NCBI GenBank assembly: GCA_029259945.1
Contig: JAJDEF010000021.1
Span: 1-64,000, forward strand
Source: Planctomycetota bacterium
GTDB lineage: Bacteria; Planctomycetota; Planctomycetia; Pirellulales; Lacipirellulaceae
DNA: 64,000 nt
Direction: 5' to 3'
A program made the position numbers and the translations under genes. The notes beneath the pieces are model-generated. The model ran no database searches. It was given only the letters and a program-made list of their open reading frames with translations, and had not been told where the DNA came from. Each line of letters begins with the position of its first letter. The stretch's first letter is position 1. Below, piece by piece: positions 1-64,000 of the stretch.

Positions 1-128
1 TCAACACGATCCAGCACTGGCAACAACGTAACGCCACCGCCCGAAGGTTCCATCGGAAGCGAAAACTCAAAAAACTACGGGAAATCGGCATCGTTCTCAA
101 AAACCTGATACGATGTAAATGGCCCTAA
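1..128 (+). CDS. Possible 3' end of a truncated or window-cut gene
   Basis: Reading frame 3 is open from the window edge to a TAA at 126-128, giving about 41 residues that are strongly basic (many Arg and Lys, with HWQQRN near the start). The basic tail would suit a DNA-binding or transposase-like C-terminus, but no family is recognised and no start is visible because the window begins here. It may equally be a chance open frame. This is a low-confidence call resting only on the uninterrupted frame and biased composition. Confidence 0.3.
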   Translation, partial: NTIQHWQQRNATARRFHRKRKLKKLREIGIVLKNLIRCKWP

Positions 129-377
129 CCCTGCGCTGTAGCACTAGGGTGTGCCCTAAATTGCCGTTTCTAGCTCCTTTTCCGAGAAAATCTTCTCCAA
201 AGCACCCATGGAAACCATCAAATGGTAGAAGTTGAACCCGATCATGGAGCACAAAAGGTAAGGCACTTCACTGACCAGCAATCTTTCGGCACGGTAGGCT
301 GACGGGTTCCCTACCATTAAGGTAGGAAAACATTTGGATACTTTGCAATCAATACCTTTAGAAAAGGAATCTAAATC
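129..377. other. Leader region of the YceI-like gene
   Basis: No convincing gene is present; a minus-strand open frame across 156-479 mostly overlaps the start of the next gene in antisense and has no family features. A short hairpin (cctacc, loop attaa, ggtagg) lies at about 310-326. An AAGGA ribosome-binding site lies at about 364-368, nine bases before the ATG at 378. Confidence 0.4.
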
Positions 378-1055
378 ATGGTCAATACACTCAAAGCGGT
401 CGCTGTTGCAGCCACCCTCTGCGTGACACTTCATGGCAATTCCGTGCAAGCAGCAAACTACACGCTCGATCCTTCGCACACTTCAATTATCTTTGGAATC
501 AACCACCTGGGGTACAGCTTTACGTATGGTCGATTTAGCAAAGTCAGTGGAGCCTTTGTCTGGGATGATGCAAACCCCGCCGGCGGGCAGTTTCAAATTG
601 TTATCGATGCTTCGAGTATCGACTCCAATGATACAAGCCGCGACGAGCATCTTCGCGGCCCCGACTTTTTTAATGCTAACCAATTTCCTACCATTGCATT
701 TCAAAGTACTTCCATCACCCCCATGCCCAACAAGCCAGGGTCGTTCAATCTCTCTGGCAACTTGACCATTCACGGGGTAACTCGTCAGGTGACCATTCCG
801 CTAAAAAAATTGGGCGAAGGCAATGGCCCGTTCGGCAACTATCGATCAGGATTTATTTGCCAAACGTCGGTGCGTCGTAGCGACTATGGGATGACCACCA
901 TGCTTCCCAATATTGGCGATGATGTGGCGATTACGATCAGTTTCGAAGGCATTCGCCAAGCAGCCGCAGCGGGTTCTGGCAATAAAGCCGCCAGCCCCGC
1001 TGCTGATCCTGGGAACAATAGTGGCGGGCAAGGCTCAGGTAGCAGCAGCCGGTAG
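378..1055 (+). CDS. Exported YceI-like lipid-binding protein
   Basis: Residues 1-25 form a signal peptide with likely cleavage after SVQA. The mature part starts NYTLDPSHTS and continues through a YceI-type lipocalin-like beta-barrel of about 170 residues (IFGINHLGYSFTYGRF, later LTIHGVTRQVTIPL). YceI proteins bind isoprenoid or other amphiphilic molecules in the periplasm; the ligand here is unknown. The last 30 residues are a Gly/Ser/Ala-rich tail not needed for the fold. The ATG at 378 has an AAGGA site nine bases upstream. The membrane protein at 1082 follows after 26 bases on the same strand, so the two may be cotranscribed. Family assignment is confident, the ligand is not. Confidence 0.88.
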   Translation: MVNTLKAVAVAATLCVTLHGNSVQAANYTLDPSHTSIIFGINHLGYSFTYGRFSKVSGAFVWDDANPAGGQFQIVIDASSIDSNDTSRDEHLRGPDFFNANQFPTIAFQSTSITPMPNKPGSFNLSGNLTIHGVTRQVTIPLKKLGEGNGPFGNYRSGFICQTSVRRSDYGMTTMLPNIGDDVAITISFEGIRQAAAAGSGNKAASPAADPGNNSGGQGSGSSSR

Positions 1056-1081
1056 CTCACGCACAAAAGATCCATAGCGTC

Positions 1082-2029
1082 ATGTTCGAACTATCCGATA
1101 TCCTGCTCGGTGGTTTATTCCCCGCTTTCATAGCGATGGTTGCGCTGTCGGTAGCATGGAAACTTACCCACTGCACCGTCACGGCTTGGACCGCTGGTGT
1201 GGTCGCTGGAATCGTTGTCGGTCACTGGACGCTCGACTCGCAGCAGATTGGCATAGCGGCCGCTCTAGCAAAAACTCTGGACCCTGCGGAGGCCCGTGAC
1301 TGGTTGCCGCTGGCCACCCTGCTTGCCATCGTGCCTGCAGCACTCACTGACCTAAGCAAATACGGTCACCTACTGGCCTGGTTGGGTCGGGCTGTGCTCT
1401 GCCTGCTGCTGCCTTGGCGATTGCTTGCCGGCAGCGTTTACCTCCCTCAAACGACGCTGCCCGGCTTAGATTTGAATGCTCGCACTTGGTCGTCCATTGA
1501 AGCCGTTGGCTGGATTGGCGGAATCGGTGCCACGGTGTTTCTTGTGTGGATTCTTGCTGAAAGTAGCAATAAACGGCCTGGCGCACATCCTTGGCTGCGC
1601 TCGGTACTCGCCCCTGTGGTGACAGTCGGGGCAGCCGTTACGGTTGCGATGTCGGGTTCGTTTACCTATGCCCAACTACTAGGAGTGCTGACCGCTGCAT
1701 TAGCGGGTAGTGCCGTTGTCGCAATAATTTTGCGTCTACAGCGTGGCCCCGAAGCAACGGCTGGAGCGGTCATCATCACCTTTGGCGGCGTGCTCGTGAC
1801 CGCACATTTTTACTCCGACCTAAAATTTCTGCACGCGGTACTTTTGCTTACTGCGTTGGCAGCGGCTCTTGCCCCGGCAGTGCCAACAGTCTCTCCGCGA
1901 GCCCAGTCGGCCATGCGATGCGTGCTGTGCCTAGCTCCCCTGGCCATTGCAATCTTGCTGGCAGCGATCGATTTTAGCGCCGCCCAGGCCGAGTTGCAAA
2001 GCAATCCCTACCACAACTTCCAGCCATGA
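1082..2029 (+). CDS. Polytopic membrane protein of unknown function
   Basis: The 315-residue product is mostly hydrophobic, with about eight to nine predicted membrane segments separated by short loops (for example residues 8-26, 36-50, 80-92, 99-115, 140-160, 176-195, 198-216 and 225-305). No catalytic or transport motif is recognised. The start ATG lies 26 bases after the YceI-like gene, and the stop falls only five bases before the convergent mnmA stop. The length and the absence of charged residues in the segments resemble small conserved planctomycete membrane proteins, but no function can be named. Confidence 0.7.
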   Translation: MFELSDILLGGLFPAFIAMVALSVAWKLTHCTVTAWTAGVVAGIVVGHWTLDSQQIGIAAALAKTLDPAEARDWLPLATLLAIVPAALTDLSKYGHLLAWLGRAVLCLLLPWRLLAGSVYLPQTTLPGLDLNARTWSSIEAVGWIGGIGATVFLVWILAESSNKRPGAHPWLRSVLAPVVTVGAAVTVAMSGSFTYAQLLGVLTAALAGSAVVAIILRLQRGPEATAGAVIITFGGVLVTAHFYSDLKFLHAVLLLTALAAALAPAVPTVSPRAQSAMRCVLCLAPLAIAILLAAIDFSAAQAELQSNPYHNFQP

Positions 2030-2034
2030 AATCG

Positions 2035-3144
2035 CTACTCAATCCAGCCGCCACCCAACGTGCGCTGACCGTCGTAGCACACAACCGCTTGCCCTGGCGC
2101 GACGCCCTGCTGGGGTTGGTCGAATCGAACGTGAAGTCGGCTGTTGGCCAGTAGCTCGACCGTGGCAGGGACCGGAGCAGCGTTGTAGCGAATCTGCACC
2201 TCGCATTGCGAAGGAACTTCGGCCCGATCGACTAGCCAATTTGTATCAGCCGCGGTTAACTCTTGCCGCTGTAGATCCTCGCGGTCGCCTAGCGTGACGC
2301 GGCGTGTCTCGCGATCGATGCGTACCACAAATTTTGGTATGCCCAGCGCAACCCCCAAACCCTTGCGCTGGCCCACGGTAAACCCTTCGATGCCATTGTG
2401 CTGACCAACCACGGTCCCGTCGACCATCGCCAGTTCACCGGAAGTATCAATGGCTTCTCGGTTGCCACGGACAAATTCATCGTATCGGCCACTGGTGACA
2501 AAGCAAATCTCTTGGCTGTCTTTCTTTTCAGCGACGTTCATTCCCACCTTCGCTGCTAGTTGCCGAATGACGACTTTCTCGTAATTTCCTACCGGCAACA
2601 ACATCCGCGACAAAAACTTTTTTTCGATGCCAAACAGCACATACGATTGATCCTTGCTCGAATCACGCCCCCGCAATAGCGCCGTTTGGCCCGCGACATC
2701 TTGCTCTAGCCGGGCATAGTGGCCTGTGGCGACAAACTCAGCCCCCACGCTGTCGGCATAGTCAAACAGCTTGCCAAATTTGATCCAATTGTTGCACTGC
2801 ACACACGGGTTCGGGGTTCGCCCTGCCGTATACTGCTCGACAAAGTAGTTGATAATACGGCCAAACTCTTGGTCCAAATTCAACGCATAAAACGGAATCG
2901 ACAGCTTATCGGCAACCCTGCGGGCATCCTCCGCATCCGCTGCCGTACAGCATCCTTGCTTGTGATCGAGCCGCTCTACAATCGGTAGCTGGGGGCTATT
3001 GGCCTCACCCACCTCACATGCCACCGGCGACTGGTGGCCGTGGCGCATAAAGACGCCAATCACCTCGTGCCCCTGCTCTAACAGCAGATGAGCCGCGACG
3101 CTCGAATCGACTCCGCCCGACATTGCTAATACCACCCGTGCCAT
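2035..3144 (-). CDS. mnmA: tRNA-specific 2-thiouridylase MnmA
   Basis: MnmA transfers sulfur to uridine 34 of Lys, Glu and Gln tRNAs, giving 2-thiouridine at the wobble position. The 369-residue protein has the N-terminal PP-loop SGGVDSSVAA at residues 9-18 for ATP adenylation. The catalytic cysteines are in NPCVQCN (about residue 113) and EICFV (about residue 212), and the C-terminal beta-barrel carries the usual GFTVGQRKGLGV motif. Length and motif order match the family. It faces the prfB gene divergently, with about 114 bases between start codons. The persulfide donor proteins are not encoded nearby. Confidence 0.96.
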   Translation of the reverse strand: MARVVLAMSGGVDSSVAAHLLLEQGHEVIGVFMRHGHQSPVACEVGEANSPQLPIVERLDHKQGCCTAADAEDARRVADKLSIPFYALNLDQEFGRIINYFVEQYTAGRTPNPCVQCNNWIKFGKLFDYADSVGAEFVATGHYARLEQDVAGQTALLRGRDSSKDQSYVLFGIEKKFLSRMLLPVGNYEKVVIRQLAAKVGMNVAEKKDSQEICFVTSGRYDEFVRGNREAIDTSGELAMVDGTVVGQHNGIEGFTVGQRKGLGVALGIPKFVVRIDRETRRVTLGDREDLQRQELTAADTNWLVDRAEVPSQCEVQIRYNAAPVPATVELLANSRLHVRFDQPQQGVAPGQAVVCYDGQRTLGGGWIE

Positions 3145-3258
3145 AACCTTCGAGTCTAGCCCTCGCCGCAGCTACGCGGCAAGCCTATAATCGGCACTCC
3201 AAAGCCAAAGGGTTGCACCCTATGGCCTCTCATACCACCCTCCTAGGAGTCTTGACCG

Positions 3259-4381
3259 ATGTCGCTGGAAAAAGAATGGATCGATCGCGCCGAAGCGATC
3301 CGCACAGCAGTTCTCCAGCTACGAGACTCTCTTTGACTGTGCTGCCAAAGCAGAGCACATCCAGGCCATCGACAGCGAAATGGCCGCTCCCGATTTCTGG
3401 AACGACCAAGAAAAAGCCCAAGAAAAAGTCAGCCAGCGTAAGTTGCTGCTTGGCATGGTCAAACCGCTCGACGACGCGCTTGCCGAAAGTGACGATCTGA
3501 CTGCCATGGTCGAAATGGCGGCCGAAGACGAATCGTTTGCCGCCGAGGTTCCGCCCGAAGTCGAGCGGCTAGAAACCGTGGTCAAACAACTCAAGCTCCA
3601 ATCGCTGCTCAGTGGCACCCACGACGCTGCCGGAGCCATTCTTACCATCAACGCTCGTGATGGCGGTACCGATGCCAATGATTGGGCTGAAATGCTACTC
3701 CGCATGTACATCCAATGGGCACAGAAAAACGACTACACCGTCTCGCTGATCGACCGTCAAGACAACGAAGAAGCCGGCATCAACAATGCGACCATCGCTA
3801 TCCGTGGCCCCATGGCCTATGGCTACTTGCGTGGCGAATCGGGTATGCACCGACTTGTGCGTATCAGTCCGTTCAATTCTGAGGGCAAGCGTCAAACCAG
3901 CTTTGCAGCCATCGACGTTTCGCCAGAAATTTCTGACTCGGTCGACATCGAAATCAATGAGTCGGATGTCCGGATCGACACCTATCGGGCTAGCGGTGCC
4001 GGTGGCCAGCATGTCAATAAAACAGATAGCGCGATCCGTCTCACACATCTCCCCACCAATATTGTTGTTCAATGTCAAAACGAACGGAGCCAGCACAAAA
4101 ATCGCGCCACCGCCTGGAAAATGTTACGTGCTCGCATGGCCCGGCACGAAGAAGAGAAACGCGAAGCCGAGGAAGCTGCAAAGTACCAACAACAAGCCAA
4201 AACTGGTTTTGGCTCGCAAATTCGCAACTACTTTCTCCACCCCGACCAACGCGTGAAAGATGCCCGTACAAAATTTCAGATGGGCAATTTCCACGCCGTC
4301 CTCGATGGTGACATCCAAGGTTTTCTAGATTCCGTGCTGCGTTGGCGTGCCGGACAGCCGATCGAAGAGAGCACCCCGTGA
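3259..4381 (+). CDS. prfB: Peptide chain release factor 2, programmed +1 frameshift
   Basis: RF2 ends translation at UGA and UAA. ATG at 3259 (AGGAG ten bases upstream) opens a 25-codon zero frame ending CTT TGA at 3331-3336. The next base is C, giving the classic CTTTGAC slip site. A +1 shift after CTT reads GAC at 3335 and continues in frame to 4381, for a product of about 373 residues, the normal RF2 length. The SPF codon-recognition motif is in RISPFNSEGK and the catalytic GGQ is in GAGGQHVNKTDS. The codons before the slip site (CGA GAC TCT) contain only a weak Shine-Dalgarno-like stretch, unlike the AGGGGG of Escherichia coli. An annotation starting at ATG 3380 would miss the first 40 residues. 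Confidence 0.96.
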
Positions 4382-5046
4382 CACGCATTTTCACCCCGAC
4401 GCCAATCGCCTCACTCACCGCCGTAGGCCAAGACGGCTGCGGATTGCGAGTCGAGTTCCTGCAACTAGGCAACCAATTTGCACACCGAATTCTTGCCTTC
4501 GATGCCGAGAATACGGCCATTTCGCTCCTGGAAACGGTAGAAACCCTGTCGACGGAAGCCTCGTGGCCCCCAAGCCCGGTTCTACAAGGGCTGAATACCG
4601 AAGACCTGCGTTCCGAACTATCTCAGACTGAAAAACCTCTTTCCGCCATGCTCATGGGTTCGGCGGGCAAAGGACACTGGTCGCTTAGCATCGAACCACG
4701 GCAGGAAGACAAAACGGCCCAGCTACTGTTTGACGTTGCTTGCCGCGTCAAATCGTTGCCCACGGCATTAACGAGCACCTACACCATTGGCGAGTCGGTT
4801 GAGATCAACCATTCTGGTTCAGCACTTCGCCTAAGAACCCCCTTAGGTGACTATTGCCTCGAAGCAATGCCTCTCGATTCAAGCGATTCCCAAAACTCTT
4901 GCCAACTTCACACGGACAACGGCAGGCTCCAGCTAAGCCGTGAAACGCTGACGACCGACACCCCCCCGATTACCCTCCGCTGGTGCTACCAACTAAGTAC
5001 TTCCCATACAACCGGATCATCCCGATCTAATACGAAATCTACCTAG
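4378..5046 (+). CDS. Hypothetical protein overlapping prfB
   Basis: The GTG at 4378 overlaps the prfB stop (GTGA arrangement), implying translational coupling. The reading frame also extends upstream into prfB, but the coupled GTG is the natural start and gives 222 residues (MTRIFTPTPIAS...). The protein is soluble in appearance, with no signal peptide or membrane segment and a Ser/Thr-rich C-terminus. No domain is recognised; planctomycete gene neighbours of prfB are often lineage-specific. Function unknown. Confidence 0.65.
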   Translation: MTRIFTPTPIASLTAVGQDGCGLRVEFLQLGNQFAHRILAFDAENTAISLLETVETLSTEASWPPSPVLQGLNTEDLRSELSQTEKPLSAMLMGSAGKGHWSLSIEPRQEDKTAQLLFDVACRVKSLPTALTSTYTIGESVEINHSGSALRLRTPLGDYCLEAMPLDSSDSQNSCQLHTDNGRLQLSRETLTTDTPPITLRWCYQLSTSHTTGSSRSNTKST

Positions 5047-5170
5047 CAATAACGTTGTCTTTCACGATGCAAACGCATAGACTGCGGGTAGACTGAAGGC
5101 TGGTCCATCGAGGGCACATACTCCCCAAAAAACTCCACCACCTTACACGAGTATTACAGGGGAAGAACTG

Positions 5171-6361
5171 ATGAATAGAACAGTGGCGGCTAACATTTCT
5201 CTAACTCTGGTGACTTTCTTTGTCACCAGTCTTCTAACCGCATCAGCCCACGCCGGCGTGACGCAAGATAGCCAGGCTCGCTCCGTTGAGGCGGCTGCCG
5301 GTGCCAATGTCTCTGGAGCGACTCCGCCCGATGATGGCGAAACGTCCAATGCCACAGGCTTCGGTGTTTATGTTGACGATGCACTTGCTGGCGTTGTGGC
5401 TAACAATGGACTGGATATCGCGCAAAGCAATGCCACGGCTCTACAAGAATCGATTATCCAAAAGAAATCTGTAGAAGCCTTTGGCGAGACTCAGGTCTTG
5501 GCGCTGGTGCAAAGTACTAGCGGCGGGGGCGCATTTGGCGATGGATTCACGGAATTGTCTTATCAGTTTACGCTAGACGTTGCCACAAACTACGAAGTAC
5601 TCGGGCTGGTCTCGCGTTTTGGGCCCGATTCTGATGCGACTATCGAGCTTCGTCGTTCCGACTTAACGGCGGTATTTGCGATCGGTGCCCCGGTTGGTTA
5701 TGTGAGCACCTTTGTTGCACAAAGCGGTACGCTTGCCGCAGACACTTATACGCTCTTCGCCGAGGCAGATACGCTCCTGTCACAGTTAGGGCCAACGGGA
5801 ATAAATCCAAGCACTGCGGGGGCGGAGTTTGAGTTTGCATTTGCATTGGATGTTGACGCCCCAGGCGAGATTATTAATGGTTTTTTTGAGGCTGAAAATC
5901 CCATAACGGGAGACATCTTCGGCTGGACGAAGACGGGGGCAGGCACCTCACAGTTGCAAGAGATCGGCAACGAGGTATTTGTCGAGTTTGTCACCGGCTC
6001 TCCAGCAGGCCTATTACAAAATGTCGATACCCTATCCGATGCTTTCTTGATTAGCTTTGATTATCAGTTTCTAGATACTTCGGGCACATTAGAATTGTTG
6101 CTCGACGGGCAATCGCTGCTTACCTTGCCAGCGCCGTCGACCCTAGCAACCGGTTTCCAAACCGCATCGATTCTGGTGAATAGCCCCTCGTTGCTCGGTC
6201 AGTTGAATGCGCCGTTGGAAATCATCTTTGACGGCCCCACAAGTGGATTGACGGCTTACGTCGACAATCTTTCGCTAAGTGCTATTCCAGAACCCGCATC
6301 GTTGGTGTTTACGCTAATTGGCACCTTCGCAATGCTGTCCATTCGTAATCGCCGAATCTGA
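5171..6361 (+). CDS. PEP-CTERM sorted exported protein
   Basis: A signal peptide (residues 1 to about 30, ending SAHAG) is followed by about 340 residues of acidic, Thr/Ser/Asn-rich beta-type sequence. The C-terminal sorting signal has IPEPASL, a hydrophobic segment and the basic end RNRRI. In known systems such proteins are processed at the membrane by an exosortase and sent to the cell surface or matrix; no exosortase gene is visible here. The ATG has a purine-rich GGGGAAG site upstream. A strong symmetrical terminator follows at 6411. The function of the surface domain is unknown. Confidence 0.85.
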   Translation: MNRTVAANISLTLVTFFVTSLLTASAHAGVTQDSQARSVEAAAGANVSGATPPDDGETSNATGFGVYVDDALAGVVANNGLDIAQSNATALQESIIQKKSVEAFGETQVLALVQSTSGGGAFGDGFTELSYQFTLDVATNYEVLGLVSRFGPDSDATIELRRSDLTAVFAIGAPVGYVSTFVAQSGTLAADTYTLFAEADTLLSQLGPTGINPSTAGAEFEFAFALDVDAPGEIINGFFEAENPITGDIFGWTKTGAGTSQLQEIGNEVFVEFVTGSPAGLLQNVDTLSDAFLISFDYQFLDTSGTLELLLDGQSLLTLPAPSTLATGFQTASILVNSPSLLGQLNAPLEIIFDGPTSGLTAYVDNLSLSAIPEPASLVFTLIGTFAMLSIRNRRI

Positions 6362-6410
6362 ATCAAGGTTGATCGGCAATTGCCGGAGTCGCATCACTCG
6401 AAGCCATGAA

Positions 6411-6438
6411 AAAACCCCGGCCACAGGGCCGGGGTTTT
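6411..6438. terminator. Bidirectional terminator between PEP-CTERM gene and groEL
   Basis: A perfect 12 bp stem (aaaaccccggcc with ggccggggtttt) encloses the four-base loop acag. The A-run on one side and T-run on the other give a rho-independent terminator in both directions. It lies between the converging PEP-CTERM gene and groEL. Confidence 0.85.
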
Positions 6439-6563
6439 CGACGGTACGGCTCTGCTTTCACACAGCCCTTTTTCTAATAGCAGTTTCAAAACGCCAAGAG
6501 GGCATCCCACGGCCGGAGATTGTCGAGCCAGAAGGGGTTTTGAAACCGGCTGTAAACTAATTG

Positions 6564-8234
<1,671 letters not shown>

Positions 8235-8260
8235 CTATTTTTTTTGATTGTCACTAGCGT

Positions 8261-8578
8261 CTACTCGATGACGGCTAGGATGTCGCCTTCGCTCATCAGC
8301 AGATATTCTTCATCGTCGAGGTTGATGGTCTCAGGGGCGTAGCTGGTAAACAGTACGCGGTCGCCTTTTTTCACCTGTAATTCGCCACGGGTGCCATCGT
8401 CGAGAAGCTTGCCATTGCCGACGGCAATGATGGTGCCACGCGAAGGCTTATCTTGAGCACTATCGGGTAGCACGATGCCGCCGGCAGTGATGTCAAGCGA
8501 TTCATCGCGAGCAACAACAACGCGATCGCCCAAGGGCTGTAAAGCGACTTTACTCTTCTTCTTAGTGGCAGTTGCCAT
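8261..8578 (-). CDS. groS: Co-chaperonin GroES (Hsp10)
   Basis: GroES caps the GroEL cavity as a heptamer. The 105-residue product has the Hsp10 signature LQPLGDRVVVARDE, the mobile loop with GGIVLPDSA, and the closing EEYLLMSEGDILAVIE. A basic leader MATATKKKSK precedes the usual start and makes it slightly longer than the family norm of about 97. groEL follows after 77 bases. Upstream lies a 9 bp inverted repeat (8652-8695) that could be an operator; a CIRCE element is not present. Confidence 0.96.
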   Translation of the reverse strand: MATATKKKSKVALQPLGDRVVVARDESLDITAGGIVLPDSAQDKPSRGTIIAVGNGKLLDDGTRGELQVKKGDRVLFTSYAPETINLDDEEYLLMSEGDILAVIE

Positions 8579-8651
8579 GGGTTACGATTCTCCTGATAGA
8601 TGTGAGATTTGTGATTTATGGTGAGGACGGGTGGCTGATCGCCAATCCTTG

Positions 8652-8695
8652 AGTGCTTTGTCATCCCAATTCAAAGTGCGAGTTGTCAAAGCACT
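8652..8695 (-). promoter_or_regulatory. Inverted repeat upstream of groES, candidate operator
   Basis: The arms agtgctttg (8652-8660) and caaagcact (8687-8695) are perfect inverted copies 26 bases apart, about 75-115 bases before the groES start. A TTGACA hexamer on the minus strand (8689 down to 8684) overlaps one arm, which would suit a repressor site over a -35 box, though no good -10 box is seen at the expected distance. The half-sites do not have the order of CIRCE. The rest of the 8579-8894 gap holds nothing recognisable. Confidence 0.4.
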
Positions 8696-8894
8696 AGTGT
8701 CTGCGCAGAGGTAGTCTGTTGGCAAGAGTGCGAATGCAATCAGCGCGCCAATTTGGCCGTTGTCGCCAACTCGTGGAGTGGTAAGGGATTAGAGAAATCG
8801 AGCGAAATCTGGCTCGCTGCCAAATCAGGTGCCCTACTGGCTGACCGTTGTGAACGACGTTGAGTAGCTGCCATTTTGGCAGACCGTGGTTATC

Positions 8895-9671
8895 TCAACC
8901 ACACAGTTGCCAAGCAACCACAGCCACCCCCAGCGGAATAAGATAATACGCAAACAGCGCGAGCTGACCTCGCCGTACCCAGCGTATCAGCAGAGCTAGA
9001 GCTACCAAGCCGACGAGCATCGAGACAAGAAACCCCAGGGCAAGTGTTGTTAGTGGGGTGCCGGTGGCTCCCTCTTTGCAGGCTTTGACGGCCGTCAGTA
9101 AACCACCCCCGCCGATCACCGGGATGGCCATCAGAAAGGCAAATGCGGCGGCGGATTCGCGACGGAGGCCACATGCTAGTCCGCCCACGATCGTTGCCCC
9201 GCTACGTGAGATGCCGGGCAGGATGGCGAAGGCTTGCAGCAAGCCAATGAGTATCGCGTGTTTGGGCCTCAGGTCTACGTACTGCGTGTCGCCAGGAGAT
9301 CGTTGGGAGATCCATAGCAGGCCCAAAGCGGAGATAGGAAACATCAACCCTGCGAGTAGCGGGCTCTCGAGCAGACTCCGATCGATGCTAAAACCGACAA
9401 CCACGGCGGGAATCGTAGCAAGAATCAGCAAGGGGATTGCGCGACGGTCGCTGGTGAGCAGGCGGGCACACTCGCGTCGGTAGTAGATCATCACGGCCGC
9501 CAAAGTGCCCAGATGGAGTACTACCTCGACTTCCAGCAAATCCTGGATTGGCTCGGCGCCCAGGGCGGTGAGTAGGTTGTGTGCTACGACCAGATGTCCC
9601 GAGGAGCTTACCGGGAGAAACTCGGTAAGCCCTTGAATAACGGCTAAAACAATGATTTCCCAAAGAGCCAT
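8895..9671 (-). CDS. uppP: Undecaprenyl-diphosphatase UppP (BacA family)
   Basis: UppP removes a phosphate from undecaprenyl diphosphate to recycle the lipid carrier for cell-wall and polysaccharide synthesis. The 258-residue integral membrane protein carries both family motifs: IQGLTEFLPVSSSGHL at residues 14-29 and LPGISRSGATI at about 147-157, with about seven to eight membrane segments. Length is close to the usual 265-275. Its presence fits recent evidence that planctomycetes make peptidoglycan. It is divergent from the GYF_2 gene at 9848. Confidence 0.95.
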   Translation of the reverse strand: MALWEIIVLAVIQGLTEFLPVSSSGHLVVAHNLLTALGAEPIQDLLEVEVVLHLGTLAAVMIYYRRECARLLTSDRRAIPLLILATIPAVVVGFSIDRSLLESPLLAGLMFPISALGLLWISQRSPGDTQYVDLRPKHAILIGLLQAFAILPGISRSGATIVGGLACGLRRESAAAFAFLMAIPVIGGGGLLTAVKACKEGATGTPLTTLALGFLVSMLVGLVALALLIRWVRRGQLALFAYYLIPLGVAVVAWQLCG

Positions 9672-9847
9672 GCGAGTAAATTCTTTTCAGAGGGCGGGGG
9701 CAGGCAAGCCTATAACTATAGCTCGCAATCGAGACTGGGTCTGCGGCCAATCATTCGACTTGTGGCTTCTCTGAGCCTAAAAACGCGGATAGACTGATAA
9801 AGTGGGGCTTGGGCTAACATTCGCGACTTTGCATTCTTGGTAGACGC

Positions 9848-10447
9848 ATGGGTATTCGGTTTCAGTGTCCCAATGGACATAAGCTAAACGTGAAGACTTT
9901 TCTGGCCGGCAAGTGCGGGATTTGTCCACACTGCGATGCCAAATTCGTTATTCCTAACAGCAGCGGAAGTCAAGCAGAGGCTGTCGGAGACGTTACCGAG
10001 CAGGCCGCAGACGCCCCTCGATCAACGGAAGAATTGACTCCGGTTGCCGAAATCTCGTCGGGCGACCTTTGGTACGTAAAACCTGCCAAGGGGGGGGAGC
10101 AATTGGGGCCGGTGAGTCGTGAGGAGATGCGAACCTGGATCGCCGAAGATCGCATTGCCCCCGACAGTTGGGTTTGGCGAACCGGCTGGCCAGAATGGAA
10201 GTTTGGTAACGAAGCGTTTGACGAACTGAAATCGCCGACGGATGATGCCTCTTCCCCCCCATCAAGCAACGACCTGACCCCAGGAGTCAAGCGGGAAGCT
10301 CGCGCTTCGTCCGACCCGGGGAACAAGAACTTACGTTGGCAATCGCCTCGAAGCCGACGACTTCGCGCTCAGAAGATCACGGTAGTGCTGGGAGTCCTGG
10401 TATTATTATTGGGCGTGGTGTTGGTGTTGGTGCTCTCGATTCAGTAA
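9848..10447 (+). CDS. Zinc-ribbon and GYF_2 domain membrane-anchored protein
   Basis: Residues 1-34 contain a zinc-binding pattern (C7, H11, C26, C29 in FQCPNGHKL and GICPHCDAKF). A GYF_2 (DUF4339) domain spans about residues 74-125 (LWYVKPAKGGEQLGPVSREE and a later WRTGWPEW). A basic region and one membrane segment (about 177-198) close the protein. This zinc ribbon/GYF_2/membrane-anchor layout is common in planctomycetes; GYF domains bind proline-rich peptides, so a protein-interaction role at the membrane is inferred. A terminator follows at 10452. Confidence 0.82.
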   Translation: MGIRFQCPNGHKLNVKTFLAGKCGICPHCDAKFVIPNSSGSQAEAVGDVTEQAADAPRSTEELTPVAEISSGDLWYVKPAKGGEQLGPVSREEMRTWIAEDRIAPDSWVWRTGWPEWKFGNEAFDELKSPTDDASSPPSSNDLTPGVKREARASSDPGNKNLRWQSPRSRRLRAQKITVVLGVLVLLLGVVLVLVLSIQ

Positions 10448-10451
10448 TAAA

Positions 10452-10484
10452 AAATGCCGGAACCCAGGTAGGATTCCGGCATTT
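10452..10484. terminator. Bidirectional terminator
   Basis: An 11 bp perfect stem (aaatgccggaa with ttccggcattt) with an 11-base loop lies between the converging GYF_2 gene and the Cys-rich gene. T-rich sequence follows on the plus strand and the A-run precedes it for the minus strand. Confidence 0.8.
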
Positions 10485-10515
10485 CATTTTCTTATATTAC
10501 CACGAAAGCAGGTGC

Positions 10516-10932
10516 TTAGGTGGCAGAGTCAGCTTCAGGAGCCAAAGGTGCGGCTTCTTCGCCACCAGCACAGTTGGTGCAACCCTCAGGGGCACCTTCA
10601 CATGTAGTGCAACTGCACTGTTGAATACGGCTGTTCTTACGGCAAGCCTTGCGAGCTTGACGACGGGTAAGGCAGCACTTGTTGCTGTCTTCGCAGCAAG
10701 TAGGAGCAGCGGCTTGGCATTCGCAAGCAGGAGCAGCTTCGCAGCAAGGTTGTGGCTCGCAGCAAGCAGGCTTGCAGCACTTTGCACGGGAACGACGCGG
10801 GGTGCGGCACTTCTTCGTCTTGCAGCACTTGTTGCGATCGAACAGTCCAGCTTCAGCTTCGCTCTGGCCAACAACACAAAATCCGGCGACCAACACCATG
10901 AAGGCGGCAGTCAAAGTTAGTACTCGGTTCAT
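10516..10932 (-). CDS. Cysteine-rich exported protein
   Basis: The 138-residue product starts with a signal peptide (MNRVLTLTAAFMVLVAGF, cleavage probably after EAEA). The mature part has about 21 cysteines, many as CC pairs (KCCKTKKC, KCCKPACC, PCCEAAPACEC, TCCEDSNKCC, CSCTTC), and an acidic tail. Planctomycete envelopes are known to be rich in cystine cross-linked proteins, so a structural envelope role is inferred. The N-terminal AGLF motif after the signal also occurs in the YTV protein at 42669. No enzyme domain is seen. Confidence 0.78.
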   Translation of the reverse strand: MNRVLTLTAAFMVLVAGFCVVGQSEAEAGLFDRNKCCKTKKCRTPRRSRAKCCKPACCEPQPCCEAAPACECQAAAPTCCEDSNKCCLTRRQARKACRKNSRIQQCSCTTCEGAPEGCTNCAGGEEAAPLAPEADSAT

Positions 10933-11364
10933 TTTGAAATCTCCTCTGAAGTAAAAAACGTTAGTGAAAACGGTCCGACGTCTCGGCCTCTAAAAATTCA
11001 TCTTGCGACCGTCCGAATGGCTATACCCCCGTGATGCCGCGACGGCCTGTGGCAGCGGGGTCGACGCTCTATACTCTTCCCGCCGTGAAGGAACTTCCGC
11101 GAGTAAGCCTCTAATAGCGGGCCTGGTTGCGACTCTTTCGATTTCGGCGAGTTTTCGTGTCAGTCAAGTTAGGTCGACAAAATAACATGGCAGGTATCGG
11201 TGTCAAGTGGCCACCGCTACGAAAAGCTACAGCTTTTGGGAAAACTAGCGTGAGTGGAAAAATTCTCGCGAAAGTCCTAGATTCGGAGATCAAATCTAGC
11301 TACCAACGCAAGCGACCCGGTCTTTGCAAAGCGCCCCGTTTGACACGGCATTGCGATAGAGAGG
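10933..11364. other. Intergenic region with an imperfect hairpin
   Basis: No gene is supported. At about 11209-11258 there is an inner stem aaaagc/gctttt (loop taca) nested in ccac-cgcta/tagcg-gtgg, with several unpaired bases between. The upstream part (10940-11110) would hold the promoter of the minus-strand Cys-rich gene but no clear boxes were assigned. Confidence 0.35.
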
Positions 11365-11931
11365 CTAGCGAGAAATCGTTTGATTAAACGGATCCTGTGC
11401 AGGCTGATTCGCCTGCCTAGGGGTGCTGTCCCCCGGCAATGCAGGGGCCGGGTCTTGGGCTCCCAAAAGCTGCTCGGGGTTCTCGAAGTCGACAATCACT
11501 GGGGGCTGGTTGGGGCCCATATGGGCTGCCATGCCAGAAATGCGCCACTGACCCTTGATGCGCTTTAGCCCCCAAGTCATCGCTTCCTCATAGAGCTTGC
11601 CGTCGGCGTCTTTCTCGATCCAAACTGAATCGACAAAGGCCTTGTCTTGCTCGAACATTTCGACTTGGCCGACACGATACTGCGCTGTTTCGCTGGCAGG
11701 TGGGGCAAAGTCCATGTCGTTCTCTTTGATACGCCGTAGTGCCAACGGGGTCAGGCTCGCACTGGCAACCTCGACATCCCCAGTTCGAATGGCTTCTAGA
11801 AACGTTGCCACCGAGCTATCAGGCGTTGTGGCACCGATTGCCACGGTTTCGTTGTTCGGCACATCGGAGCTTGAACACCCAGTTGCAGAAACAAGCAAAA
11901 CGGCAACAATCAACAAGAAAAACCTGTGCAT
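11365..11931 (-). CDS. Small lipoprotein of unknown function
   Basis: The start chosen is ATG at 11931, with CAGGGA upstream; a longer open frame exists but would bury the signal sequence. The product starts MHRFFLLIVAVLLVSATGC, a signal peptide with lipobox SATGC, so it is probably anchored as a lipoprotein. The mature region of about 170 residues contains a segment (SSVATFLEAIRTGDVEVASASL to about residue 140) resembling NTF2/DUF4878-like small alpha-beta lipoprotein domains, then a Pro/Gln-rich tail. It lies about 100 bases downstream of the KAP-like NTPase on the same strand. Function unknown. Confidence 0.7.
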   Translation of the reverse strand: MHRFFLLIVAVLLVSATGCSSSDVPNNETVAIGATTPDSSVATFLEAIRTGDVEVASASLTPLALRRIKENDMDFAPPASETAQYRVGQVEMFEQDKAFVDSVWIEKDADGKLYEEAMTWGLKRIKGQWRISGMAAHMGPNQPPVIVDFENPEQLLGAQDPAPALPGDSTPRQANQPAQDPFNQTISR

Positions 11932-12033
11932 CACAATCCCTGTCCGTGGGTAAAAGTAGGGGCAAACCTGCGTCCAACCGGCGCGAAGTCTGGCAGAAAC
12001 CGAATCGAGGGTCAAGATAAACCCCGTGTGCTA

Positions 12034-13530
12034 TCAGCCCGGAATGTGGCCACGGTCGGCTTCGTATTGGTCGTGTTGTGCAAGTGCTAGCTGCGATTCG
12101 AAGGTGGCTGCATCAACTTGCCAGACGGGTTGGCTATCGACATGGGCCTGACAGTGGGTGACTAGGAGGCGATAGAGAAACTTGAACAGATGCCGTGGCA
12201 CGCGAAGCGACGCAAAGGCATCGATCAATCGACGATCGCTAATGCTCGGGTCAAATAACTTGCGAAGTTGCGGCGATTCATCATTTTCGGCGCAAGCCTC
12301 GACTCGCGCATTGGCCAAGTCGTAGAGCGATTGGCCGGTCCACTCTAGCGAGGGAATCATATTCTGCTTGTCGAGTCGGGCTCGCTGATAGAAGTCGCGA
12401 TTTTCGTTCTGGACGAAGTCTGATAATTCGCTCGGTAACAGCAGTTTTAATCCGACTCCGGGTAGCTTAAGGAACTTGTTATCAAGCATCGACCAAACGA
12501 GCCCGCGAATGTTTTCCAGCGAGCCGTTGATAAGGTGCGGTTCGTCGACGCGGTCGACTAGCACCAAGATGCCTGAGAAACCAAGCGCCTTGAGTACGCC
12601 TTGGAATTTGTAAAGCAGTTCGTAGCGGTCGTCGGTGCGACGTTTGTTGGGTAAGGGTTGATTGTTGATGTCGCGTGCTGAGAACTGCATAAAGACTTGT
12701 CTCAGCGGATGAACATCGCGATTCACGCAACGCAAGTTTTTTGAAACGCCATGCGCCTGCAGCCACCACCGCCAGACTTGCGCGAGCCATGGGGCCCAGC
12801 CTAGGGCGATGATCAGCCAAGGCCAGACCGTGGTGAGCCAATGATAGTTTCGCGTATAGGCGATTGAGCCTAGGACGGCGGCCTTCACCGCAAGGCCAAT
12901 CCCGCGAATGCCCCAGCTTTGCCAAGGCCAGTAGCGAACTTTCCGACGAAGTCGATACCAGCGCGATTGAAACGCCTCGGTTAATGAATTGTCGTAACAG
13001 GCGGCTAGTAGTAGCAAGTCTCGCTTTTGAAAACGGTCGAGCCGCTTGACGGCACGGTCGGGCAGCGCGTTGGCAGCCGAGCCACTGGGCTGCGAAGCAC
13101 CTAGCAATCGATCGGCCAAGCTGGTTACGCCCAACGACAGAATCGCGTCCATGTGATCCCAGAGTTTCCACTCGGCAAGAACTTTTACGGGGTCGCGTCG
13201 TGTACGACTACTCAGCCGGTCTGCAAAGCGGTCGAGAAATGGATTGAAGTCGTCGTACTCGATGACAAAAACACGTTGTGCCTCTGTGTTGCGATTATGC
13301 TCTTTGACTTCTGCCGCCATTTGCAGTCGCAGCGCGGTTTTGCCGGCCCCTTTCTCGCCAAAGACGATCGAGGTGGCGGGCTTCGCCGGGTCGCCATAAA
13401 CCTTATCCCAATTCGGATGATGGGTACTCGCTAGGCAACGACCCAAGAATACGGGATCGGTTTGCGCATCTTCGTCGGCGAAGGGATTGGCTCCCATGCC
13501 GTGGTGTGCGAGTAAATCGTGAAGATTCAT
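12034..13530 (-). CDS. KAP-like P-loop NTPase with inserted membrane segments
   Basis: The 498-residue protein has a Walker A at residues 58-65 (GEKGAGKT) and a Walker B-like strand at about 320-330 (ILVLVDRVDE). Two hydrophobic segments (about 207-225 and 231-255) lie between them. This insertion is the hallmark of KAP-family NTPases, which are membrane-associated ATPases sometimes linked to phage exclusion or membrane-complex assembly. The N-terminal segment MGANPFADEDA resembles the entry motif of ExeA-like ATPases. Its flanks are a lipoprotein gene downstream and a divergent 142-residue unknown gene at 13755. Fold assignment is from motifs only; the biological role is unknown. Confidence 0.72.
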   Translation of the reverse strand: MNLHDLLAHHGMGANPFADEDAQTDPVFLGRCLASTHHPNWDKVYGDPAKPATSIVFGEKGAGKTALRLQMAAEVKEHNRNTEAQRVFVIEYDDFNPFLDRFADRLSSRTRRDPVKVLAEWKLWDHMDAILSLGVTSLADRLLGASQPSGSAANALPDRAVKRLDRFQKRDLLLLAACYDNSLTEAFQSRWYRLRRKVRYWPWQSWGIRGIGLAVKAAVLGSIAYTRNYHWLTTVWPWLIIALGWAPWLAQVWRWWLQAHGVSKNLRCVNRDVHPLRQVFMQFSARDINNQPLPNKRRTDDRYELLYKFQGVLKALGFSGILVLVDRVDEPHLINGSLENIRGLVWSMLDNKFLKLPGVGLKLLLPSELSDFVQNENRDFYQRARLDKQNMIPSLEWTGQSLYDLANARVEACAENDESPQLRKLFDPSISDRRLIDAFASLRVPRHLFKFLYRLLVTHCQAHVDSQPVWQVDAATFESQLALAQHDQYEADRGHIPG

Positions 13531-13754
13531 GACGAACGATCAGGGACGAAAATGAAGGAGGGGGGCGTACGCGGAATGTTTACTAAGTATAGGTCGCTGT
13601 AACTGCGTTTACTGTGTGTGAAATCTGGGTAACTCGCCTTTCGCGGCGAGCGGACGAACTGGTTTTTGGGGCCGATTATGAGTAATCTTATAAATAGGAG
13701 GGGACGGACTCGCGTGGCGGCACACTGGGGCAACAGAGATCGTGAGGCATCGTG

Positions 13755-14183
13755 ATGAATGTGGAACCTCGATTTGGCTACTATCCTTGGTGGCCTGAAG
13801 ATGGCAACGACTGGCTTCATCCTGAGGATGTGGAGTTGGCTCGGCAATGTATTCCTAGCATGCGTATTTTCTGCCGTGAGGGCGAGCAAGGCCCCTTTGT
13901 CGTTCTGCGCTACGGCGAGTTGCGTTTGCGAGTTATGCGAACGTTGTGGAAGGAAGTCGGGTGGGAAGGTTTTTGTTTGGGGGACTGGGTTGAGGTACTC
14001 TCGCGTGGGAAACGTAACACTCCGCGGACCGCGACGATCCGCGAGATGCTTTGGGATGTGCCGAGCCGAGCCATTCGCTATCAAGTGGTAGAGGGCGACC
14101 AGCCAATCGCCAATCTGTTTGCCGCCGAAGATTTGCGGCATATCGATCCGACCGAATTACAAATTCGACCTGACGAGGAATAG
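13755..14183 (+). CDS. Hypothetical protein divergent from the KAP-like NTPase
   Basis: The start is ATG 13755, preceded by GTG 13752 in the same frame; GAGG lies seven bases before the ATG. The 142-residue product is Trp/Tyr/Arg-rich (FGYYPWWPEDGNDWLHPEDV) and has no signal peptide or membrane segment. No domain is recognised. The divergent layout (about 220 bases between starts) would allow joint control with the NTPase at 13530. A large antisense open frame at 13527-14141 is taken as a shadow. Confidence 0.6.
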   Translation: MNVEPRFGYYPWWPEDGNDWLHPEDVELARQCIPSMRIFCREGEQGPFVVLRYGELRLRVMRTLWKEVGWEGFCLGDWVEVLSRGKRNTPRTATIREMLWDVPSRAIRYQVVEGDQPIANLFAAEDLRHIDPTELQIRPDEE

Positions 14184-14220
14184 GGAAAAGGGGTCGGGGG
14201 CCAGAGGTCAGGGGTGAGAG

Positions 14221-14463
14221 TTTTGTCAGGGGGTTTGGGGACAATATGGACAAAAGTCTTGGGGGCTGTTGGTGTTTGGTGCTTTGTTTGTCGGGGTTTG
14301 GCGTTTTTGTGGACGTGAGTTTTGGCACGGTTGGGGCTGTTTGGGGTTTTTGCGGACAAAACTCCTTAGTTTTGTCCGCCGTTATTTTCTTAAACGTTTC
14401 AGTGCTGGGCTTTGCGAGATTTTGCGCGGACAAAAGTTGGTGGGGTTTTGTCCTGTTTTGTCC
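14221..14463. repeat. Cluster of GGACAAAA / TTTTGTCC motifs
   Basis: GGACAAAA occurs at 14248, 14354 and 14428, and its reverse complement TTTTGTCC at 14370, 14446 and 14456; TTTTGTC without the last C is at 14221. Two copies form a perfect 12 bp inverted repeat (gcggacaaaact with agttttgtccgc, 14352-14379, loop cctt). Another pair is spaced by ten bases (14428-14453). They could be operator sites, terminator-like hairpins or remnants of a repeated element. Confidence 0.6.
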
Positions 14464-14736
14464 GATGTGGGTGCCATTATTGCCAGAAAAGTGTGAACAC
14501 TAATCTTCGCTAATCGACGCTAATTTTTTACTAGCGGTAGGGTGGGGGCGCAGGTTATTGTCGTGGAATGGTGGATGAAATTCCATCGATACTTTTAGCC
14601 GGGTGGATTTACCGCGGGGGACGCGGAGTTTTTTCCATCGTGGCCAGTGTGAACGACCTCTTGGGCTGCGCCCACCGACAATCGTTCGATTCATGCGTAA
14701 ACGATGTTGCCAATTGTGATTCAATCGGTTGCGCTC

Positions 14737-14772
14737 AGTGTGCGTATCCGCATGGAAGTGTGCGTATCCGCA
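14737..14772 (+). repeat. Two-copy 16-base direct repeat
   Basis: The sequence agtgtgcgtatccgca occurs at 14737-14752 and again at 14757-14772, with four bases between. Only two copies exist, so this is not a CRISPR. Confidence 0.7.
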
Positions 14773-14933
14773 CGGGAGCAAGTCGCCTCTCATCGTGTTA
14801 ATTCCCAAGAGCAATATTCTGATTTTATTGTTGTTTTTCTCGTGTTATCCCTATCGCACCTTGATAGGCTGCAGTCGATGCAGACGTATTGCTGGGGGAT
14901 ACGCTAATGCTGTCACCAACATCTCAAAGAATC

Positions 14934-14988
14934 AAAAAAGCCACTGACGCTCTGTGTACTCGTTGCACAGGGTGACAGTGGCTTTTTT
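14934..14988. terminator. Strong symmetrical terminator without an obvious gene
   Basis: The arms aaaaaagccactg (14934-14946) and cagtggctttttt (14976-14988) pair over 13 bp, with an inner ctgtg/cacag stem. The A-run and T-run make it usable from either strand. No gene upstream is recognised, so it may end an unannotated small RNA or one of the transcripts from neighbouring genes. Confidence 0.7.
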
Positions 14989-15126
14989 CTTGAGTGGCTT
15001 TTCTTGGGTGGTTTTGCACACAGCTACCCCGCCCTTTACGAAGCCCGTCGCTTTGGACAGTCCTGACCTGTTCACTCTAGCCCGGTGGCCAGGTTATTTT
15101 GTCGCATCGAATATAGGAGATCGCTT

Positions 15127-15225
15127 ATGAAGAACCTGCAACACAGCTTTTGGAAAGGGGAGAGAGGCTCGCAAAGTCGCGATTATGACCCTGGATCGTC
15201 TTCAGGCTCATCTGACAAATGGTAG
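15127..15225 (+). CDS. Possible 32-residue small protein or leader peptide
   Basis: ATG 15127 has a TAGGAGA site six to seven bases upstream and opens a 32-codon frame ending TAG at 15225. The peptide begins MKNLQHSFWKGERG and ends GSSSGSSDKW; it is hydrophilic and has no export signal. It lies 137 bases before the PEP-CTERM gene on the same strand, so it could be a leader peptide or a small gene in the same transcript. The support is only the ribosome-binding site and position. Confidence 0.35.
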   Translation: MKNLQHSFWKGERGSQSRDYDPGSSSGSSDKW

Positions 15226-15362
15226 TCATCGATTTTTCTTATTGGAGGTGCCACATGTTTGCTTTTTTGTCCGTAACTCCCAATCACTTTACGACTTTAC
15301 GAGCCTGGAGTGTTCCAGGCAATTCCCAACGGGAAATCCCGAATAGTAATTGGAGAAATACG

Positions 15363-15959
15363 ATGAAACGAGAACTCCGTTTGGTAGTGGTGTGCGTGGC
15401 TGTAATGGTCGCTACGGCGGTCCAGGTGCAAGCGGCTCTTATCGTGACTGCCTTCGAATCTGGAGGTAACGTTGTGTTTTCTGGTGGTGGCACGGTAAGT
15501 CTTGGCGCTTTAGTTGTGGAAGCCACCGGTGTGGCTGATTCAGGACTTGTACAGCCCGCATTTGGCGTCTTCTTTTTGGGCGACAACCCTCTTGATGATG
15601 CAAAAACTTATAAGAATACCATCAGCGGGCCAAGCAACTTAGGTCCAGGTCTTGTCCATGTTTTCGCTGACTCCAACACCGGCGATTTTTTCGGCGTTAA
15701 CGCATTGTCGCCTAATCTGTATTTTCCAAATGGATTTACTACGGGGGGCAGTCTCAGCGGCACAAGCACTTACAACGGTACAACTTTGAACGCGATGGGT
15801 TTGACAGAAGGGACGTACGTTTGGAGCTGGGGTGCCGGTGCTCTTGGAGCTGCCGACACGTTAACTCTGAACGTAGACGCAAACGCGGTTCCCGAACCCA
15901 CCACACTCGCCATAGCCTTCATCGGCTTATTAGGCATCGGCTACCGTCGCCGCAAGTAG
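15363..15959 (+). CDS. PEP-CTERM sorted exported protein
   Basis: The start is ATG 15363 with GGAG close upstream. The frame is open further up to 15219 (also with ATG 15255 behind GGAGG), but only the ATG at 15363 places the signal peptide MKRELRLVVVCVAVMVATAV at the N-terminus. The 198-residue product has a beta-rich, Gly/Thr/Asn-rich middle and the sorting signal VPEPTTLAIAFIGLLGI followed by GYRRRK. It should be processed by an exosortase encoded elsewhere. The terminator at 15988 ends the unit. Confidence 0.83.
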   Translation: MKRELRLVVVCVAVMVATAVQVQAALIVTAFESGGNVVFSGGGTVSLGALVVEATGVADSGLVQPAFGVFFLGDNPLDDAKTYKNTISGPSNLGPGLVHVFADSNTGDFFGVNALSPNLYFPNGFTTGGSLSGTSTYNGTTLNAMGLTEGTYVWSWGAGALGAADTLTLNVDANAVPEPTTLAIAFIGLLGIGYRRRK

Positions 15960-15987
15960 GAGTAGGTTTTTCTCAACACCAACCCTC

Positions 15988-16014
15988 AAGCCGCCCGGCA
16001 ACCCCTGGCGGCTT
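15988..16014 (+). terminator. Terminator after PEP-CTERM gene
   Basis: An 8 bp stem (aagccgcc/ggcggctt) with an 11-base loop is followed by tttcttg, 28 bases after the stop codon. Confidence 0.7.
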
Positions 16015-16217
16015 TTCTTGTGCGCATTAGCTGCAATACTCTTCTATTTCGGCAGACGCCGTCCTAACTAACCCACACCCCGGCCAGCCACCGGGGAATT
16101 TTATGTGCCGTTTTCGAGTCAAAAAATGGGAACACTAATCTTTATTTGCTTTTTGTAGGATGTGCCAAAGCGTAGCGACGGCACATCGATTCGTTTTGTG
16201 TAGAATCCGATGCTACT

Positions 16218-16240
16218 CCGGCCAGGATGGCCGGGCTATG
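16218..16240. repeat. Hairpin repeat with AGGAT loop, copy 1
   Basis: CCGGCC and GGCCGG pair around the loop AGGAT and are followed by GCTATG. The CTA at 16236-16238 is the stop codon (TAG) of the minus-strand response regulator. Related copies are at 32099 and 40939; see the findings. Confidence 0.8.
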
Positions 16241-17615
16241 GATGGGCGTATTTGCCGTCTTCTAGGCCTAGTTTTTTCATCTTTTTGTAGAGCGTCGTGC
16301 GGTTGACTCCTAGTGAGTCGGCGGTGGAATTGCGGTTCCAGTTGTTCGACTCGAGCACGTCGAGGATGATTTGCCGTTCGGGCTCTTCGAGTGCTTCTTT
16401 GAGGGTCATGTTGCCCACACGCGAAATGCTGAGGCTTGGTCCGCCGACCACTTCGCGGGGTAAGTCGCCTGCTTCGATGACGTCGCTTTTGCCTAGTAGT
16501 ACGGCACGTTCGATCACGTTTTGTAGTTCGCGAATGTTGCCGGGCCAAGGATAGGCGGACAGGGCGGCAAGTGCCTCGTCGTTAAATCCATTGACGGGGC
16601 GATTGGTGTCTTCGCGAAGCTCGTCGAGGAATTTCTGGGCCAGCAACGGGACATCGCTATTGCGATTGCGGAGTGCGGGTAGCTCGACATTGATGACGTT
16701 GACGCGGTAGTACAGGTCTTGTCGGAAACGGCCTTCGGCAACGGCTTCGGCGAGGTTTTCGTTGGTGGCAAGAATAATGCGGACGTCGACCTTCAATGTC
16801 TTGGAACCGCCAACTTGTTCGAACTCTAACTCTTGAAGCACTCGTAACAGTTTGACTTGCATGGCCGGGCTGGCGGTGCCTATTTCGTCAAGGAAGATCG
16901 TGCCGCCATCGGCTTGCATGAATTTGCCGATCTTGTCGCCGGTTGCACCGGTGAACGCGCCAGCGACGTGTCCGAAGAGTTCGCTTTCGAGCAGGTTTTC
17001 GGGCAAGGCGCCACAAGCGACTTCGATAAATGGTTTGCTGGATCGGCCACTTTGGCGATGGATCGCGCGGGCGATCATCGATTTGCCGGTGCCACTTTCG
17101 CCGGTGATGAGCACGGTCGCTTTGGTGTCGGCAATGCTCTCGACCATGTCGAAAACTTTGAGCATTCGCGGATCTTGACCGACGATATTGCCGAGGGCAT
17201 AGTGTTTATCCAGTTCTTTGCGAAGCTGGGTGTTTTCTTCGAGCACTTGTTGCTGTGAGGCAACGCGCTCGATGGCGATCAACAGCTCTTCGTCGATGAG
17301 GGGCTTGGTGAGGTAATCGGCAGCACCCGCTCGCACCGCTTCGACCGCGGCATCGGCATCGCCGTAGCCGGTGATCAATATGGTTTGACTTTCGGGATAG
17401 TTGCGACGCACTTGCTCTAACAGATCGAAACCATTGCCATCCTGTAGCTGGACGTCGACCAGCAGTAGGTCGTAGTTTTTTTGGCGAAGCCTTTCGAGTG
17501 CTTCGGCGCAGCCGCTGGCAGTGTCGACCGTCAGACCTTGGCTGCGGAGCCAATCGGCCATCGATTCTAAAAGCTGTCGATCGTCGTCGACGAGCAGTAA
17601 ATTTCCCTGAATCAT
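16236..17615 (-). CDS. Sigma-54-dependent response regulator, NtrC type
   Basis: The 459-residue protein has three domains in the usual order. A receiver domain (1-118) has DDD at about 10-12, the phospho-acceptor Asp in LLLVDVQLQDG near residue 54, and Lys in LTKPL near 104. The AAA+ sigma-54 activator domain (about 145-375) shows Walker A GESGTGKS, the GAFTGA loop that contacts sigma-54, and GGTIFLDEI. A Fis-type helix-turn-helix (about 410-455) closes it. It activates sigma-54 promoters on phosphorylation; no sensor kinase gene is adjacent, so the partner is unknown. Its stop codon lies inside hairpin repeat copy 1. Confidence 0.93.
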   Translation of the reverse strand: MIQGNLLLVDDDRQLLESMADWLRSQGLTVDTASGCAEALERLRQKNYDLLLVDVQLQDGNGFDLLEQVRRNYPESQTILITGYGDADAAVEAVRAGAADYLTKPLIDEELLIAIERVASQQQVLEENTQLRKELDKHYALGNIVGQDPRMLKVFDMVESIADTKATVLITGESGTGKSMIARAIHRQSGRSSKPFIEVACGALPENLLESELFGHVAGAFTGATGDKIGKFMQADGGTIFLDEIGTASPAMQVKLLRVLQELEFEQVGGSKTLKVDVRIILATNENLAEAVAEGRFRQDLYYRVNVINVELPALRNRNSDVPLLAQKFLDELREDTNRPVNGFNDEALAALSAYPWPGNIRELQNVIERAVLLGKSDVIEAGDLPREVVGGPSLSISRVGNMTLKEALEEPERQIILDVLESNNWNRNSTADSLGVNRTTLYKKMKKLGLEDGKYAHP

Positions 17616-18295
17616 CGCGCCCTCTTTATTTTATTCCGGCGTAAAGCTCTGGAACAATTCCTGGTACGGAATCCCCAGCGCAGGCTGTTATCATGGCAAA
17701 GCAGGTTGTTGCCGGATGAAGATTCGACGGATTGGCGCTGGGGAGTGGCGCGACTCTATTTCCGTCGACGGGGAGATTTCACCATAGGCTGTCGCTAAAT
17801 ATCTACGTCGCTAGATGCCCTGGGTCAACAAAAGACCGTGCAAAGTTGCGCTTTGGAGATATTGGCCTGTAGCGATTTTGAGGAGTGTGCGGCGTAACCG
17901 TTCACCGGGGGGAAGACGGGTGGGTCTCTCGCAAAGGCGCGAAGGTGCAAAGGAAAGAATCGAAAAAAAATCCCGATAAACACAATATCCCATCCGACCG
18001 AAGCCTGAACGACTGCAAAGTCGGTACGATCAATTAAAAGACGGCAAGAAAATATCTACCACAGAGGACACCGAGCAGCACAGAGTACCTGAAAATAAGC
18101 TTATTTCGTTGTTCTCTGTGCCCTCTGTGGTAAAGATGATTTTGTTTTATTTCATGCAATCGCGACTCTGCATGATTCCCATCACTTTTGCGCCTTAGCG
18201 CCTTTGCGAGAGACTCATTTGTGGAGTTGCCCAGCGAGAGACCGTGAACGGTCCCCTAGTGCTTTATCACGGCTAATCCGAAAATCAGGCTGTGG
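17616..18295. other. Intergenic region with nested inverted repeats
   Basis: No gene is supported over 680 bases. Most of the second half is a nested inverted repeat at 17924-18214. A further small palindrome, gaccgt-ga-acggtc, lies at about 18240-18254. The first 200 bases would hold the promoter of the response regulator. Confidence 0.6.
17924..18214. repeat. Nested large inverted repeat
   Basis: The outer arms (17924-17953 and 18185-18214) start with 17 perfectly paired bases, gtctctcgcaaaggcgc, and continue with few mismatches to about 30. Inner arms accacagagg (18058-18067) and cctctgtggt (18122-18131) continue with gacac and related bases on each side. The two arm families resemble widespread intergenic repeats of the ACCACAGAGG type. 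No open frame lies between the arms. Confidence 0.8.
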
Positions 18296-19195
18296 CTACC
18301 GCGCCCGGGGGTGGGCTTTTTCGTAGGCGATGCGGAGATTGCTGGTGCTGACGTGGGTGTAGATTTGCGTGGTGACCAGGCTCTTGTGCCCTAAGAGTTC
18401 TTGCACGCTGCGGATGTCTGCTCCTCGGTCGAGCAAATGCGTGGCGAAGCTATGTCGTAGGGTGTGGGGACTGGTGCGACGGTCGAGCCCCGACTTTTCA
18501 AGGTGTTTTTCGAGTAGCCGTCCGACGCTGCGCGTGGTTAATCGTGTGCCAAAACGATTGATAAACACGGGAGCCAGCGGGCCTTTGGGGGCCTTCGCCG
18601 AAAGTTGACGGGACTGGAGCCATTGCCGAAGGGCTCGGAGAGCAAATGACCCGAGCGGGGCAAGACGTTCTTTGCGTCCTTTCCCTCGCACTAAAACAAT
18701 TGCCTGATCGAAGTCGAGATCGGCGTCGTTTAGGTCGACTAATTCGCTGACTCGCAGACCGGCCGAGTAGAGCGTTTCGAGAATGGCCCGATCGCGCAAG
18801 CCCATGGGGGCGTTGCTTGGTGGGGTGGCAAGGAGCTTGCCGATTTCGTCGGTTGTTAAAAAGTGGGGGAGCTTTCGAGCTTTTCGCGGATTGCGAAGCG
18901 CTTTGGCCGGATTGTTGTCGATCCAACCTTCGCGTTGCCCAAAGCGATAGAAGCTGCGCAACGATGCCAGTTTGCGGGCGATCGAGGTTTTGGCGTAACC
19001 GGCTTCATGCAGGGCCGAAAGGTAACTGCGCAGTTCTACGGCGGTGAGTCCGGCGGCATCGGGGCAGGAGCCATCTTCTTCGCGAAAATACTCGACGAAG
19101 GTTTCGAGATCTTCGCGATAGCTCTTGAGTGTATGCGGCGACGCTCCCCGTTCGACATGCAAGTGCTGCAGGAACCTGGCAATCTTGCGTTGCAT
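18296..19195 (-). CDS. xerC: Tyrosine recombinase XerC/XerD family
   Basis: The 299-residue protein has the SAM-like N-terminal core-binding domain ([18 protein letters not shown]) and a C-terminal catalytic domain. Active-site residues are visible: Arg in [11 protein letters not shown], Lys in RGKGRKER, the [10 protein letters not shown] motif, His in [10 protein letters not shown], and Tyr in IYTHVS. Xer recombinases resolve chromosome dimers at dif; a dif site was not identified here. Size is typical for Xer proteins and no integrase-like phage context is seen, which favours a housekeeping role. The small gene at 19217 lies 21 bases upstream and is probably cotranscribed. XerC versus XerD cannot be decided from sequence alone. 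Confidence 0.9.
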
Positions 19196-19216
19196 GGCGG
19201 TCCTGGTTGAGTTTCG

Positions 19217-19459
19217 CTATTCGTCGCGCTTGGTGGATTGCTGCATCGCGATGCGGTCGAGCAAGTTGCCCGTGGGGGCCGCCTGACGAACTTTCTGGCT
19301 CAACACGGCCGCGTCGTACCAAGTGAAGCTGAGTTCGTTGCTCGAAGCAAATCGGCCGAGCGTGCGTAAAGCCTCTGCACGTTGGGTGTCGTCGTAAAGA
19401 AAAATATAGCGCTCGCGTCCTTTGACCAGCGCTAATACATTGATATCGTCATCGTTCAC
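19217..19459 (-). CDS. Small conserved hypothetical protein upstream of xerC
   Basis: The 80-residue product starts at GTG 19459, with GGAG about 12 bases upstream. A longer frame to 19801 exists but its N-terminal half is composed like a shadow and overlaps the gene at 19635. The visible protein begins MNDDDINVLALVKGRERYIFLYDD and includes LRTLGRFASSNELSFTWYDAAVL. It is acidic and small with no export signal. The 21-base spacing to xerC suggests one operon. No domain is named; small genes of this type beside xerC appear planctomycete-specific by inference. Confidence 0.65.
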   Translation of the reverse strand: MNDDDINVLALVKGRERYIFLYDDTQRAEALRTLGRFASSNELSFTWYDAAVLSQKVRQAAPTGNLLDRIAMQQSTKRDE

Positions 19460-19634
19460 GTTAGCAGCACTCCATGCGGCAGCGCGTCGAGGAATAGCCC
19501 ATTGTCGGCCCAGGTGCTGTTTCCCAGGCGACGGCTTGTTGCGGGGGTAGGTGGCCTTGCACGACGTGGTCTTTGGGGCGTCGAAGCATTGGCCGGTGGA
19601 AGCCCTGCCGGCGAGACTAGCCTTCCAGAGGGCT

Positions 19635-20720
19635 CTATCGGCTATCAGGCCAGCGCCACACCACTTGCGTTTTTTGACTTCCGCCCCGGGCCGCCAGCAT
19701 TTCTGAGATGTGCATGTGACAGCAGAAACGAATGAAGTCGTCGCTGCGCTGCAAGTACGATTCCCAACCCCCGAACCGCGCATCGTCTCGGAAGTAAACA
19801 TAACCCTCTAAAGCTTGCGTAATCTCGGGGTCGGTGCCTCGATAGATGCGTGTGTGTTTGAGAACCGGACCATGAAAAGGGTCGCAAGAAGGTCGAGTCG
19901 TAGAGCCACGGTCGCTTCCTGCTGCGCAAGCATCAGGTGTCGTATCGCCTGTGACGATTGATAGGTTTGCATCGAACGGACTGGTTATAGTGGGTGAATC
20001 GCGATCCTCCGCCAGCTCTGGTTGCACTTGTCCCGGCGGAAGTTCTTCGAGTTGTTGGGCTCGTTGGAAATGAGGGTTGGTGAACGGATTGCTTCGCTGA
20101 GCCGCTTCGGTCGGAATGTTTGACGAGGCTCCTGGAGGCGACGGGAGCGTGGTGCATTGGCCGTCGCAATCGGGCGATTGCAATGCCATCTGCGATCGTG
20201 CATGCGAGATCTGTGATTCGTAGACCAGAGATTCGGGGATGTATTCTTCTTCTGGAGTATTCCAAGGCAAGCCGTAGCCAGCGGGAATCTCGTGATACCC
20301 TGGGTTCGCGGTATACCATTCGACCTGCAAGCCGCAGCGAGGTGGGTAGTAAGGGGTGAAGTCGGTGACAGCACCGACTACGACGGCATCGACTTTTAGG
20401 ATTTGCGCCAAACGCCGCGCTTCGCCTGGGCCATTGAGGTTAATGCGATTGGCGATCATCGCTTCTTCGACCACCCCGAGTGGCACCACCTCGAAGCCGG
20501 GCGTTGCTTGCAGTTCCGAAAAATAGGCCATCGCAAAGTTGCGGCCGTTAACGGTCGGTTCGTCGCTATGGTTGATAAACGGCGCGATAGCAACGCGACT
20601 GAGTTGCGGAAAAGGGTTGCGAATGACCGGTTGATGGGCCACTTCGGGCAGCAACAAACTGCAGCCCGTGAGGCCGGTCATTATTCCGCAAAGCAGAAGA
20701 TTAAAGAGTATTCCACGCAT
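19635..20720 (-). CDS. Lipoprotein with CsgG/TolB-N-like fold region
   Basis: The signal peptide MRGILFNLLLCGIMTGLTGC carries a lipobox (LTGC), so the protein should be lipid-anchored. Residues about 35-125 (VAIAPFINHSDEP, VNGRNFAMAYFSELQ, VEEAMIANRINL, ILKVDAVVVGAVTDFTPYYPPR) resemble the alpha-beta fold shared by CsgG, LpoB and TolB N-domains. The rest is low-complexity (Ser/Pro/Thr-rich) to a conserved C-terminal segment (TRIYRGTDPEITQALEGYVYFRDD). This fold takes part in outer-membrane or envelope assembly in other bacteria; the role here is inferred at low confidence. Confidence 0.75.
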   Translation of the reverse strand: MRGILFNLLLCGIMTGLTGCSLLLPEVAHQPVIRNPFPQLSRVAIAPFINHSDEPTVNGRNFAMAYFSELQATPGFEVVPLGVVEEAMIANRINLNGPGEARRLAQILKVDAVVVGAVTDFTPYYPPRCGLQVEWYTANPGYHEIPAGYGLPWNTPEEEYIPESLVYESQISHARSQMALQSPDCDGQCTTLPSPPGASSNIPTEAAQRSNPFTNPHFQRAQQLEELPPGQVQPELAEDRDSPTITSPFDANLSIVTGDTTPDACAAGSDRGSTTRPSCDPFHGPVLKHTRIYRGTDPEITQALEGYVYFRDDARFGGWESYLQRSDDFIRFCCHMHISEMLAARGGSQKTQVVWRWPDSR

Positions 20721-20972
20721 GGTGGCGACAATTCCAAAATAAAAGGGCCCCCCTTTTCTATTTTGGTCACGTTTGAAGCTAGCTCTGTAGCCCTAGCGCG
20801 TTGTCGGTATCTTCGGCAGAATCGTTAGAGTCGCATGAGGGTAATTTGAAGTCGGGTGCTAGCAGGCTGTCGCATTGGCACGACCAGACTCTTCTAGCCC
20901 AAGGGAACCGGAAAGTCGCGACTAGCGATTTGTCACCGGAAAATTCTGGTTCGCCAGATCCGCTATTTGAAT

Positions 20973-21572
20973 TTAGCGTTGCTTTGGCTCACTTGGCGGT
21001 GGGAAATACCCTCCAAAGTTGAGGTAGTTTCCGAGGCTTTGGTGAACCGCAGCGTGTCCTGTGGGAGCTATGTCCTCGGAACCCTTCGGATCAAATGGGC
21101 CCGCCGCAGCCATTTCATTCAAGCGATGCTGATTGGCGGTGTTCTGACGTAACAACTGTTGATTGAACTGTTGCTGCTGCCGATTGAGACTGCGTTGCTC
21201 GCGTTGCGGACGAACGATGTTATAGTAGTCTGATACTTGATTACGAGAATTGCTCAGAGCCAGATAAGGGCTGACTGTAGGTCCACGGCTAACTGAAGAG
21301 AACGGCTTGGAAACATTTTGTCGAGCAGCCTGACGAGCCGGGGGCGTAATTCTCGACAAATATTGACGATCATTATTTACTGAACGATGCTGTAGCTGCT
21401 GCTGTATCCTAGTTGAGGTAAACTGCGAAGAGCTATTCAGGTTTCTAATTCCGTTGGTTTGATATGCTCCGTAGCCAGTCGTGCCAGATTGAGAGTATGC
21501 GGTGCCCGTGGTGACTACGGCAATCGCCAACGCCAAAAGAAAACGGTCTAAGTTTTTGCTCACTGTGATCAT
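20973..21572 (-). CDS. Exported protein, member A of an unnamed paralogous pair
   Basis: A signal peptide (about residues 1-28, ending TAYSQ) is followed by a Gln/Asn/Ser-rich, low-complexity region. A conserved core (KPFSSVSRGPTVSPYLAL, DYYNIVRPQ) comes next, and the C-terminus has TGHAAVHQSLGNYLNFGGYF. The same core (FHNLQRGATLSPYLGLDL, NYYSFVRPMQ, TGHSAQFLNMGGYY) is present in the protein at 56233-56766 on the opposite strand. Neither matches a named domain. An exported, structural or matrix role is inferred from composition only. Confidence 0.75.
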   Translation of the reverse strand: MITVSKNLDRFLLALAIAVVTTGTAYSQSGTTGYGAYQTNGIRNLNSSSQFTSTRIQQQLQHRSVNNDRQYLSRITPPARQAARQNVSKPFSSVSRGPTVSPYLALSNSRNQVSDYYNIVRPQREQRSLNRQQQQFNQQLLRQNTANQHRLNEMAAAGPFDPKGSEDIAPTGHAAVHQSLGNYLNFGGYFPPPSEPKQR

Positions 21573-21886
21573 TGCTCACAACCTCGGGTCGGTACGCTTT
21601 GAAATTACCGAAAACGATCCCCCCAACTCTTCCATGATATACCTGCCAGAAAAAGGTGGCAAGCAAGTGGCGGTAGGCCATTCCGTCGAGGGGGCTCGAA
21701 ATTCTCCAATACCCCCCTATTCTAATCGGTTGTGTCCCTAGGACTTAGAGTCCCTTTTCATAAATCTCGTTTCGATATAAATGGTTCCCTCATAAGCAGT
21801 AAAACCGATACTACACACCTTTTTTGCAGAGTGTGGCCCCCTTTAGGACTGCCCGCTACCGAAAATGCCTTTCATGGCTGCGTCTA
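21573..21886. other. Intergenic region, nothing recognised
   Basis: The 314 bases between the exported-protein start and tadA contain no gene, tRNA or clear terminator. It should contain the promoter of the minus-strand gene ending at 20973. The downstream tail of tadA is AT-rich. Confidence 0.4.
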
Positions 21887-22348
21887 CTATTTCTTGCCGA
21901 GCCGCCTCTTTGCCTGGAAGAAGTTTGACAGCAGCAGTCCACAGCGTTCGCTCATAATTCCAGAGACAACCTCGACTTGATGATTGAGACGTGGATCGTC
22001 CATCAGACGAAAAAGGCTGCGGATAGCCCCCGCTTTAGGGTCGTCGGCACCATACACGAGTTGGCCAACTCGTGCTTGTAGAATTGCCCCGGCACACATG
22101 GGGCAAGGCTCGAGTGTGACATAGAGCGTACAACCCTCTAGTCGCCATGCTCCCAAAGCGGTGGCAGCCTGAGTAATAGCGATCATTTCAGCGTGGGCGG
22201 TGGGGTCGCGTAATTGTTCACGTTGGTTATACGCCGCGGCGATTACCTCCTCATTTCGTACGATGATGGCCCCTACGGGCACTTCATCTGCGATGGCCGC
22301 TTGCTCTGCTTGCTCAAGGGCAAGACTCATAAAATGATCGTGAACCAC
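21887..22348 (-). CDS. tadA: tRNA adenosine(34) deaminase TadA
   Basis: TadA converts adenosine 34 of tRNA-Arg(ACG) to inosine. The zinc-dependent deaminase motifs are HAE (about residues 52-54) and PCPMC with cysteines at about 82 and 85. The longest open frame starts at 22402, but GTG 22348 has an AGGGG site close upstream and gives [16 protein letters not shown], which matches the family start; the other N-terminal residues are atypical. The 153-residue length fits TadA. It lies divergent from the VanZ-like gene at 22543. Confidence 0.92.
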
Positions 22349-22542
22349 ACTCTCGCCCCTTAATTCCTTGGAAACCACATAGTACGACAGGCATGCGTCC
22401 ATGAACCAGATCGAAGATTTTTCATGGCATCTACCGACTATTCATAGTAGACTGTTTTACGGCGAACCTTTGAGATGCTCGCGACGTATTCTCCTTCTGT
22501 AAAGAGATCTACGCCCCCTCAAGTCCCGATTGCACCATTGCT

Positions 22543-22974
22543 ATGCAAAAATCCTCTGCCACCAATCTGCCACGACTTCGACGTGCCGCTTCATGTGCGC
22601 GGATCGGTACCGTAGTGTTACTGTTGATAATGTTTTTGGGTACGCATCTCCCTATTTCAATGGCAGCAGAGATGCCCAGTTCTTCGGATAAGTTGATTCA
22701 TCTTGTTGGCTATATGCTGCTAACCATTTCAGCATTGGCTAGCTTGGAACTATCGATTGGGGAACTTCGGCCACAACATTATTTTATGGTTTGGCTTTTG
22801 GGTACCGTTTACGGAGCCATTGACGAAGTTACCCAGATCCCTGTGGGGCGGACGTGTGATGGCTTAGACTGGTTGGCAGACATCGTCGGGATCGTCATTG
22901 GACTGAGTATCTTCCGCGTTGCCCGACCGTTGCTTTACCGTCTCATTGAGGCTGATAAGCGATCGCTTTCTTAA
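22543..22974 (+). CDS. VanZ-like membrane protein
   Basis: The 143-residue protein has four to five membrane segments and the VanZ-type motif of a first helix, then [13 protein letters not shown], then a segment [31 protein letters not shown]. VanZ family proteins are linked to glycopeptide resistance in enterococci but most, as here, are of unknown function. The stop TAA (22972-22974) overlaps the convergent stop of the decarboxylase gene by four bases. Confidence 0.82.
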
Positions 22975-23945
22975 TAGTGGGGCGTGGGGGCACGGTAGTC
23001 TTCCATTCGGATGGATTGAAACCACTGGATCGTTTTTGACAGCCCGTCGCGTAAAGGCGTTTTGGGTTCCCAATCTAGTTTCTCCTTCGCCAGTGAAATC
23101 TCTGGTCGACGGCGAGTCGGATCATCCGCAGGCAGGGGCTTCTCGATAATTTTTGATTTTGACCCGGTAAGTTCGAGTACGATCTCGGCCAGTTCGCGAA
23201 TGGTGAATTCACCTGGATTGCCAAGGTTCACTGGCCCCATGAAGTCTGAAGGTCCGTTCATCATCCGAATGATCCCCTCGACCAGATCGTCGCGGTAGCA
23301 AAACGATCGCGTTTGAGACCCGTCGCCGAAGATCGTGATATCTTCGCCATGCAAAGCCTGTCGAATGAAGTTGGACACCACTCGACCATCGTAGGGATGC
23401 ATCCTTGGTCCGTAGGTGTTGAAAATTCTTACGATCCGCGTATCCACTCGGTTTTGACGATGGTAATCGGCAAATAACGTCTCGGCGGCCCGTTTTCCCT
23501 CGTCGTAGCAAGATCGAGGCCCCACCGGGTTCACCGACCCCCGATACGATTCTGGTTGAGGATGGATTTCGGGGTCGCCATAGACTTCGCTTGTCGAAGC
23601 TTGCAGCACTTTGGCTCGACATCGTTTGGCCAATCCCAAAACATGAATCGCACCAAGTACTGACGTCTTCATGGTTTTGATCGGATTGTACTGATAATGG
23701 CCAGGGGCGGCGGGACAGGCCAGATTGTAAACTTCGTCGACCTCCAGAAAAATTGGGTGCGTGATGTCGTGGCGAAGAAGTTCGAAATTAGATTTGCCAA
23801 GCAGGTGCTCGACGTTGGTCTTCTGACTAGTAAAGAAATTGTCTAGACAGATGACATCATGATTCTGCTCGACCAAACGTTTGCAAAGGTGTGAGCCTAG
23901 AAACCCCGCACCTCCAGTGACCAGAATTCGCTTAATGCTAGACAT
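22971..23945 (-). CDS. UDP-glucuronate decarboxylase (UDP-xylose synthase)
   Basis: The 324-residue SDR-family protein has the Rossmann motif TGGAGFLG at residues 10-17. The [19 protein letters not shown] segment, the YDEGKR catalytic Tyr/Lys pair and the Arg-rich [12 protein letters not shown] are diagnostic for the UXS group, which converts UDP-glucuronate to UDP-xylose with NAD+. It would supply pentoses for polysaccharides. It ends at the VanZ-like stop. The start ATG at 23945 is followed by [12 protein letters not shown]. Related dTDP-glucose dehydratases share the fold, but the UXS motifs favour this call. Confidence 0.9.
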
Positions 23946-24025
23946 AGACTCTCAAGACTTTCCGTACGACAAAATGTAATATTCTTGTGGCTGAACTCGT
24001 AAGAATTTGGTGAATTTATTTCGTG

Positions 24026-27000
24026 TTATGTTCGAGCCTTCGCATACCCACGCTGGGCTGGCTGTCGTTCTTTTGGCCGCGGCGCGGCTCGTTCTAAGGT
24101 CCAATTGCCTTCTCCTAGCAATTGGTCGATTCGAGCATTCAGTTCTGAGTTGGGCTCTATTCCAGACCACGAACTGTCGATCCATACCTGCCCTCCCGCG
24201 GCCAAATCGAGCCTTAAACGTAGCCGTTTGTTGCCGGGATAGCCACGCACAATCTCGCGGAGCTGTTGTAATCCCTGTTCGCCATGTGGGTCTTCTTGAA
24301 CTCGGATAACAAACCCGCTGCTAAACTGTTTAGACATCTCTTCGAGTGGCAACAGTTTGTCAATAATTAAGTTCACTTCTTCAGCGCCGGGGCGTCGATC
24401 GACTTTACCAACAACGCCCAAAATTGCATCGGACTCGACTAAATGACCATACTCGGCAAACTGTTCTGGCCACAAAATACAGCGGATGATTCCATCAAGA
24501 TCTTCTAAGTCCCACATCGCGTACTTGGTGTGAACGGCACCAGGGCGTGGGTTCTTGGTATGCGAAAACTTGATCGCGGAGAGCATGCCCCCAAGCGTTA
24601 CTTCGTCGCGATGCGCTAACTTTGTCATCGACAGGCTAGTATGCGTGCAGTAAGTCCGTAATACTTTTTCGTGCTCCGCTAGGGGATGGCTGGAAAGATA
24701 ATACCCTAGCACCTCCTTCTCGAGCGTTAACTGCTCTTTCTCTTCCATGGGAGGGATATTTGGCAAGCCGAGAGCCGGTTCGTCTTCTTCGGACTCCTCG
24801 TCCAGGGCGTCGAATAATCCCTTCTGTCCTCGGCGTCGATCCGCAGCGGCGGCAGAGCCCGATTGCAACGCTCGATCAAGCACTGCCATGTATTGCGCTC
24901 GATGTCCCCCGAGGCTATCGAAGGCGCCTGATTTGATCAGCGCCTCGATGGTCGACCGATTACAACCCTGGGGATCCACGCGATCGGTAAAATCAAACAG
25001 ACTGCTGAACGGCCCATTGTTTTTGCGTTCTGCGGAGATCGCCTCCGCAGCACCGCTACCACAGGCCTTGACGGCACTAAGGCCAAAATGGATTTGTCCG
25101 TTTTTCACCGTGAATTCAGCATCGCACTGATTCACGTTGGGCGGAGCGACTTCGATCTCCATGCGTTGGCAATCTTCGAGATGCTCGACCAGTGCATCCT
25201 TATTTTTAAAGTTTCTGCCCGGGATGTCGCAGGAAAGCAGAGCCGCCATGAACTCGACCTGATAGTGGGCCTTAAGATAGGCCGTCATATAGGCGATCAA
25301 GGCGTAGGCCGTCGAATGACTTTTGTTAAAACCATAGCCGGCAAATTTTTCGATCATCCCAAAGAGCTCAACCGCTTTTTTCTTGTCGAGACCTTGGCTG
25401 TTGGCCCCTTCGATGAACTCCTCGCGGAATTTGGCGATCATCGGCAACTTCTTTTTGCTGATGGCCTTAATGCAGGTATAGGCATTCGACAAATGAATGC
25501 CGCCCAAGCGATTGAGAATCCGCATCACCTGCTCTTGATAAACCATCACCCCGTGGGTTTCGCCAAGCACTTCTTTCATCACCGGGTGCGGATACTCGGG
25601 CTCTTGGCGGCCATGCTTCACCTCGATGTAGTCGTCGACCATGCCGCCTTCCAACGGACCTGGTCGATACAACGCATTGGTCGCGACGATATCCAGAAAG
25701 TTATCGGGCTTCATTCGCTGCAGCAAATCGCGGATACCGCCGCTTTCTAACTGAAAAATCCCTTTGGTCTCGCCTCGGCAGAGCAGAGCATAGGTGTCGG
25801 CATCGTCGAGGGGGAACTGATAGGGATCGATTTTCTCGCCTCTCGATTCCTCGATCAGTTTGATGCTACGCGACAGGATGGTTAGATTGCGAAGTCCGAG
25901 GAAATCCATTTTTAGCAGGCCGGCACGTTCGACGTCCCCCATTGCCCATTGGGTGATGACTTCGGTTTTGCCTTTGACATGCTGCAAGGGGACGTACTCT
26001 TCGACGGGGTTTTCGGCGATCACCACGGCCGCTGCGTGCGTGCCAACGTTACGAGCCAAGCCTTCGATTTTTCGAGCGAGGTTTAATAATTCTCGGATTT
26101 CAGGGTCAGCGTCGTAGGTTTTTTTCAGTTCGTCACTTTGCTTCAAGGCGGAGTCAATCGTGATACCCAACTGATCGGGGACCATAGCCACTACTTGATC
26201 GACGCGGAAAATTGGGAGTCCCAAAGTGCGCCCGACATCGCGAATGGCCGCCCGTGCTGCGAGTGTGCCGAAGGTGCCGATCTGCGCGACGTTCGCTTCG
26301 CCATACTTATCTTTGACGTATTGAATGACCTCGCCTCGGCGCTCTTTGCAGAAGTCGATGTCGATATCAGGCGCCTCTAGTCGGCTTTCGTCCAAGAATC
26401 GCTCGAAGAGGAGGTCGTACCTGAGCGGACAAACATGACTCATCTTCAGGGCATAACAAACGAGTGAGCCGACACCCGATCCGCGAGCCGTGCAAGGGAT
26501 CCCTTCTTCGACGGCAAAACGGACGAAGTCCCAGACGATTAGAAAGTAATCGCAGAATCCTAGTTTATTGATCACCCCTAATTCACGATTGAGGCGGTCG
26601 TAAACTTCTTGCGAGAGATCTTCACCCGCCCAACGCTCGGTTTCGTTGGCGTAACGTTCTTTCAGTCCAGCAAGGCAGAGTTCACGTAGATAGTCTTCGG
26701 ATCCCTTATTTTCTGGTGGGTGAAAAGTTGGGAAGTGTCTTTTGCCAAGTTCCAGATCGATGTCCACCGAATCGGCGATTTCTTGCGAGCGTTTCAGCGC
26801 GTCTTCCTGCCCCGGTAATGCTGCGTACATTTGTTCGGGACTTCGAAGGAAGAACTGATCTCCTTCCATCTTCATGCGATTCGTATCGGTACGAAATCTG
26901 CCTGTATTGATGCAGAGCAGCACGTCTTGCGCTTCGGCATCTTCTTGGTTGACGTAATGGGCATCACTGGTAGCCACCAACGGCAGACCGGCCCGGGTGG

Positions 27001-27607
27001 CAACCTCGATGGCGGCCTCCATCGCGCGGCGTTGGATCTCTAAGCCGTTGTCTTGAATCTCGATAAAATACCGATCGCCAAATACTTTGTGAAACCAACC
27101 GGCAATTTCCATTCCGTTGGTAATCTGCTCTTCGGTAGCTGGCTCGTTGCCATTGAGCAAGGCACGGCTGAACTCTCCCGACACACAGCCGCTGAGGCAG
27201 ATGATTCCCTCGCTGTGATCTGCCAAGAGATCGCGATCGATGCGCGGCTTGTGATAAAACCCTTCCAAAAACGCCCGGCTGGCCATCTTGATGAGATTTT
27301 GAAAGCCGGTGCGATTCTGGGCCAGCAACGTGAGATGGTAGCTGGCCTCTTTACTGCTGTGCGCGCCTGCTTTGTCGAACCGGCTGCCTGGGGCAACATA
27401 GGCCTCGTAGCCCACGACCGGGTTGATGTCTGCCGCTTTGCAAGCTTCGTAGAATTGCAGCGCGCCATACAAATTGCCATGGTCGGTGAGCGCCAGCGAA
27501 TTCATGCCTAGCTCTTTGGCACGGCCCACCAATTTGTTGATCGGGCTGGCCCCATCGAGCAGGCTGAAATGGCTATGGCAATGCAAATGAACAAACGGCG
27601 AAGACAA
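24026..27607 (-). CDS. dnaE: DNA polymerase III alpha subunit
   Basis: This is the replicative polymerase of 1193 residues. The N-terminal PHP domain (about 1-210) starts FVHLHCHSHFSLLDGAS, and the metal-binding His residues (HCHSH, and TDHGNLYG) are kept, so a PHP phosphoesterase activity is possible. The catalytic aspartates lie in EAPDIDIDFCKERR at about residues 405-420, with a helix-hairpin-helix region and a C-terminal OB-fold region (LGGMLSAIKFSHTKN onwards). It is the DnaE1 type with no intein seen. It ends 80 bases after the decarboxylase start. Confidence 0.96.
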   Translation of the reverse strand: MSSPFVHLHCHSHFSLLDGASPINKLVGRAKELGMNSLALTDHGNLYGALQFYEACKAADINPVVGYEAYVAPGSRFDKAGAHSSKEASYHLTLLAQNRTGFQNLIKMASRAFLEGFYHKPRIDRDLLADHSEGIICLSGCVSGEFSRALLNGNEPATEEQITNGMEIAGWFHKVFGDRYFIEIQDNGLEIQRRAMEAAIEVATRAGLPLVATSDAHYVNQEDAEAQDVLLCINTGRFRTDTNRMKMEGDQFFLRSPEQMYAALPGQEDALKRSQEIADSVDIDLELGKRHFPTFHPPENKGSEDYLRELCLAGLKERYANETERWAGEDLSQEVYDRLNRELGVINKLGFCDYFLIVWDFVRFAVEEGIPCTARGSGVGSLVCYALKMSHVCPLRYDLLFERFLDESRLEAPDIDIDFCKERRGEVIQYVKDKYGEANVAQIGTFGTLAARAAIRDVGRTLGLPIFRVDQVVAMVPDQLGITIDSALKQSDELKKTYDADPEIRELLNLARKIEGLARNVGTHAAAVVIAENPVEEYVPLQHVKGKTEVITQWAMGDVERAGLLKMDFLGLRNLTILSRSIKLIEESRGEKIDPYQFPLDDADTYALLCRGETKGIFQLESGGIRDLLQRMKPDNFLDIVATNALYRPGPLEGGMVDDYIEVKHGRQEPEYPHPVMKEVLGETHGVMVYQEQVMRILNRLGGIHLSNAYTCIKAISKKKLPMIAKFREEFIEGANSQGLDKKKAVELFGMIEKFAGYGFNKSHSTAYALIAYMTAYLKAHYQVEFMAALLSCDIPGRNFKNKDALVEHLEDCQRMEIEVAPPNVNQCDAEFTVKNGQIHFGLSAVKACGSGAAEAISAERKNNGPFSSLFDFTDRVDPQGCNRSTIEALIKSGAFDSLGGHRAQYMAVLDRALQSGSAAAADRRRGQKGLFDALDEESEEDEPALGLPNIPPMEEKEQLTLEKEVLGYYLSSHPLAEHEKVLRTYCTHTSLSMTKLAHRDEVTLGGMLSAIKFSHTKNPRPGAVHTKYAMWDLEDLDGIIRCILWPEQFAEYGHLVESDAILGVVGKVDRRPGAEEVNLIIDKLLPLEEMSKQFSSGFVIRVQEDPHGEQGLQQLREIVRGYPGNKRLRLRLDLAAGGQVWIDSSWSGIEPNSELNARIDQLLGEGNWTLERAAPRPKERQPAQRGYAKART

Positions 27608-27722
27608 GACGGCTCCCTCCCGACAATAATAAGATAAGCTGACAGGCAGCTATTGTACCTCTGAACCCAGGGGCTGCGACAGGGTGTAGAAATCCCGCAA
27701 ACTCGGTCCGCCGTTCCATCTT

Positions 27723-28403
27723 TTACGGATGCGGGCCAGGGTCGCCAATTAAGCGGAGATATTCGGCTAATTGCGACTGCAAGTCGAGCAGATCTTGCCA
27801 CTGGTCGAGTGAGATGGTGACTCGTTTCTCGTCTTCTTCGACAATTGCTGATTGAACAAGTTGTCGGGCCCGTAAATGAAGGTATTCAAGCAGTTCGGAA
27901 AGCTGGGCTGCTTGCCCAGTACCGAGTTGGTCGGGCAACTCGGGCGGCAAAGGGATGTGCAGAGTACCTTGCAAATCTTCCATTGCACCGAGCCGTAATT
28001 CGAAATTAAACGACGACGAGTCGGCATGGTCGACCAATTCGCCCGCTTTTAGTTCACTGGTGCTGCTTAAGCCACCATTACGCAGCCCCTCTAAGCGGCC
28101 TGTGATCTGGTCTCGAGTGCCATACAAGAGCACTGATCGCCCGACAGAAATAACGTCGCCGAAGCGTAGGATGCGGAGCTGCGTATCCTCTCCGTTCACT
28201 CGGGTGCCGTTGGTGCTTTCCAGATCGGTAAGCACCAATTTTTCTTGGTCTTCTTGGATTTTGATATGAAAGCGGCTAATCCGTTCATCGTTGAGTTGGA
28301 CAGAATTTCCTTCCTCGCGACCTATCGTGATGGGCGCGGCCAAGCTCTCAAAAACTTGCCCGCGGTCGGCGCCGTCCAAAACCCGTAGCGTTATCTGACT
28401 CAT
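27723..28403 (-). CDS. FHA domain protein
   Basis: Residues 1-95 form a forkhead-associated domain with the key GRE, SRFH and NGT motifs (TIGREEGNSVQL, ERISRFHIKIQ, LESTNGTRVNG). FHA domains bind phosphothreonine peptides, so it likely works with a Ser/Thr kinase. The C-terminal half (about 110-226) is a helical unnamed region. It lies 115 bases upstream of dnaE on the same strand. No kinase is nearby. Confidence 0.85.
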   Translation of the reverse strand: MSQITLRVLDGADRGQVFESLAAPITIGREEGNSVQLNDERISRFHIKIQEDQEKLVLTDLESTNGTRVNGEDTQLRILRFGDVISVGRSVLLYGTRDQITGRLEGLRNGGLSSTSELKAGELVDHADSSSFNFELRLGAMEDLQGTLHIPLPPELPDQLGTGQAAQLSELLEYLHLRARQLVQSAIVEEDEKRVTISLDQWQDLLDLQSQLAEYLRLIGDPGPHP

Positions 28404-28530
28404 TGCCTAATCTTCGCCTCAGGTCTGTACCGAAGAGTCACCTCACCCGCTCTCTTAGCGCTTATAACACGCGGCGCACCAAGCGGCAAGCGAATCGAGG
28501 AAAATCAGCGTTTACTTCCGGTGTTCGGCC

Positions 28531-28839
28531 TTATTTTGAATCGTTTTCTGGAACCATTGCCGTTGCTTCGGGCGGCGGTGTCCCCCCTCCAGAACGAATA
28601 TATCGACTCCGCTGTCGAGCATACGCATCGGCCGTGGGTAGGTCCGTCTCTTCTTGCTTCTGACATTGGGCAGATTCGAACATCCGCTCGAGAAACGGCC
28701 GACACCAGCCACACCCGGTCCCGGCGCCATAGCACTCCGAGAGTTGGGCCACCCGATGGGGCTTCTCGATACGAATGAAATTCGCCACTTTTCGGTGGGT
28801 CACATGAAAACAAAGGCAAAGTTCGTCGTTCGTTTCCAT
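28531..28839 (-). CDS. BFD-like [2Fe-2S] protein
   Basis: Start ATG 28839 is chosen over the in-frame GTG at 28842; AAGG lies about eight bases upstream. The 102-residue product holds the four cysteines of the bacterioferritin-associated ferredoxin-like fold: C8 and C10 (LCLCFHVT) and C43 and C46 (GTGCGWCRPF). The family mobilises iron from bacterioferritin or serves as an electron carrier or domain. The C-terminal half is hydrophilic and unlike the family core, making this protein longer than the usual 60-75 residues. No ferritin gene is nearby. Confidence 0.75.
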   Translation of the reverse strand: METNDELCLCFHVTHRKVANFIRIEKPHRVAQLSECYGAGTGCGWCRPFLERMFESAQCQKQEETDLPTADAYARQRSRYIRSGGGTPPPEATAMVPENDSK

Positions 28840-28891
28840 CACACAGCCTTTTAACGTTAGGGCTACAGAAGATGCTATTTATTATTGTAGT

Positions 28892-29110
28892 CTACTCGCT
28901 GTTGGTGGTCACGGTTGCTAGCCGCAGCGTAATTTGTCGCGCGCGGTGAAATACGTCAAGATCGAGCCATTCGTCGGCTGTGTGGATTGCGTGCTGCCCA
29001 CATCCGAGCGAGACAGTTGGAATCTTACGAGCAGTTGACCAATTCGCATCAAGCCCGCCCTTGGCAATCGCGTAGTCAACCTTTTCTCCAGCAGCAAACT
29101 TGTCAGTAAT
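28892..29110 (-). pseudogene. 5'-truncated M20-type peptidase remnant
   Basis: On the minus strand the frame to the stop at 28892 encodes a segment (AIAKGGLDANWSTARKIPTV, then LGCGQHAIHTADEWLDLD and HRARQITLRLA) like the C-terminus of M20-family peptidases such as peptidase T. These normally span over 350 residues with zinc ligands in the N-terminal part. Here only about 70 residues are left and the sequence upstream (29110-29160) is unrelated. The rest of the gene is absent, so this is read as a decayed fragment. The Met start at 29161 in the same frame is unlikely to be functional. Confidence 0.7.
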
Positions 29111-29161
29111 GCATTTTTTGACATTGTTCCTTGCTAGTTGTCTCATATTGGAATCTCGCAT

Positions 29162-29558
29162 TGGCAGGATTTGATCCCTCGCTTGGTGGGGGGGTTGCTA
29201 GGGATATTTGTCATGGCATCTCGGAAAAAGTGCTGACTATGTGCTAGCAGTGAAGTGGTTGGACAAAAAATTTATCTTCATTACCACTAAGTTTCGCCGA
29301 AAAAGGCATCCTATCTTACCTACTCCTAACTGGGAATGCGACTAATCGGTGCGTAGTTGGGGACTTTCCACCTCAACGAATTTCGTTGTTTAGGCAAGTT
29401 GCAATATCTGCACGCAAGCCAGCGGCGAAGAATACCGATCTTATCCAATGGTCGTAGCTACATCGATCTGGTGTTCGGCTGTGACGGGGCTGTCAACGCG
29501 CAATGTTGCCCGCTGTTAAAGCTCAGTAAACGTCGTTCTGGGGCGGAGGTCTATCGTT
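29162..29558. other. Upstream region of the large exported protein
   Basis: No gene is supported. The last 15 bases hold GGAGGT at 29545-29550, the ribosome-binding site for the TTG start at 29559. The upstream 300 bases show no recognised repeat or terminator. Confidence 0.4.
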
Positions 29559-32087
29559 TTGATTGAGTGGACACGTAAAAATTCTCTGATGCCTGTTTGC
29601 AGCATCTTAGGATGTCTGTTTGTGCTGTCGATTGTCGCACCGCAGGCTTGGCGGAGTTATCGAACCAGGGCACCAGAGCCTGCAACAATCGCAGAGCCAA
29701 GTGAGACCGTGGTTGATCCGCAGACGGAGCAACCTATTCAGACACCACCCGAGGCAGCCACGGAGTCGTCGCTTCAGCCAGTTCCCGCTGTGCCAACGGC
29801 CTCGAAATCTGATTTCAGCGTTGATGTTTTGCTGCAAATGCGTGATGAGCTGAGAGGAATCGTTGGGCAACTGCCTAGTTCGGAATTACCGGTGGCTAAG
29901 CCGCAAGCGGCAGTTCAAGTGACTAGCGAAGGTGATCGCCTAGCTATGCTCACCCCAACTCGCATCGAGACTCAGCGCAGAACGCTAGCGGCTGTCCCTG
30001 TCCGCAAGCTGGTTCAAAGACAAACTCCGCCACGGGAAGCGTTGCTTCGTTTTCGGCCAACCGTTCTTTTCGATCAGCTTCAATCGCTTTCGACGCAACC
30101 TTTTGCCGCGCAATGGTCGGCGCAAGTCCACGGCGAACTAGCTCGTCTCGCTGATGATCACACGACCTCGCGATCGGAAGCATTGCCTATCATTGATACA
30201 CTAGAAGCACTTGCTGTCTCTGGTCGCGGCGAAGCCAGCAAGGCTGCCTACACCTCTGGCCGGCACCAATGGTTCCAGGCAATCCAATCTCTGGAACGGC
30301 GTCTGGCAATTTGGCGTGCGATGTTTGACCCTTCAGTGGAAACACAAAACTCGATCGTTGTAGAAAAGACGACACCGAATTTGATGGCATCGCTTAGCGA
30401 GGTAGCCGTATTACTGGGAGAAGAGTCGAACGGCGAGGCTTGGCGTGATTATTTATTGCTCGACCAACTCGCCGCCGCTACCAGCGAGGGTGCGGGCCTC
30501 GATCAGCAAGGCCGTGGCAACTTGGCCAGAAAAGTGCTGTCGCGTATGAATTCGGCGAAACTTGCAGCCGACCAAAAAGCCTTCTTGGCTACGGAGCCAC
30601 TGACAAACCTACAAATGGTCCTGCGTCCTTGGGCAGCAACAGCCGTAAATTTAGATCGACTTGTTGCTTTAGTCGAGCGCTATGAGGCGGGCCGCGAGCT
30701 TCGTTTTGCCGTGGCAATCGCACAAATACAGCACCAGCTGCACTGGTCGAATTGCGAGCAGTTGCAGAAGCTGGCAGACCACTTAGATTTGCACTATCGC
30801 GGCTCGAATCTTCGGTTGACACTCACCGAAGGTTTTATGAACCAGATGATGCCGAGGCAAAAGCCGATTGTCGCTCCGGTCAACGAACGGATCGCTGGGG
30901 CCAAAGTGCGCGGGCAATCTCGCACGACGACGAGTCTCCATGTGCGACTGATTCCCGACCCGGCCGCTTGGCGGTTCGGGCTGGAAGCTTCGGGCAAAGT
31001 TTACTCGACCACTCGATCAGAAACTTGGCCTGCGCGTGTTCGCAATGCCGCAAAAATGCAATATCAGGCGCGTAAGGTTATCACGATCAACCAACAGGGT
31101 CTTAGCACCGCGCCCACCAGGGCAAAAGCGCAAGGCCGGCATGAGTTGCTAGGGGTTGAGTCGCAATTAGATCCCGTCCCACTGCTTGGGAAAATGTTGC
31201 GAGAGATCGCTCGTTCGAAGAACAAAAAGTCGCGACCTAAAGCCATGCAGCAAGTAAAGCAAAAAGTGGTTCATCAGGCTCAAACGCGGATGGATAGTCA
31301 AGCCGATTCGAAATTCGAGGACCTCGCTCAGAAGTTTAAGGATCATGTTTTGAGTCGCATTGCGCGTTTGGCGCTTTTCGCTGAGCCACGAAGCATGTTT
31401 ACGACCGAAGAGCGAGCGGTCATGCAACTTCGCTTGGCGAACGATGGCCAACTTGCTGCCCATACCCCTCGCCCACTGGCACCTTCAGACAGCGCCGCTA
31501 GCCTGCAACTGCACGAAACCGTATTAAACAACGCCATCGCAGGCTTACAGCTCAATGGTCGCCGCATGAAGGTGACAGAACTTTTTGAATTCTTTGCCGA
31601 AAAGTTTGGGCGTGCCGATGCTCAGCCCTCTGAAGATCTTTCGCGACGTGCGGTCATTCAATTTGCCAGTCGCGATGCAATACTAGTGAATTGCGATAAT
31701 GATCGAATAGAGCTGATACTCAACATCCGAGAAGTGGCCCACGGTCGCGACAAAATCCGCAACTTCCAAGTCCACGCTTACTTTCGGCCAGTGCTAGACG
31801 GCTTCGATGTTCGTCTTGTCCGTGATGGTTCGCTGCAATTTGCCGGCCGACGCTTAAAGACAGGACCACGCATCGTCCTGCACGGCATCTTTGGCAAACT
31901 GATTGAACAGGACGCCGAAATTCGCCTGATGGCAGACGGCACGCAGCCTGATCCCCGTTTGAATGGTTTGATGGTGACTCAACTGGTGATCGACGATGGC
32001 TGGATCGGATTGGCCATTGGCCCTGCCCACCCAGACCGGACCGCTTTGCAAGCTGCCGGGCCCAGGGCAGAGGCGATGATGCGCTGA
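29559..32087 (+). CDS. Large exported or membrane-anchored protein of unknown function
   Basis: The TTG start at 29559 is preferred because a perfect GGAGGT lies eight bases upstream; the in-frame ATG at 29589 has none. The 842-residue protein has one N-terminal membrane segment (about residues 11-28), then a Pro/Glu-rich linker to about 90, and a long, mostly helical, Arg/Leu/Ala-rich region with several coiled-coil-like parts. A C-terminal domain (about 640-800) has beta strands such as AVIQFASRDAILVNCDND and FQVHAYFRPVLDGFDVRLV. No known domain is recognised. Hairpin repeat copy 2 follows after 11 bases. Confidence 0.75.
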   Translation: MIEWTRKNSLMPVCSILGCLFVLSIVAPQAWRSYRTRAPEPATIAEPSETVVDPQTEQPIQTPPEAATESSLQPVPAVPTASKSDFSVDVLLQMRDELRGIVGQLPSSELPVAKPQAAVQVTSEGDRLAMLTPTRIETQRRTLAAVPVRKLVQRQTPPREALLRFRPTVLFDQLQSLSTQPFAAQWSAQVHGELARLADDHTTSRSEALPIIDTLEALAVSGRGEASKAAYTSGRHQWFQAIQSLERRLAIWRAMFDPSVETQNSIVVEKTTPNLMASLSEVAVLLGEESNGEAWRDYLLLDQLAAATSEGAGLDQQGRGNLARKVLSRMNSAKLAADQKAFLATEPLTNLQMVLRPWAATAVNLDRLVALVERYEAGRELRFAVAIAQIQHQLHWSNCEQLQKLADHLDLHYRGSNLRLTLTEGFMNQMMPRQKPIVAPVNERIAGAKVRGQSRTTTSLHVRLIPDPAAWRFGLEASGKVYSTTRSETWPARVRNAAKMQYQARKVITINQQGLSTAPTRAKAQGRHELLGVESQLDPVPLLGKMLREIARSKNKKSRPKAMQQVKQKVVHQAQTRMDSQADSKFEDLAQKFKDHVLSRIARLALFAEPRSMFTTEERAVMQLRLANDGQLAAHTPRPLAPSDSAASLQLHETVLNNAIAGLQLNGRRMKVTELFEFFAEKFGRADAQPSEDLSRRAVIQFASRDAILVNCDNDRIELILNIREVAHGRDKIRNFQVHAYFRPVLDGFDVRLVRDGSLQFAGRRLKTGPRIVLHGIFGKLIEQDAEIRLMADGTQPDPRLNGLMVTQLVIDDGWIGLAIGPAHPDRTALQAAGPRAEAMMR

Positions 32088-32098
32088 GAAGCAGGCTT

Positions 32099-32122
32099 CC
32101 CGACCAGGATGGTCGGGCTATG
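32099..32122. repeat. Hairpin repeat with AGGAT loop, copy 2
   Basis: CCCGACC and GGTCGGG pair around AGGAT and are followed by CTATG, where CTA at 32118-32120 is the TAG stop of the minus-strand gene ending there. One stem position differs from copy 1 with a compensating partner (A-T for G-C). Confidence 0.8.
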
Positions 32123-32528
32123 AGATCGCTCTAGGGTTACTCAACAGTCCTACTGTCGCTGCGAGTAGCAAGACGGCAACCGAATGGTCAAGCCATAACA
32201 GCAAGCCGACTCGACTTGCTGGCCCGCTGATCGCCGTATGGGTTTGAGCTGCAATCGCAAAGCAAACCAGAGCAGCGTAAACCATAAGGTTCACTGCGGT
32301 TAGTCGTTGGCTACGACGACTTCCTGTCGCGAGAATCTGAGTAGCACCACAACCGACCAGCATCATGGCAGTGGCGATGGGAACCACAGTACAAAGTTGT
32401 GCCACCAACACCACGCCAAGACCCATAGCGATTAAAGCAGGGCCAACGCGAGAAGACGTTTGCAAGGAAAAGTGCCGAGGCATAGTAAGAACCAATCGAA
32501 GGAGCTGAAAAAAGAGGGCCTCCTTCAT
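32118..32528 (-). CDS. Small membrane protein of unknown function
   Basis: The 136-residue product has about four membrane segments (approximately residues 28-43, 48-63, 79-93 and 108-126). There is no motif for a named family. The ATG at 32528 is the longest choice; an in-frame ATG at 32483 is possible but has no ribosome-binding site. The stop codon is provided by hairpin repeat copy 2. It lies 46 bases downstream of ftsH on the same strand. Confidence 0.6.
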   Translation of the reverse strand: MKEALFFQLLRLVLTMPRHFSLQTSSRVGPALIAMGLGVVLVAQLCTVVPIATAMMLVGCGATQILATGSRRSQRLTAVNLMVYAALVCFAIAAQTHTAISGPASRVGLLLWLDHSVAVLLLAATVGLLSNPRAIS

Positions 32529-32574
32529 TCTGATTAGGCAACTCCACTGCGCCTAGTTGCTACGGGGTCTGTGT

Positions 32575-34698
32575 TCACCCTCCGGTGTTGCCTGAGGCGG
32601 CATCGGTATTTTCCTCACCACCGGTGGTCTCAGCTCGCTTGGGTCCGTCGCCGGTGCCAGGTACGATCAGCGGGCTGGGTGAATTTTCTTCGACCAATCG
32701 CGAGAGTTCTTCGGCGTCGATCACCTCTTGCTCAATCAATGCCTGAGATGTGGCATCGAGTGCTGCTCGACGTTTTGCCAGGATATCTCGTACTCGCGCG
32801 AGCCCCTCGTCGATGATTCGCTTCACTTCTTCGTCGATCTCACGAGCCGTTTCCTCGCTATGACTCTGTCCTCGAGACATTTCGCCACCGGTAGCAAGAA
32901 ACGGACTGCGATTGCTCTCACGGAAATTCACACGTCCCAATCGACTCATGCCGAAATCCATCACCATGCTGCGTGCGATCTCGGTCGCTCGTTCCAGATC
33001 GTTCTGAGCCCCCGACGAAATATCCTCGAAGACAAGTTCTTCGGCCACGGTGCCAGCGAGCAATACCTGGATACGGCTTTCTAGCTCGCCCTGCGTCATC
33101 AAGAAACGATCTTGCTCGGGACGCTGCATGGTGTAGCCCAATGCGGCCAAACCGCGAGGGATAATCGAAACTTTATGCACCGGGTCGGTATTGGGTAACG
33201 AGTAGGCAACCAGTGCGTGGCCACTTTCGTGATAGGCAACACGCAGTTTCTCGTCGTCCTGCATAATACGTTTTTTCTTTTCCAAACCCGCACTGGTGCG
33301 TTCAACCGCTTCGTTCAACTCGACCATGCCGACTGCTTTTTTGTCATTGCGGGCTGCCAGCAGAGCGGCTTCGTTCACAATGTTTGCCAAATCAGCGCCC
33401 ACAAATCCGCTCGTGATTGCTGCGACCTGTTTAACAACCACGTCTTCGCCCACACGAACATTTTTCAGATGGACGTCGAGGATTTCCTCTCGGCCTGTAA
33501 TATCAGGGCGATCGACAAGCACATGGCGATCGAATCTTCCAGGGCGTAGAAGAGCCGGATCAAGCGTTTCAGGACGGTTGGAAGCCGCCAAAACGATCAC
33601 CCCGCTGTTCGAACTAAAACCGTCCATTTCGACTAACAGCGCGTTGAGTGTTTGTTCGCGCTCGTCGTGCCCACCGATTTGGCCACTGCCACGCGTTTTT
33701 CCTAGCGCATCAAGCTCGTCGATAAAGATAATGCAAGGCGAACGTTGTTCGGCTTGTTGAAACATATCTCGAACACGTGCGGCACCCACGCCGACAAACA
33801 TTTCGACAAAGTCGGAACCGCTGAGGCTGAAGAACGGAACCCCCGCCTCACCCGCCACGGCTTTCGCTAATAATGTTTTTCCTGTGCCAGGGGGGCCGAT
33901 CAGCAAGACGCCTTTAGGAATGCGCCCCCCCAAACGTTGGTAGCGATCCGGATTTTTTAGAAAGTCGACCACCTCGCGTAATTCATCGACCGCTTCATCG
34001 ACCCCAGCCACACTATCAAACACCTCTTCGATATCTTCTTGTGCATAGAGCTTGCCACGGCTTCGGCCAAATGCCATGGGCGATCCCGCGCCGCCCATGC
34101 GTCGCATCATCACCACCATCAAGAGTATCAACATGCCGGTGAGCATTAGCATGGGCAGATAACTTAGTAGTGCACTTGGCTGCTCGGCGACCGTGTGTTC
34201 GATGCCGTTGTCGACCAACAATTGTTGCAACCGGTCTTCGTTTGGTAGACGAGCTGTGTGGAAGCTGATCGTTTTGGGTTTATCCGACGAGGAACCGTCT
34301 GCTTGTGAATCTTCGTCTGTTGCCACAAGGGAACTGCCGATTTGCTCGATGGTCACATTCCCTGTGACTTCGTGAATGCCGATTTTGACATCGGATAGAC
34401 CGCTAACGATCAGCCTCTTGGGGGGCTCGGTCGTCTTGTCTTCAATTTCGATAAAGTTTTGGGCAGGAGTCGACGATTCGGGATTACTCGCCAAGATCAG
34501 CGATTCCAGCTCGCTCCATTGCAATGTCAGGCGGTCCTGCCCTCGCAAGACGGTCCCCAAAAGCAGTAGCAACACCATCAGCCCGAGCACATACCACACC
34601 ATGTTATTGGCCTGCGGGGCGGGTTTCTTTTCAGGCGAACCGTTAGATTTATCGTTCGACTCTTCCATATTGCTACTTTCAGGAGGGGGGTGCCGCAT
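32575..34698 (-). CDS. ftsH: ATP-dependent zinc metalloprotease FtsH
   Basis: FtsH is the membrane-bound AAA+ protease that degrades membrane proteins and regulatory proteins. The 707-residue product has a short N-terminal basic region, a membrane segment at about 33-51, a periplasmic domain and a second membrane segment at about 176-195. The AAA module has GPPGTGKT (about 268) and an SRH helix with RPGRFDR, and the zinc site is HESGH (about 493). Length is in the normal range. A second in-frame ATG lies 30 bases downstream of the chosen start (34668) and cannot be excluded; neither has a clear ribosome-binding site. Confidence 0.94.
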
Positions 34699-35014
34699 CG
34701 CGGCAGAGGGACTAGGCCGAGGTTATAGATTGAATATATGGCGGTATGGGCGGTATTTATCGCCCGCCCGCTTTTAATCCATCGTAAGTTAGTCCCTGTG
34801 AAAAAACAACGAAGCTTCCCAGGATCGGGCTGACTAACGAAGCATGGGTTGTCGCTTATAACGGTCGCCCCTAAAATAGCCGACTCCGCCCGCCCTCGCT
34901 CCGAAATCCGTAGTCCGATTACCCGCATCTTTGCTACGTTGTATACGACCGTTTTGTGCGTGAGGCCAGCATACTTCGCAGGAAAGACGTAGCCCTCGCC
35001 CCCCACCCGACACC
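34699..35014. other. Divergent promoter region between ftsH and dxr
   Basis: No gene is supported in 316 bases. A GC-rich hairpin-like segment (gggcg/cgccc with an eight-base loop, about 34744-34770) lies near the ftsH start. Promoters for both ftsH and dxr should lie here, but no clear boxes were assigned. Confidence 0.4.
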
Positions 35015-36178
35015 ATGAAACCTCCTACCAAACAAGTTGCCGTTTTGGGCTCGACCGGCAGCATCGGCGTCAGCGGATTGGAAGTCATTGGGGCGAGCAA
35101 TGGCCGCCTTCAAGTAATCGCTCTGTCGGCCCACTTGCAACTTGATCTGTTATTGGCTCAGGCGATCGAACACAGCCCCCGGTGGGTGGTAGCCACCGAC
35201 CGATCGGCGGCCGAGCAGTTTGACTGGTCTGCCCTGCCGAAGGACACCAAGCTATTAATCGGCCCAGAAGCATTGGTCGAAGTCGTTTCGCAGGCGGAAG
35301 TTGATATCGTGCTAGCCGCCATCGTCGGTAGCGCCGGGCTTGCTAGCATCTGGGCAGCTTTAGAACACAAGAAAACCGTAGCGCTGGCGAATAAAGAAGC
35401 GTTGGTGATGGCAGGCCGTTTGGTCACTCAGCTTGCCAAAGATCATCAAGCCGCACTTCTACCCGTTGATAGCGAGCATAGCGCCATCTTCCAGGCACTT
35501 CAGGCCGGTCGCCCCTCGGAAGTCGAGCGTTTGATCCTCACCGCAAGCGGGGGCCCCTTCCGAGAATTCACCCCCTTCCAGCTTAAACAAGTGACAGTCG
35601 CCGAGGCGTTGGATCACCCGGTTTGGAATATGGGCCCCAAGATTACCGTCGACTCAGCAACCATGATGAATAAGGCCTTAGAAATCATCGAAGCTCGCTG
35701 GCTGTTCGACATCGAGGCCGAGCGGATCTCGGTTGCGATCCACCCTCAGTCGGTGGTTCACTCGATGGTTGAGTTCGTCGATGGCTCGGTCGTTGCTCAA
35801 CTGAGCCCGCCCGACATGCGTCTACCGATCCAATATGCACTTCATTATCCTGAACGAGTTCCTGGCGTGGCTGATCGTCAAGATTGGAGCCGCAGCTTCT
35901 CACTAGAATTTCTGCCCCCCAACACAGATCGTTTTCCGGCTTTAGAACTAGGCTTTGAATGTGCTCGCAGCGGGGGCAGCAGCGGGGCAGTGCTGAACGC
36001 AGCCAACGAAGCTGCGGTTGGGGCTTTCCTGGCTGGTGAGTTACACTTTACCGAGATCGTTCCGGCCTGTCGGAGCGTACTCGAAATGCATTCATTTTTA
36101 TCAGAGCCCACGCTCGATCAACTTTTGGAGTTGGACCGATGGGCTCGCGAGGAGGTTTCACGTTGGGTATGTGCTTAA
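35015..36178 (+). CDS. dxr: 1-deoxy-D-xylulose 5-phosphate reductoisomerase
   Basis: This MEP-pathway enzyme makes methylerythritol phosphate, the committed step to isoprenoids, using NADPH. The 387-residue protein starts with VAVLGSTGSIGVSGLEV, the NADPH-binding Rossmann motif. LPVDSEHSAIFQ and SATMMNKALEIIEA carry the metal-binding Asp/Glu residues and HPQSVVHSMVEF follows; the helical C-terminus includes NAANEAAVGAFL. Its 3' end overlaps the rseP start region, and the two are probably cotranscribed, as in many bacteria. The start ATG 35015 fits the family N-terminus. Confidence 0.96.
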   Translation: MKPPTKQVAVLGSTGSIGVSGLEVIGASNGRLQVIALSAHLQLDLLLAQAIEHSPRWVVATDRSAAEQFDWSALPKDTKLLIGPEALVEVVSQAEVDIVLAAIVGSAGLASIWAALEHKKTVALANKEALVMAGRLVTQLAKDHQAALLPVDSEHSAIFQALQAGRPSEVERLILTASGGPFREFTPFQLKQVTVAEALDHPVWNMGPKITVDSATMMNKALEIIEARWLFDIEAERISVAIHPQSVVHSMVEFVDGSVVAQLSPPDMRLPIQYALHYPERVPGVADRQDWSRSFSLEFLPPNTDRFPALELGFECARSGGSSGAVLNAANEAAVGAFLAGELHFTEIVPACRSVLEMHSFLSEPTLDQLLELDRWAREEVSRWVCA

Positions 36179-38286
36179 TTGTCGCTGCGTCGCCGCTAGA
36201 TTGGCTTATCGTTGTTTTACAGGTATGCCTGGGACTGGGTGCGGTAATCTTCGTCCACGAACTGGGTCACTTTGCCGTCGCGAAAATGTGTGGCGTGAAG
36301 TGCGATAAATTTTTTATCGGTTTCGACATCGGCGGCTACAAGATCAGCCACAAGTGGGGAGAAACCGAATACGGTATTGGCATCCTCCCGCTTGGCGGCT
36401 ACGTCAAAATGATGGGCCAGGACGACAATCCGGGGAATATCGCCGAGCAAGTGCGCGAATCGGAAGCGGGCGACGCCGACACCGTGGCGACGAAAGAAAT
36501 CACGGGCCCCGATGGCGAGAAATTTGTCGTCGATGCGCGTAGCTATTTAGCCAAAAGCGTGCCTCAGCGGATGGCCATCATCTCTGCCGGCGTCATCATG
36601 AATATCATTTTTGCATTCCTATTTGCGACCGTCGCATTTCGGCTAGGTGTGCCTTACGTTCCATGTATCGTCTCGCAAACGGCCCCGGGCTCGCCAGCGT
36701 GGCAGGCAGGCATCCGCTCTGGCGACGAGGTGGTTCGACTGGGCGAAATCGAAAATCCTTCGTTCTTACAATTACAACAAGGGGTGACCCTGGGTGATCT
36801 GGAGAATGGAATCCCCTTCACGATTAAGCGAGCAGATACCGGCGAAGTAGAAGAAGTGCTACTGCGTCCTAACCAGGACAAAGGACTTGCCCGCGTGGGG
36901 ATAGTCTCTTCGTCTTCCCTGCGTATTTCTCGAGAAATGCCTGTCATCGAGGGAACCCCCGCAGCGAATGCTTCCCCAACGTTTCAGAGTGGTGATGAGG
37001 TACTTCGAGTGCAGGGTCAGCCTGTGACGAACCAACGGGAACTGTCTGCTGCTTTGGTAAAGCTTTCTCACGAGACACTTGAATTCGTTGTTCGTCGCGG
37101 TGGTAAGCCTCCTAAGGGCAATCGCTTCGGCCCGCTCACGGGTGGCGAAGAAGTGACGATCACGGTGCCTCCTAAACCGATGCAACGCCTTGGATTGGTG
37201 ATGGAGATGGGCCGCATTGTTGCTGTTCAGCGAGGCACCGCCGCCGCTGAAAAAGGCATCCAAGCCGGTGACTTCATCGACAAGATCAGCAGCACCGACG
37301 AAACCACAGAAGATGAATCTGCGGAGGGGACGAACCCGTTTGACGACCCCGTCTTGTTGCCTGAACAATTGCGTCAACTGGCCGAGGAAAATCGCGATCT
37401 TCGTCTCACGGTGCAACGATCTGCCCACGGGGGCAACGGACGACAGTCGACCGAAGAAATTATTTTGCCTTTACGAAAGGTCGATTGGCTGGAATCGTCG
37501 TTGAGTGCGAACGACCCGCTCTCTGTTTCCGCCCTAGGGATCGCCTACCGCGTACTCAGTCGAGTCGCACGGGTTGAGCCCGGTAGCCCCGCGGCGAAAG
37601 CCAATCTTCAGAGTGGCGATGTCATCACCCAAGCGACTGTTGTCTTACCAAAATCCGTGAAAGAAAAGCCGGGCAAGCCTCTGGAATTTAACGACAAGGA
37701 TCAGCAAAACTGGCCGGCGTTTATCGAGCAATTGCAATTCTTGCCGCTGGGCACCCAGATTAAGCTGACCTATCAACGAGGCGAAGAGACCTTAGAAGCC
37801 ACGGTTGAGCCTGCCGCTTCGGAAGAATATTTTGTCGCAACGCGAGGCATGCTTTTTGAACCCACCAAGCGGCTTCGCATAGCATCTACTTTTTCGGAAC
37901 AGGTAGAGTTGGGCTATCAAGAAACCATGAACTCGCTAAGCATGGTTTTTCGCTTCTTGCAGAAACTTGGCTCCCAAGTGCCACTCACGGCCCTAGGTGG
38001 CCCAGTCACCATCGCCCAGGCCGCTGGTCATTCAGCGTTTGAAGGTGTCGGAAAATTGTTACTCTTCTTGACCATGCTCAGCGCGAATTTAGCCGTCATC
38101 AATTTCCTACCCATTCCGCTCCTGGATGGGGGGCACATGATTTTTCTCACTTGGGAAGGTCTGCGAGGGCGTCCAGCGAACGAAAAGTTTGTGATCGCAC
38201 TGCACACCGTCGGTTTCGTATTCATTATCTCGCTGATGCTCTTCGTGTTCACCCTCGATATCCGCAGATTGCTAGGGATGGGGTAA
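36169..38286 (+). CDS. rseP: RseP-type site-2 protease with several PDZ domains
   Basis: Site-2 proteases cut transmembrane segments of regulatory proteins such as anti-sigma factors. The zinc motif HELGH is at residues 30-34 of the start chosen and the second motif PIPLLDGGHM is near the C-terminus. Between them lie about four PDZ-like units: around SPAWQAGIRSGDEVVRLGE, PTFQSGDEVLRVQGQPVTN, AAEKGIQAGDFIDKISS and SPAAKANLQSGDVITQATVV. Typical RseP has one or two PDZ domains and about 450 residues; this one has about 705. The start is uncertain: ATG 36139 is the longest, a GAGGAGG site (36147-36153) favours TTG 36163 or ATG 36169. It overlaps dxr. Confidence 0.92.
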   Translation: MCLIVAASPLDWLIVVLQVCLGLGAVIFVHELGHFAVAKMCGVKCDKFFIGFDIGGYKISHKWGETEYGIGILPLGGYVKMMGQDDNPGNIAEQVRESEAGDADTVATKEITGPDGEKFVVDARSYLAKSVPQRMAIISAGVIMNIIFAFLFATVAFRLGVPYVPCIVSQTAPGSPAWQAGIRSGDEVVRLGEIENPSFLQLQQGVTLGDLENGIPFTIKRADTGEVEEVLLRPNQDKGLARVGIVSSSSLRISREMPVIEGTPAANASPTFQSGDEVLRVQGQPVTNQRELSAALVKLSHETLEFVVRRGGKPPKGNRFGPLTGGEEVTITVPPKPMQRLGLVMEMGRIVAVQRGTAAAEKGIQAGDFIDKISSTDETTEDESAEGTNPFDDPVLLPEQLRQLAEENRDLRLTVQRSAHGGNGRQSTEEIILPLRKVDWLESSLSANDPLSVSALGIAYRVLSRVARVEPGSPAAKANLQSGDVITQATVVLPKSVKEKPGKPLEFNDKDQQNWPAFIEQLQFLPLGTQIKLTYQRGEETLEATVEPAASEEYFVATRGMLFEPTKRLRIASTFSEQVELGYQETMNSLSMVFRFLQKLGSQVPLTALGGPVTIAQAAGHSAFEGVGKLLLFLTMLSANLAVINFLPIPLLDGGHMIFLTWEGLRGRPANEKFVIALHTVGFVFIISLMLFVFTLDIRRLLGMG

Positions 38287-38299
38287 CACGAGGGCCTAC

Positions 38300-39523
38300 C
38301 TAGCGTAAACAATGCGAACCGATCGACAGCACCTCGACTTGCTGGCCGATATCGAGTTGATAGTCTCCGGCGGGCAAGATGGCTAGAGCGTTGGCTTTGG
38401 ATAGGGCTGCCAAGTCGGCTGAGCCGCGCCAAGGCAGCGGCTCGACCTTTGGCTTGCCTTCGCGGCGAGTGCCGAAATCGAGATGGCACGGAAGATAGGT
38501 GGGCCGCTTGCCGCGATGCGAGACTGCGGCACTGAGCACACCATGCAGCGGACGTGGGTCTTGAAATTTGCCGTCGGACAGTGCTCGTAGCGAGGGCTTC
38601 ACAAAGATTTCAAAAGCTACCAGGGTGCTTACTGGGTTGCCTGGCAGACCAAAGACTAAGGTGCTGTGGTCTTCGTTTTTGCGTTGGCCAAACCAAAGTG
38701 GTTTTCCGGGTTTCATGCAGACCTTGTGAAAAACTTGGCGGACGCCTAACTGCTCTAACACGCCGGGTACCAAGTCCATCACCCCTGCCGAGACGCCACC
38801 GGTGACGAGCAAAACATCGGCTTCGAGGCCTTGCTGCATCAGCTGTTTTAGTTCGTCTGGGTCGTCGCGCCCGATTCCCAAATCGAGGACTGAAGCTCGC
38901 ATTGACTCCAATAGCGCTACCAGCATCGGGCCATTGCTGTTGCAGATTTGTCCCGCCTTCACAGGCTGGCCGCTGGGGACCAATTCGTTGCCCGTTGCTA
39001 GGACTGCCACGCGGGGGCGAGGTGTCACCTTGACTTCGGCCTTGCCCACTTCTGCGAGCAACGCAATATCAATCGGCGACAGTCGTCGACCGGCCTGTAA
39101 TACTTCCTGGTCGGCAAGAAAGGCAGAACCCTGTGGAAGTACTCCTGCGCCTGCCGTCACGCCAGATTGCGGCATGCTAATCGAATCGTCCGACTGGGTA
39201 ATGTCTTCCTGTTTGACGACGGCGTCGGCGCCGTCGGGCATCGGGGCACCGGTCATGACGTTGATTGTGGTGCCAAGCTCCACCGCGTGATGGGGCGTGC
39301 CGCCGGCTAATACTTGCTCGACCACCTTGCGAGTTGGAGACGAATCGTGCGACAAGACGGCATAGCCGTCGAGCATCGATTTATCAAACGGCGGTGAATC
39401 GACACGACTGATTACCGATTCTGCCAACCGCAAACCGAGTGCTGCAGCAATGGGCACCATGGCGTCGGGCAACTGCTGAGCGCACTGATTAACATGTTCT
39501 AACGCTTTTTCGACTGAGATCAT
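38300..39523 (-). CDS. moeA: Molybdopterin molybdenumtransferase MoeA
   Basis: MoeA inserts molybdate into adenylylated molybdopterin to make the molybdenum cofactor. The 407-residue protein has the family regions: SPPFDKSMLDGYAV near the N-terminus, TGAPMPDGADAVVKQED, and the MPT-binding domain with VATGNELV, GQICNSNG, LLVTGGVSAGVMD and FGLPGNPVSTLVAFE. No other moa/moe genes or molybdoenzyme lie nearby, so it is encoded away from its pathway partners. It ends 13 bases after rseP on the opposite strand. Gephyrin-type synonyms share this domain. Confidence 0.95.
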   Translation of the reverse strand: MISVEKALEHVNQCAQQLPDAMVPIAAALGLRLAESVISRVDSPPFDKSMLDGYAVLSHDSSPTRKVVEQVLAGGTPHHAVELGTTINVMTGAPMPDGADAVVKQEDITQSDDSISMPQSGVTAGAGVLPQGSAFLADQEVLQAGRRLSPIDIALLAEVGKAEVKVTPRPRVAVLATGNELVPSGQPVKAGQICNSNGPMLVALLESMRASVLDLGIGRDDPDELKQLMQQGLEADVLLVTGGVSAGVMDLVPGVLEQLGVRQVFHKVCMKPGKPLWFGQRKNEDHSTLVFGLPGNPVSTLVAFEIFVKPSLRALSDGKFQDPRPLHGVLSAAVSHRGKRPTYLPCHLDFGTRREGKPKVEPLPWRGSADLAALSKANALAILPAGDYQLDIGQQVEVLSIGSHCLR

Positions 39524-39571
39524 AACCGGACGTACCCTCGAATCTTAGAAGAATACGGATGTAACTTCGCT

Positions 39572-39739
39572 CTAATACACCACGGAGTCACGGGGAGCAC
39601 AGAGATTATGTGACATATAGTGCGACGACTGTGCAGAATTAAAAAATAGCGTCATTCCAAATTGAAGCCCGAGCGTTTCGCATGTCGTCAGTTCGAATTA
39701 AAGACTCCTCCGTGTCCCCTGTGGCTCCGTGGTGTAATA
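39572..39739. repeat. Large inverted repeat between moeA and pabA
   Basis: The arms begin ta-a/t-tacaccacggag and stay largely complementary for about 27 bases (39572-39600 and 39712-39739) around a central stretch of about 110 bases. They belong to the same ACCAC(A/G)GAG repeat type as the inner arms at 18058-18131. No open frame is seen between the arms. Confidence 0.75.
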
Positions 39740-39746
39740 CCGACCT

Positions 39747-40328
39747 CTAAATCCGTAAGAAATTTTGCAAGATGTCTGTGCCAGCAGCCGTCAAAAAACT
39801 TTCGGGATGGAACTGTAAGCCAAACAGAGGGAACTCGCGATGAGCGATGGCCATAATTTCGCGTTCGCCGTTGGGTGCGTCGCTCCAGGCCGTCACGCGT
39901 AATTCCTTTGGCAACGAGTCTGGTTGGATGATCAAGCTGTGATAACGGGTCGCTTGAAAAGGATTGCTAAGCCCTTCTAGTAGTGGGCTATTTTCGTGAT
40001 AGATCATGTCGGTCTTGCCATGCATCAGGCGACCGGCACGAACGATTTTTGCCCCGAAGGCTTGGCCAATCGATTGATGGCCTAGACAGACCCCGAGCAG
40101 GGGTAACTTGCCCGCTAGCCGCTTGACGACCTCCACCGAAATTCCTGCCTCGTTGGGGGTGCATGGCCCCGGTGAGACGATCAAGCGATCGGGCTTCCTT
40201 TCGAGGATTTCATCCACTGAAATCTCATCGTTACGATCGACGCGAATATCTAATTGCGAATCGATTTCGCCCAACCTTTGCACGAGGTTATAGGTGAACG
40301 AATCGTAGTTATCGATGATTTGAATCAT
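39747..40328 (-). CDS. pabA: Glutamine amidotransferase of anthranilate or aminodeoxychorismate synthase
   Basis: The 193-residue class I glutamine amidotransferase supplies ammonia from glutamine for anthranilate (tryptophan) or aminodeoxychorismate (folate) synthesis. It has the catalytic triad: Cys in LLGVCLGHQS (about residue 79), and His and Glu in FGLQFHPESFLT (about 172-174). The N-terminal IDNYDSFTYNLVQ and the SPGPCTPNEAG loop are typical. TrpG and PabA cannot be told apart without the partner subunit, which is not in the window; one protein often serves both. The symbol is a conventional choice. Confidence 0.9.
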   Translation of the reverse strand: MIQIIDNYDSFTYNLVQRLGEIDSQLDIRVDRNDEISVDEILERKPDRLIVSPGPCTPNEAGISVEVVKRLAGKLPLLGVCLGHQSIGQAFGAKIVRAGRLMHGKTDMIYHENSPLLEGLSNPFQATRYHSLIIQPDSLPKELRVTAWSDAPNGEREIMAIAHREFPLFGLQFHPESFLTAAGTDILQNFLRI

Positions 40329-40520
40329 GGTGAGTCGAATCGTTGACGGTTGGGTTGCAGTACTGCAGTCGGCGGTCTACGACGAAAGTCGGGGGGGGCT
40401 GCTATCACCCTTCTCCAATATCCCCTCGAAAAACACTTCTATTCCAGTGTACCGATCTCACCGCGTCTCGGAATAGCACCTGGGTTGCTACGTGCGTGGA
40501 ATTGCGGTTCAATTAGCCCT

Positions 40521-40922
40521 ATGAGTGAGCCCAGCACGTTCCATCAACTATTTGCCATTGCCGCTGGCGGCAGTGTTGGTGCCCTATGTCGACACTTGGT
40601 GAATCTTGCATGTTCGCGCTGGTTTGGCAGCCACCTTGCCGTCGGCACCTTGGCCGTCAACGTGGTGGGCTGTTTTCTTGTTGGCCTGCTTATTGCGATG
40701 CGATCGACCGATTCGCCACGCTGGGACGATTTGACTCACTCGGCACTGATCGTCGGTTTTCTCGGTGCCTTTACGACTTTTTCGACTTTTGGTTTCGAGA
40801 CCACTCGATTTTTTGAGAGCGCCCAGCATGGCCTGGCGTTGCTCAACATCGGCGGCAACATGTTGCTGGGTCTTAGCGCAGTTTTTGGTGGCCTTTATCT
40901 TGGACGGGTGATGGTGGGCTAG
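40521..40922 (+). CDS. crcB: Fluoride-specific ion channel CrcB (Fluc)
   Basis: CrcB/Fluc is a dimeric fluoride exporter. The 133-residue membrane protein has four membrane segments. Key motifs are GGSVGALCRHLV near the N-terminus, GTLAVNVVGCFLVGLL with the conserved Asn, and GFLGAFTTFSTFGFET with the phenylalanine/threonine track. ATG 40521 is chosen because the upstream frame (to 40350) has no family similarity. A crcB-type fluoride riboswitch was looked for upstream and not seen. Confidence 0.93.
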   Translation: MSEPSTFHQLFAIAAGGSVGALCRHLVNLACSRWFGSHLAVGTLAVNVVGCFLVGLLIAMRSTDSPRWDDLTHSALIVGFLGAFTTFSTFGFETTRFFESAQHGLALLNIGGNMLLGLSAVFGGLYLGRVMVG

Positions 40923-40938
40923 TCGGTGTCCGATATTT

Positions 40939-40961
40939 CGGGCTAGGATGGCCCGGCTATG
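40939..40961. repeat. Hairpin repeat with AGGAT loop, copy 3
   Basis: CGGGCT and GGCCCG pair (one G-T) around AGGAT, with GCTATG afterwards; CTA at 40957-40959 is the TAG stop of the minus-strand thioesterase gene. Two or more stem pairs differ from copies 1 and 2 with compensation. It lies between convergent crcB and the thioesterase gene. Confidence 0.75.
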
Positions 40962-41418
40962 GGGACTCGCTTTGCACTACGTAGGAGCCCTTGAACGTAA
41001 CGTAGGTTCCTTGATCGTCGGCTATTTCGGCTTGGATGTCGATTTTCGACTTGCCCTTGCTACGGAGAAGCTCGAAAAAATAAGCCAACTGCTCGGGGTC
41101 GATGCACAAACCGGCTGCAACAATCTCGGGGGTTCGGACGGGCCGAAGATAACGGATTGAACCGCGTCGAATTACGATATTGCCGTATTGGCCATCGCCT
41201 TTTAGAAGCAGGAAGACGGTGCCCCACCCTACCACGGTACACAAGGCATTCAGGCTTCCGGCAAAGGCTGAATATTGGTGGTTGCGGTTCGGCGTCAGCG
41301 GCATTTTCATGGCCAGTTGCGTGCCATCCCACGACACCGTTTCAATAGCCATGGCTTTGCTGATGGGCATCTCTCGAGCGAGAGTTTCGCCTAGTTCTTC
41401 AAGAAATTGTTCGTCCAT
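40957..41418 (-). CDS. Hotdog-fold thioesterase-like protein (YiiD C-terminal type)
   Basis: The start is ATG 41418; TTG 41439 is also in frame. The 153-residue product has the motifs of the YiiD C-terminal or DUF4442-like hotdog domain: NRNHQYSAFAGSLNALCTVVGWG, then IRRGSIRYLRPVRTPEIVAA and TFKGSYVV. Such proteins act on acyl-CoA or acyl-ACP thioesters, but the substrate is unknown here. The stop codon lies in hairpin repeat copy 3. Confidence 0.8.
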   Translation of the reverse strand: MDEQFLEELGETLAREMPISKAMAIETVSWDGTQLAMKMPLTPNRNHQYSAFAGSLNALCTVVGWGTVFLLLKGDGQYGNIVIRRGSIRYLRPVRTPEIVAAGLCIDPEQLAYFFELLRSKGKSKIDIQAEIADDQGTYVTFKGSYVVQSESP

Positions 41419-41507
41419 GGAAAGCCGGTAATGTCGCAACGTTGTCTGAGATGATTTTCCCTATGCTACCTCATGGGGGCAGCCCTCACCAGCGGCTAAC
41501 GACGTGA

Positions 41508-42494
41508 TTAAAGCCCCCAGATGAGAAGCACTGCATAGTCGAGATTGTTTGGCTCCGTGCCGTTGGACGTGCTGTCGTAACGATCTTGCACCGACAGTCT
41601 GAGGCTGACGTTCTTAGGTCGATCTAGATCAATTTCCCAACCAAGGTCAGATACGATGCGGTACTCGTCAAAATCTTTCCATACGGGAAAGTAATCTGCC
41701 TTGGCTGTGAGGCGTTGGGTTTTGGATAGCTTGTGCTCGTATTCAGTGCCGAATAGTGCCTCCTGCGTCCAATGCACATCGGGCCCACCGAACTCGCGTG
41801 ATGTACCCCCACCGAACCTGCCGATTAGATCAATCTGATCGGTGTCGATGAATTGATAGCCAACACCGGAGTTGAGGGCAAACCTGATATCGAAGGGTTG
41901 AAACTCGTCGTATAGTACATTGGTCAGCAAGAAGAGCGACCAAGGAGATTTGCCCAATGCACGGTCAAATCGAGCGTCGAACTTTGCGTCGTTTTGAGTT
42001 TCCAGTTTGTTCGACGTGTTTTTGTGGTAGGAGATACTGGTATCGATTTTCCAGAAATCGGTTTTGCGTCTTAGGTGCCCCCCGGTGCGCATGCTAAATG
42101 TTTCGTTTATGCCATCACTGCCGTTGAGGCCCAATTCGAAACCGATGTCCCAAGGGGCAGGCCCAAACCAGTGCGATGGCTGGTACCATGCGGATCTTAC
42201 TTCGGGAGTTACCTTAATGAATTTTGCTTCGGGCTCTGTCAGATTCTCGACCGCAACGTCCACTTCTGAATCTTCGATGGGCGACGGTAATGTCGAGGAT
42301 TGCTCTGAAGGTGCAAGAAGAACACCAGGAGGTGTCAGTACGCTGGGTGCCCCAACATCTTGGGCCGTCCCTATTTGCGGGTGTATAAGCAGTGCAAATA
42401 TCAGCAGTATGTTTCTAGACCTTACCAACCTACTTGCTCCCAACATCCATGCGGGTACAGATTTCTCACTGAGAGACGTTGTGCGTCTCCTCAA
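41508..42494 (-). CDS. DUF481-like outer-membrane beta-barrel protein
   Basis: The 328-residue protein has a hydrophobic export segment (about residues 24-44) and a Pro/Ser-rich linker. The rest is a predicted beta-barrel with repeated amphipathic strands (FELGLNGSDGINET, LRRKTDFWKIDTSISYHKN, SLFLLTNVLYDEFQP, RLSVQDRYDSTSNGT) ending LDYAVLLIWGL, a typical barrel C-terminus. Strand order and the closing WGL resemble DUF481 proteins, which are salt-induced outer-membrane proteins. The first 20 residues are basic and may be a longer n-region or a later start. Confidence 0.72.
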   Translation of the reverse strand: MRRRTTSLSEKSVPAWMLGASRLVRSRNILLIFALLIHPQIGTAQDVGAPSVLTPPGVLLAPSEQSSTLPSPIEDSEVDVAVENLTEPEAKFIKVTPEVRSAWYQPSHWFGPAPWDIGFELGLNGSDGINETFSMRTGGHLRRKTDFWKIDTSISYHKNTSNKLETQNDAKFDARFDRALGKSPWSLFLLTNVLYDEFQPFDIRFALNSGVGYQFIDTDQIDLIGRFGGGTSREFGGPDVHWTQEALFGTEYEHKLSKTQRLTAKADYFPVWKDFDEYRIVSDLGWEIDLDRPKNVSLRLSVQDRYDSTSNGTEPNNLDYAVLLIWGL

Positions 42495-42668
42495 CTGCTC
42501 AATTTGAAGTGGTGTGGATATAGCAAATACTTAGATCGCCCAACAAGGGGGGAACGTAGCGACTTGCTAGCACAGGGACAACGCTCTCACCAATTAGAAG
42601 GTAAGAAACAGGGGCTGGGCTTCGCTAGGAAACCCAACCCCTGGTGTCCAATTAATTTGTCAGTACGA

Positions 42669-43847
42669 TCAGCCGCCGCAGCAACTGCAGGCTGGAACTT
42701 CGCACTGGATTTCTTTTTCGACCATCTTGCAGACTCTGACAGGAACCTGAACCTCGACCTGAACTGGCTTGCAAACCGTATAGGTTTCGGTTCTTTCTTC
42801 AGGCACGCACTCGTAACGGCAAACCGTGTAGGTGCGAGTCTTTTCCTGCGGAACATAGACGCAGCAGGTGACTTCCTTGCTCTTCTCTTCGCACACCATG
42901 CGGCAGACCTTGTACTCGCGGGTCTTGGTGACAGGGCGGCTCTTGCAAACCTTGACCGTGTAGGTTTTTTCTTGCGGAACCATCTTGCAAACCTTGACCG
43001 TTTTCTCACGCGGCACCATCCGGCATCGGCGTACCTTTACGGTGCAAGTCTTTTCGACGGGGCGAGTTTTGCAAACCTTATAGGTGTAAGGTACTTCTTC
43101 GACTTCGCACTTGTAAGTTGTGCAGGTCACCTGTTTTTCTTCGACTGTGGGCACCCAAACCCGCTTGCAGCAGGTGCGAGTGCAATTGCCACAGCCGCCG
43201 CAACCTGATCCACAGGCGGGGACTTCAATCGTTTGCGTTTCCCAGTGGCCGCCACAAATTTTGACGGTCTTCACGGTTTCGACGGGGACACGTCTCACCA
43301 CTCGACGTGTGGCTTCGACCTCTTCGGTGTAGCGTTCGCAAACGGTGTAGGTCTTTTCAACGTCCTCGCAGTAGTATTCGCGTACTTCATAGCTGACCGT
43401 TTTTTCGGAATACTCGGGAACCATCACGGTGCAAGTACGCTCTTCTTCTTCGGTGTAGTATTCGCAGGTGGTGTACTCAGCGGTCTTGGTTTCCCAGACT
43501 GGCTTTTGCACGGTGTAGTTGACCGTCTTGGTTTGCTGTGTTGGAACCATCACCGTGTAGGTGCAGGTCTTTTCTTCTTTCACCGGTACACGATTGTAAA
43601 CGGTGTAGGTTCGCGTCTTTTCTTCTTTTTGGTATTCAGTCCGCGTGCAGGTACGCATTTCTTCGACGTATGTTGGCACCATCACCGTGCGGGTGATGGT
43701 TTTCGTCTCGCAGCCGCAAGAATCGCAACAGCTGCTGCAACTACTCTGACAACAGTTTTTCTTGAACAATCCTGCGGACACATCGTCCGAAACCCCGACG
43801 ACCAGCAACCCTAGTGCTGGCAACAAAAACAACGCGCGACGTAACAT
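42669..43847 (-). CDS. YTV-repeat, cysteine-rich envelope protein
   Basis: ATG 43847 with a GGAGG site about eight bases upstream is chosen over the longer frame. The signal peptide MLRRALFLLPALGLLVVGV is followed by AGLFKKNCC, then repeats of the type (T/R/K)TYTV, with seven YTV occurrences in 392 residues (RTYTVYN, CTYTVMVP, NYTVQKP, KTYTVCE, KTYTVKVC, RTYTVCR, ETYTVCK), and many Cys, Thr, Val and basic residues. YTV domains were first described in Rhodopirellula baltica and are linked to the planctomycete cell wall. The C-terminus is CSCCGG. Disulfide cross-linking in the envelope is inferred. Confidence 0.85.
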   Translation of the reverse strand: MLRRALFLLPALGLLVVGVSDDVSAGLFKKNCCQSSCSSCCDSCGCETKTITRTVMVPTYVEEMRTCTRTEYQKEEKTRTYTVYNRVPVKEEKTCTYTVMVPTQQTKTVNYTVQKPVWETKTAEYTTCEYYTEEEERTCTVMVPEYSEKTVSYEVREYYCEDVEKTYTVCERYTEEVEATRRVVRRVPVETVKTVKICGGHWETQTIEVPACGSGCGGCGNCTRTCCKRVWVPTVEEKQVTCTTYKCEVEEVPYTYKVCKTRPVEKTCTVKVRRCRMVPREKTVKVCKMVPQEKTYTVKVCKSRPVTKTREYKVCRMVCEEKSKEVTCCVYVPQEKTRTYTVCRYECVPEERTETYTVCKPVQVEVQVPVRVCKMVEKEIQCEVPACSCCGG

Positions 43848-44090
43848 GTGTAAGCCCTCCATCAACGTAGAAAAAATAAAAAGTGCAATTTGCAAGGCAA
43901 AAGTGACACGCTAGCAGCCCCCCCCTTGGAATTCACTCTAAGGAAGATAGGCATTCCAGTGATTCTACGCTTGACTTTCAGGATTGCAACGACATTGCGT
44001 CCCAATAGGCGTTTTTTCCAAGAAAACGATCGTCGACTGGAATATTGCTCGTTCTAGCCCCTACGTCGGAAGGGAAATAGCTCCTCGAGG

Positions 44091-44813
44091 TTACTGACCA
44101 ACGATTTCTAGCAATTCGATATCGAAAATCAGGGTACTGCCTGCTTCGATCGGAGGGCCCGGGGGGTTGTTGCTGTAGGCTAGCTCAGCTGGGATATAGA
44201 GTTGCCACTTGTCGCCGACATGCATCATTTGCAACGCCTCGGTCCAACCAGGAATGACTCGATTGACGGGAAACTGGGCTGGTCCCCCGTGATTTGCCGA
44301 TGCGTCGAATTCGGTCCCATCGATGAGTGTACCCCGATAATGACAGCTCACCGTATCGGCAGGCCCAGGTGATGGTCCGTCTCCCGACTCGATGACTTTG
44401 TATTGCAAGCCTGTTTCAGTGACCTCGACGTCGTCGTTTTCTTTATTCTTTGCTAGAAATTCTTCGCCTAATTGTTGGTTTTTAGCCCCTTGAGACTGTT
44501 GCCGTTTCTGCGCTTTCTCTTGCATCTGCATTTGAAGTTTTTGTATTGCCATTGCGCACGTTTTTTCGTCATACAGTGGCTCTCCGTCGTTGATTCCATC
44601 TTGCACACCGGCTAGGAATTTTTCCAGGTCGAGTTGAGTCGCATTGTTGCGAAAATTGTTGCCGATGTCTAAGCCTACGGCATAGCTGTAATGTTGTGTT
44701 TCAGTGACGTCACTCATTTGTTCATCTCCTCCTAGTAATGATTCTTGCGCAAAGATCCAAGCGGTGGTAACGAGTAACAGTGTGCAACTCGCAAGGGCGC
44801 AGGCCTTTTTCAT
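44091..44813 (-). CDS. FKBP-type peptidyl-prolyl cis-trans isomerase
   Basis: The 240-residue protein has a signal-like N-terminus (about residues 1-22). An FKBP N-terminal dimerisation domain (about 35-125) with the typical VGLDIGNNFRNN and YDEKTCAMAIQ is followed by a C-terminal FKBP domain (about 140-238) with VSCHYRGTLIDGTEFDAS, GWTEALQMMHVGDKWQLYIP and AGSTLIFDIELLE. It should assist folding of exported proteins. The segment 100-140 is a charged linker. The family resembles FkpA and Mip. Confidence 0.92.
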   Translation of the reverse strand: MKKACALASCTLLLVTTAWIFAQESLLGGDEQMSDVTETQHYSYAVGLDIGNNFRNNATQLDLEKFLAGVQDGINDGEPLYDEKTCAMAIQKLQMQMQEKAQKRQQSQGAKNQQLGEEFLAKNKENDDVEVTETGLQYKVIESGDGPSPGPADTVSCHYRGTLIDGTEFDASANHGGPAQFPVNRVIPGWTEALQMMHVGDKWQLYIPAELAYSNNPPGPPIEAGSTLIFDIELLEIVGQ

Positions 44814-45201
44814 GTTTAGCTCCTTGAATCTAATAATTTGCGATAAACTGTGGAATCTTGAGGGACTACGAAAGGCAGGAATTACATGTAGTTTCCGACC
44901 ACAAGAGCGTGATTATACGGGTTCATAGGTCTCTCGCACTCCCTAAAAAAGGTTTCTATCTCGTCTTTGTAAACTTAAGTGCTCGTCGACGGAGTAAAGC
45001 CCCAAACGCCACGGCGGTCGAGCGGTTAGCAGAAGCGGTCGTAGAGACGGCTCATTTCCGGGAGAATATCGAGAAATTGTCGCTCTTTGCGTCTGACAAA
45101 TGGTTTGCAGGCTGAAATGTGCTCTATAATGTAAGGACAGGGGCACATCGAAAACGATGGTATAAGCAATCGTTGGTGTGAGCGTTCCCAAGGGAGACAG
45201 A
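44814..45201. other. Divergent upstream region, candidate -10 box
   Basis: No gene is supported between the FKBP gene and the DUF1559 gene. A TATAAT hexamer at 45125-45130 on the plus strand could be the -10 box of the DUF1559 promoter, but no -35 box at the usual 16-18 base spacing was found. A GGGAG ribosome-binding site lies at about 45190-45196 before ATG 45202. Confidence 0.4.
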
Positions 45202-46290
45202 ATGTTTTTTTGCTCAACGCCCCCTCTTTTCGATGGTCAGCGATCGCGGTCTCGACGTGGTTTTACGTTGATCGAGCTCTTAGTTGTGATTGCTATTGTC
45301 GGGGTGTTGATTTCATTGTTGCTGCCTGCGGCACAAGCAGCACGCGAGGCGGCACGGCGGATTCAATGCACCAGCAACCTGAAGCAGATTGCGCTTGCTG
45401 CGCTGAATTACGAATCGAGCCTAGGGGCTTTGCCGCCGTCGGCGATTCTTGATCGTGATGAGCGAATATTTCTGGAGGCCCCTTATCCGGTCGTCGATCA
45501 TCGATTGGGCAAACAGTTTAGTTGGGTGGTCTCTTTGCTGCCTTATTTGGAACAGCAAAACATCTACGACCAATTCGATCGAACGGTGAATGTTTATGAG
45601 CAGGAGAAAAATCCACAGTCGCAGTTCATCTCTAGTCTGATGTGTCCCAGCGATAATGCGTACTCTCGCTATTTTGTCGATGAAGAGTTGACACAGGGAA
45701 AGCAGTTTGCCAAAGGTAACTATGCAGCTTTTGTCAGTCCCTATCACATCGATTTGCAGTTGCTCTATCCAGGCGCTTTGATTGTAACCGGTCAGTCATT
45801 GAATCGCATCGAAGACGGTGCTTCGAACACGTTTGCGTTTACCGAAGTGCGAACGCTGGACGCCGAACAGGATGAACGTGGTGTTTGGGCATTGCCATGG
45901 GCGGGAGCAAGTATTCTGGCTTTTGATATGCACCACAAGTGTTCAGAGGGAATACACTGCCCCCAAGATCGAAATTTTCGCGCCAATCCCGTAAGTTTTG
46001 GGCAAACGCAGACGCCCAACACACTTGGCCCAACGCGAGATACGCTTCATCTTTGTCGAGACGAAGTTCGCCGACTAGCAGATTTAGAAGGCATGCCCTG
46101 TTTGGCCTGGACCTATCCCATCGGGGTGTCCGGCTACTATTCGGCTTCACCGCGTAGCTTGCATCGAGGTGGGGTTAACGTTTCGTACTTGGATGGGCAT
46201 ACGGGCTTCATTCCCAATGACATCGACGAGCTAGTGATGGCGTACTTGATAAGCATCAACGATGGGCAGGTGAACATTGATGATGAATGA
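45202..46290 (+). CDS. DUF1559 protein with pilin-like N-terminus
   Basis: ATG 45202 with GGGAGA upstream is preferred over GTG 45178. The 362-residue product has a prepilin-type start: [21 protein letters not shown] (cleavage after Gly20, Glu at +5), followed by the long planctomycete DUF1559 region and the usual C-terminal motif [17 protein letters not shown]. Such proteins are numerous in planctomycetes and are thought to be pseudopilin-like surface proteins. The next small gene overlaps the stop codon, so the two may be cotranscribed. Confidence 0.9.
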
Positions 46291-46687
46291 CGCCTTGAAG
46301 AGTGCGGCAGGTAGCAAGGAGGATTCGGGCCCATTTTCTTTTGCCCTTATTGTCATTCTTGTGGGCGTCATGCTGATACTGGCGTCGCTGTTGCCAGTGG
46401 GAGATTTTACAAAAGACGTACTCTGGACCGATGAAGACGCTGCCGCGTTTAGTCACATTTCTCAGGAGTACCACCGCAAGAGCTATCAAACTCCGCAGCG
46501 GGCGGGATTGACCGAGGAGCAGTTGAAGGCCCAACTTGAGAAGATGAAAATTCAATACGAGGTAATGCGGGCAAAATTGCAAAATGCCCAACAACAACCA
46601 ACCACTTGGAAGCGCTATTTGCTTTGGACAGGGGTCTTGTTGGTGGTGAGTGGCTTTCTTGGCCACAAGTCTAGCGATCAGCGTTGA
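46280..46687 (+). CDS. Small membrane protein after DUF1559 gene
   Basis: ATG 46280 (another in-frame ATG at 46283) overlaps the preceding stop region. The 135-residue product has two membrane segments (about residues 21-41 and 112-127) and a central coiled-coil-like helix ([19 protein letters not shown]). The overlap suggests translation coupled to the DUF1559 gene, and a supporting role is inferred. No domain is recognised. Confidence 0.65.
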
Positions 46688-46704
46688 TTGGGTAATGCAG
46701 GCGG

Positions 46705-48507
46705 TTAGGAAGCCAGGGCCAGGGGTTTTCTAGCCCGGTGCGAGAGAAACAATAGCAGCAAGCCCCCGCCGGCAAGTGCTAAAGTGGTTGGCTCAGGTAT
46801 GGTGCTTGCTGGCGAAGTGACTGACGGCAAGATGGTCCCAAAGCTGCTATTAAACAGGGCGAGATCAGCTTCATCCACGTCGCCATCCCCATCGGCGTCA
46901 CCCATGGCATGCGTAGCGTCGAGCAATGTGCCAAAACCGTTTTGCCAAGTTAAGAAGTCGGCCCCATCGATATCGCCGTCCTCGTCGAAATCGGCCGAGG
47001 CCACATCAAACAGCGTATTGAGTCGCCAAGCTAAGCCGAAATCGCGAGCCGTGGCACCAGAGACTTTTAGTGTGTAAGTACCTGGGCCCAGGCCGGTCTG
47101 GTAGATGTGCTCTACGTTATCAATCGTGCTGAGGCTCTCGTCGACAAGGGTACCCAAGAAAGTAGTCGTTGAGTCGTAGAAGGCAAGGTCGAGATTAGCG
47201 AGTGATTCGCTGCCAGAGAATTGGGGACCTGGTTGGGTATCGGTCACTTCCACATTCCAAGACATGATGATCGAGAGCTCGGTGGCTGTACTGCCAACGG
47301 GGATTTCGAAGTTGTAAAACAGGTCGCTCCCGGGGCTCACGGTTTGGTAGTCCCAGCCGTGCGAGTTGACCGTTTCGACCGAGGTCCCAGTGGCATCGGT
47401 ACTGCCTACCGTCTGTCCACCCGCTGTCATTAAGTAGCTATTGTAGACGTTCAGTTCGCCAGCTCCAAAGATATCGTCCAAGGGCTGCGTGGTGGTGCGG
47501 CCCCAGGGATTGGGCACGCCGGTCGAGGGTTCGACAAAACTGGCAAACTCCTGCTTGGTCGCTCCAGCCATCACGATGGCTTTCATGGTTTCTGAGTTTG
47601 CCGCATTCGTACCGGCCACAATTTCATGCAACATGGCAACGGCACCGCTCGTCGAGGCAGTCGCCGCACTGGTATTTCCCAGTGGTGAGACGACATCAGG
47701 TTTTAATCGTCCTGGCCCATAAAAGCTGGCCGTCGTACCACGGCTGTGTTGCCCACTTGAGCGTCCCAGCGCCAGAGCATTGTAACTGTGGCTCAGTAAC
47801 TGTGGGTGAACAAGTAATGGATTTGGGTTGGTGGCACCGCTCCCGTTGTTATTGAGCCCCACTACCGCAGTTACATTGTCTCGGTCGATCATAAAATCGA
47901 ATCGTTGCAGGGCATCGCGATCTTGGCTGTCGGACCCAAAAGTTCCGACCCAGCTAAAATTCTGAGCACGAAAGTTTTGTACCTCTGGATTTTGCCCACT
48001 GGCTAAGTTGAGAACATTGTCCAGCCAACTGTTGGCTTCATAGAGTGTCACCGTGTTCGAACCTCGAGCGATGCCATTCGTGTTGCCATAGTAGAAATTT
48101 CCTACGGTAGTGGTTGCATGCACGGAAAAGCCGATGCAAGAGCCGTTGCAGGCGTTGTTGCTGCCATCGATGAACGTTACGTCTTGCCCAAAGGGATCGG
48201 TGCCGGCAGTGAAAATCGAATTATTGGGGTCTGGTTTGTAGCTTCGAACCGTTACGGTACCACCACCATCGGTGACGGTAGTGAGCGCTTCTACCTGCGA
48301 AATCGGCACACCTGCGCCATTGGGGGTTGCGCTACCCAGCTTGTCGACAAGCTTTGAGTAGTCGACGTCATCTAACCAGTCCGCCAGGGCAGGCGAAGAA
48401 ACGGCTTGGATTGCGAAGGCGATCAACAGAACGAGCCAACTTGCCTTGGCAAGCTTCTGCCCGTGACGGGTTTTACACAAAAAGCAAGATAATTTGGGGA
48501 TCATCAT
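46705..48507 (-). CDS. S8-like, dockerin and PEP-CTERM exported protein
   Basis: ATG 48507 is chosen; the frame runs upstream to a GTG at 48561 without a ribosome-binding site. The signal peptide region (about residues 20-42) is followed by a subtilase-like domain. A Ser motif NTSAATASTSGAVAML lies at about 279-293, an oxyanion-type Asn in VVGLNNNGSG near 219 and a His in GFSVHATTT near 130, but a clear catalytic Asp was not found. Two dockerin-like calcium repeats (DFDEDGDIDGADF and GDADGDGDVDEADL) precede the sorting signal IPEPTTLALAGGGLLLL with basic tail. It may be an inactive or divergent surface protease homologue. Confidence 0.78.
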   Translation of the reverse strand: MMIPKLSCFLCKTRHGQKLAKASWLVLLIAFAIQAVSSPALADWLDDVDYSKLVDKLGSATPNGAGVPISQVEALTTVTDGGGTVTVRSYKPDPNNSIFTAGTDPFGQDVTFIDGSNNACNGSCIGFSVHATTTVGNFYYGNTNGIARGSNTVTLYEANSWLDNVLNLASGQNPEVQNFRAQNFSWVGTFGSDSQDRDALQRFDFMIDRDNVTAVVGLNNNGSGATNPNPLLVHPQLLSHSYNALALGRSSGQHSRGTTASFYGPGRLKPDVVSPLGNTSAATASTSGAVAMLHEIVAGTNAANSETMKAIVMAGATKQEFASFVEPSTGVPNPWGRTTTQPLDDIFGAGELNVYNSYLMTAGGQTVGSTDATGTSVETVNSHGWDYQTVSPGSDLFYNFEIPVGSTATELSIIMSWNVEVTDTQPGPQFSGSESLANLDLAFYDSTTTFLGTLVDESLSTIDNVEHIYQTGLGPGTYTLKVSGATARDFGLAWRLNTLFDVASADFDEDGDIDGADFLTWQNGFGTLLDATHAMGDADGDGDVDEADLALFNSSFGTILPSVTSPASTIPEPTTLALAGGGLLLLFLSHRARKPLALAS

Positions 48508-49009
48508 CGAGAATGAAGCTTTATCGTGTGACCTGAAGACACGCAGACACTGCCAACACACCTACGGGCAGTCGAGATCTGCGAAGGCTTAGTACGGATC
48601 ATCTGTTCCATGGCGGGATATCACTGGGCGAACCGCCGCCTCTGTACGACGGGTCCCCCGGTCGTACTACACTCTGTTACCCCATTGTCACCTTGTTTAT
48701 CGATTTGTTCAAGGTTTTTGGCGTCCTGTTTTTTCACGAGGGGCCGAGAATGGGTCCGGTTTTCCAATTGGTACGCATTTGAGGGATATCTGATGGTATT
48801 TTCCTGGTGGAATTTGAAGACCTCGTAAGGAGGACAATTAGAATATTCGGAGGCAAAAGCACTTGTAAAATAGGGCCGAATGGCCGCAAAGGCGAACGAA
48901 CGGTAAGTCTGAGTTGTCCAGACGCATGGACATGCCTTAGACTGTCGAGATTATTCGCTGCGTTTCTGCGATAGCTAGCAAGTGTCCCCACCTCGACCCC
49001 AGACCCAGA
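48508..49009. other. Intergenic region upstream of cysD
   Basis: No clear gene is supported. A possible 11-codon leader frame (starting MVFSWWNLKTS) with an upstream GAGGGA lies at 48793-48828. An AAGGAGG sequence at about 48829 has no start codon at a useful distance. An Rrf2-type operator for the cysD promoter was not identified. A minus-strand frame over 48734-49540 is a shadow of cysD. Confidence 0.4.
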
Positions 49010-49921
49010 ATGACTTCCTATAACCTCACCCATCTCAAACAGCTTGAGGCGGAAAGCATCCACATTATCCGCGAAGTGGCTGCCGAGTTCGACAATCCGG
49101 TGATGCTTTACTCGGTTGGCAAGGACTCGTCCGTCATGGTGCGGCTCGCTGAAAAAGCGTTCTACCCGGCGAAGCCCCCCTTTCCGCTGATGCATGTCGA
49201 CACGACATGGAAATTTCGCGAGATGATTGAATTTCGCGAAAATCTCATCCGCAAAGAACTTGGGTGGGATCTGATTGTCTACATCAACGAAGAAGGCGTG
49301 AAGCAGGGCATCGGCCCTTTCACGCACGGAAGCGACGTGCATACGGACATCATGAAGACCGACGCGTTGAAGCAGGCACTCGACAAATATCAGTTCGACG
49401 CTGCCTTTGGAGGTGCTCGGCGCGACGAAGAAAAATCGCGTGCGAAAGAACGTGTTTATTCTTTTCGCGACAAAAAACACACCTGGGATCCTAAAAACCA
49501 ACGTCCCGAACTCTGGAATCTTTACAACGGCAAAGTGCATAAAGGCGAAAGCATTCGCGTCTTTCCGCTTAGCAACTGGACTGAGCTAGACGTTTGGCAG
49601 TACATCTACCTCGAGAACATCCCGATCGTCCCGCTCTACCTCGCCGCAAAGCGTCCTGTCGTCAATATCGATGGCACGTTGATCATGGTCGACGACGACC
49701 GCATGCCGATCGAAGAAGGGCAGAAGATTGAAGAAAAGGTGGTCCGCTTCCGCACGCTTGGTTGCTACCCGCTCACCGGGGCGGTGGAATCGACCGCCGC
49801 AACGCTCCCCGAAATCATTCAAGAGATGCTGCTCGCCACCACATCGGAACGGCAAGGCCGAGTGATCGACCACGACCAATCGGGGTCGATGGAAGAGAAA
49901 AAACGTAAGGGATACTTTTGA
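49010..49921 (+). CDS. cysD: Sulfate adenylyltransferase subunit 2
   Basis: CysD forms, with CysN, the enzyme that makes adenosine 5'-phosphosulfate (APS) from sulfate and ATP. The 303-residue PP-loop protein has [17 protein letters not shown] (PP-loop, about residues 35-50) and the family segments [28 protein letters not shown] and [14 protein letters not shown]. The stop TGA at 49919-49921 is directly followed by the 5' arm of the S23-type element. The GTPase partner lies 520 bases further downstream, an unusual separation for this pair. Confidence 0.96.
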
Positions 49922-50398
49922 AATGACGAAATCCGAATGACGAATGTCGAGTGATGAATAACGAACAGCCAGATATCCGGGGGTATGACTTAGAAGAACG
50001 AACGGCGGTTTTTTCAGAGTCGGTCATTGCCTTTGCGAAATCCATCTCCACAGGTCCCATTACTTCCCCTTTGATTAATCAACTTATTCGAGCTGCGACG
50101 AGCGTGGGAGCCAACTATTGTGAAGCAGATGATGCGGAGTCGAAGCGTGATTTCCGCCACAAAATCGCCATCAGTAGGAAAGAAGCAAGAGAAACTAAGT
50201 ATTGGCTTCGCCTGATAGCAAAAGCCTCACCCGAGCTCAAGGAGGATGCACGACTACTTTGGCAAGAAGCCAAAGAGTTGCACCTGATACTTTCAAAGAT
50301 ATACCGTACCGCAAGCGCTAATTTGAAATAGCTAAAACACTGAATGAGCCTCCGAAACAAGACTCGCTATTGTCATTCGTCATTCGGACTTCGTCATT
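49922..50398. mobile_element. S23-type cassette bounded by 25 bp inverted repeats
   Basis: The arm at 49922-49946 (aatgacgaaatccgaatgacg plus aatg) and the arm at 50374-50398 are inverted copies with 24 of 25 bases matching. They enclose the four-helix-bundle gene at 49954-50331. The left arm begins at the base after the cysD stop codon. No target-site duplication is visible. A similar partial repeat (gaattcagcattcc) lies further right at about 50426-50440. Similar cassettes with repeats of this kind occur in planctomycetes (inference from family knowledge). Confidence 0.7.
49954..50331 (+). CDS. Four-helix-bundle protein, S23/IVP family
   Basis: ATG 49954 is chosen; GTG 49951 is in frame just before it. 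The 125-residue protein is helical and shows the family core YDLEERTAVFSESVIAFA, INQLIRAATSVGANYCEADD, FRHKIAISRKEARETKYWLR and ILSKIYRTASANLK. The family is found inside 23S rRNA intervening sequences and in many other genomic places; its molecular role is poorly known and structures show a four-helix pentamer. Here it is not in an rRNA gene but between cysD and cysNC, within 25 bp inverted repeats. Confidence 0.88.
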   Translation: MNNEQPDIRGYDLEERTAVFSESVIAFAKSISTGPITSPLINQLIRAATSVGANYCEADDAESKRDFRHKIAISRKEARETKYWLRLIAKASPELKEDARLLWQEAKELHLILSKIYRTASANLK

Positions 50399-50440
50399 CC
50401 ATAATACAATCCCACTCCGCAATCCGAATTCAGCATTCCT

Positions 50441-52360
50441 ATGTCTCATCAATCTGATTTAATCGCCACCGATATTGAAGCCTATCTCAAGCAGCACGAG
50501 CATAAGGAGCTGTTGCGGTTTCTTACTTGTGGTAGCGTCGACGATGGTAAGAGTACGCTCATTGGGCGGCTGCTCTATGATGCAAAAATGATCTACGAAG
50601 ATCAGCTTGCTGCGCTCGAAAAAGATTCGGCAACCATCGGCACCACCGGCGGCAATTTCGATCCGGCATTGTTAACCGATGGTCTTAAAGCCGAGCGCGA
50701 GCAGGGCATTACTATTGATGTGGCCTACCGCTATTTCTCGACCGCCAAGCGTAAGTTTATCATTGCCGATACCCCCGGTCACGAGCAGTACACCCGTAAT
50801 ATGGCCACGGGGGCGAGCACTTGTGATTTGGCGATTATTCTCATCGATGCCCGGCACGGCGTGTCTACCCAAACCAAGCGACACTCGTTTATCGTCTCGC
50901 TGCTTGGCATCAAGCATGTGATCGTTGCCGTCAACAAAATGGATTTGGTCGACTTTTCAGAAGAGACTTTCAATCAAATTCAAAGCGACTATATCGATTT
51001 TGCAACTCGGCTAGATATGAAGGACTTGCACTTCCTTCCACTCTCGGCCCTGCACGGTGACAACGTGGTCGACCACAGCGAGCACATGCCGTGGTACGAA
51101 GGCTCGACGCTGATGCATCTGCTCGAGCATGTGCATATTGCCTCGGACCGCAACCTGATCGACTTTCGCTACCCAGTGCAATTCGTCAACCGTCCGCACC
51201 TCGATTTCCGTGGTTTCTGCGGCACGATTGCCTCGGGGCGTATCCATAAGGGCGATGAGGTGATGGTGTTGCCTTCGCGCAAAACAAGTCGCGTCCAATC
51301 GATTGTCACTTACGATGGCGAACTCGAAGAAGCTTTTGCCCCGTTGGCGGTCACGCTGACGTTGGAGGATGAAATCGACGTTAGCCGTGGCGATATGCTG
51401 GTTCGTCCCGAGAATGTTCCGCAGATGTCTGATTCGTTCGATGCAACGATTGTTTGGATGGCGGAAGAGCCTTTGCTGCCTGGCAAGCAGTTTTCCATCA
51501 AACAAGCGACCAAGACGGTTACGGGAAACATCTCGACGTTGCGTTACAAAATCGATGTCAATTCTTTGCATCGCGAAGATGCCCCGTCGCTTGCGCTCAA
51601 CGAAATCGGCCGTTGCCAAGTGCAGCTCAACCAGCCAATCGCTTTTGATGGCTACCGAAACAATCAGGGCACGGGTGCGTTCATCATCATCGATCGCATC
51701 ACCAACGTCACGGTCGGTGCGGGGATGATCCTGCAGCGTACCGCTGGTGACAAGCAAGACCACTGGGACGACCAAGCCGACGAGCATTTGCAAACCGAGC
51801 GCAGCAATGTCACCGCCGAAGAACGGCAAGCCCGCTATGGCCAACAGCCGGTCACCGTGTTACTCACTGGCTTAGCCGGCGCCGGCAAGACCACCATTGC
51901 CTACGCATTGGAGCGCAAACTATTCGACACGGGCCGAGCTTGTTGTGTGTTGGACGGACAAAATATGCGACGAGGCATCAGCCGTGACCTTGGCTTCACA
52001 GCCGACGACCGTAGCGAAAACCTTCGTCGTAGTGCTGAAGTCGCAAAACTGATGAACGAAGCAGGAATGGTCTGCATCGCTGCTTTTCTCGCCCCTAGCG
52101 AAGAGGTTCGACAAAAAGCGGCGGAGGTGGTCGGTCGCGAGCAGTTTTTAGTGGTGCATCTAAACGCCCCCATCGAAGTCTGCCGCGAACGCGACCAAGA
52201 GGGCCTCTACGGCGCGGCTGACGCAGGCGACATCGCCAACTTCCCCGGCGTTAGTGCTCCGTACGAAGAACCGGTCGATGCCGATTTGGTGCTCGCCACC
52301 CATGAGTTGGATGTTGAACAATGTGTCGAACAAATCATGACCTGTATTGCCAAGCAGTGA
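50441..52360 (+). CDS. cysNC: Fused sulfate adenylyltransferase subunit 1 and APS kinase
   Basis: The N-terminal part (about 1-450) is the CysN GTPase: [17 protein letters not shown] (31 onwards), [12 protein letters not shown], and NKMD at about 165, followed by beta-barrel domains. The C-terminal part (about 465-639) is an APS kinase with Walker [26 protein letters not shown] and the FLAPSEEVR segment. Together they use GTP hydrolysis to drive APS synthesis and then convert APS to PAPS. The 639-residue length is that of a CysNC fusion. The ATG 50441 starts [13 protein letters not shown]. Confidence 0.95.
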
Positions 52361-52397
52361 CGGGTGCGTGATTCATTAGTACGGTTAGAGCTCGATT

Positions 52398-52907
52398 ATG
52401 CCTATTCGGTATGAATTACAAGCGTCGGATATGTATTTTATCACAGCTTTTGAGCGTCACTGGAAACAACGCCGCGTAGACAAATACATGACCGCTATCT
52501 TCCGTGTAGCAGCAGTAGTCTTTCTGTTATGCGCACTCGCGACTGTCATACAAGAAGAATGGGGCTCTGCAATTCTTGCTGTTTGCTTTTCGGCGTTGAT
52601 TCTATCGCGACGGTACCTCAATCGGTTGGTTATTGTACGCAATATCAGGAAGTCGCCATACTACAACGGCATAATGAGAGCTTCACTCACAGATGATGGA
52701 CTACTTACAAAAGGTGCCATCTCTACAGAGGATGTAAGTTGGGACGCATTCACTTACGCAGTTCGTTTTTCCGATGGCATTCTATTGTATCGAGGCCCAG
52801 GTTTGTTCAACTGGCTAGCAGACTCGGCACTTGCCGAAGGCTTTACACCCGAACAAGCAGAGTCCGTAATTCAGAAGCATGTTTCAGATTATCGGCAGTT
52901 TGTGTAA
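52398..52907 (+). CDS. YcxB-like membrane protein
   Basis: The 169-residue protein has two membrane segments (about residues 33-48 and 57-72). A soluble C-terminal region has GAISTEDVSWDAFTYAVRFSDGILLYRGP, which resembles the YcxB-like domain. Start ATG 52398 follows 37 bases after cysNC. A role is unknown; location after the cys genes may be coincidental. Confidence 0.7.
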   Translation: MPIRYELQASDMYFITAFERHWKQRRVDKYMTAIFRVAAVVFLLCALATVIQEEWGSAILAVCFSALILSRRYLNRLVIVRNIRKSPYYNGIMRASLTDDGLLTKGAISTEDVSWDAFTYAVRFSDGILLYRGPGLFNWLADSALAEGFTPEQAESVIQKHVSDYRQFV

Positions 52908-52946
52908 GAAGCGTGGGTAAGAGCAGCGCTATCGCTCTGGGTCTCT

Positions 52947-53351
52947 TTAGTACACGAACAAAGACACAAAACCTGCTTGCTCGAAGTGCTTATCTGCGGT
53001 CAGCGCTTCGGTAATACCGTACTCTTGCATTACTACAAACGAAGTGCAGTCGGTGAGCGACCAGTGCTTATCTGGACGATGCGAAAACAAGGCAACGCCT
53101 CGCTGAAATAGATCGTGAGATGCACCGACAACAGTCCAATTCTTATCGCTTTCGATCAAATCGAGAAGGGCAACAAACTGCGCTCGTTGAATAGGGGAAG
53201 ATAGTGCATCAGCAACTTCGGTGAGCACCCATTCGGTTGTGATGATCTGTCCTGTATAGCTCGCAGCGTACTGAACTGCCCGTTGATGGCCTTGGTCGCG
53301 GTTATTGCCAACTGCCAAAAAGTAATAGGTATCTCCGAAGATGGTCTTCAT
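52947..53351 (-). CDS. PIN-domain ribonuclease toxin, VapC type
   Basis: The 134-residue PIN domain has the acidic active-site pattern: Asp7 (FGDTYYF), Glu45 (TEVADAL), Asp101 (LTDCTSF) and Asp120 (TADKHFEQAGF). VapC toxins cut RNA and are neutralised by a small antitoxin. The gene overlaps the upstream antitoxin gene by four bases (ATGA), as typical VapBC operons do. Targets are unknown. Confidence 0.87.
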   Translation of the reverse strand: MKTIFGDTYYFLAVGNNRDQGHQRAVQYAASYTGQIITTEWVLTEVADALSSPIQRAQFVALLDLIESDKNWTVVGASHDLFQRGVALFSHRPDKHWSLTDCTSFVVMQEYGITEALTADKHFEQAGFVSLFVY

Positions 53352-53590
53352 TGCCGTTTCTGCTGGCCATGGAGGTAATGGTCGTGATTGATTGCCAAGT
53401 CGGTCGGAAGACCTTCGACAGAGCCTATAAAACCTTTCATGCGTTCATAGAGAGTCGGTATTTCTGACGACTCAGCAACCTCAGTTGAATCGGTCGTCAA
53501 TAGTTCAATGCGCACCTTCAAACCCTCGGCCAGCGGCGTTTCTTCGTCCAGAACGATCTTTCCATTCTCGACGTGCCCGTTGACTACCAT
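53348..53590 (-). CDS. Putative antitoxin of the PIN toxin
   Basis: ATG 53590 is chosen because the protein then begins MVVNGHVENGKIVLDEETPL, a typical antitoxin-like N-terminus; the frame extends upstream to 53710 through a region without similarity. The 80-residue product overlaps the toxin start by four bases. The N-terminal strand pattern (GKIVLDEETPLAEGLKVRIELL) resembles small antitoxins with an AbrB-like or related fold; this is inference. The pair lies between a YcxB-like and a DinB-like gene. Confidence 0.7.
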   Translation of the reverse strand: MVVNGHVENGKIVLDEETPLAEGLKVRIELLTTDSTEVAESSEIPTLYERMKGFIGSVEGLPTDLAINHDHYLHGQQKRQ

Positions 53591-53769
53591 CGCTAGATCC
53601 CCTTGGTTGTTGATACCGTTACCACACCTGCAATTGTACCCCATAGTCTCATAGGCTGGAACAAGCAATAACGATGTTCTGGCCTGCCTAGTCTGTGGAG
53701 GTGTCCCCAACGGCGGCGAAGCGTTATATTGTTATTTTCTGCTCACATCCGCTGATTTATGGGACGACG

Positions 53770-54270
53770 ATGAAAGCTACGGAACTACTTCGTTTCCAGT
53801 TAACCCTAAGTCATGATATGACTGCGGCTCTATTGGCTGACCTGCAAGATGCGCCGCTAACTTCACCTACGCCCAACAGCGGGAACCATCCCTGGTGGGT
53901 CGCTGGTCACTTGGTGTATTCCGAAGCAAATCTTACGAGTCAGATCCTGCTGGGTACGCCGAATCCCTTGGCTGAGTGGAAAGGAATCTTTAGCGGTGGT
54001 ACACAACCTTCGGACGACGGGGCTGGGTATCCGCCTTATGCCGACATTCTGGCCAAATGGGACGAAGTGCGTGCGAATACGCTCGCTATTTTTGATTCGC
54101 TTTCTGACGACGATCTTGATAAGCCATCGGCCAATTCGCCCGAGGGTCGTGAGGCGTTTTTCGGCACCTACGGCAAAGTGTTTTCCATCATAACCCTTCA
54201 CCCGGTCATGCACCGCGGCCAACTGGCCGATGCCCGTCGCGCCTTGGGTCGCCACAAGCTGATGTCCTAG
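53770..54270 (+). CDS. DinB-like four-helix protein
   Basis: ATG 53770 gives 166 residues starting MKATELLRFQLTLSHDMTAALL. The pattern of an early helix, HPWWVAGHLVYSEAN (His near residue 40), and HPVMHRGQLADARRALGRH near the C-terminus matches the DinB/DUF664-type metal-binding four-helix bundle (YfiT-like). Such proteins are often thiol-dependent enzymes such as bacillithiol or mycothiol transferases, but the substrate is unknown. Its neighbour at 54306 is only 35 bases away. Confidence 0.82.
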   Translation: MKATELLRFQLTLSHDMTAALLADLQDAPLTSPTPNSGNHPWWVAGHLVYSEANLTSQILLGTPNPLAEWKGIFSGGTQPSDDGAGYPPYADILAKWDEVRANTLAIFDSLSDDDLDKPSANSPEGREAFFGTYGKVFSIITLHPVMHRGQLADARRALGRHKLMS

Positions 54271-54305
54271 TCAGCTAATTTCGCTCGGAACAAGGACAAG
54301 AACCC

Positions 54306-54593
54306 TTGGAAAAAATCGGCATCGCTTTTCGTTCGACGCTTACTGCGCACGAGGTACGCGATTCTTATATCAAGCCCCTGCGGGCAGCTCTCAAAAAGCA
54401 TCGAGCGGGCATCTACAGCAATCACCTTCGCCAGGTCGACCCAGATGCGGTCGCCCCGACCGAACACTTGCTTGTCTTTGAAGTCAACGACTTCAAAGAA
54501 GGCTTGCGACTGTTGCGGGTTGAGCTAGAAAAAATTGGCTTGCCGGGGGAAGTGCAATTCCAAAACCTTAATCCCTCGTCGCCCGGGTATTGA
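54306..54593 (+). CDS. Small hypothetical protein with TTG start
   Basis: TTG 54306 is chosen because AAGGA lies about nine bases upstream and no in-frame ATG gives the same N-terminus. The 95-residue product (MEKIGIAFRSTLTAHEV..., later HLLVFEVNDFKEGLRLLRVELEKIG) is soluble with an alpha-beta pattern. It follows the DinB-like gene by 35 bases and is probably in the same transcript. No family is recognised. Confidence 0.6.
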   Translation: MEKIGIAFRSTLTAHEVRDSYIKPLRAALKKHRAGIYSNHLRQVDPDAVAPTEHLLVFEVNDFKEGLRLLRVELEKIGLPGEVQFQNLNPSSPGY

Positions 54594-54609
54594 GAGTAGG
54601 GTGGTTTCC

Positions 54610-55035
54610 TCAGATATACCACATCGGCCCAGCCTTTGCTGTTGCTTGGTCGACTAGGCTGGCCAGCGAAATTTCGCTTAGCCGCGCGCGCCGGGCGGCG
54701 GTGAGTTCTTGGCAGACTTCGAGCAGTACGGGCGCTAGGGGTGAAGAGGCGGAGGCACAGGTGGCGGGCTCGGTGTTGCCCTCCACGACCTCAAGCACGT
54801 CTGCCAATGTGACTTCTTGCGGCGGACGATTGAGACGGTAACCCCCGGCAGCGCCTCGCGTGCTGCTGACGAGGCCCGCCCGCTTTAGCTCTTGTAGTAT
54901 TTGCACGAGGAAGGGTGAGGGGATGCCATGCTGCTCGGCGATACGCCGTCCCCGAACCGGCTCGCCTGATTCAAAATGCTGTGCCAACTCGAGCATGGCA
55001 AGGCACGCGTATTCGGTTTTTGCGTTGAGGAGCAT
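54610..55035 (-). CDS. Rrf2-family transcription regulator, CymR-like
   Basis: The 141-residue protein has the Rrf2 winged helix (LNAKTEYACLAMLELAQ, GRRIAEQHGIPSPFLVQILQELKRAGLV, STRGAAGGYRLNRP) and a C-terminal region with Cys93 and Cys107. The three-cysteine [2Fe-2S] triad of IscR is not complete. It lies just upstream of cysH on the same strand (about 75 bases between genes), so control of sulfur assimilation in the style of CymR is likely by context. The target site is not identified. Confidence 0.85.
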   Translation of the reverse strand: MLLNAKTEYACLAMLELAQHFESGEPVRGRRIAEQHGIPSPFLVQILQELKRAGLVSSTRGAAGGYRLNRPPQEVTLADVLEVVEGNTEPATCASASSPLAPVLLEVCQELTAARRARLSEISLASLVDQATAKAGPMWYI

Positions 55036-55111
55036 GGGTGGGGACTAGGGGTTAGGGACTGGGGACTAGGGCAGAAGTTGGTAAGTCTTTCCTAGCCCCG
55101 CACCCCCGCGA

Positions 55112-55981
55112 CTAAATTCCACTACCGTCGATTTCTTGTGGCGAATGCAGTCCGCACTCGGTTTTGGCGGTGCCACTCCAACGCCCTGAACGCTCGTCGG
55201 TCTCACCTTCTTGCATGGCACGTGTGCAGGGCCAGCAGCCGATGCTTGGGTAACCTTGGTCGTGCAACGGATTGTAGGGCACCCCTTCGTCCAAAATTCG
55301 CTTCCAGACGTCCTGCTTTTTCCAATTCGCAAGCGGGCTGATTTTTACGAGGTTGAACTTTTTGTCCCAACCCACGATAGGCGCCTGCGCACGGTCGGCA
55401 CTTTGATCGCGACGAATCCCGCTCATCCAGGCATGCATCCCGTGCGTCCCTCGGTGTAGCAACTTAATCTTCCGGTCCATGCAGCACTGAGTTGGGTTCG
55501 TTTTGTAGAGCGGCCCGTTGTGTAGCACCTCGTATTCAGGAACCGAGAGATCGGGCTTGAGCATGTCGACTTGAATGCCGTATTTATCAGCAATGCGATC
55601 GCGCAGGTCGAGTGTCTGTTGAAATTGGTAGCCTGTGTCGAGGTTAAAGACATACGTCTTTGGAGCGAGTTGGGCCAACATCGACAGGATGACACATCCC
55701 TCGGGGCCGAATGCGGTGGCCATGGTCAGGCGGGGTGCATACTGGGCGGCCGCCCACGCAATAATTTCCTCAGGCGTCGCACTTTCTAATCGAGCGCTTT
55801 GCTCGGCTAGGTCGGCAAGAAATTCAGACGTAGGCTCCAAGGGCTCGAAGCGATCTGCTTGTGCAGAGTCGCTTGGCGCGATGGAAATAGTATTGGCGGA
55901 TGGAGTCACTGGTTTCCCTTTAGGGCGGACTGTTCGTCGGACCGGTTGTGTTCGATTTGCTAACATGATCTCGATGCTCAA
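55112..55981 (-). CDS. cysH: APS-type reductase CysH with iron-sulfur motifs
   Basis: CysH reduces APS (or PAPS) to sulfite with thioredoxin or glutaredoxin electrons. The 289-residue PP-loop protein shows MATAFGPEGCVIL, the LDTGYQFQQT segment, and both cysteine pairs, TQCCMDRK and GCWPCTRAM, which bind a [4Fe-4S] cluster in APS reductases. The redox Cys is in KTECGLH near the C-terminus. The N-terminal 60 residues are a variable extension. It lies upstream of the Rrf2 gene in the same orientation. The iron-sulfur motifs favour APS as substrate. Confidence 0.93.
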   Translation of the reverse strand: MSIEIMLANRTQPVRRTVRPKGKPVTPSANTISIAPSDSAQADRFEPLEPTSEFLADLAEQSARLESATPEEIIAWAAAQYAPRLTMATAFGPEGCVILSMLAQLAPKTYVFNLDTGYQFQQTLDLRDRIADKYGIQVDMLKPDLSVPEYEVLHNGPLYKTNPTQCCMDRKIKLLHRGTHGMHAWMSGIRRDQSADRAQAPIVGWDKKFNLVKISPLANWKKQDVWKRILDEGVPYNPLHDQGYPSIGCWPCTRAMQEGETDERSGRWSGTAKTECGLHSPQEIDGSGI

Positions 55982-56232
55982 TCCTATGTAATTTAGTCTA
56001 CTTAGTCAAGTATGCGTCCTGGATACTCCATTTATCGGGCAAAAACTTGATTAACATGCGAAATTCGATTCGAAAAGAGCTGGAGGATCAGGGCAAGCTA
56101 GCATCCATTTTTTTCAAAATCGCTTGCGCATGGAGGGTTCTTCGCAAGTCAGATGTCAAACTTTGCCGATTACAGTGACTAGTGGGGTGGGTATGCATCT
56201 AGCCATAGAAACATTCGTGAGGACACAAGGTC
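55982..56232. promoter_or_regulatory. cysH upstream region, possible operator
   Basis: No gene is seen. Just upstream of cysH lies a direct repeat ttagtc-tac-ttagtc (about 55992-56006), in an AT-rich setting that could be bound by the Rrf2 regulator. This is a weak guess from position; the consensus of the regulator is not known. Confidence 0.3.
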
Positions 56233-56766
56233 ATGCAAGCATCGAATTTACATCACCTACGCACAGCCACTTGTGGATTTCTTGTTTTGTTGGTCAGTAG
56301 CACCGCCTTTGGCCAAGGGTTACAGCGCCAAAATCGTTACACTTCTCGACTTCAACAATCTCCGAATGCCCCCACGCCAGCGATGCAGTATTTCGGAAGT
56401 GGCCTACCCTCGACTACCACCACACAGCAATCTCAACAACTTTTGCCGCCGCCGCAGCCTGTGCAAATTGCTGGAGCCAAACCGTTTCATAACTTGCAAC
56501 GAGGTGCCACACTTAGCCCGTACTTGGGTCTTGATCTTCGCACCAACGATTTGAGCATCCCGAACTACTACTCCTTTGTGCGCCCAATGCAGCAACAACA
56601 GCTCGCCAACAAAGCGCAAACAGCTCGCGTTCGCCAAATTCAACAAAGGCTACGGATGGCAACCGCCCAAGGACTTGTTTCGAGTAACCCGAGTGGGGGT
56701 CTCCCTACTACTGGCCACAGTGCCCAATTTCTAAACATGGGCGGCTACTATGCTACGCCGCGTTAG
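56233..56766 (+). CDS. Exported protein, member B of an unnamed paralogous pair
   Basis: The 177-residue protein has a signal peptide (about residues 9-28, ending STAFGQ) and a Gln/Thr-rich region. It shares a core with the protein at 20973-21572: FHNLQRGATLSPYLGLDL, NYYSFVRPMQ and the C-terminal TGHSAQFLNMGGYY. The pair is the only recognised paralogous exported family in the window. Both are short, Gln/Asn-rich and without cysteine clusters. A surface or matrix role is inferred. Start ATG 56233 agrees with the export signal. Confidence 0.75.
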   Translation: MQASNLHHLRTATCGFLVLLVSSTAFGQGLQRQNRYTSRLQQSPNAPTPAMQYFGSGLPSTTTTQQSQQLLPPPQPVQIAGAKPFHNLQRGATLSPYLGLDLRTNDLSIPNYYSFVRPMQQQQLANKAQTARVRQIQQRLRMATAQGLVSSNPSGGLPTTGHSAQFLNMGGYYATPR

Positions 56767-56793
56767 TGGTTTTGTGGGTTAACCCGTGCAGTT

Positions 56794-57483
56794 CTAAGAA
56801 ATAGTGGCTGCTGCGACTAACGCGATTGCTGCTGTCTCGACGCGTAGTAGTCGACTTCCGAGGTCTACGACGGTCCATCCGGCGTCCTTCGCGGCTACCG
56901 CTTCTTGATCCGTAAACCCGCCTATGGGCCCTATGGCAAGGGTTAGATCGGTTGTCGGCCTGTGGTCGATTTGGTTGAGCGGAATTCCTCCGGGATGCGC
57001 AAAAAGCCGCCTCTCTGATGGGTTTTGCTTTACCAAGGTGTCCCACTCGCAAGGTGGTGCCAGCTGCATCAGCCGGTTTCGACCGCACTGCTTGCTTGCT
57101 TCGATTATATAACGGTCGATTTTGCTCGTTTTTTTGTTGTCGACGCCATTGGTGGTTTGTAATGGCACTAGTCGAGTCACTCCCAACTCTACCGCTTTCT
57201 CGACAAGCCAGCGTTGGCGGTCGGTGGTTGTCGTGCCGACGGCTAAGGTTAGCGTAAACGGCAACTCACGTTCGATATCACGATGCTCGCCGACCGCAAC
57301 TTCTACTGTAGACCGTTGGCAACGGTCTACTTTCGCTTCGTATTCGCCGCCCTGGCCATCAAACAAGACTAGCTCAAGCCCTGGCTGGGCACGCATGACG
57401 TGCAGCAGATGATGGGCCTCATTGCCCGACAGGGTCGCCGAGGTGCCTTGAATGGGTTCTTCGCAATAGTAACGATCAGCCAT
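56794..57483 (-). CDS. rsmE: 16S rRNA m3U1498 methyltransferase RsmE
   Basis: RsmE methylates N3 of uridine 1498 in 16S rRNA. The 229-residue SPOUT protein has an N-terminal RNA-binding beta-barrel (NEAHHLLHVMR) and the knotted C-terminal domain with EKAVELGVTRLVPL, the SAM-site loop AIGPIGGFTDQE and LGSRLLRVETAAI. The loop is usually GPEGG; here it is GPIGG, a possible minor variant. Start ATG 57483 gives MADRYYCEEP. It is divergent from the ExeA-like gene. Confidence 0.9.
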   Translation of the reverse strand: MADRYYCEEPIQGTSATLSGNEAHHLLHVMRAQPGLELVLFDGQGGEYEAKVDRCQRSTVEVAVGEHRDIERELPFTLTLAVGTTTTDRQRWLVEKAVELGVTRLVPLQTTNGVDNKKTSKIDRYIIEASKQCGRNRLMQLAPPCEWDTLVKQNPSERRLFAHPGGIPLNQIDHRPTTDLTLAIGPIGGFTDQEAVAAKDAGWTVVDLGSRLLRVETAAIALVAAATIS

Positions 57484-57647
57484 GAAACTGCTAGCTTTGC
57501 CAGCACCCTAAATTCAGAAACAAGCTCGGGGGCAATGTGCCTGCCAAAGTTTTGGTCGACAAACTACCGATTTAACCTGTGGCATTGTGTCTTGATCGTG
57601 ATCCAGGCTCAAGGCAGGAGAGCGGCAAAGTTTGAAAAAAATCTCCG

Positions 57648-57672
57648 GCGACCTGTAAGGTCGCGGCTATAG
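57648..57672. repeat. Related hairpin repeat with TGTAA loop
   Basis: GCGACC and GGTCGC pair perfectly around TGTAA, followed by GGCTATAG. The tail resembles the GGGCTATG of the AGGAT-loop repeats, but the loop differs. It lies 20 bases before the ATG of the gene at 57692, in a divergent intergenic region, so it is not tied to a stop codon. Confidence 0.7.
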
Positions 57673-57691
57673 CACAGGAAAGCGTACTCGT

Positions 57692-58501
57692 ATGTATCAC
57701 ACCTATTGGGGACTCGATCGGCCACCTTTTTTTACTGGCACCGAGACGCCGCAGTTTTACGAAGGGGCAAGCCAGCGCGAAGCACTCGCCCGGTTGCGGT
57801 TCGTTGTCGACCATCGACGACGGCTTGGATTATTGCAGGGGGGATCTGGCTTCGGTAAATCGATGCTTCTCGACGTGTTTTCGAATGAATACCGCCAGAA
57901 AAATTATACCGTTGCTCAAGTCGATTTACTGGGAATTTCGTCCCGTGAATTTTTCTGGCAGGTGTCTACGGGACTTCATGCGGCTGTGCGTGTGGACGAC
58001 GACCCGATACGCCTCTTTCGTCAACTGGTCGACCGGATTCAAGAAAATCGATTGCAAGGCGTGGCGACGGTTTTGCTGCTCGACAACGCCGACCAAGCTG
58101 GGGCCGATTTGCTGACGCAACTACAGCGACTCGTTCATCTTGGATCGCTCGAAGGTTGGTTCACGGTCGTGGTGGCAGTCAATCGAGCGCAGTCTTCGCA
58201 ACTGGGGGATCGACTTCTAGATAGAGTTGACCTACGGGTTGACCTTCAGCCGTGGGACGAGCTGGATACCACAGGCTATGTGCAACACGCACTGGTCGAG
58301 GCGGGTTCGGTGCGGCCATTGTTCGACGAGGGTGCGATTCGCGAGATTCATCACCTTGCCGAAGGCAACCCGCGCCGAGTGAATCGTTTGGCGGACTACG
58401 CGCTGTTGATTGGCTCGAATAGCGGGCGAGAAACGATTGATTCGGCCACGGTCAACACAGCCGGCGAAGCCATTGGACAAAGCTGTTTAGCTAATTCGTA
58501 G
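57692..58501 (+). CDS. ExeA-like AAA ATPase
   Basis: The 269-residue protein starts MYHTYWGLDRPPFF, the typical entry of ExeA/GspA-like ATPases. It has Walker A GGSGFGKS at residues 50-57, Walker B VLLLDNAD near 125-132 and the C-terminal AAA helices (HHLAEGNPRRVNRLADYAL). Homologues are type II secretion helpers or the TniB-like transposition and ATPase families. The usual C-terminal peptidoglycan-binding domain is absent. It overlaps the convergent gene end by 11 bases. Confidence 0.85.
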   Translation: MYHTYWGLDRPPFFTGTETPQFYEGASQREALARLRFVVDHRRRLGLLQGGSGFGKSMLLDVFSNEYRQKNYTVAQVDLLGISSREFFWQVSTGLHAAVRVDDDPIRLFRQLVDRIQENRLQGVATVLLLDNADQAGADLLTQLQRLVHLGSLEGWFTVVVAVNRAQSSQLGDRLLDRVDLRVDLQPWDELDTTGYVQHALVEAGSVRPLFDEGAIREIHHLAEGNPRRVNRLADYALLIGSNSGRETIDSATVNTAGEAIGQSCLANS

Positions 58502-60074
58502 AGCCGATGATTTCTTTTAGTTCGCTCATTTTCTCTCGTAGGATATCGACTTGACGATCGAGTTCCTTTCGGTCGATCCGAACACGGTCGAGAATCTTTT
58601 CGCTGGACGACTGAATCGTCTCTGCTGATTTGCCGATGGCATCGAGATTCCCCGCCCTCTTCTCGATTTCTAAAATTGCGCGATCGATGGCCTCGAAATC
58701 TGCTTGCTGGGCTTCTGTCTGCCGTTCGGTACGAAAGCAAAGGGCCCGTGCCGTGACAATTCCTGCTTTGAGATAGACATCGGTGCTTGGGTCTTCTGCG
58801 TCCCAGACCAATACTAGGTCGTTCCCATAGCGCTGAAATGGCTCGAGTTCTGCCGGGGCAGTCCTTTTCGAAAACACAAAGACTCCCCAACCCGCCTCGC
58901 GGTTTTTACGGGCGATCTCAATTTCTTCGCGAGCACGCGCCAATGTGTAGCTGGCATCTTGCTTTGCTTCGACCGCGATCTTTGCCCCAGGGGCGGCGCT
59001 GTCGGGACCTAGTTCGATGACACAGTCACCCACCTTGCAGTTTTTAATCATTCCGGTCGTATGCCCAGAGGGTACGGCAATGTCGCCTGCATGTTGTGCC
59101 TGACGGCCGATAAATTCGCAAACTGCGTCTTCAAAAACTAGGCCGTGCTGCGTGCCTTTGACTTCGGCTTCGCGTTTGGTCACCAACTTGGCTAGCGCGA
59201 CTTTCACTTCCTCTTGAAACTCGGCGTTGGTTGCCACGTGGGCAGAGAGGATGGTCGTGAGTTCTTCTTTGAGTTTATGCAGGGCCGACTGTTTGTTGTC
59301 GAGTGAAAACTCCTGCGTAATTTTCTTTTGTGCTTCGTCGACATTGCCGACCAGACGACTGAGCGCCGAGTTTTCTTCGTCCAGCGAGAACTCTTTCACG
59401 ACCTCGTCGAGTTTTGTCTGCATCGATTTTGTGAAGTCGCCATGCTTGCCCGTGATTTCACTTACTAGACGATGGAGCGCGCCCTCTGGGTTATCTAGCG
59501 AAAATTCTCGCAAGATTCGCTCGCGTTGTTGCGTAAGCTGCCCTTCGACATTGGCTTTCAGCACCGCTAATAGACCTTGCGATTGGTCGGGGCTTAGTTG
59601 CTTCATCAACGGGCTGTTCTCGCCGACATGTGCTAAAAGGGTTTTTGCGAGTCGCGAATCCTCGCCATCCAGCAACCCCATCAACAATTGTGAAAGATCA
59701 CCATCGTCGGCGGTGAGTCGTTTCACGCGTTGGCTGAACCGCCCATCTTCGGGATCGAAATATTCTTTTAAGGAACCCGACAATCGTTCATGGGCCAGTT
59801 CTGAATGCTTGGTGAGTTGGCCATTTAGGGTCTCTAGCATCTGGTTCATCTGACGCTGAACGAGATCGGCATCAATGGTTCCTGCCGCGTGGCGTAAAGC
59901 TAAAACGCCAATTTTTAGCGCCTCGAGCGCAAAGTCATCGCGCGTTGAACCTTCAGAATACTTCACCAGTGCTCGAATCGTATCACGATCGTTGACGGTC
60001 AATTCCAGTGGAATTGAGAAGGGTAGATCATCGGTTGTTCGAGTGCTGCGTGTTTGCTCTAGCGTGTCCGACAT
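58491..60074 (-). CDS. Possible PD-(D/E)xK nuclease with internal repeats
   Basis: The 527-residue protein has three similar units of about 16 residues: REFSLDNPEGALHRLV (189-204), KEFSLDEENSALSRLV (227-242) and QEFSLDNKQSALHKLK (254-269). It also has a segment matching the PD-(D/E)xK pattern (Glu315 in LVFEDAV, Asp350 in VGDCVIEL, Glu369 and Lys371 in IAVEAKQ) and a coiled-coil C-terminus. The pattern resembles DUF2130-like or RmuC-like proteins; both assignments are inference. It ends 11 bases inside the ExeA-like gene. Start ATG 60074 lies in a region without close gene neighbours. Confidence 0.65.
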   Translation of the reverse strand: MSDTLEQTRSTRTTDDLPFSIPLELTVNDRDTIRALVKYSEGSTRDDFALEALKIGVLALRHAAGTIDADLVQRQMNQMLETLNGQLTKHSELAHERLSGSLKEYFDPEDGRFSQRVKRLTADDGDLSQLLMGLLDGEDSRLAKTLLAHVGENSPLMKQLSPDQSQGLLAVLKANVEGQLTQQRERILREFSLDNPEGALHRLVSEITGKHGDFTKSMQTKLDEVVKEFSLDEENSALSRLVGNVDEAQKKITQEFSLDNKQSALHKLKEELTTILSAHVATNAEFQEEVKVALAKLVTKREAEVKGTQHGLVFEDAVCEFIGRQAQHAGDIAVPSGHTTGMIKNCKVGDCVIELGPDSAAPGAKIAVEAKQDASYTLARAREEIEIARKNREAGWGVFVFSKRTAPAELEPFQRYGNDLVLVWDAEDPSTDVYLKAGIVTARALCFRTERQTEAQQADFEAIDRAILEIEKRAGNLDAIGKSAETIQSSSEKILDRVRIDRKELDRQVDILREKMSELKEIIGSTN

Positions 60075-60443
60075 TTCGATATCCTCCGTGTCTGTTGATC
60101 ACACGACGCTACTCGAAAGTGCGTCAATCCAGGGCGTGAACAGGCGTCTACTGCCACAACTACTATGGCAGTTCCTCAGAGAGAGAGCAAGTGACGGAAA
60201 AACCGCCCATGCTGGCCCGAACCTTATTCGGATTCTGCTGGTCTGGAGTTCCGGAAGTCGATTGCCCCCCCCGATTTTTCGCCAATCCTACTATTTGACC
60301 TACTTTCCCGAGAAAGGTTGAGTGAAATTGCTAGTCACCCTAGACTAGTGTTCATAGGACTTTCGCCCCTGTTTTACATCGGGTGTCCGTCGCAAAAGGT
60401 CTGGCTGATTCGCCAGATGGTAGCAGGAAAGGCAGTCACCCCG
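60075..60443. other. Intergenic region, nothing recognised
   Basis: The 369 bases between the nuclease-like gene and the DUF1559 gene contain no supported gene. The frame of the DUF1559 gene is open to 60318 but the N-terminal part lacks pilin-like features. An AGGAAAGG sequence at about 60424-60431 lies before ATG 60444. Confidence 0.4.
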
Positions 60444-61445
60444 ATGAAATGCGTAAGATGCCGCTTCTCTAGGCCCCTACATGGTTTCACCCTGGTTGAG
60501 CTGTTGGTCGTAATTGCTATCATCGGCACGCTTGTTGCTTTGATGTTGCCTGCCGTTCAGGCGGCGCGCGAGGCATCGCGGCGTATTGAGTGCGCAAATC
60601 ACTTAAAGCAAATTGCCTTGGGGAATTTGCAGCACGAAGAAGCACATGGGTTTTTTCCGTCCAACGGTTGGGGGTTCCGCTGGATTGGTGACCCCGACAT
60701 GGGGTATGGCAAGAAGCAGCCGGGTGGGTGGATTTATGACATTTTAGAATTTGTCGAAGCGCGGAATATCCGCAGCATTGGAGCAGGTCTTTCTGGCAAT
60801 GGTCCCGGCGGTGAGAAGCACGAAGCTTTGGCAAAGCTGACCGTTGCGGTTCTGCCGTTGATGAATTGTCCCTCACGGCGCCCGGCCCAGCCGTACCCTG
60901 GCGAGGATACGTTTTTCAACGCACTCAATTCTGAGTTGCAAGCCAAGACCGATTACGCGATCAACGGAGGTACCAACAGTTTGCTATGGATCGCCACCGA
61001 TACACTGGATTGTTTAGACACCTATCCCGACTGCAACTGGTTACGTACAGAAGAGCAAATCCACGGTAATTTCAACGGGGTTTCGACGGAACGTAGCGCA
61101 GTAAAAATTAACCAAGTCACCGATGGTACGTCACACACCCTATTGGTAGCTGAAAAATGGGTCAATCCGGCAAGATACGAATCGGGTTCGACCGACTCGG
61201 ACGACTACAGCATGTATGGAGGAAACGATTTTGATACGATACGCTGGACCAATGAGGCTCCGGGTTTTCTACCCTTGCAAGATGCTTTTAACTTGGAATT
61301 GGGCTCATTTCGATTTGGCAGCGCCCATCCTGGCTCGCTGAATGCCGCGTTTGTTGATGGTTCGGTGCGCAGGATTCCGTACGAAATCGATCCGGCTGTT
61401 TACCAAGCTTACGGAAGCCGCGACGGTGAGGAAATACCCCAATGA
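60444..61445 (+). CDS. DUF1559 protein with pilin-like N-terminus
   Basis: ATG 60444 gives [28 protein letters not shown], a typical prepilin leader with cleavage after the Gly and Glu at +5. The longer frame to 60318 adds a non-pilin sequence. The 333-residue product ends with the DUF1559 motif [21 protein letters not shown]. The following lipoprotein gene overlaps its stop by four bases (ATGA), so the pair is probably translated together. Related DUF1559-lipoprotein pairs are common in planctomycetes. Confidence 0.9.
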
Positions 61446-62095
61446 TTTCTAGATGCCTTTTTCGACAGGCGAGAGCGTTTGCAGTGGACGGAACGATGCT
61501 AGTTGGGGCTTTGCTTGTGTTAACCGCATCCGCAGGGTGCTCGCCTCTACCTTCGGCACCGAGAATACCTGGGGTTTCAGCAAAAAGGGCTGCTGCTAAA
61601 GCCATGTCGTTGTATGACACGAACGAGGACGAAAAACTCGATGTCGAGGAATTCTCTAAATGCCCTGCTTTGATGTGGGCGGTGTATCGAATGGACCAGG
61701 ATGGGGATAGGGCTCTTACTGCCGTCGAAATTGCGGAACGAATTCAGGCGTGGAAAAATTCAGAGACGCAGTTGATACCGGTTGCCATCTCCGTTTACCT
61801 CGACAACAAACCATTGGCGGGAGTTCAGGTAACGCTCGATCCGGCGGAGTTTCTTGGTTCTTCCTACCCACAAGTTCAAGCGACTACGAATAGCAAAGGA
61901 GAGGCCTATTTCAAGGGTTCCGATCCAAGATTTCCGGGTGTGTTTTTAGGGTGTTACAACGTTTTGCTTTCAAAAATTGAAGAGGGGCAAGAAACCCTAC
62001 CCGAGGCCTACACCTCTGCACCGGTGTTTGGCTACGAGGTCTGCCCAGAAAGTTGGTGGGGAAGAGCGCATCGAGTTAGGCTATCCAGCCAATGA
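61442..62095 (+). CDS. Lipoprotein with EF-hand-like motifs
   Basis: The 217-residue protein starts [20 protein letters not shown] and has a lipobox-like SAGC near residue 33. Two EF-hand-like loops follow ([14 protein letters not shown] and [14 protein letters not shown]). A C-terminal beta domain (about 110-200, [22 protein letters not shown]) is of the transthyretin/carboxypeptidase-regulatory kind. It overlaps the DUF1559 gene by four bases, suggesting one operon. Calcium binding is inferred from the loops. Confidence 0.78.
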
Positions 62096-62115
62096 GTCCG
62101 TGTTCTTTGCACGGA

Positions 62116-63264
62116 TTATTGGGCTAAAACCTCGGTCTCTGGATGGAAGGCATGCCAGGCGAACCATAGCGAATACATGTATTGGACACCTGGATCGGCT
62201 TCGACGACGCGCAAGCTTTTGGTTGCGGCGTTGAATTCGAGGACGACTTTTTTGCCGTCGAGCACATCTTCGACGCGCTGTCGGTCTTGGCTAAAGTTCG
62301 ACTCTGGATAGGCTTTTGCGACGGTCTCGGTCCAAACACCCAGGACACGCGACTTCGCTGGCAGGCGGTCGCTGGAAGGCTCGGCCGGGAACATGAGTCG
62401 GGGGGTGGAGAAATATTTGGCATAGGGACTAAGGCTGTAATTTCGATCATGGCCTGTCTCGGCAGACAAGACCAAGGTATTGGGATGTCGTGATTGCCAA
62501 TCTCCCCACGTGGTCAGTTCCAACGGCAATGCGGTGAGCGATTTTTTTGCGCCTGGGCCAGAAACCCCCTGAGTCAGGACTTGCGACCAGAGACTTTCTG
62601 TCTGATCGCTACGGTCGTACATCAAGACATTGCTGTTGTAGAGCAAACCTGAGACGCCGAACTCGCGTTCCCCGAGTTTCGTACGGCGATCGAAGACGGC
62701 ACAAGAATCACACAAAGGACAATAGGTGACGGCCACCGGTAGATCGCCGACACGGTCGTTGACAATTTCGTGATAGTTAAGAATTTTCAGTGGGTAGGCT
62801 TTAGCTTGGTCGGAAGCAGTGAGACCAATGATGCGATCCTCGGGTTGAAGGTAGGTCGCTTCGCTTGGTGTGATGAACTTGGGATTGGAGAGTGCAGGAA
62901 TTCCATCTTTGGGAGGACCGCCGGGCAAGATTTTATCGGCTGGCACCGTGGCTGCCGACAGATCAAAAGCAAAACGTTGTCGGCGCGGCGCATACTGTGC
63001 GGATTGTCCACGTGCCTCACAGAGCTGTCGGCCTGCGATCGTCGGGAATAAGGTGCCCTGATTCCATGCGTCTTGCCAAAAAACGTTATCTGCAGAGAAC
63101 CGCCACCCGAGCAGCCCAAGGCTTAATAGGATAGCGATCATGAGCAAACGCGATCGGAGGGGTAAGTGGCAAAACGAAACTCGGCATGAAGGCGGAGTTG
63201 AGTTCGAGGGCGAGTCGGCTGGATTTCCGCCGACATCGGTCTCTGCCCGTTTTGAATGTTCCAT
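62116..63264 (-). CDS. DUF3179 exported protein
   Basis: The 382-residue protein has one N-terminal membrane segment (about residues 39-56) and the DUF3179 core: ALSNPKFITPSEA, VNDRVGDLPVAVTYCPLCDSCAVFDRR (two Cys of a CPLC-type motif), FGVSGLLYNSNVLMYDR and SLWSQVLTQGVSGPGA. The family is common in planctomycetes and other environmental bacteria; its function is unknown. Start ATG 63264 gives a hydrophilic N-terminus before the membrane segment. Confidence 0.88.
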   Translation of the reverse strand: MEHSKRAETDVGGNPADSPSNSTPPSCRVSFCHLPLRSRLLMIAILLSLGLLGWRFSADNVFWQDAWNQGTLFPTIAGRQLCEARGQSAQYAPRRQRFAFDLSAATVPADKILPGGPPKDGIPALSNPKFITPSEATYLQPEDRIIGLTASDQAKAYPLKILNYHEIVNDRVGDLPVAVTYCPLCDSCAVFDRRTKLGEREFGVSGLLYNSNVLMYDRSDQTESLWSQVLTQGVSGPGAKKSLTALPLELTTWGDWQSRHPNTLVLSAETGHDRNYSLSPYAKYFSTPRLMFPAEPSSDRLPAKSRVLGVWTETVAKAYPESNFSQDRQRVEDVLDGKKVVLEFNAATKSLRVVEADPGVQYMYSLWFAWHAFHPETEVLAQ

Positions 63265-63575
63265 AGCACGTGCCTCTTATGGAAATGCTGCTAATAGGTA
63301 AGCCAACGTTGTCTGCCATGTGACATTCTAAGTCGAAGAAGGCACCTGATGTTAGACTTATCGCGTTTCTATGTCGGTGAGACAACTTACATTCACCGAT
63401 ATCTTCGCGGCAGAAGTTTTCCTACCTGTATGCTGCCATACAGAAACATTCTTGCCAAGTTGTCTAACGTAGGGGTCAGGCGACCACGAACACCGTAGCT
63501 TGTCGACAACGAATCGACGACGGCAGTAGGCACGTGGCGAAAACAGATTGTTCATAGTTTTTCTAGGAGTGGGTG
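63265..63575. other. Intergenic region with short inverted repeats
   Basis: No gene is supported. Inverted repeats tcggtga/tcaccga (about 63374-63399) and agacaactt/aagttgtct (63380-63388 and 63457-63465) lie between the divergent DUF3179 gene and the Cys-rich gene. An AGGAG site lies at about 63564 before the ATG at 63576. Confidence 0.4.
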
Positions 63576-63902
63576 ATGCGAATATTAGCAATTTTTGCAG
63601 TGGTTTTTTTGTCAGTGTCTAGTGTGCATGCGCAGAGTGGTAGACGAGGTGGGTTCCGTGGTAACCTGCGTCGGCAAGCGCCAGCTCGGTCGTACCAGTC
63701 AGCTCCAGCCGAGCAGAGCAACGTGGCTCAGCCAGGCTCGACGATTGAAGGAGACGTTGTTGTGGTGGAGGGTGAAGTGACAGCAGGCTGTCCGTGCGCA
63801 GCAAACGGCGCAGTCGCGGTCCCCTGTTGTGCCTCGTCGTGCTGCAAGCCTCGTAGGCACCGATCGCACTGCCGACCAACTCGTTGTCGACGACGACGGT
63901 AA
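63576..63902 (+). CDS. Small cysteine-rich exported protein
   Basis: ATG 63576 follows AGGAG by about seven bases; GTG 63573 is in frame. The 108-residue product has a signal peptide (about 1-19, ending VHAQ), a Gly/Arg-rich region, an acidic strand (VAQPGSTIEGDVVVVEGEV) and a Cys-rich, Arg-rich tail (CPCAANG, PCCASSCCKPRRHRSHC). It resembles the Cys-rich exported protein at 10516 in composition but not in sequence order. An envelope role is inferred. The terminator at 63956 ends the unit. Confidence 0.7.
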   Translation: MRILAIFAVVFLSVSSVHAQSGRRGGFRGNLRRQAPARSYQSAPAEQSNVAQPGSTIEGDVVVVEGEVTAGCPCAANGAVAVPCCASSCCKPRRHRSHCRPTRCRRRR

Positions 63903-63955
63903 TCACGCAAGTCACTTGGCAATTCCAGGTTTGATTTAGAACCACTGATTTTTTG

Positions 63956-64000
63956 ACCGCAGGCTGCTGAGAGCACCCTTTCAGCAGCCTGCGGTATTTT
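63956..64000 (+). terminator. Terminator at the window end
   Basis: A perfect 15 bp stem (63956-63970 with 63981-63995) encloses a ten-base loop and is followed by atttt at the window edge, 54 bases after the Cys-rich gene stop. Confidence 0.8.

What the first reader, a model, noticed from the sequence alone, without database searches (positions are those of the whole stretch)
16218..16240. Hairpin repeat that supplies TAG stop codons at convergent gene ends
Three copies (16218-16240, 32099-32122, 40939-40961) share loop AGGAT and tail GCTATG (copy 2: CTATG after GGG), while the stem bases change together: CCGGCC/GGCCGG, CCGACC/GGTCGG, CGGGCT/GGCCCG. Each lies between a convergent gene pair, and in all three the CTA of the tail is exactly the TAG stop codon of the minus-strand gene (16236, 32118, 40957). 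This points to a selected RNA or DNA structure, perhaps a bidirectional terminator or a small mobile repeat that has captured gene ends. Stem covariation is seen directly; the function is inferred.
Basis: partly seen in the sequence, partly recalled or inferred. Interest (0 to 1): 0.72.

Follow-up and report, generated by a model that had tools for sequence, protein, structure and literature searches.

The report
Mobile palindrome repeats that end genes
The three hairpins are copies of a small repeat of the known, probably mobile, REP kind that is scattered through this planctomycete's genome and sometimes sits on the end of a gene, where three letters of the repeat serve as that gene's stop signal.

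Summary
In detail: each of the three hairpins lies between convergent genes, and its CTA is the TAG stop of the minus-strand gene. They belong to a dispersed family: 84 exact-pattern copies (reversed control 0) and 138 covariance-model matches in the 3.48-Mb genome. On the tag-first strand the unit is (C)ATAG-C-[7-bp stem]-TCC-[7-bp stem]-AA: a REP element (repetitive extragenic palindrome) with an ATAG tag instead of GTAG. Copies flank, and sit inside, a divergent Y1/HuH transposase gene (RAYT-like). A 44-46% identical homologue in another family is flanked by ATAG hairpins; two less similar ones by GTAG hairpins of the same geometry. Genome-wide 18 of 132 full copies supply the exact TAG stop, about 20 times the rate at neighbouring offsets; 43 of 135 lie between convergent genes. 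Five such gene ends looked up in 13 same-genus genomes carry no repeat in 61 of 61 loci examined; one conserved gene gained a codon before the repeat's TAG. T-runs are rare (3 of 132), so it is not a canonical terminator. REPs lending TAG stops are already in print; ATAG-tagged REPs were not found in the searches made.

The parts
16218..16240 (-). REP copy 1: stem 16218-16224 with 16228-16234, loop 16225-16227, tag ATAG, TAG at 16236-16238
   Evidence: (model match 16213-16246, E 4.9e-8)
32099..32122 (-). REP copy 2: stem 32100-32106 with 32110-32116 (extra pair 32099/32117), TAG at 32118-32120
   Evidence: (E 6.4e-7)
40939..40961 (-). REP copy 3: stem 40939-40945 with 40949-40955, sixth pair broken (40944/40950), TAG at 40957-40959
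   Evidence: (E 2.1e-7)
16236..17615 (-). sigma-54 response regulator whose stop codon is the TAG of copy 1
   Evidence: 13 of 13 same-genus orthologous loci lack the repeat
15219..15959 (+). convergent partner of copy 1, PEP-CTERM protein
29559..32087 (+). convergent partner of copy 2, no Pfam match
32118..32528 (-). 136-aa ORF (102 aa as called), no Pfam match, whose stop is the TAG of copy 2; weak coding score 10.1
40350..40922 (+). convergent partner of copy 3, CrcB-like protein
40957..41439 (-). YiiD_C thioesterase-like protein whose stop is the TAG of copy 3; two codons longer at the C-terminus than the G008 orthologue

Best explanation
The hairpins are REP elements: non-autonomous palindromes, very probably copied or moved as single-stranded DNA by a RAYT-like Y1/HuH tyrosine transposase. 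The unit is (C)ATAG-C-7 bp-TCC-7 bp-AA; ATAG takes the place of the GTAG guide/recognition tag. Copies settle mostly between genes. When one lands at the 3' end of a gene in the tag-first orientation with its TAG in frame, that TAG becomes the stop codon and the flanking C-rich letters become the last codons (11 of 18 such products end in proline), while the ancestral stop is lost or left downstream as noncoding DNA. Such insertions are tolerated because little of the protein changes; in the opposite orientation all three frames of the consensus are open, and the 5 copies inside genes all have that orientation. Shown: family, structure, association with the transposase gene, patchy presence, excess of exact stops, codons gained at two gene ends. 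Inferred: that this transposase catalyses the movement, and that the hairpin one base after the stop may slow ribosomes or protect the mRNA 3' end.
For: Copy number: 84 exact, 138 model matches at E<=1 with 150 of 1923 candidates scored, so a lower bound. P0001 (PF01797, 37 bits over a cut-off of 23) has a REP doublet on each side (one of the four flanking copies degenerate, E 0.1) and one REP inside its frame. Homologue L107 in another family, 46% or 44% identical, is flanked by three ATAG hairpins with another loop, and its own stop codon is the TAG of one of them. Homologues L109 and L115 (31%) are flanked on both sides by GTAG-C-7bp-TYY-7bp hairpins. Patchy spread: of 13 congeners G008 has 111 model matches, two have 1-2 and ten have 0. 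0 of 61 orthologous loci of five gene ends have a model match; 0 of 80 named response-regulator loci. E2-like gene: 11 of 11 orthologues stop right after ...LL[LM]AP, here ...LLLAPT then the TAG of the REP; thioesterase: 2 extra codons over G008. Stop excess: 18 at offset 0 against 43 spread over offsets 9-60, Poisson 2.3e-18; G008 6 against 19 over 7-60, P 2e-6. Reading frames and proline ends; in-gene orientation.
Against: The usual GTAG tag is absent (129 of 132 ATAG, 0 GTAG). P0001-like genes and the repeat do not co-occur tightly: 26 of 59 genomes (own included) have a P0001-like gene and 20 of these 26 have no model match; G014 (19 copies) and G024 (48 by pattern) have no P0001-like gene at E<=1e-4. 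Of 30 Y1_Tnp loci from 8 genomes only 2 hold a model match at E<=1, and 40 of 50 transposase loci hold no TAGC hairpin. G008's P0001-like gene (L249) has no copy beside it. P0001 is below NCBIfam's cut-offs for both REP_Tyr_transpos and IS200. In the response regulator TAG is already the stop in 8 of 13 orthologues at similar length, so there it may have pre-existed. The E2 copy is one of two with tag CTAG. Some gene ends carry copies in both species, two in the same orientation (L016/L228, L076/L214) and two in opposite ones (L042/L233, L091/L202), so some sites may be old or favoured. No near-identical genome with an empty site was at hand, so exact junctions are not seen.
Confidence: 0.86

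Rival explanations
1. A bidirectional intrinsic transcription terminator kept by selection at convergent gene ends.
For: Stable hairpin (-14.4 kcal/mol in copies 1 and 2, z below -3; -8.9, z -2.1 in copy 3); own genome enriched between convergent genes and depleted between divergent ones (22 of 128 against 41% of intergenic bases in the window).
Against: Few T-runs: TTTT after the hairpin in 3 of 132, mean T 2.0 of 12 against 2.6 expected; loop and tag conserved beyond what a terminator needs. 22 of 135 copies between divergent genes and 5 inside genes. 61 of 61 orthologous loci examined lack it; after the same response-regulator gene L164-L166 show another hairpin, with TTTT in L164 (read by eye).
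Confidence: 0.06
2. The TAG is a pre-existing target: insertion happens just 3' of a TAG (as IS200/IS605 elements insert next to a target tetranucleotide), so TAG stop codons are landing sites rather than being supplied.
For: TAG is the commonest stop here (96 of 212 high-scoring genes in the loci); response-regulator orthologues end with TAG in 8 of 13.
Against: E2-like gene: 11 of 11 orthologues stop one codon earlier, with TAA, TGA or TAG. Thioesterase two codons longer than in G008. The C-rich letters before TAG are conserved over all 132 full copies, most of them not at a stop, so TAG seems part of the repeat.
Confidence: 0.12
3. A structured regulatory RNA or attenuator family.
For: Compensatory stem changes.
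Against: No Rfam match at gathering threshold in the window; present in either orientation relative to tandem genes (44 same, 19 opposite; 18 and 19 in G008); absent at the orthologous places examined.
Confidence: 0.04

Closest known systems
GTAG-tagged REP superfamily (Di Nocera et al. 2013, PMC3733652; first part, section 5 and passages seen)
   Same: One-sided TAG tag, most stems 6-9 bp with short loops, compensatory subfamilies, many copies, intergenic and downstream of genes, RAYT-linked; [quoted passage not shown]
   Different: First tag letter is A, not G; section 5 lists GYAG, GYRG, GTRG, GTMG and GTGG variants but not ATAG
REPtron with Y1/HuH RAYT (TnpA-REP), e.g. E. coli, Stenotrophomonas, Marinomonas (PMC8266576, passages seen)
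   Same: Palindrome preceded by a tetranucleotide that acts as guide, gene flanked by REPs; in Marinomonas Mb only the last two tag letters (AG) were strongly enriched with a CT site
   Different: The RAYT-like protein here is divergent (33 bits to NCBIfam REP_Tyr_transpos, cut-off 80) and its activity is untested
Class 3 TnpA-Y1 proteins of Planctomycetes, Acidobacteria and Proteobacteria (PMC6006769, section 27 and passages seen)
   Same: Similar length (178 aa listed, 182 here), W not followed by Q or E, YV start of the Y motif, phylum, flanking hairpins in many copies
   Different: Published foot is CnGA, here ATAG; Y motif YVERHA instead of Y----Q (the G008 protein L249 has YVRDRQ); no class 3 profile was run
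REP inserted in frame inside a RAYT gene (subclass 2.4, PMC6006769, passages seen)
   Different: The protein here lacks the YIxNNP motif of that subclass

Membership tests
REP element (repetitive extragenic palindrome) | Short palindrome of about 20-40 bp, high copy number, dispersed | tested here: met
   84 exact-pattern and 138 model copies over many contigs
REP element (repetitive extragenic palindrome) | Mostly intergenic | tested here: met
   128 of 135 between called genes, 5 inside, 2 at edges
REP element (repetitive extragenic palindrome) | Association with a RAYT gene | tested here: met
   P0001 and L107 flanked by their hairpins; genome-wide co-occurrence is loose and most other Y1_Tnp loci have no copy
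GTAG superfamily of REPs in the strict sense | GTAG tetranucleotide at one end | tested here: not met
   ATAG 129, CTAG 2, TTAG 1 of 132; with A or G allowed, 95 of 96 listed places in the order are ATAG (the listing is capped per genome)
Y1/HuH transposase (IS200/RAYT) | Y1_Tnp domain with HuH pair and catalytic Tyr | tested here: met
   PF01797 37 bits over cut-off 23; H101, H103, W148, Y169 invariant in a 3-sequence alignment; weak match to solved transposase 2xm3, E 5.5e-4
RAYT proper (NCBIfam REP_Tyr_transpos) | Score over the curated cut-off | tested here: not met
   33.3 bits, cut-off 80
Mobile element | Transposition of the unit | not testable with these tools
   Presence/absence between species only; no assay
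Intrinsic terminator | GC-rich hairpin followed by a T-run | tested here: not met
   3 of 132 with TTTT within 12 nt

The most novel reading that the evidence does not exclude
A divergent planctomycete RAYT lineage has shifted its guide tag from GTAG to ATAG, changing where the element can be cut and inserted, and in this genome the REP-stop fusions (18 found) have been put to use: a hairpin one base after the stop imposes control at translation termination on those genes.
Probability: 0.12. Interest if true: 0.55.

Novelty: new variant of a known kind. Interest (0 to 1): 0.3.

Why it matters
It places a REP family with an altered tag, together with a candidate enzyme, in Pirellulales, and shows at codon level how a probably mobile repeat rewrites the ends of conserved genes. 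The related ATAG and GTAG sets (L033 and L107 against L109 and L115) give a natural series for testing how the tag is read. For annotation, short protein tails before TAGCCCGG (often ending in proline) are probably repeat-derived in these genomes.

Tried and rejected
Terminator reading: rejected for scarcity of T-runs. Rfam: no match at gathering threshold in the window. Plasmid collection: no match to the copy-1 region. Viral contigs: no exact copy of the 23-base consensus. Naming via P0001 in genome contigs: 26 stretches matched a pattern, none confirmed; the response regulator gave names instead. An orientation bias in tandem gaps (44 against 19, P 0.002) did not replicate in G008 (18 against 19) and is not claimed. 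The canonical RAYT in this genome (L034; NCBIfam 103.8 bits, cut-off 80) was considered as the mover; it is bounded by its own 36-nt inverted repeats, with one weak match to this repeat (E 0.25) inside a neighbouring ORF. Another perfect inverted repeat at 16160-16186 was checked: a mis-spaced pattern found nothing (uninformative), the right one found only that site in the window. Gene calls come from a home-made dicodon caller that misses some short genes, so context counts are approximate. The first Poisson values used backgrounds I had entered by hand (0.83 and 18/54); the G008 list holds 19, and one search gives the mended values. Rows dropped: 3 of 138 model matches with E over 0.05; 3 of 135 truncated matches left out of tag, logo and stop counts; L259, a second, 52% match in the E2 search, left out of the 61 loci; L021 and L022 (duplicates of window stretches) and L031, L032, L034 (transposase loci) left out of the context scripts; in G008 copies within about 400 bases of a stretch end.

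Full report
What is there. On the tag-first strand all three read CATAG-C-stem-TCC-stem.

It is a family. The pattern CCAGGATGGNNNGGCTATG occurs 84 times in the 3.48-Mb genome, its reversed control never. A covariance model from 33 copies gives 138 matches at E<=1, with 150 of 1923 candidates scored, so this is a lower bound. I analysed the 135 with E<=0.05. Of the 132 full-length ones the tag is ATAG in 129, CTAG in 2, TTAG in 1 and GTAG in none. The stem covaries: 12 both-sided cells in 33 sequences, 0 of 500 shuffles as high; over 132 copies 864 Watson-Crick, 17 G-U and 43 unpaired cells of 924. The first count leans on copies found with a pattern that fixes part of the stem. Information in the alignment runs from about five bases before TAG to two or three after the hairpin, so the C-rich letters before TAG are part of the unit; the model that found the copies includes those letters.

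Context. With a home-made gene caller, 43 of 135 copies lie between convergent genes, 63 between tandem genes, 22 between divergent genes, 5 inside genes and 2 at edges. Against 14% of intergenic bases (or 25% of gaps) in the window, convergent gaps are enriched in the own genome (P 2.6e-8 by bases, 0.02 by gaps), but in the same-genus relative G008 it is 14 of 62 against 14% of bases (P 0.07) or 21% of gaps (P 0.75). The convergent rule of the three window copies does not hold generally.

Stops. Of 86 copies with a same-strand gene ending upstream, 18 have the TAG exactly as that gene's stop; none has an offset of 1 to 8 or below 0, and no other single offset within 40 bases has more than 4. 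A second, regex-based count gives 18 of 85, none at 1 to 8 and one below 0; G008 gives 6 of 33, with one copy at 7. Poisson values against the background offsets are 2.3e-18 and 2e-6. The 18 genes have coding scores of 23.8-178.7 except the window's 136-aa ORF at 10.1, and 11 of the 18 products end in proline, 6 of them in -TP. Eight of 135 copies are both convergent and stop-supplying, three of them in this window.

Are the stops new? I compared five of the 18 stop-supplying genes with 13 same-genus genomes: the response regulator (13 loci), the thioesterase (12), and three that I recognise from their sequences as PII-like, E2-like and tRNA-synthetase-like (13, 11, 12; these names are recalled, not searched). 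None of these 61 loci has a model match at E<=1, nor do 80 named response-regulator loci (some are probably the same records as the unnamed ones). In the E2-like gene 11 of 11 orthologues stop directly after LL[LM]AP, while here one codon more leads to the TAG of the repeat, a copy whose tag is CTAG. The thioesterase is two codons longer than in G008. The response regulator has the same C-terminal length as in G008, and 8 of 13 orthologues already use TAG. So the repeat seems to have supplied the stop in two cases and the response regulator is ambiguous; the ends of the PII-like and synthetase-like genes vary too much to tell. Against a simple picture of recent gain, a comparison of REP loci of the two species (20 protein pairs, loci chosen for having copies) shows gene ends with copies in both: L016/L228 and L076/L214 in the same orientation, L042/L233 and L091/L202 in opposite ones.

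The mover. The genome has four Y1_Tnp matches. One, P0001 on contig C42, has a REP doublet on either side, inside duplicated stretches of 39 and 63 nt (85-86% alike); one of these four flanking copies is degenerate. [quoted passage not shown] Contig C42 is rich in copies, so some proximity could be chance. Its closest homologue found, L107 in another family of the order (46%, 44%), is flanked by three hairpins ATAGC-CCGACCG-TGT-CGGTCGG, and the gene's own stop is the TAG of one of them. Homologues L109 and L115 are flanked on both sides by GTAGC-7bp-TYY-7bp hairpins. TAGC hairpins occur 24 times, in 10 of the 50 transposase loci searched, against 0-7 times for ten other tetranucleotides. This ties the tag-plus-hairpin architecture to this transposase lineage and suggests G to A at the first tag letter. 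Against it: of 59 genomes (own included) 26 have a P0001-like gene and 20 of these have no model match, while G014 and G024 have the repeat without such a gene; 28 of 30 Y1_Tnp loci from eight genomes hold no copy at E<=1; G008's own P0001-like gene has none beside it; and P0001 is below NCBIfam's RAYT cut-off.

Spread. Model matches at E<=0.01 occur in 8 of 59 genomes, the own one included: heavily in G008 (111), moderately in G014 (19) and G032 (18), and 1-2 in four others (at most 119 candidates scored per genome). With a loop-free pattern 18 of 296 genomes of the order match (own included), but 14 genomes also match the reversed control once each, so only genomes with several matches count: G000 63, G008 75, G024 48, G032 66, G014 19, G202 83, G052 4, G168 3. 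Named relatives include Bythopirellula polymerisocia Pla144 (81% in the response regulator) and Pirellulales MAGs.

Literature. Di Nocera et al. 2013 (PMC3733652; first part, section 5 and passages seen) describe GTAG REPs in several phyla, Planctomycetes and R. [quoted passage not shown] PMC6006769 (section 27 and passages) describes class 3 Y1 proteins in Planctomycetes with CnGA feet and REPs inserted in frame in RAYT genes of subclass 2.4. PMC8266576 (passages) shows the tag acting in cleavage-site choice. PMC12306157 (passages) recounts that REPs within 15 nt of a stop can lower translation. PMC2817692 (passages) lists REPs beginning mostly with GTAG or GTGG. The word ATAG does not occur in the main texts of PMC3733652, PMC8266576, PMC2817692 or PMC6006769. 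Searches of the held library for ATAG with 'repetitive extragenic palindrom' (listing only), Bythopirellula with palindrom (no paper) and Planctomycetes with REP and RAYT (listing only) showed no description of ATAG REPs; figures and supplements were not seen.

Verdict. A known kind of element in an unusual form: an ATAG-tagged REP family with a divergent RAYT-like gene. The stop-codon overlap is genuine, in excess of chance, best explained by insertion at gene ends, and already known in kind.

Noticed in passing
[quoted passage not shown]
   Followed up: partly
L107:1435-1962: In another family, the RAYT-like gene's own stop codon is the TAG of its flanking ATAG hairpin.
   Followed up: partly
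L034:1379-2066 (own genome C31): A second RAYT (NCBIfam REP_Tyr_transpos 103.8 bits) bounded by 36-nt inverted repeats (94% complementary) that look unrelated to the REP.
   Followed up: partly
L249:857-2355 (G008): In G008 a Y1_Tnp gene lies directly downstream of the E2-like gene whose stop in the own genome is a REP.
   Followed up: no
own-genome loci and window: TAG is the commonest stop codon among called genes: 96 of 212 high-scoring ones in the loci, 25 of 58 in the window.
   Followed up: no
window 42669-43895: Gene with internal repeats of about 48 nt; Pfam YTV (PF07639).
   Followed up: partly
own genome C42:13250-67974: Dense cluster of REP copies around the RAYT-like gene, with four doublets that have the tags inside.
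   Followed up: partly
window 16160-16186: Another inverted repeat (ATGTGCC ... GGCACAT) about 30 bases beyond REP copy 1; only one copy in the window.
   Followed up: partly
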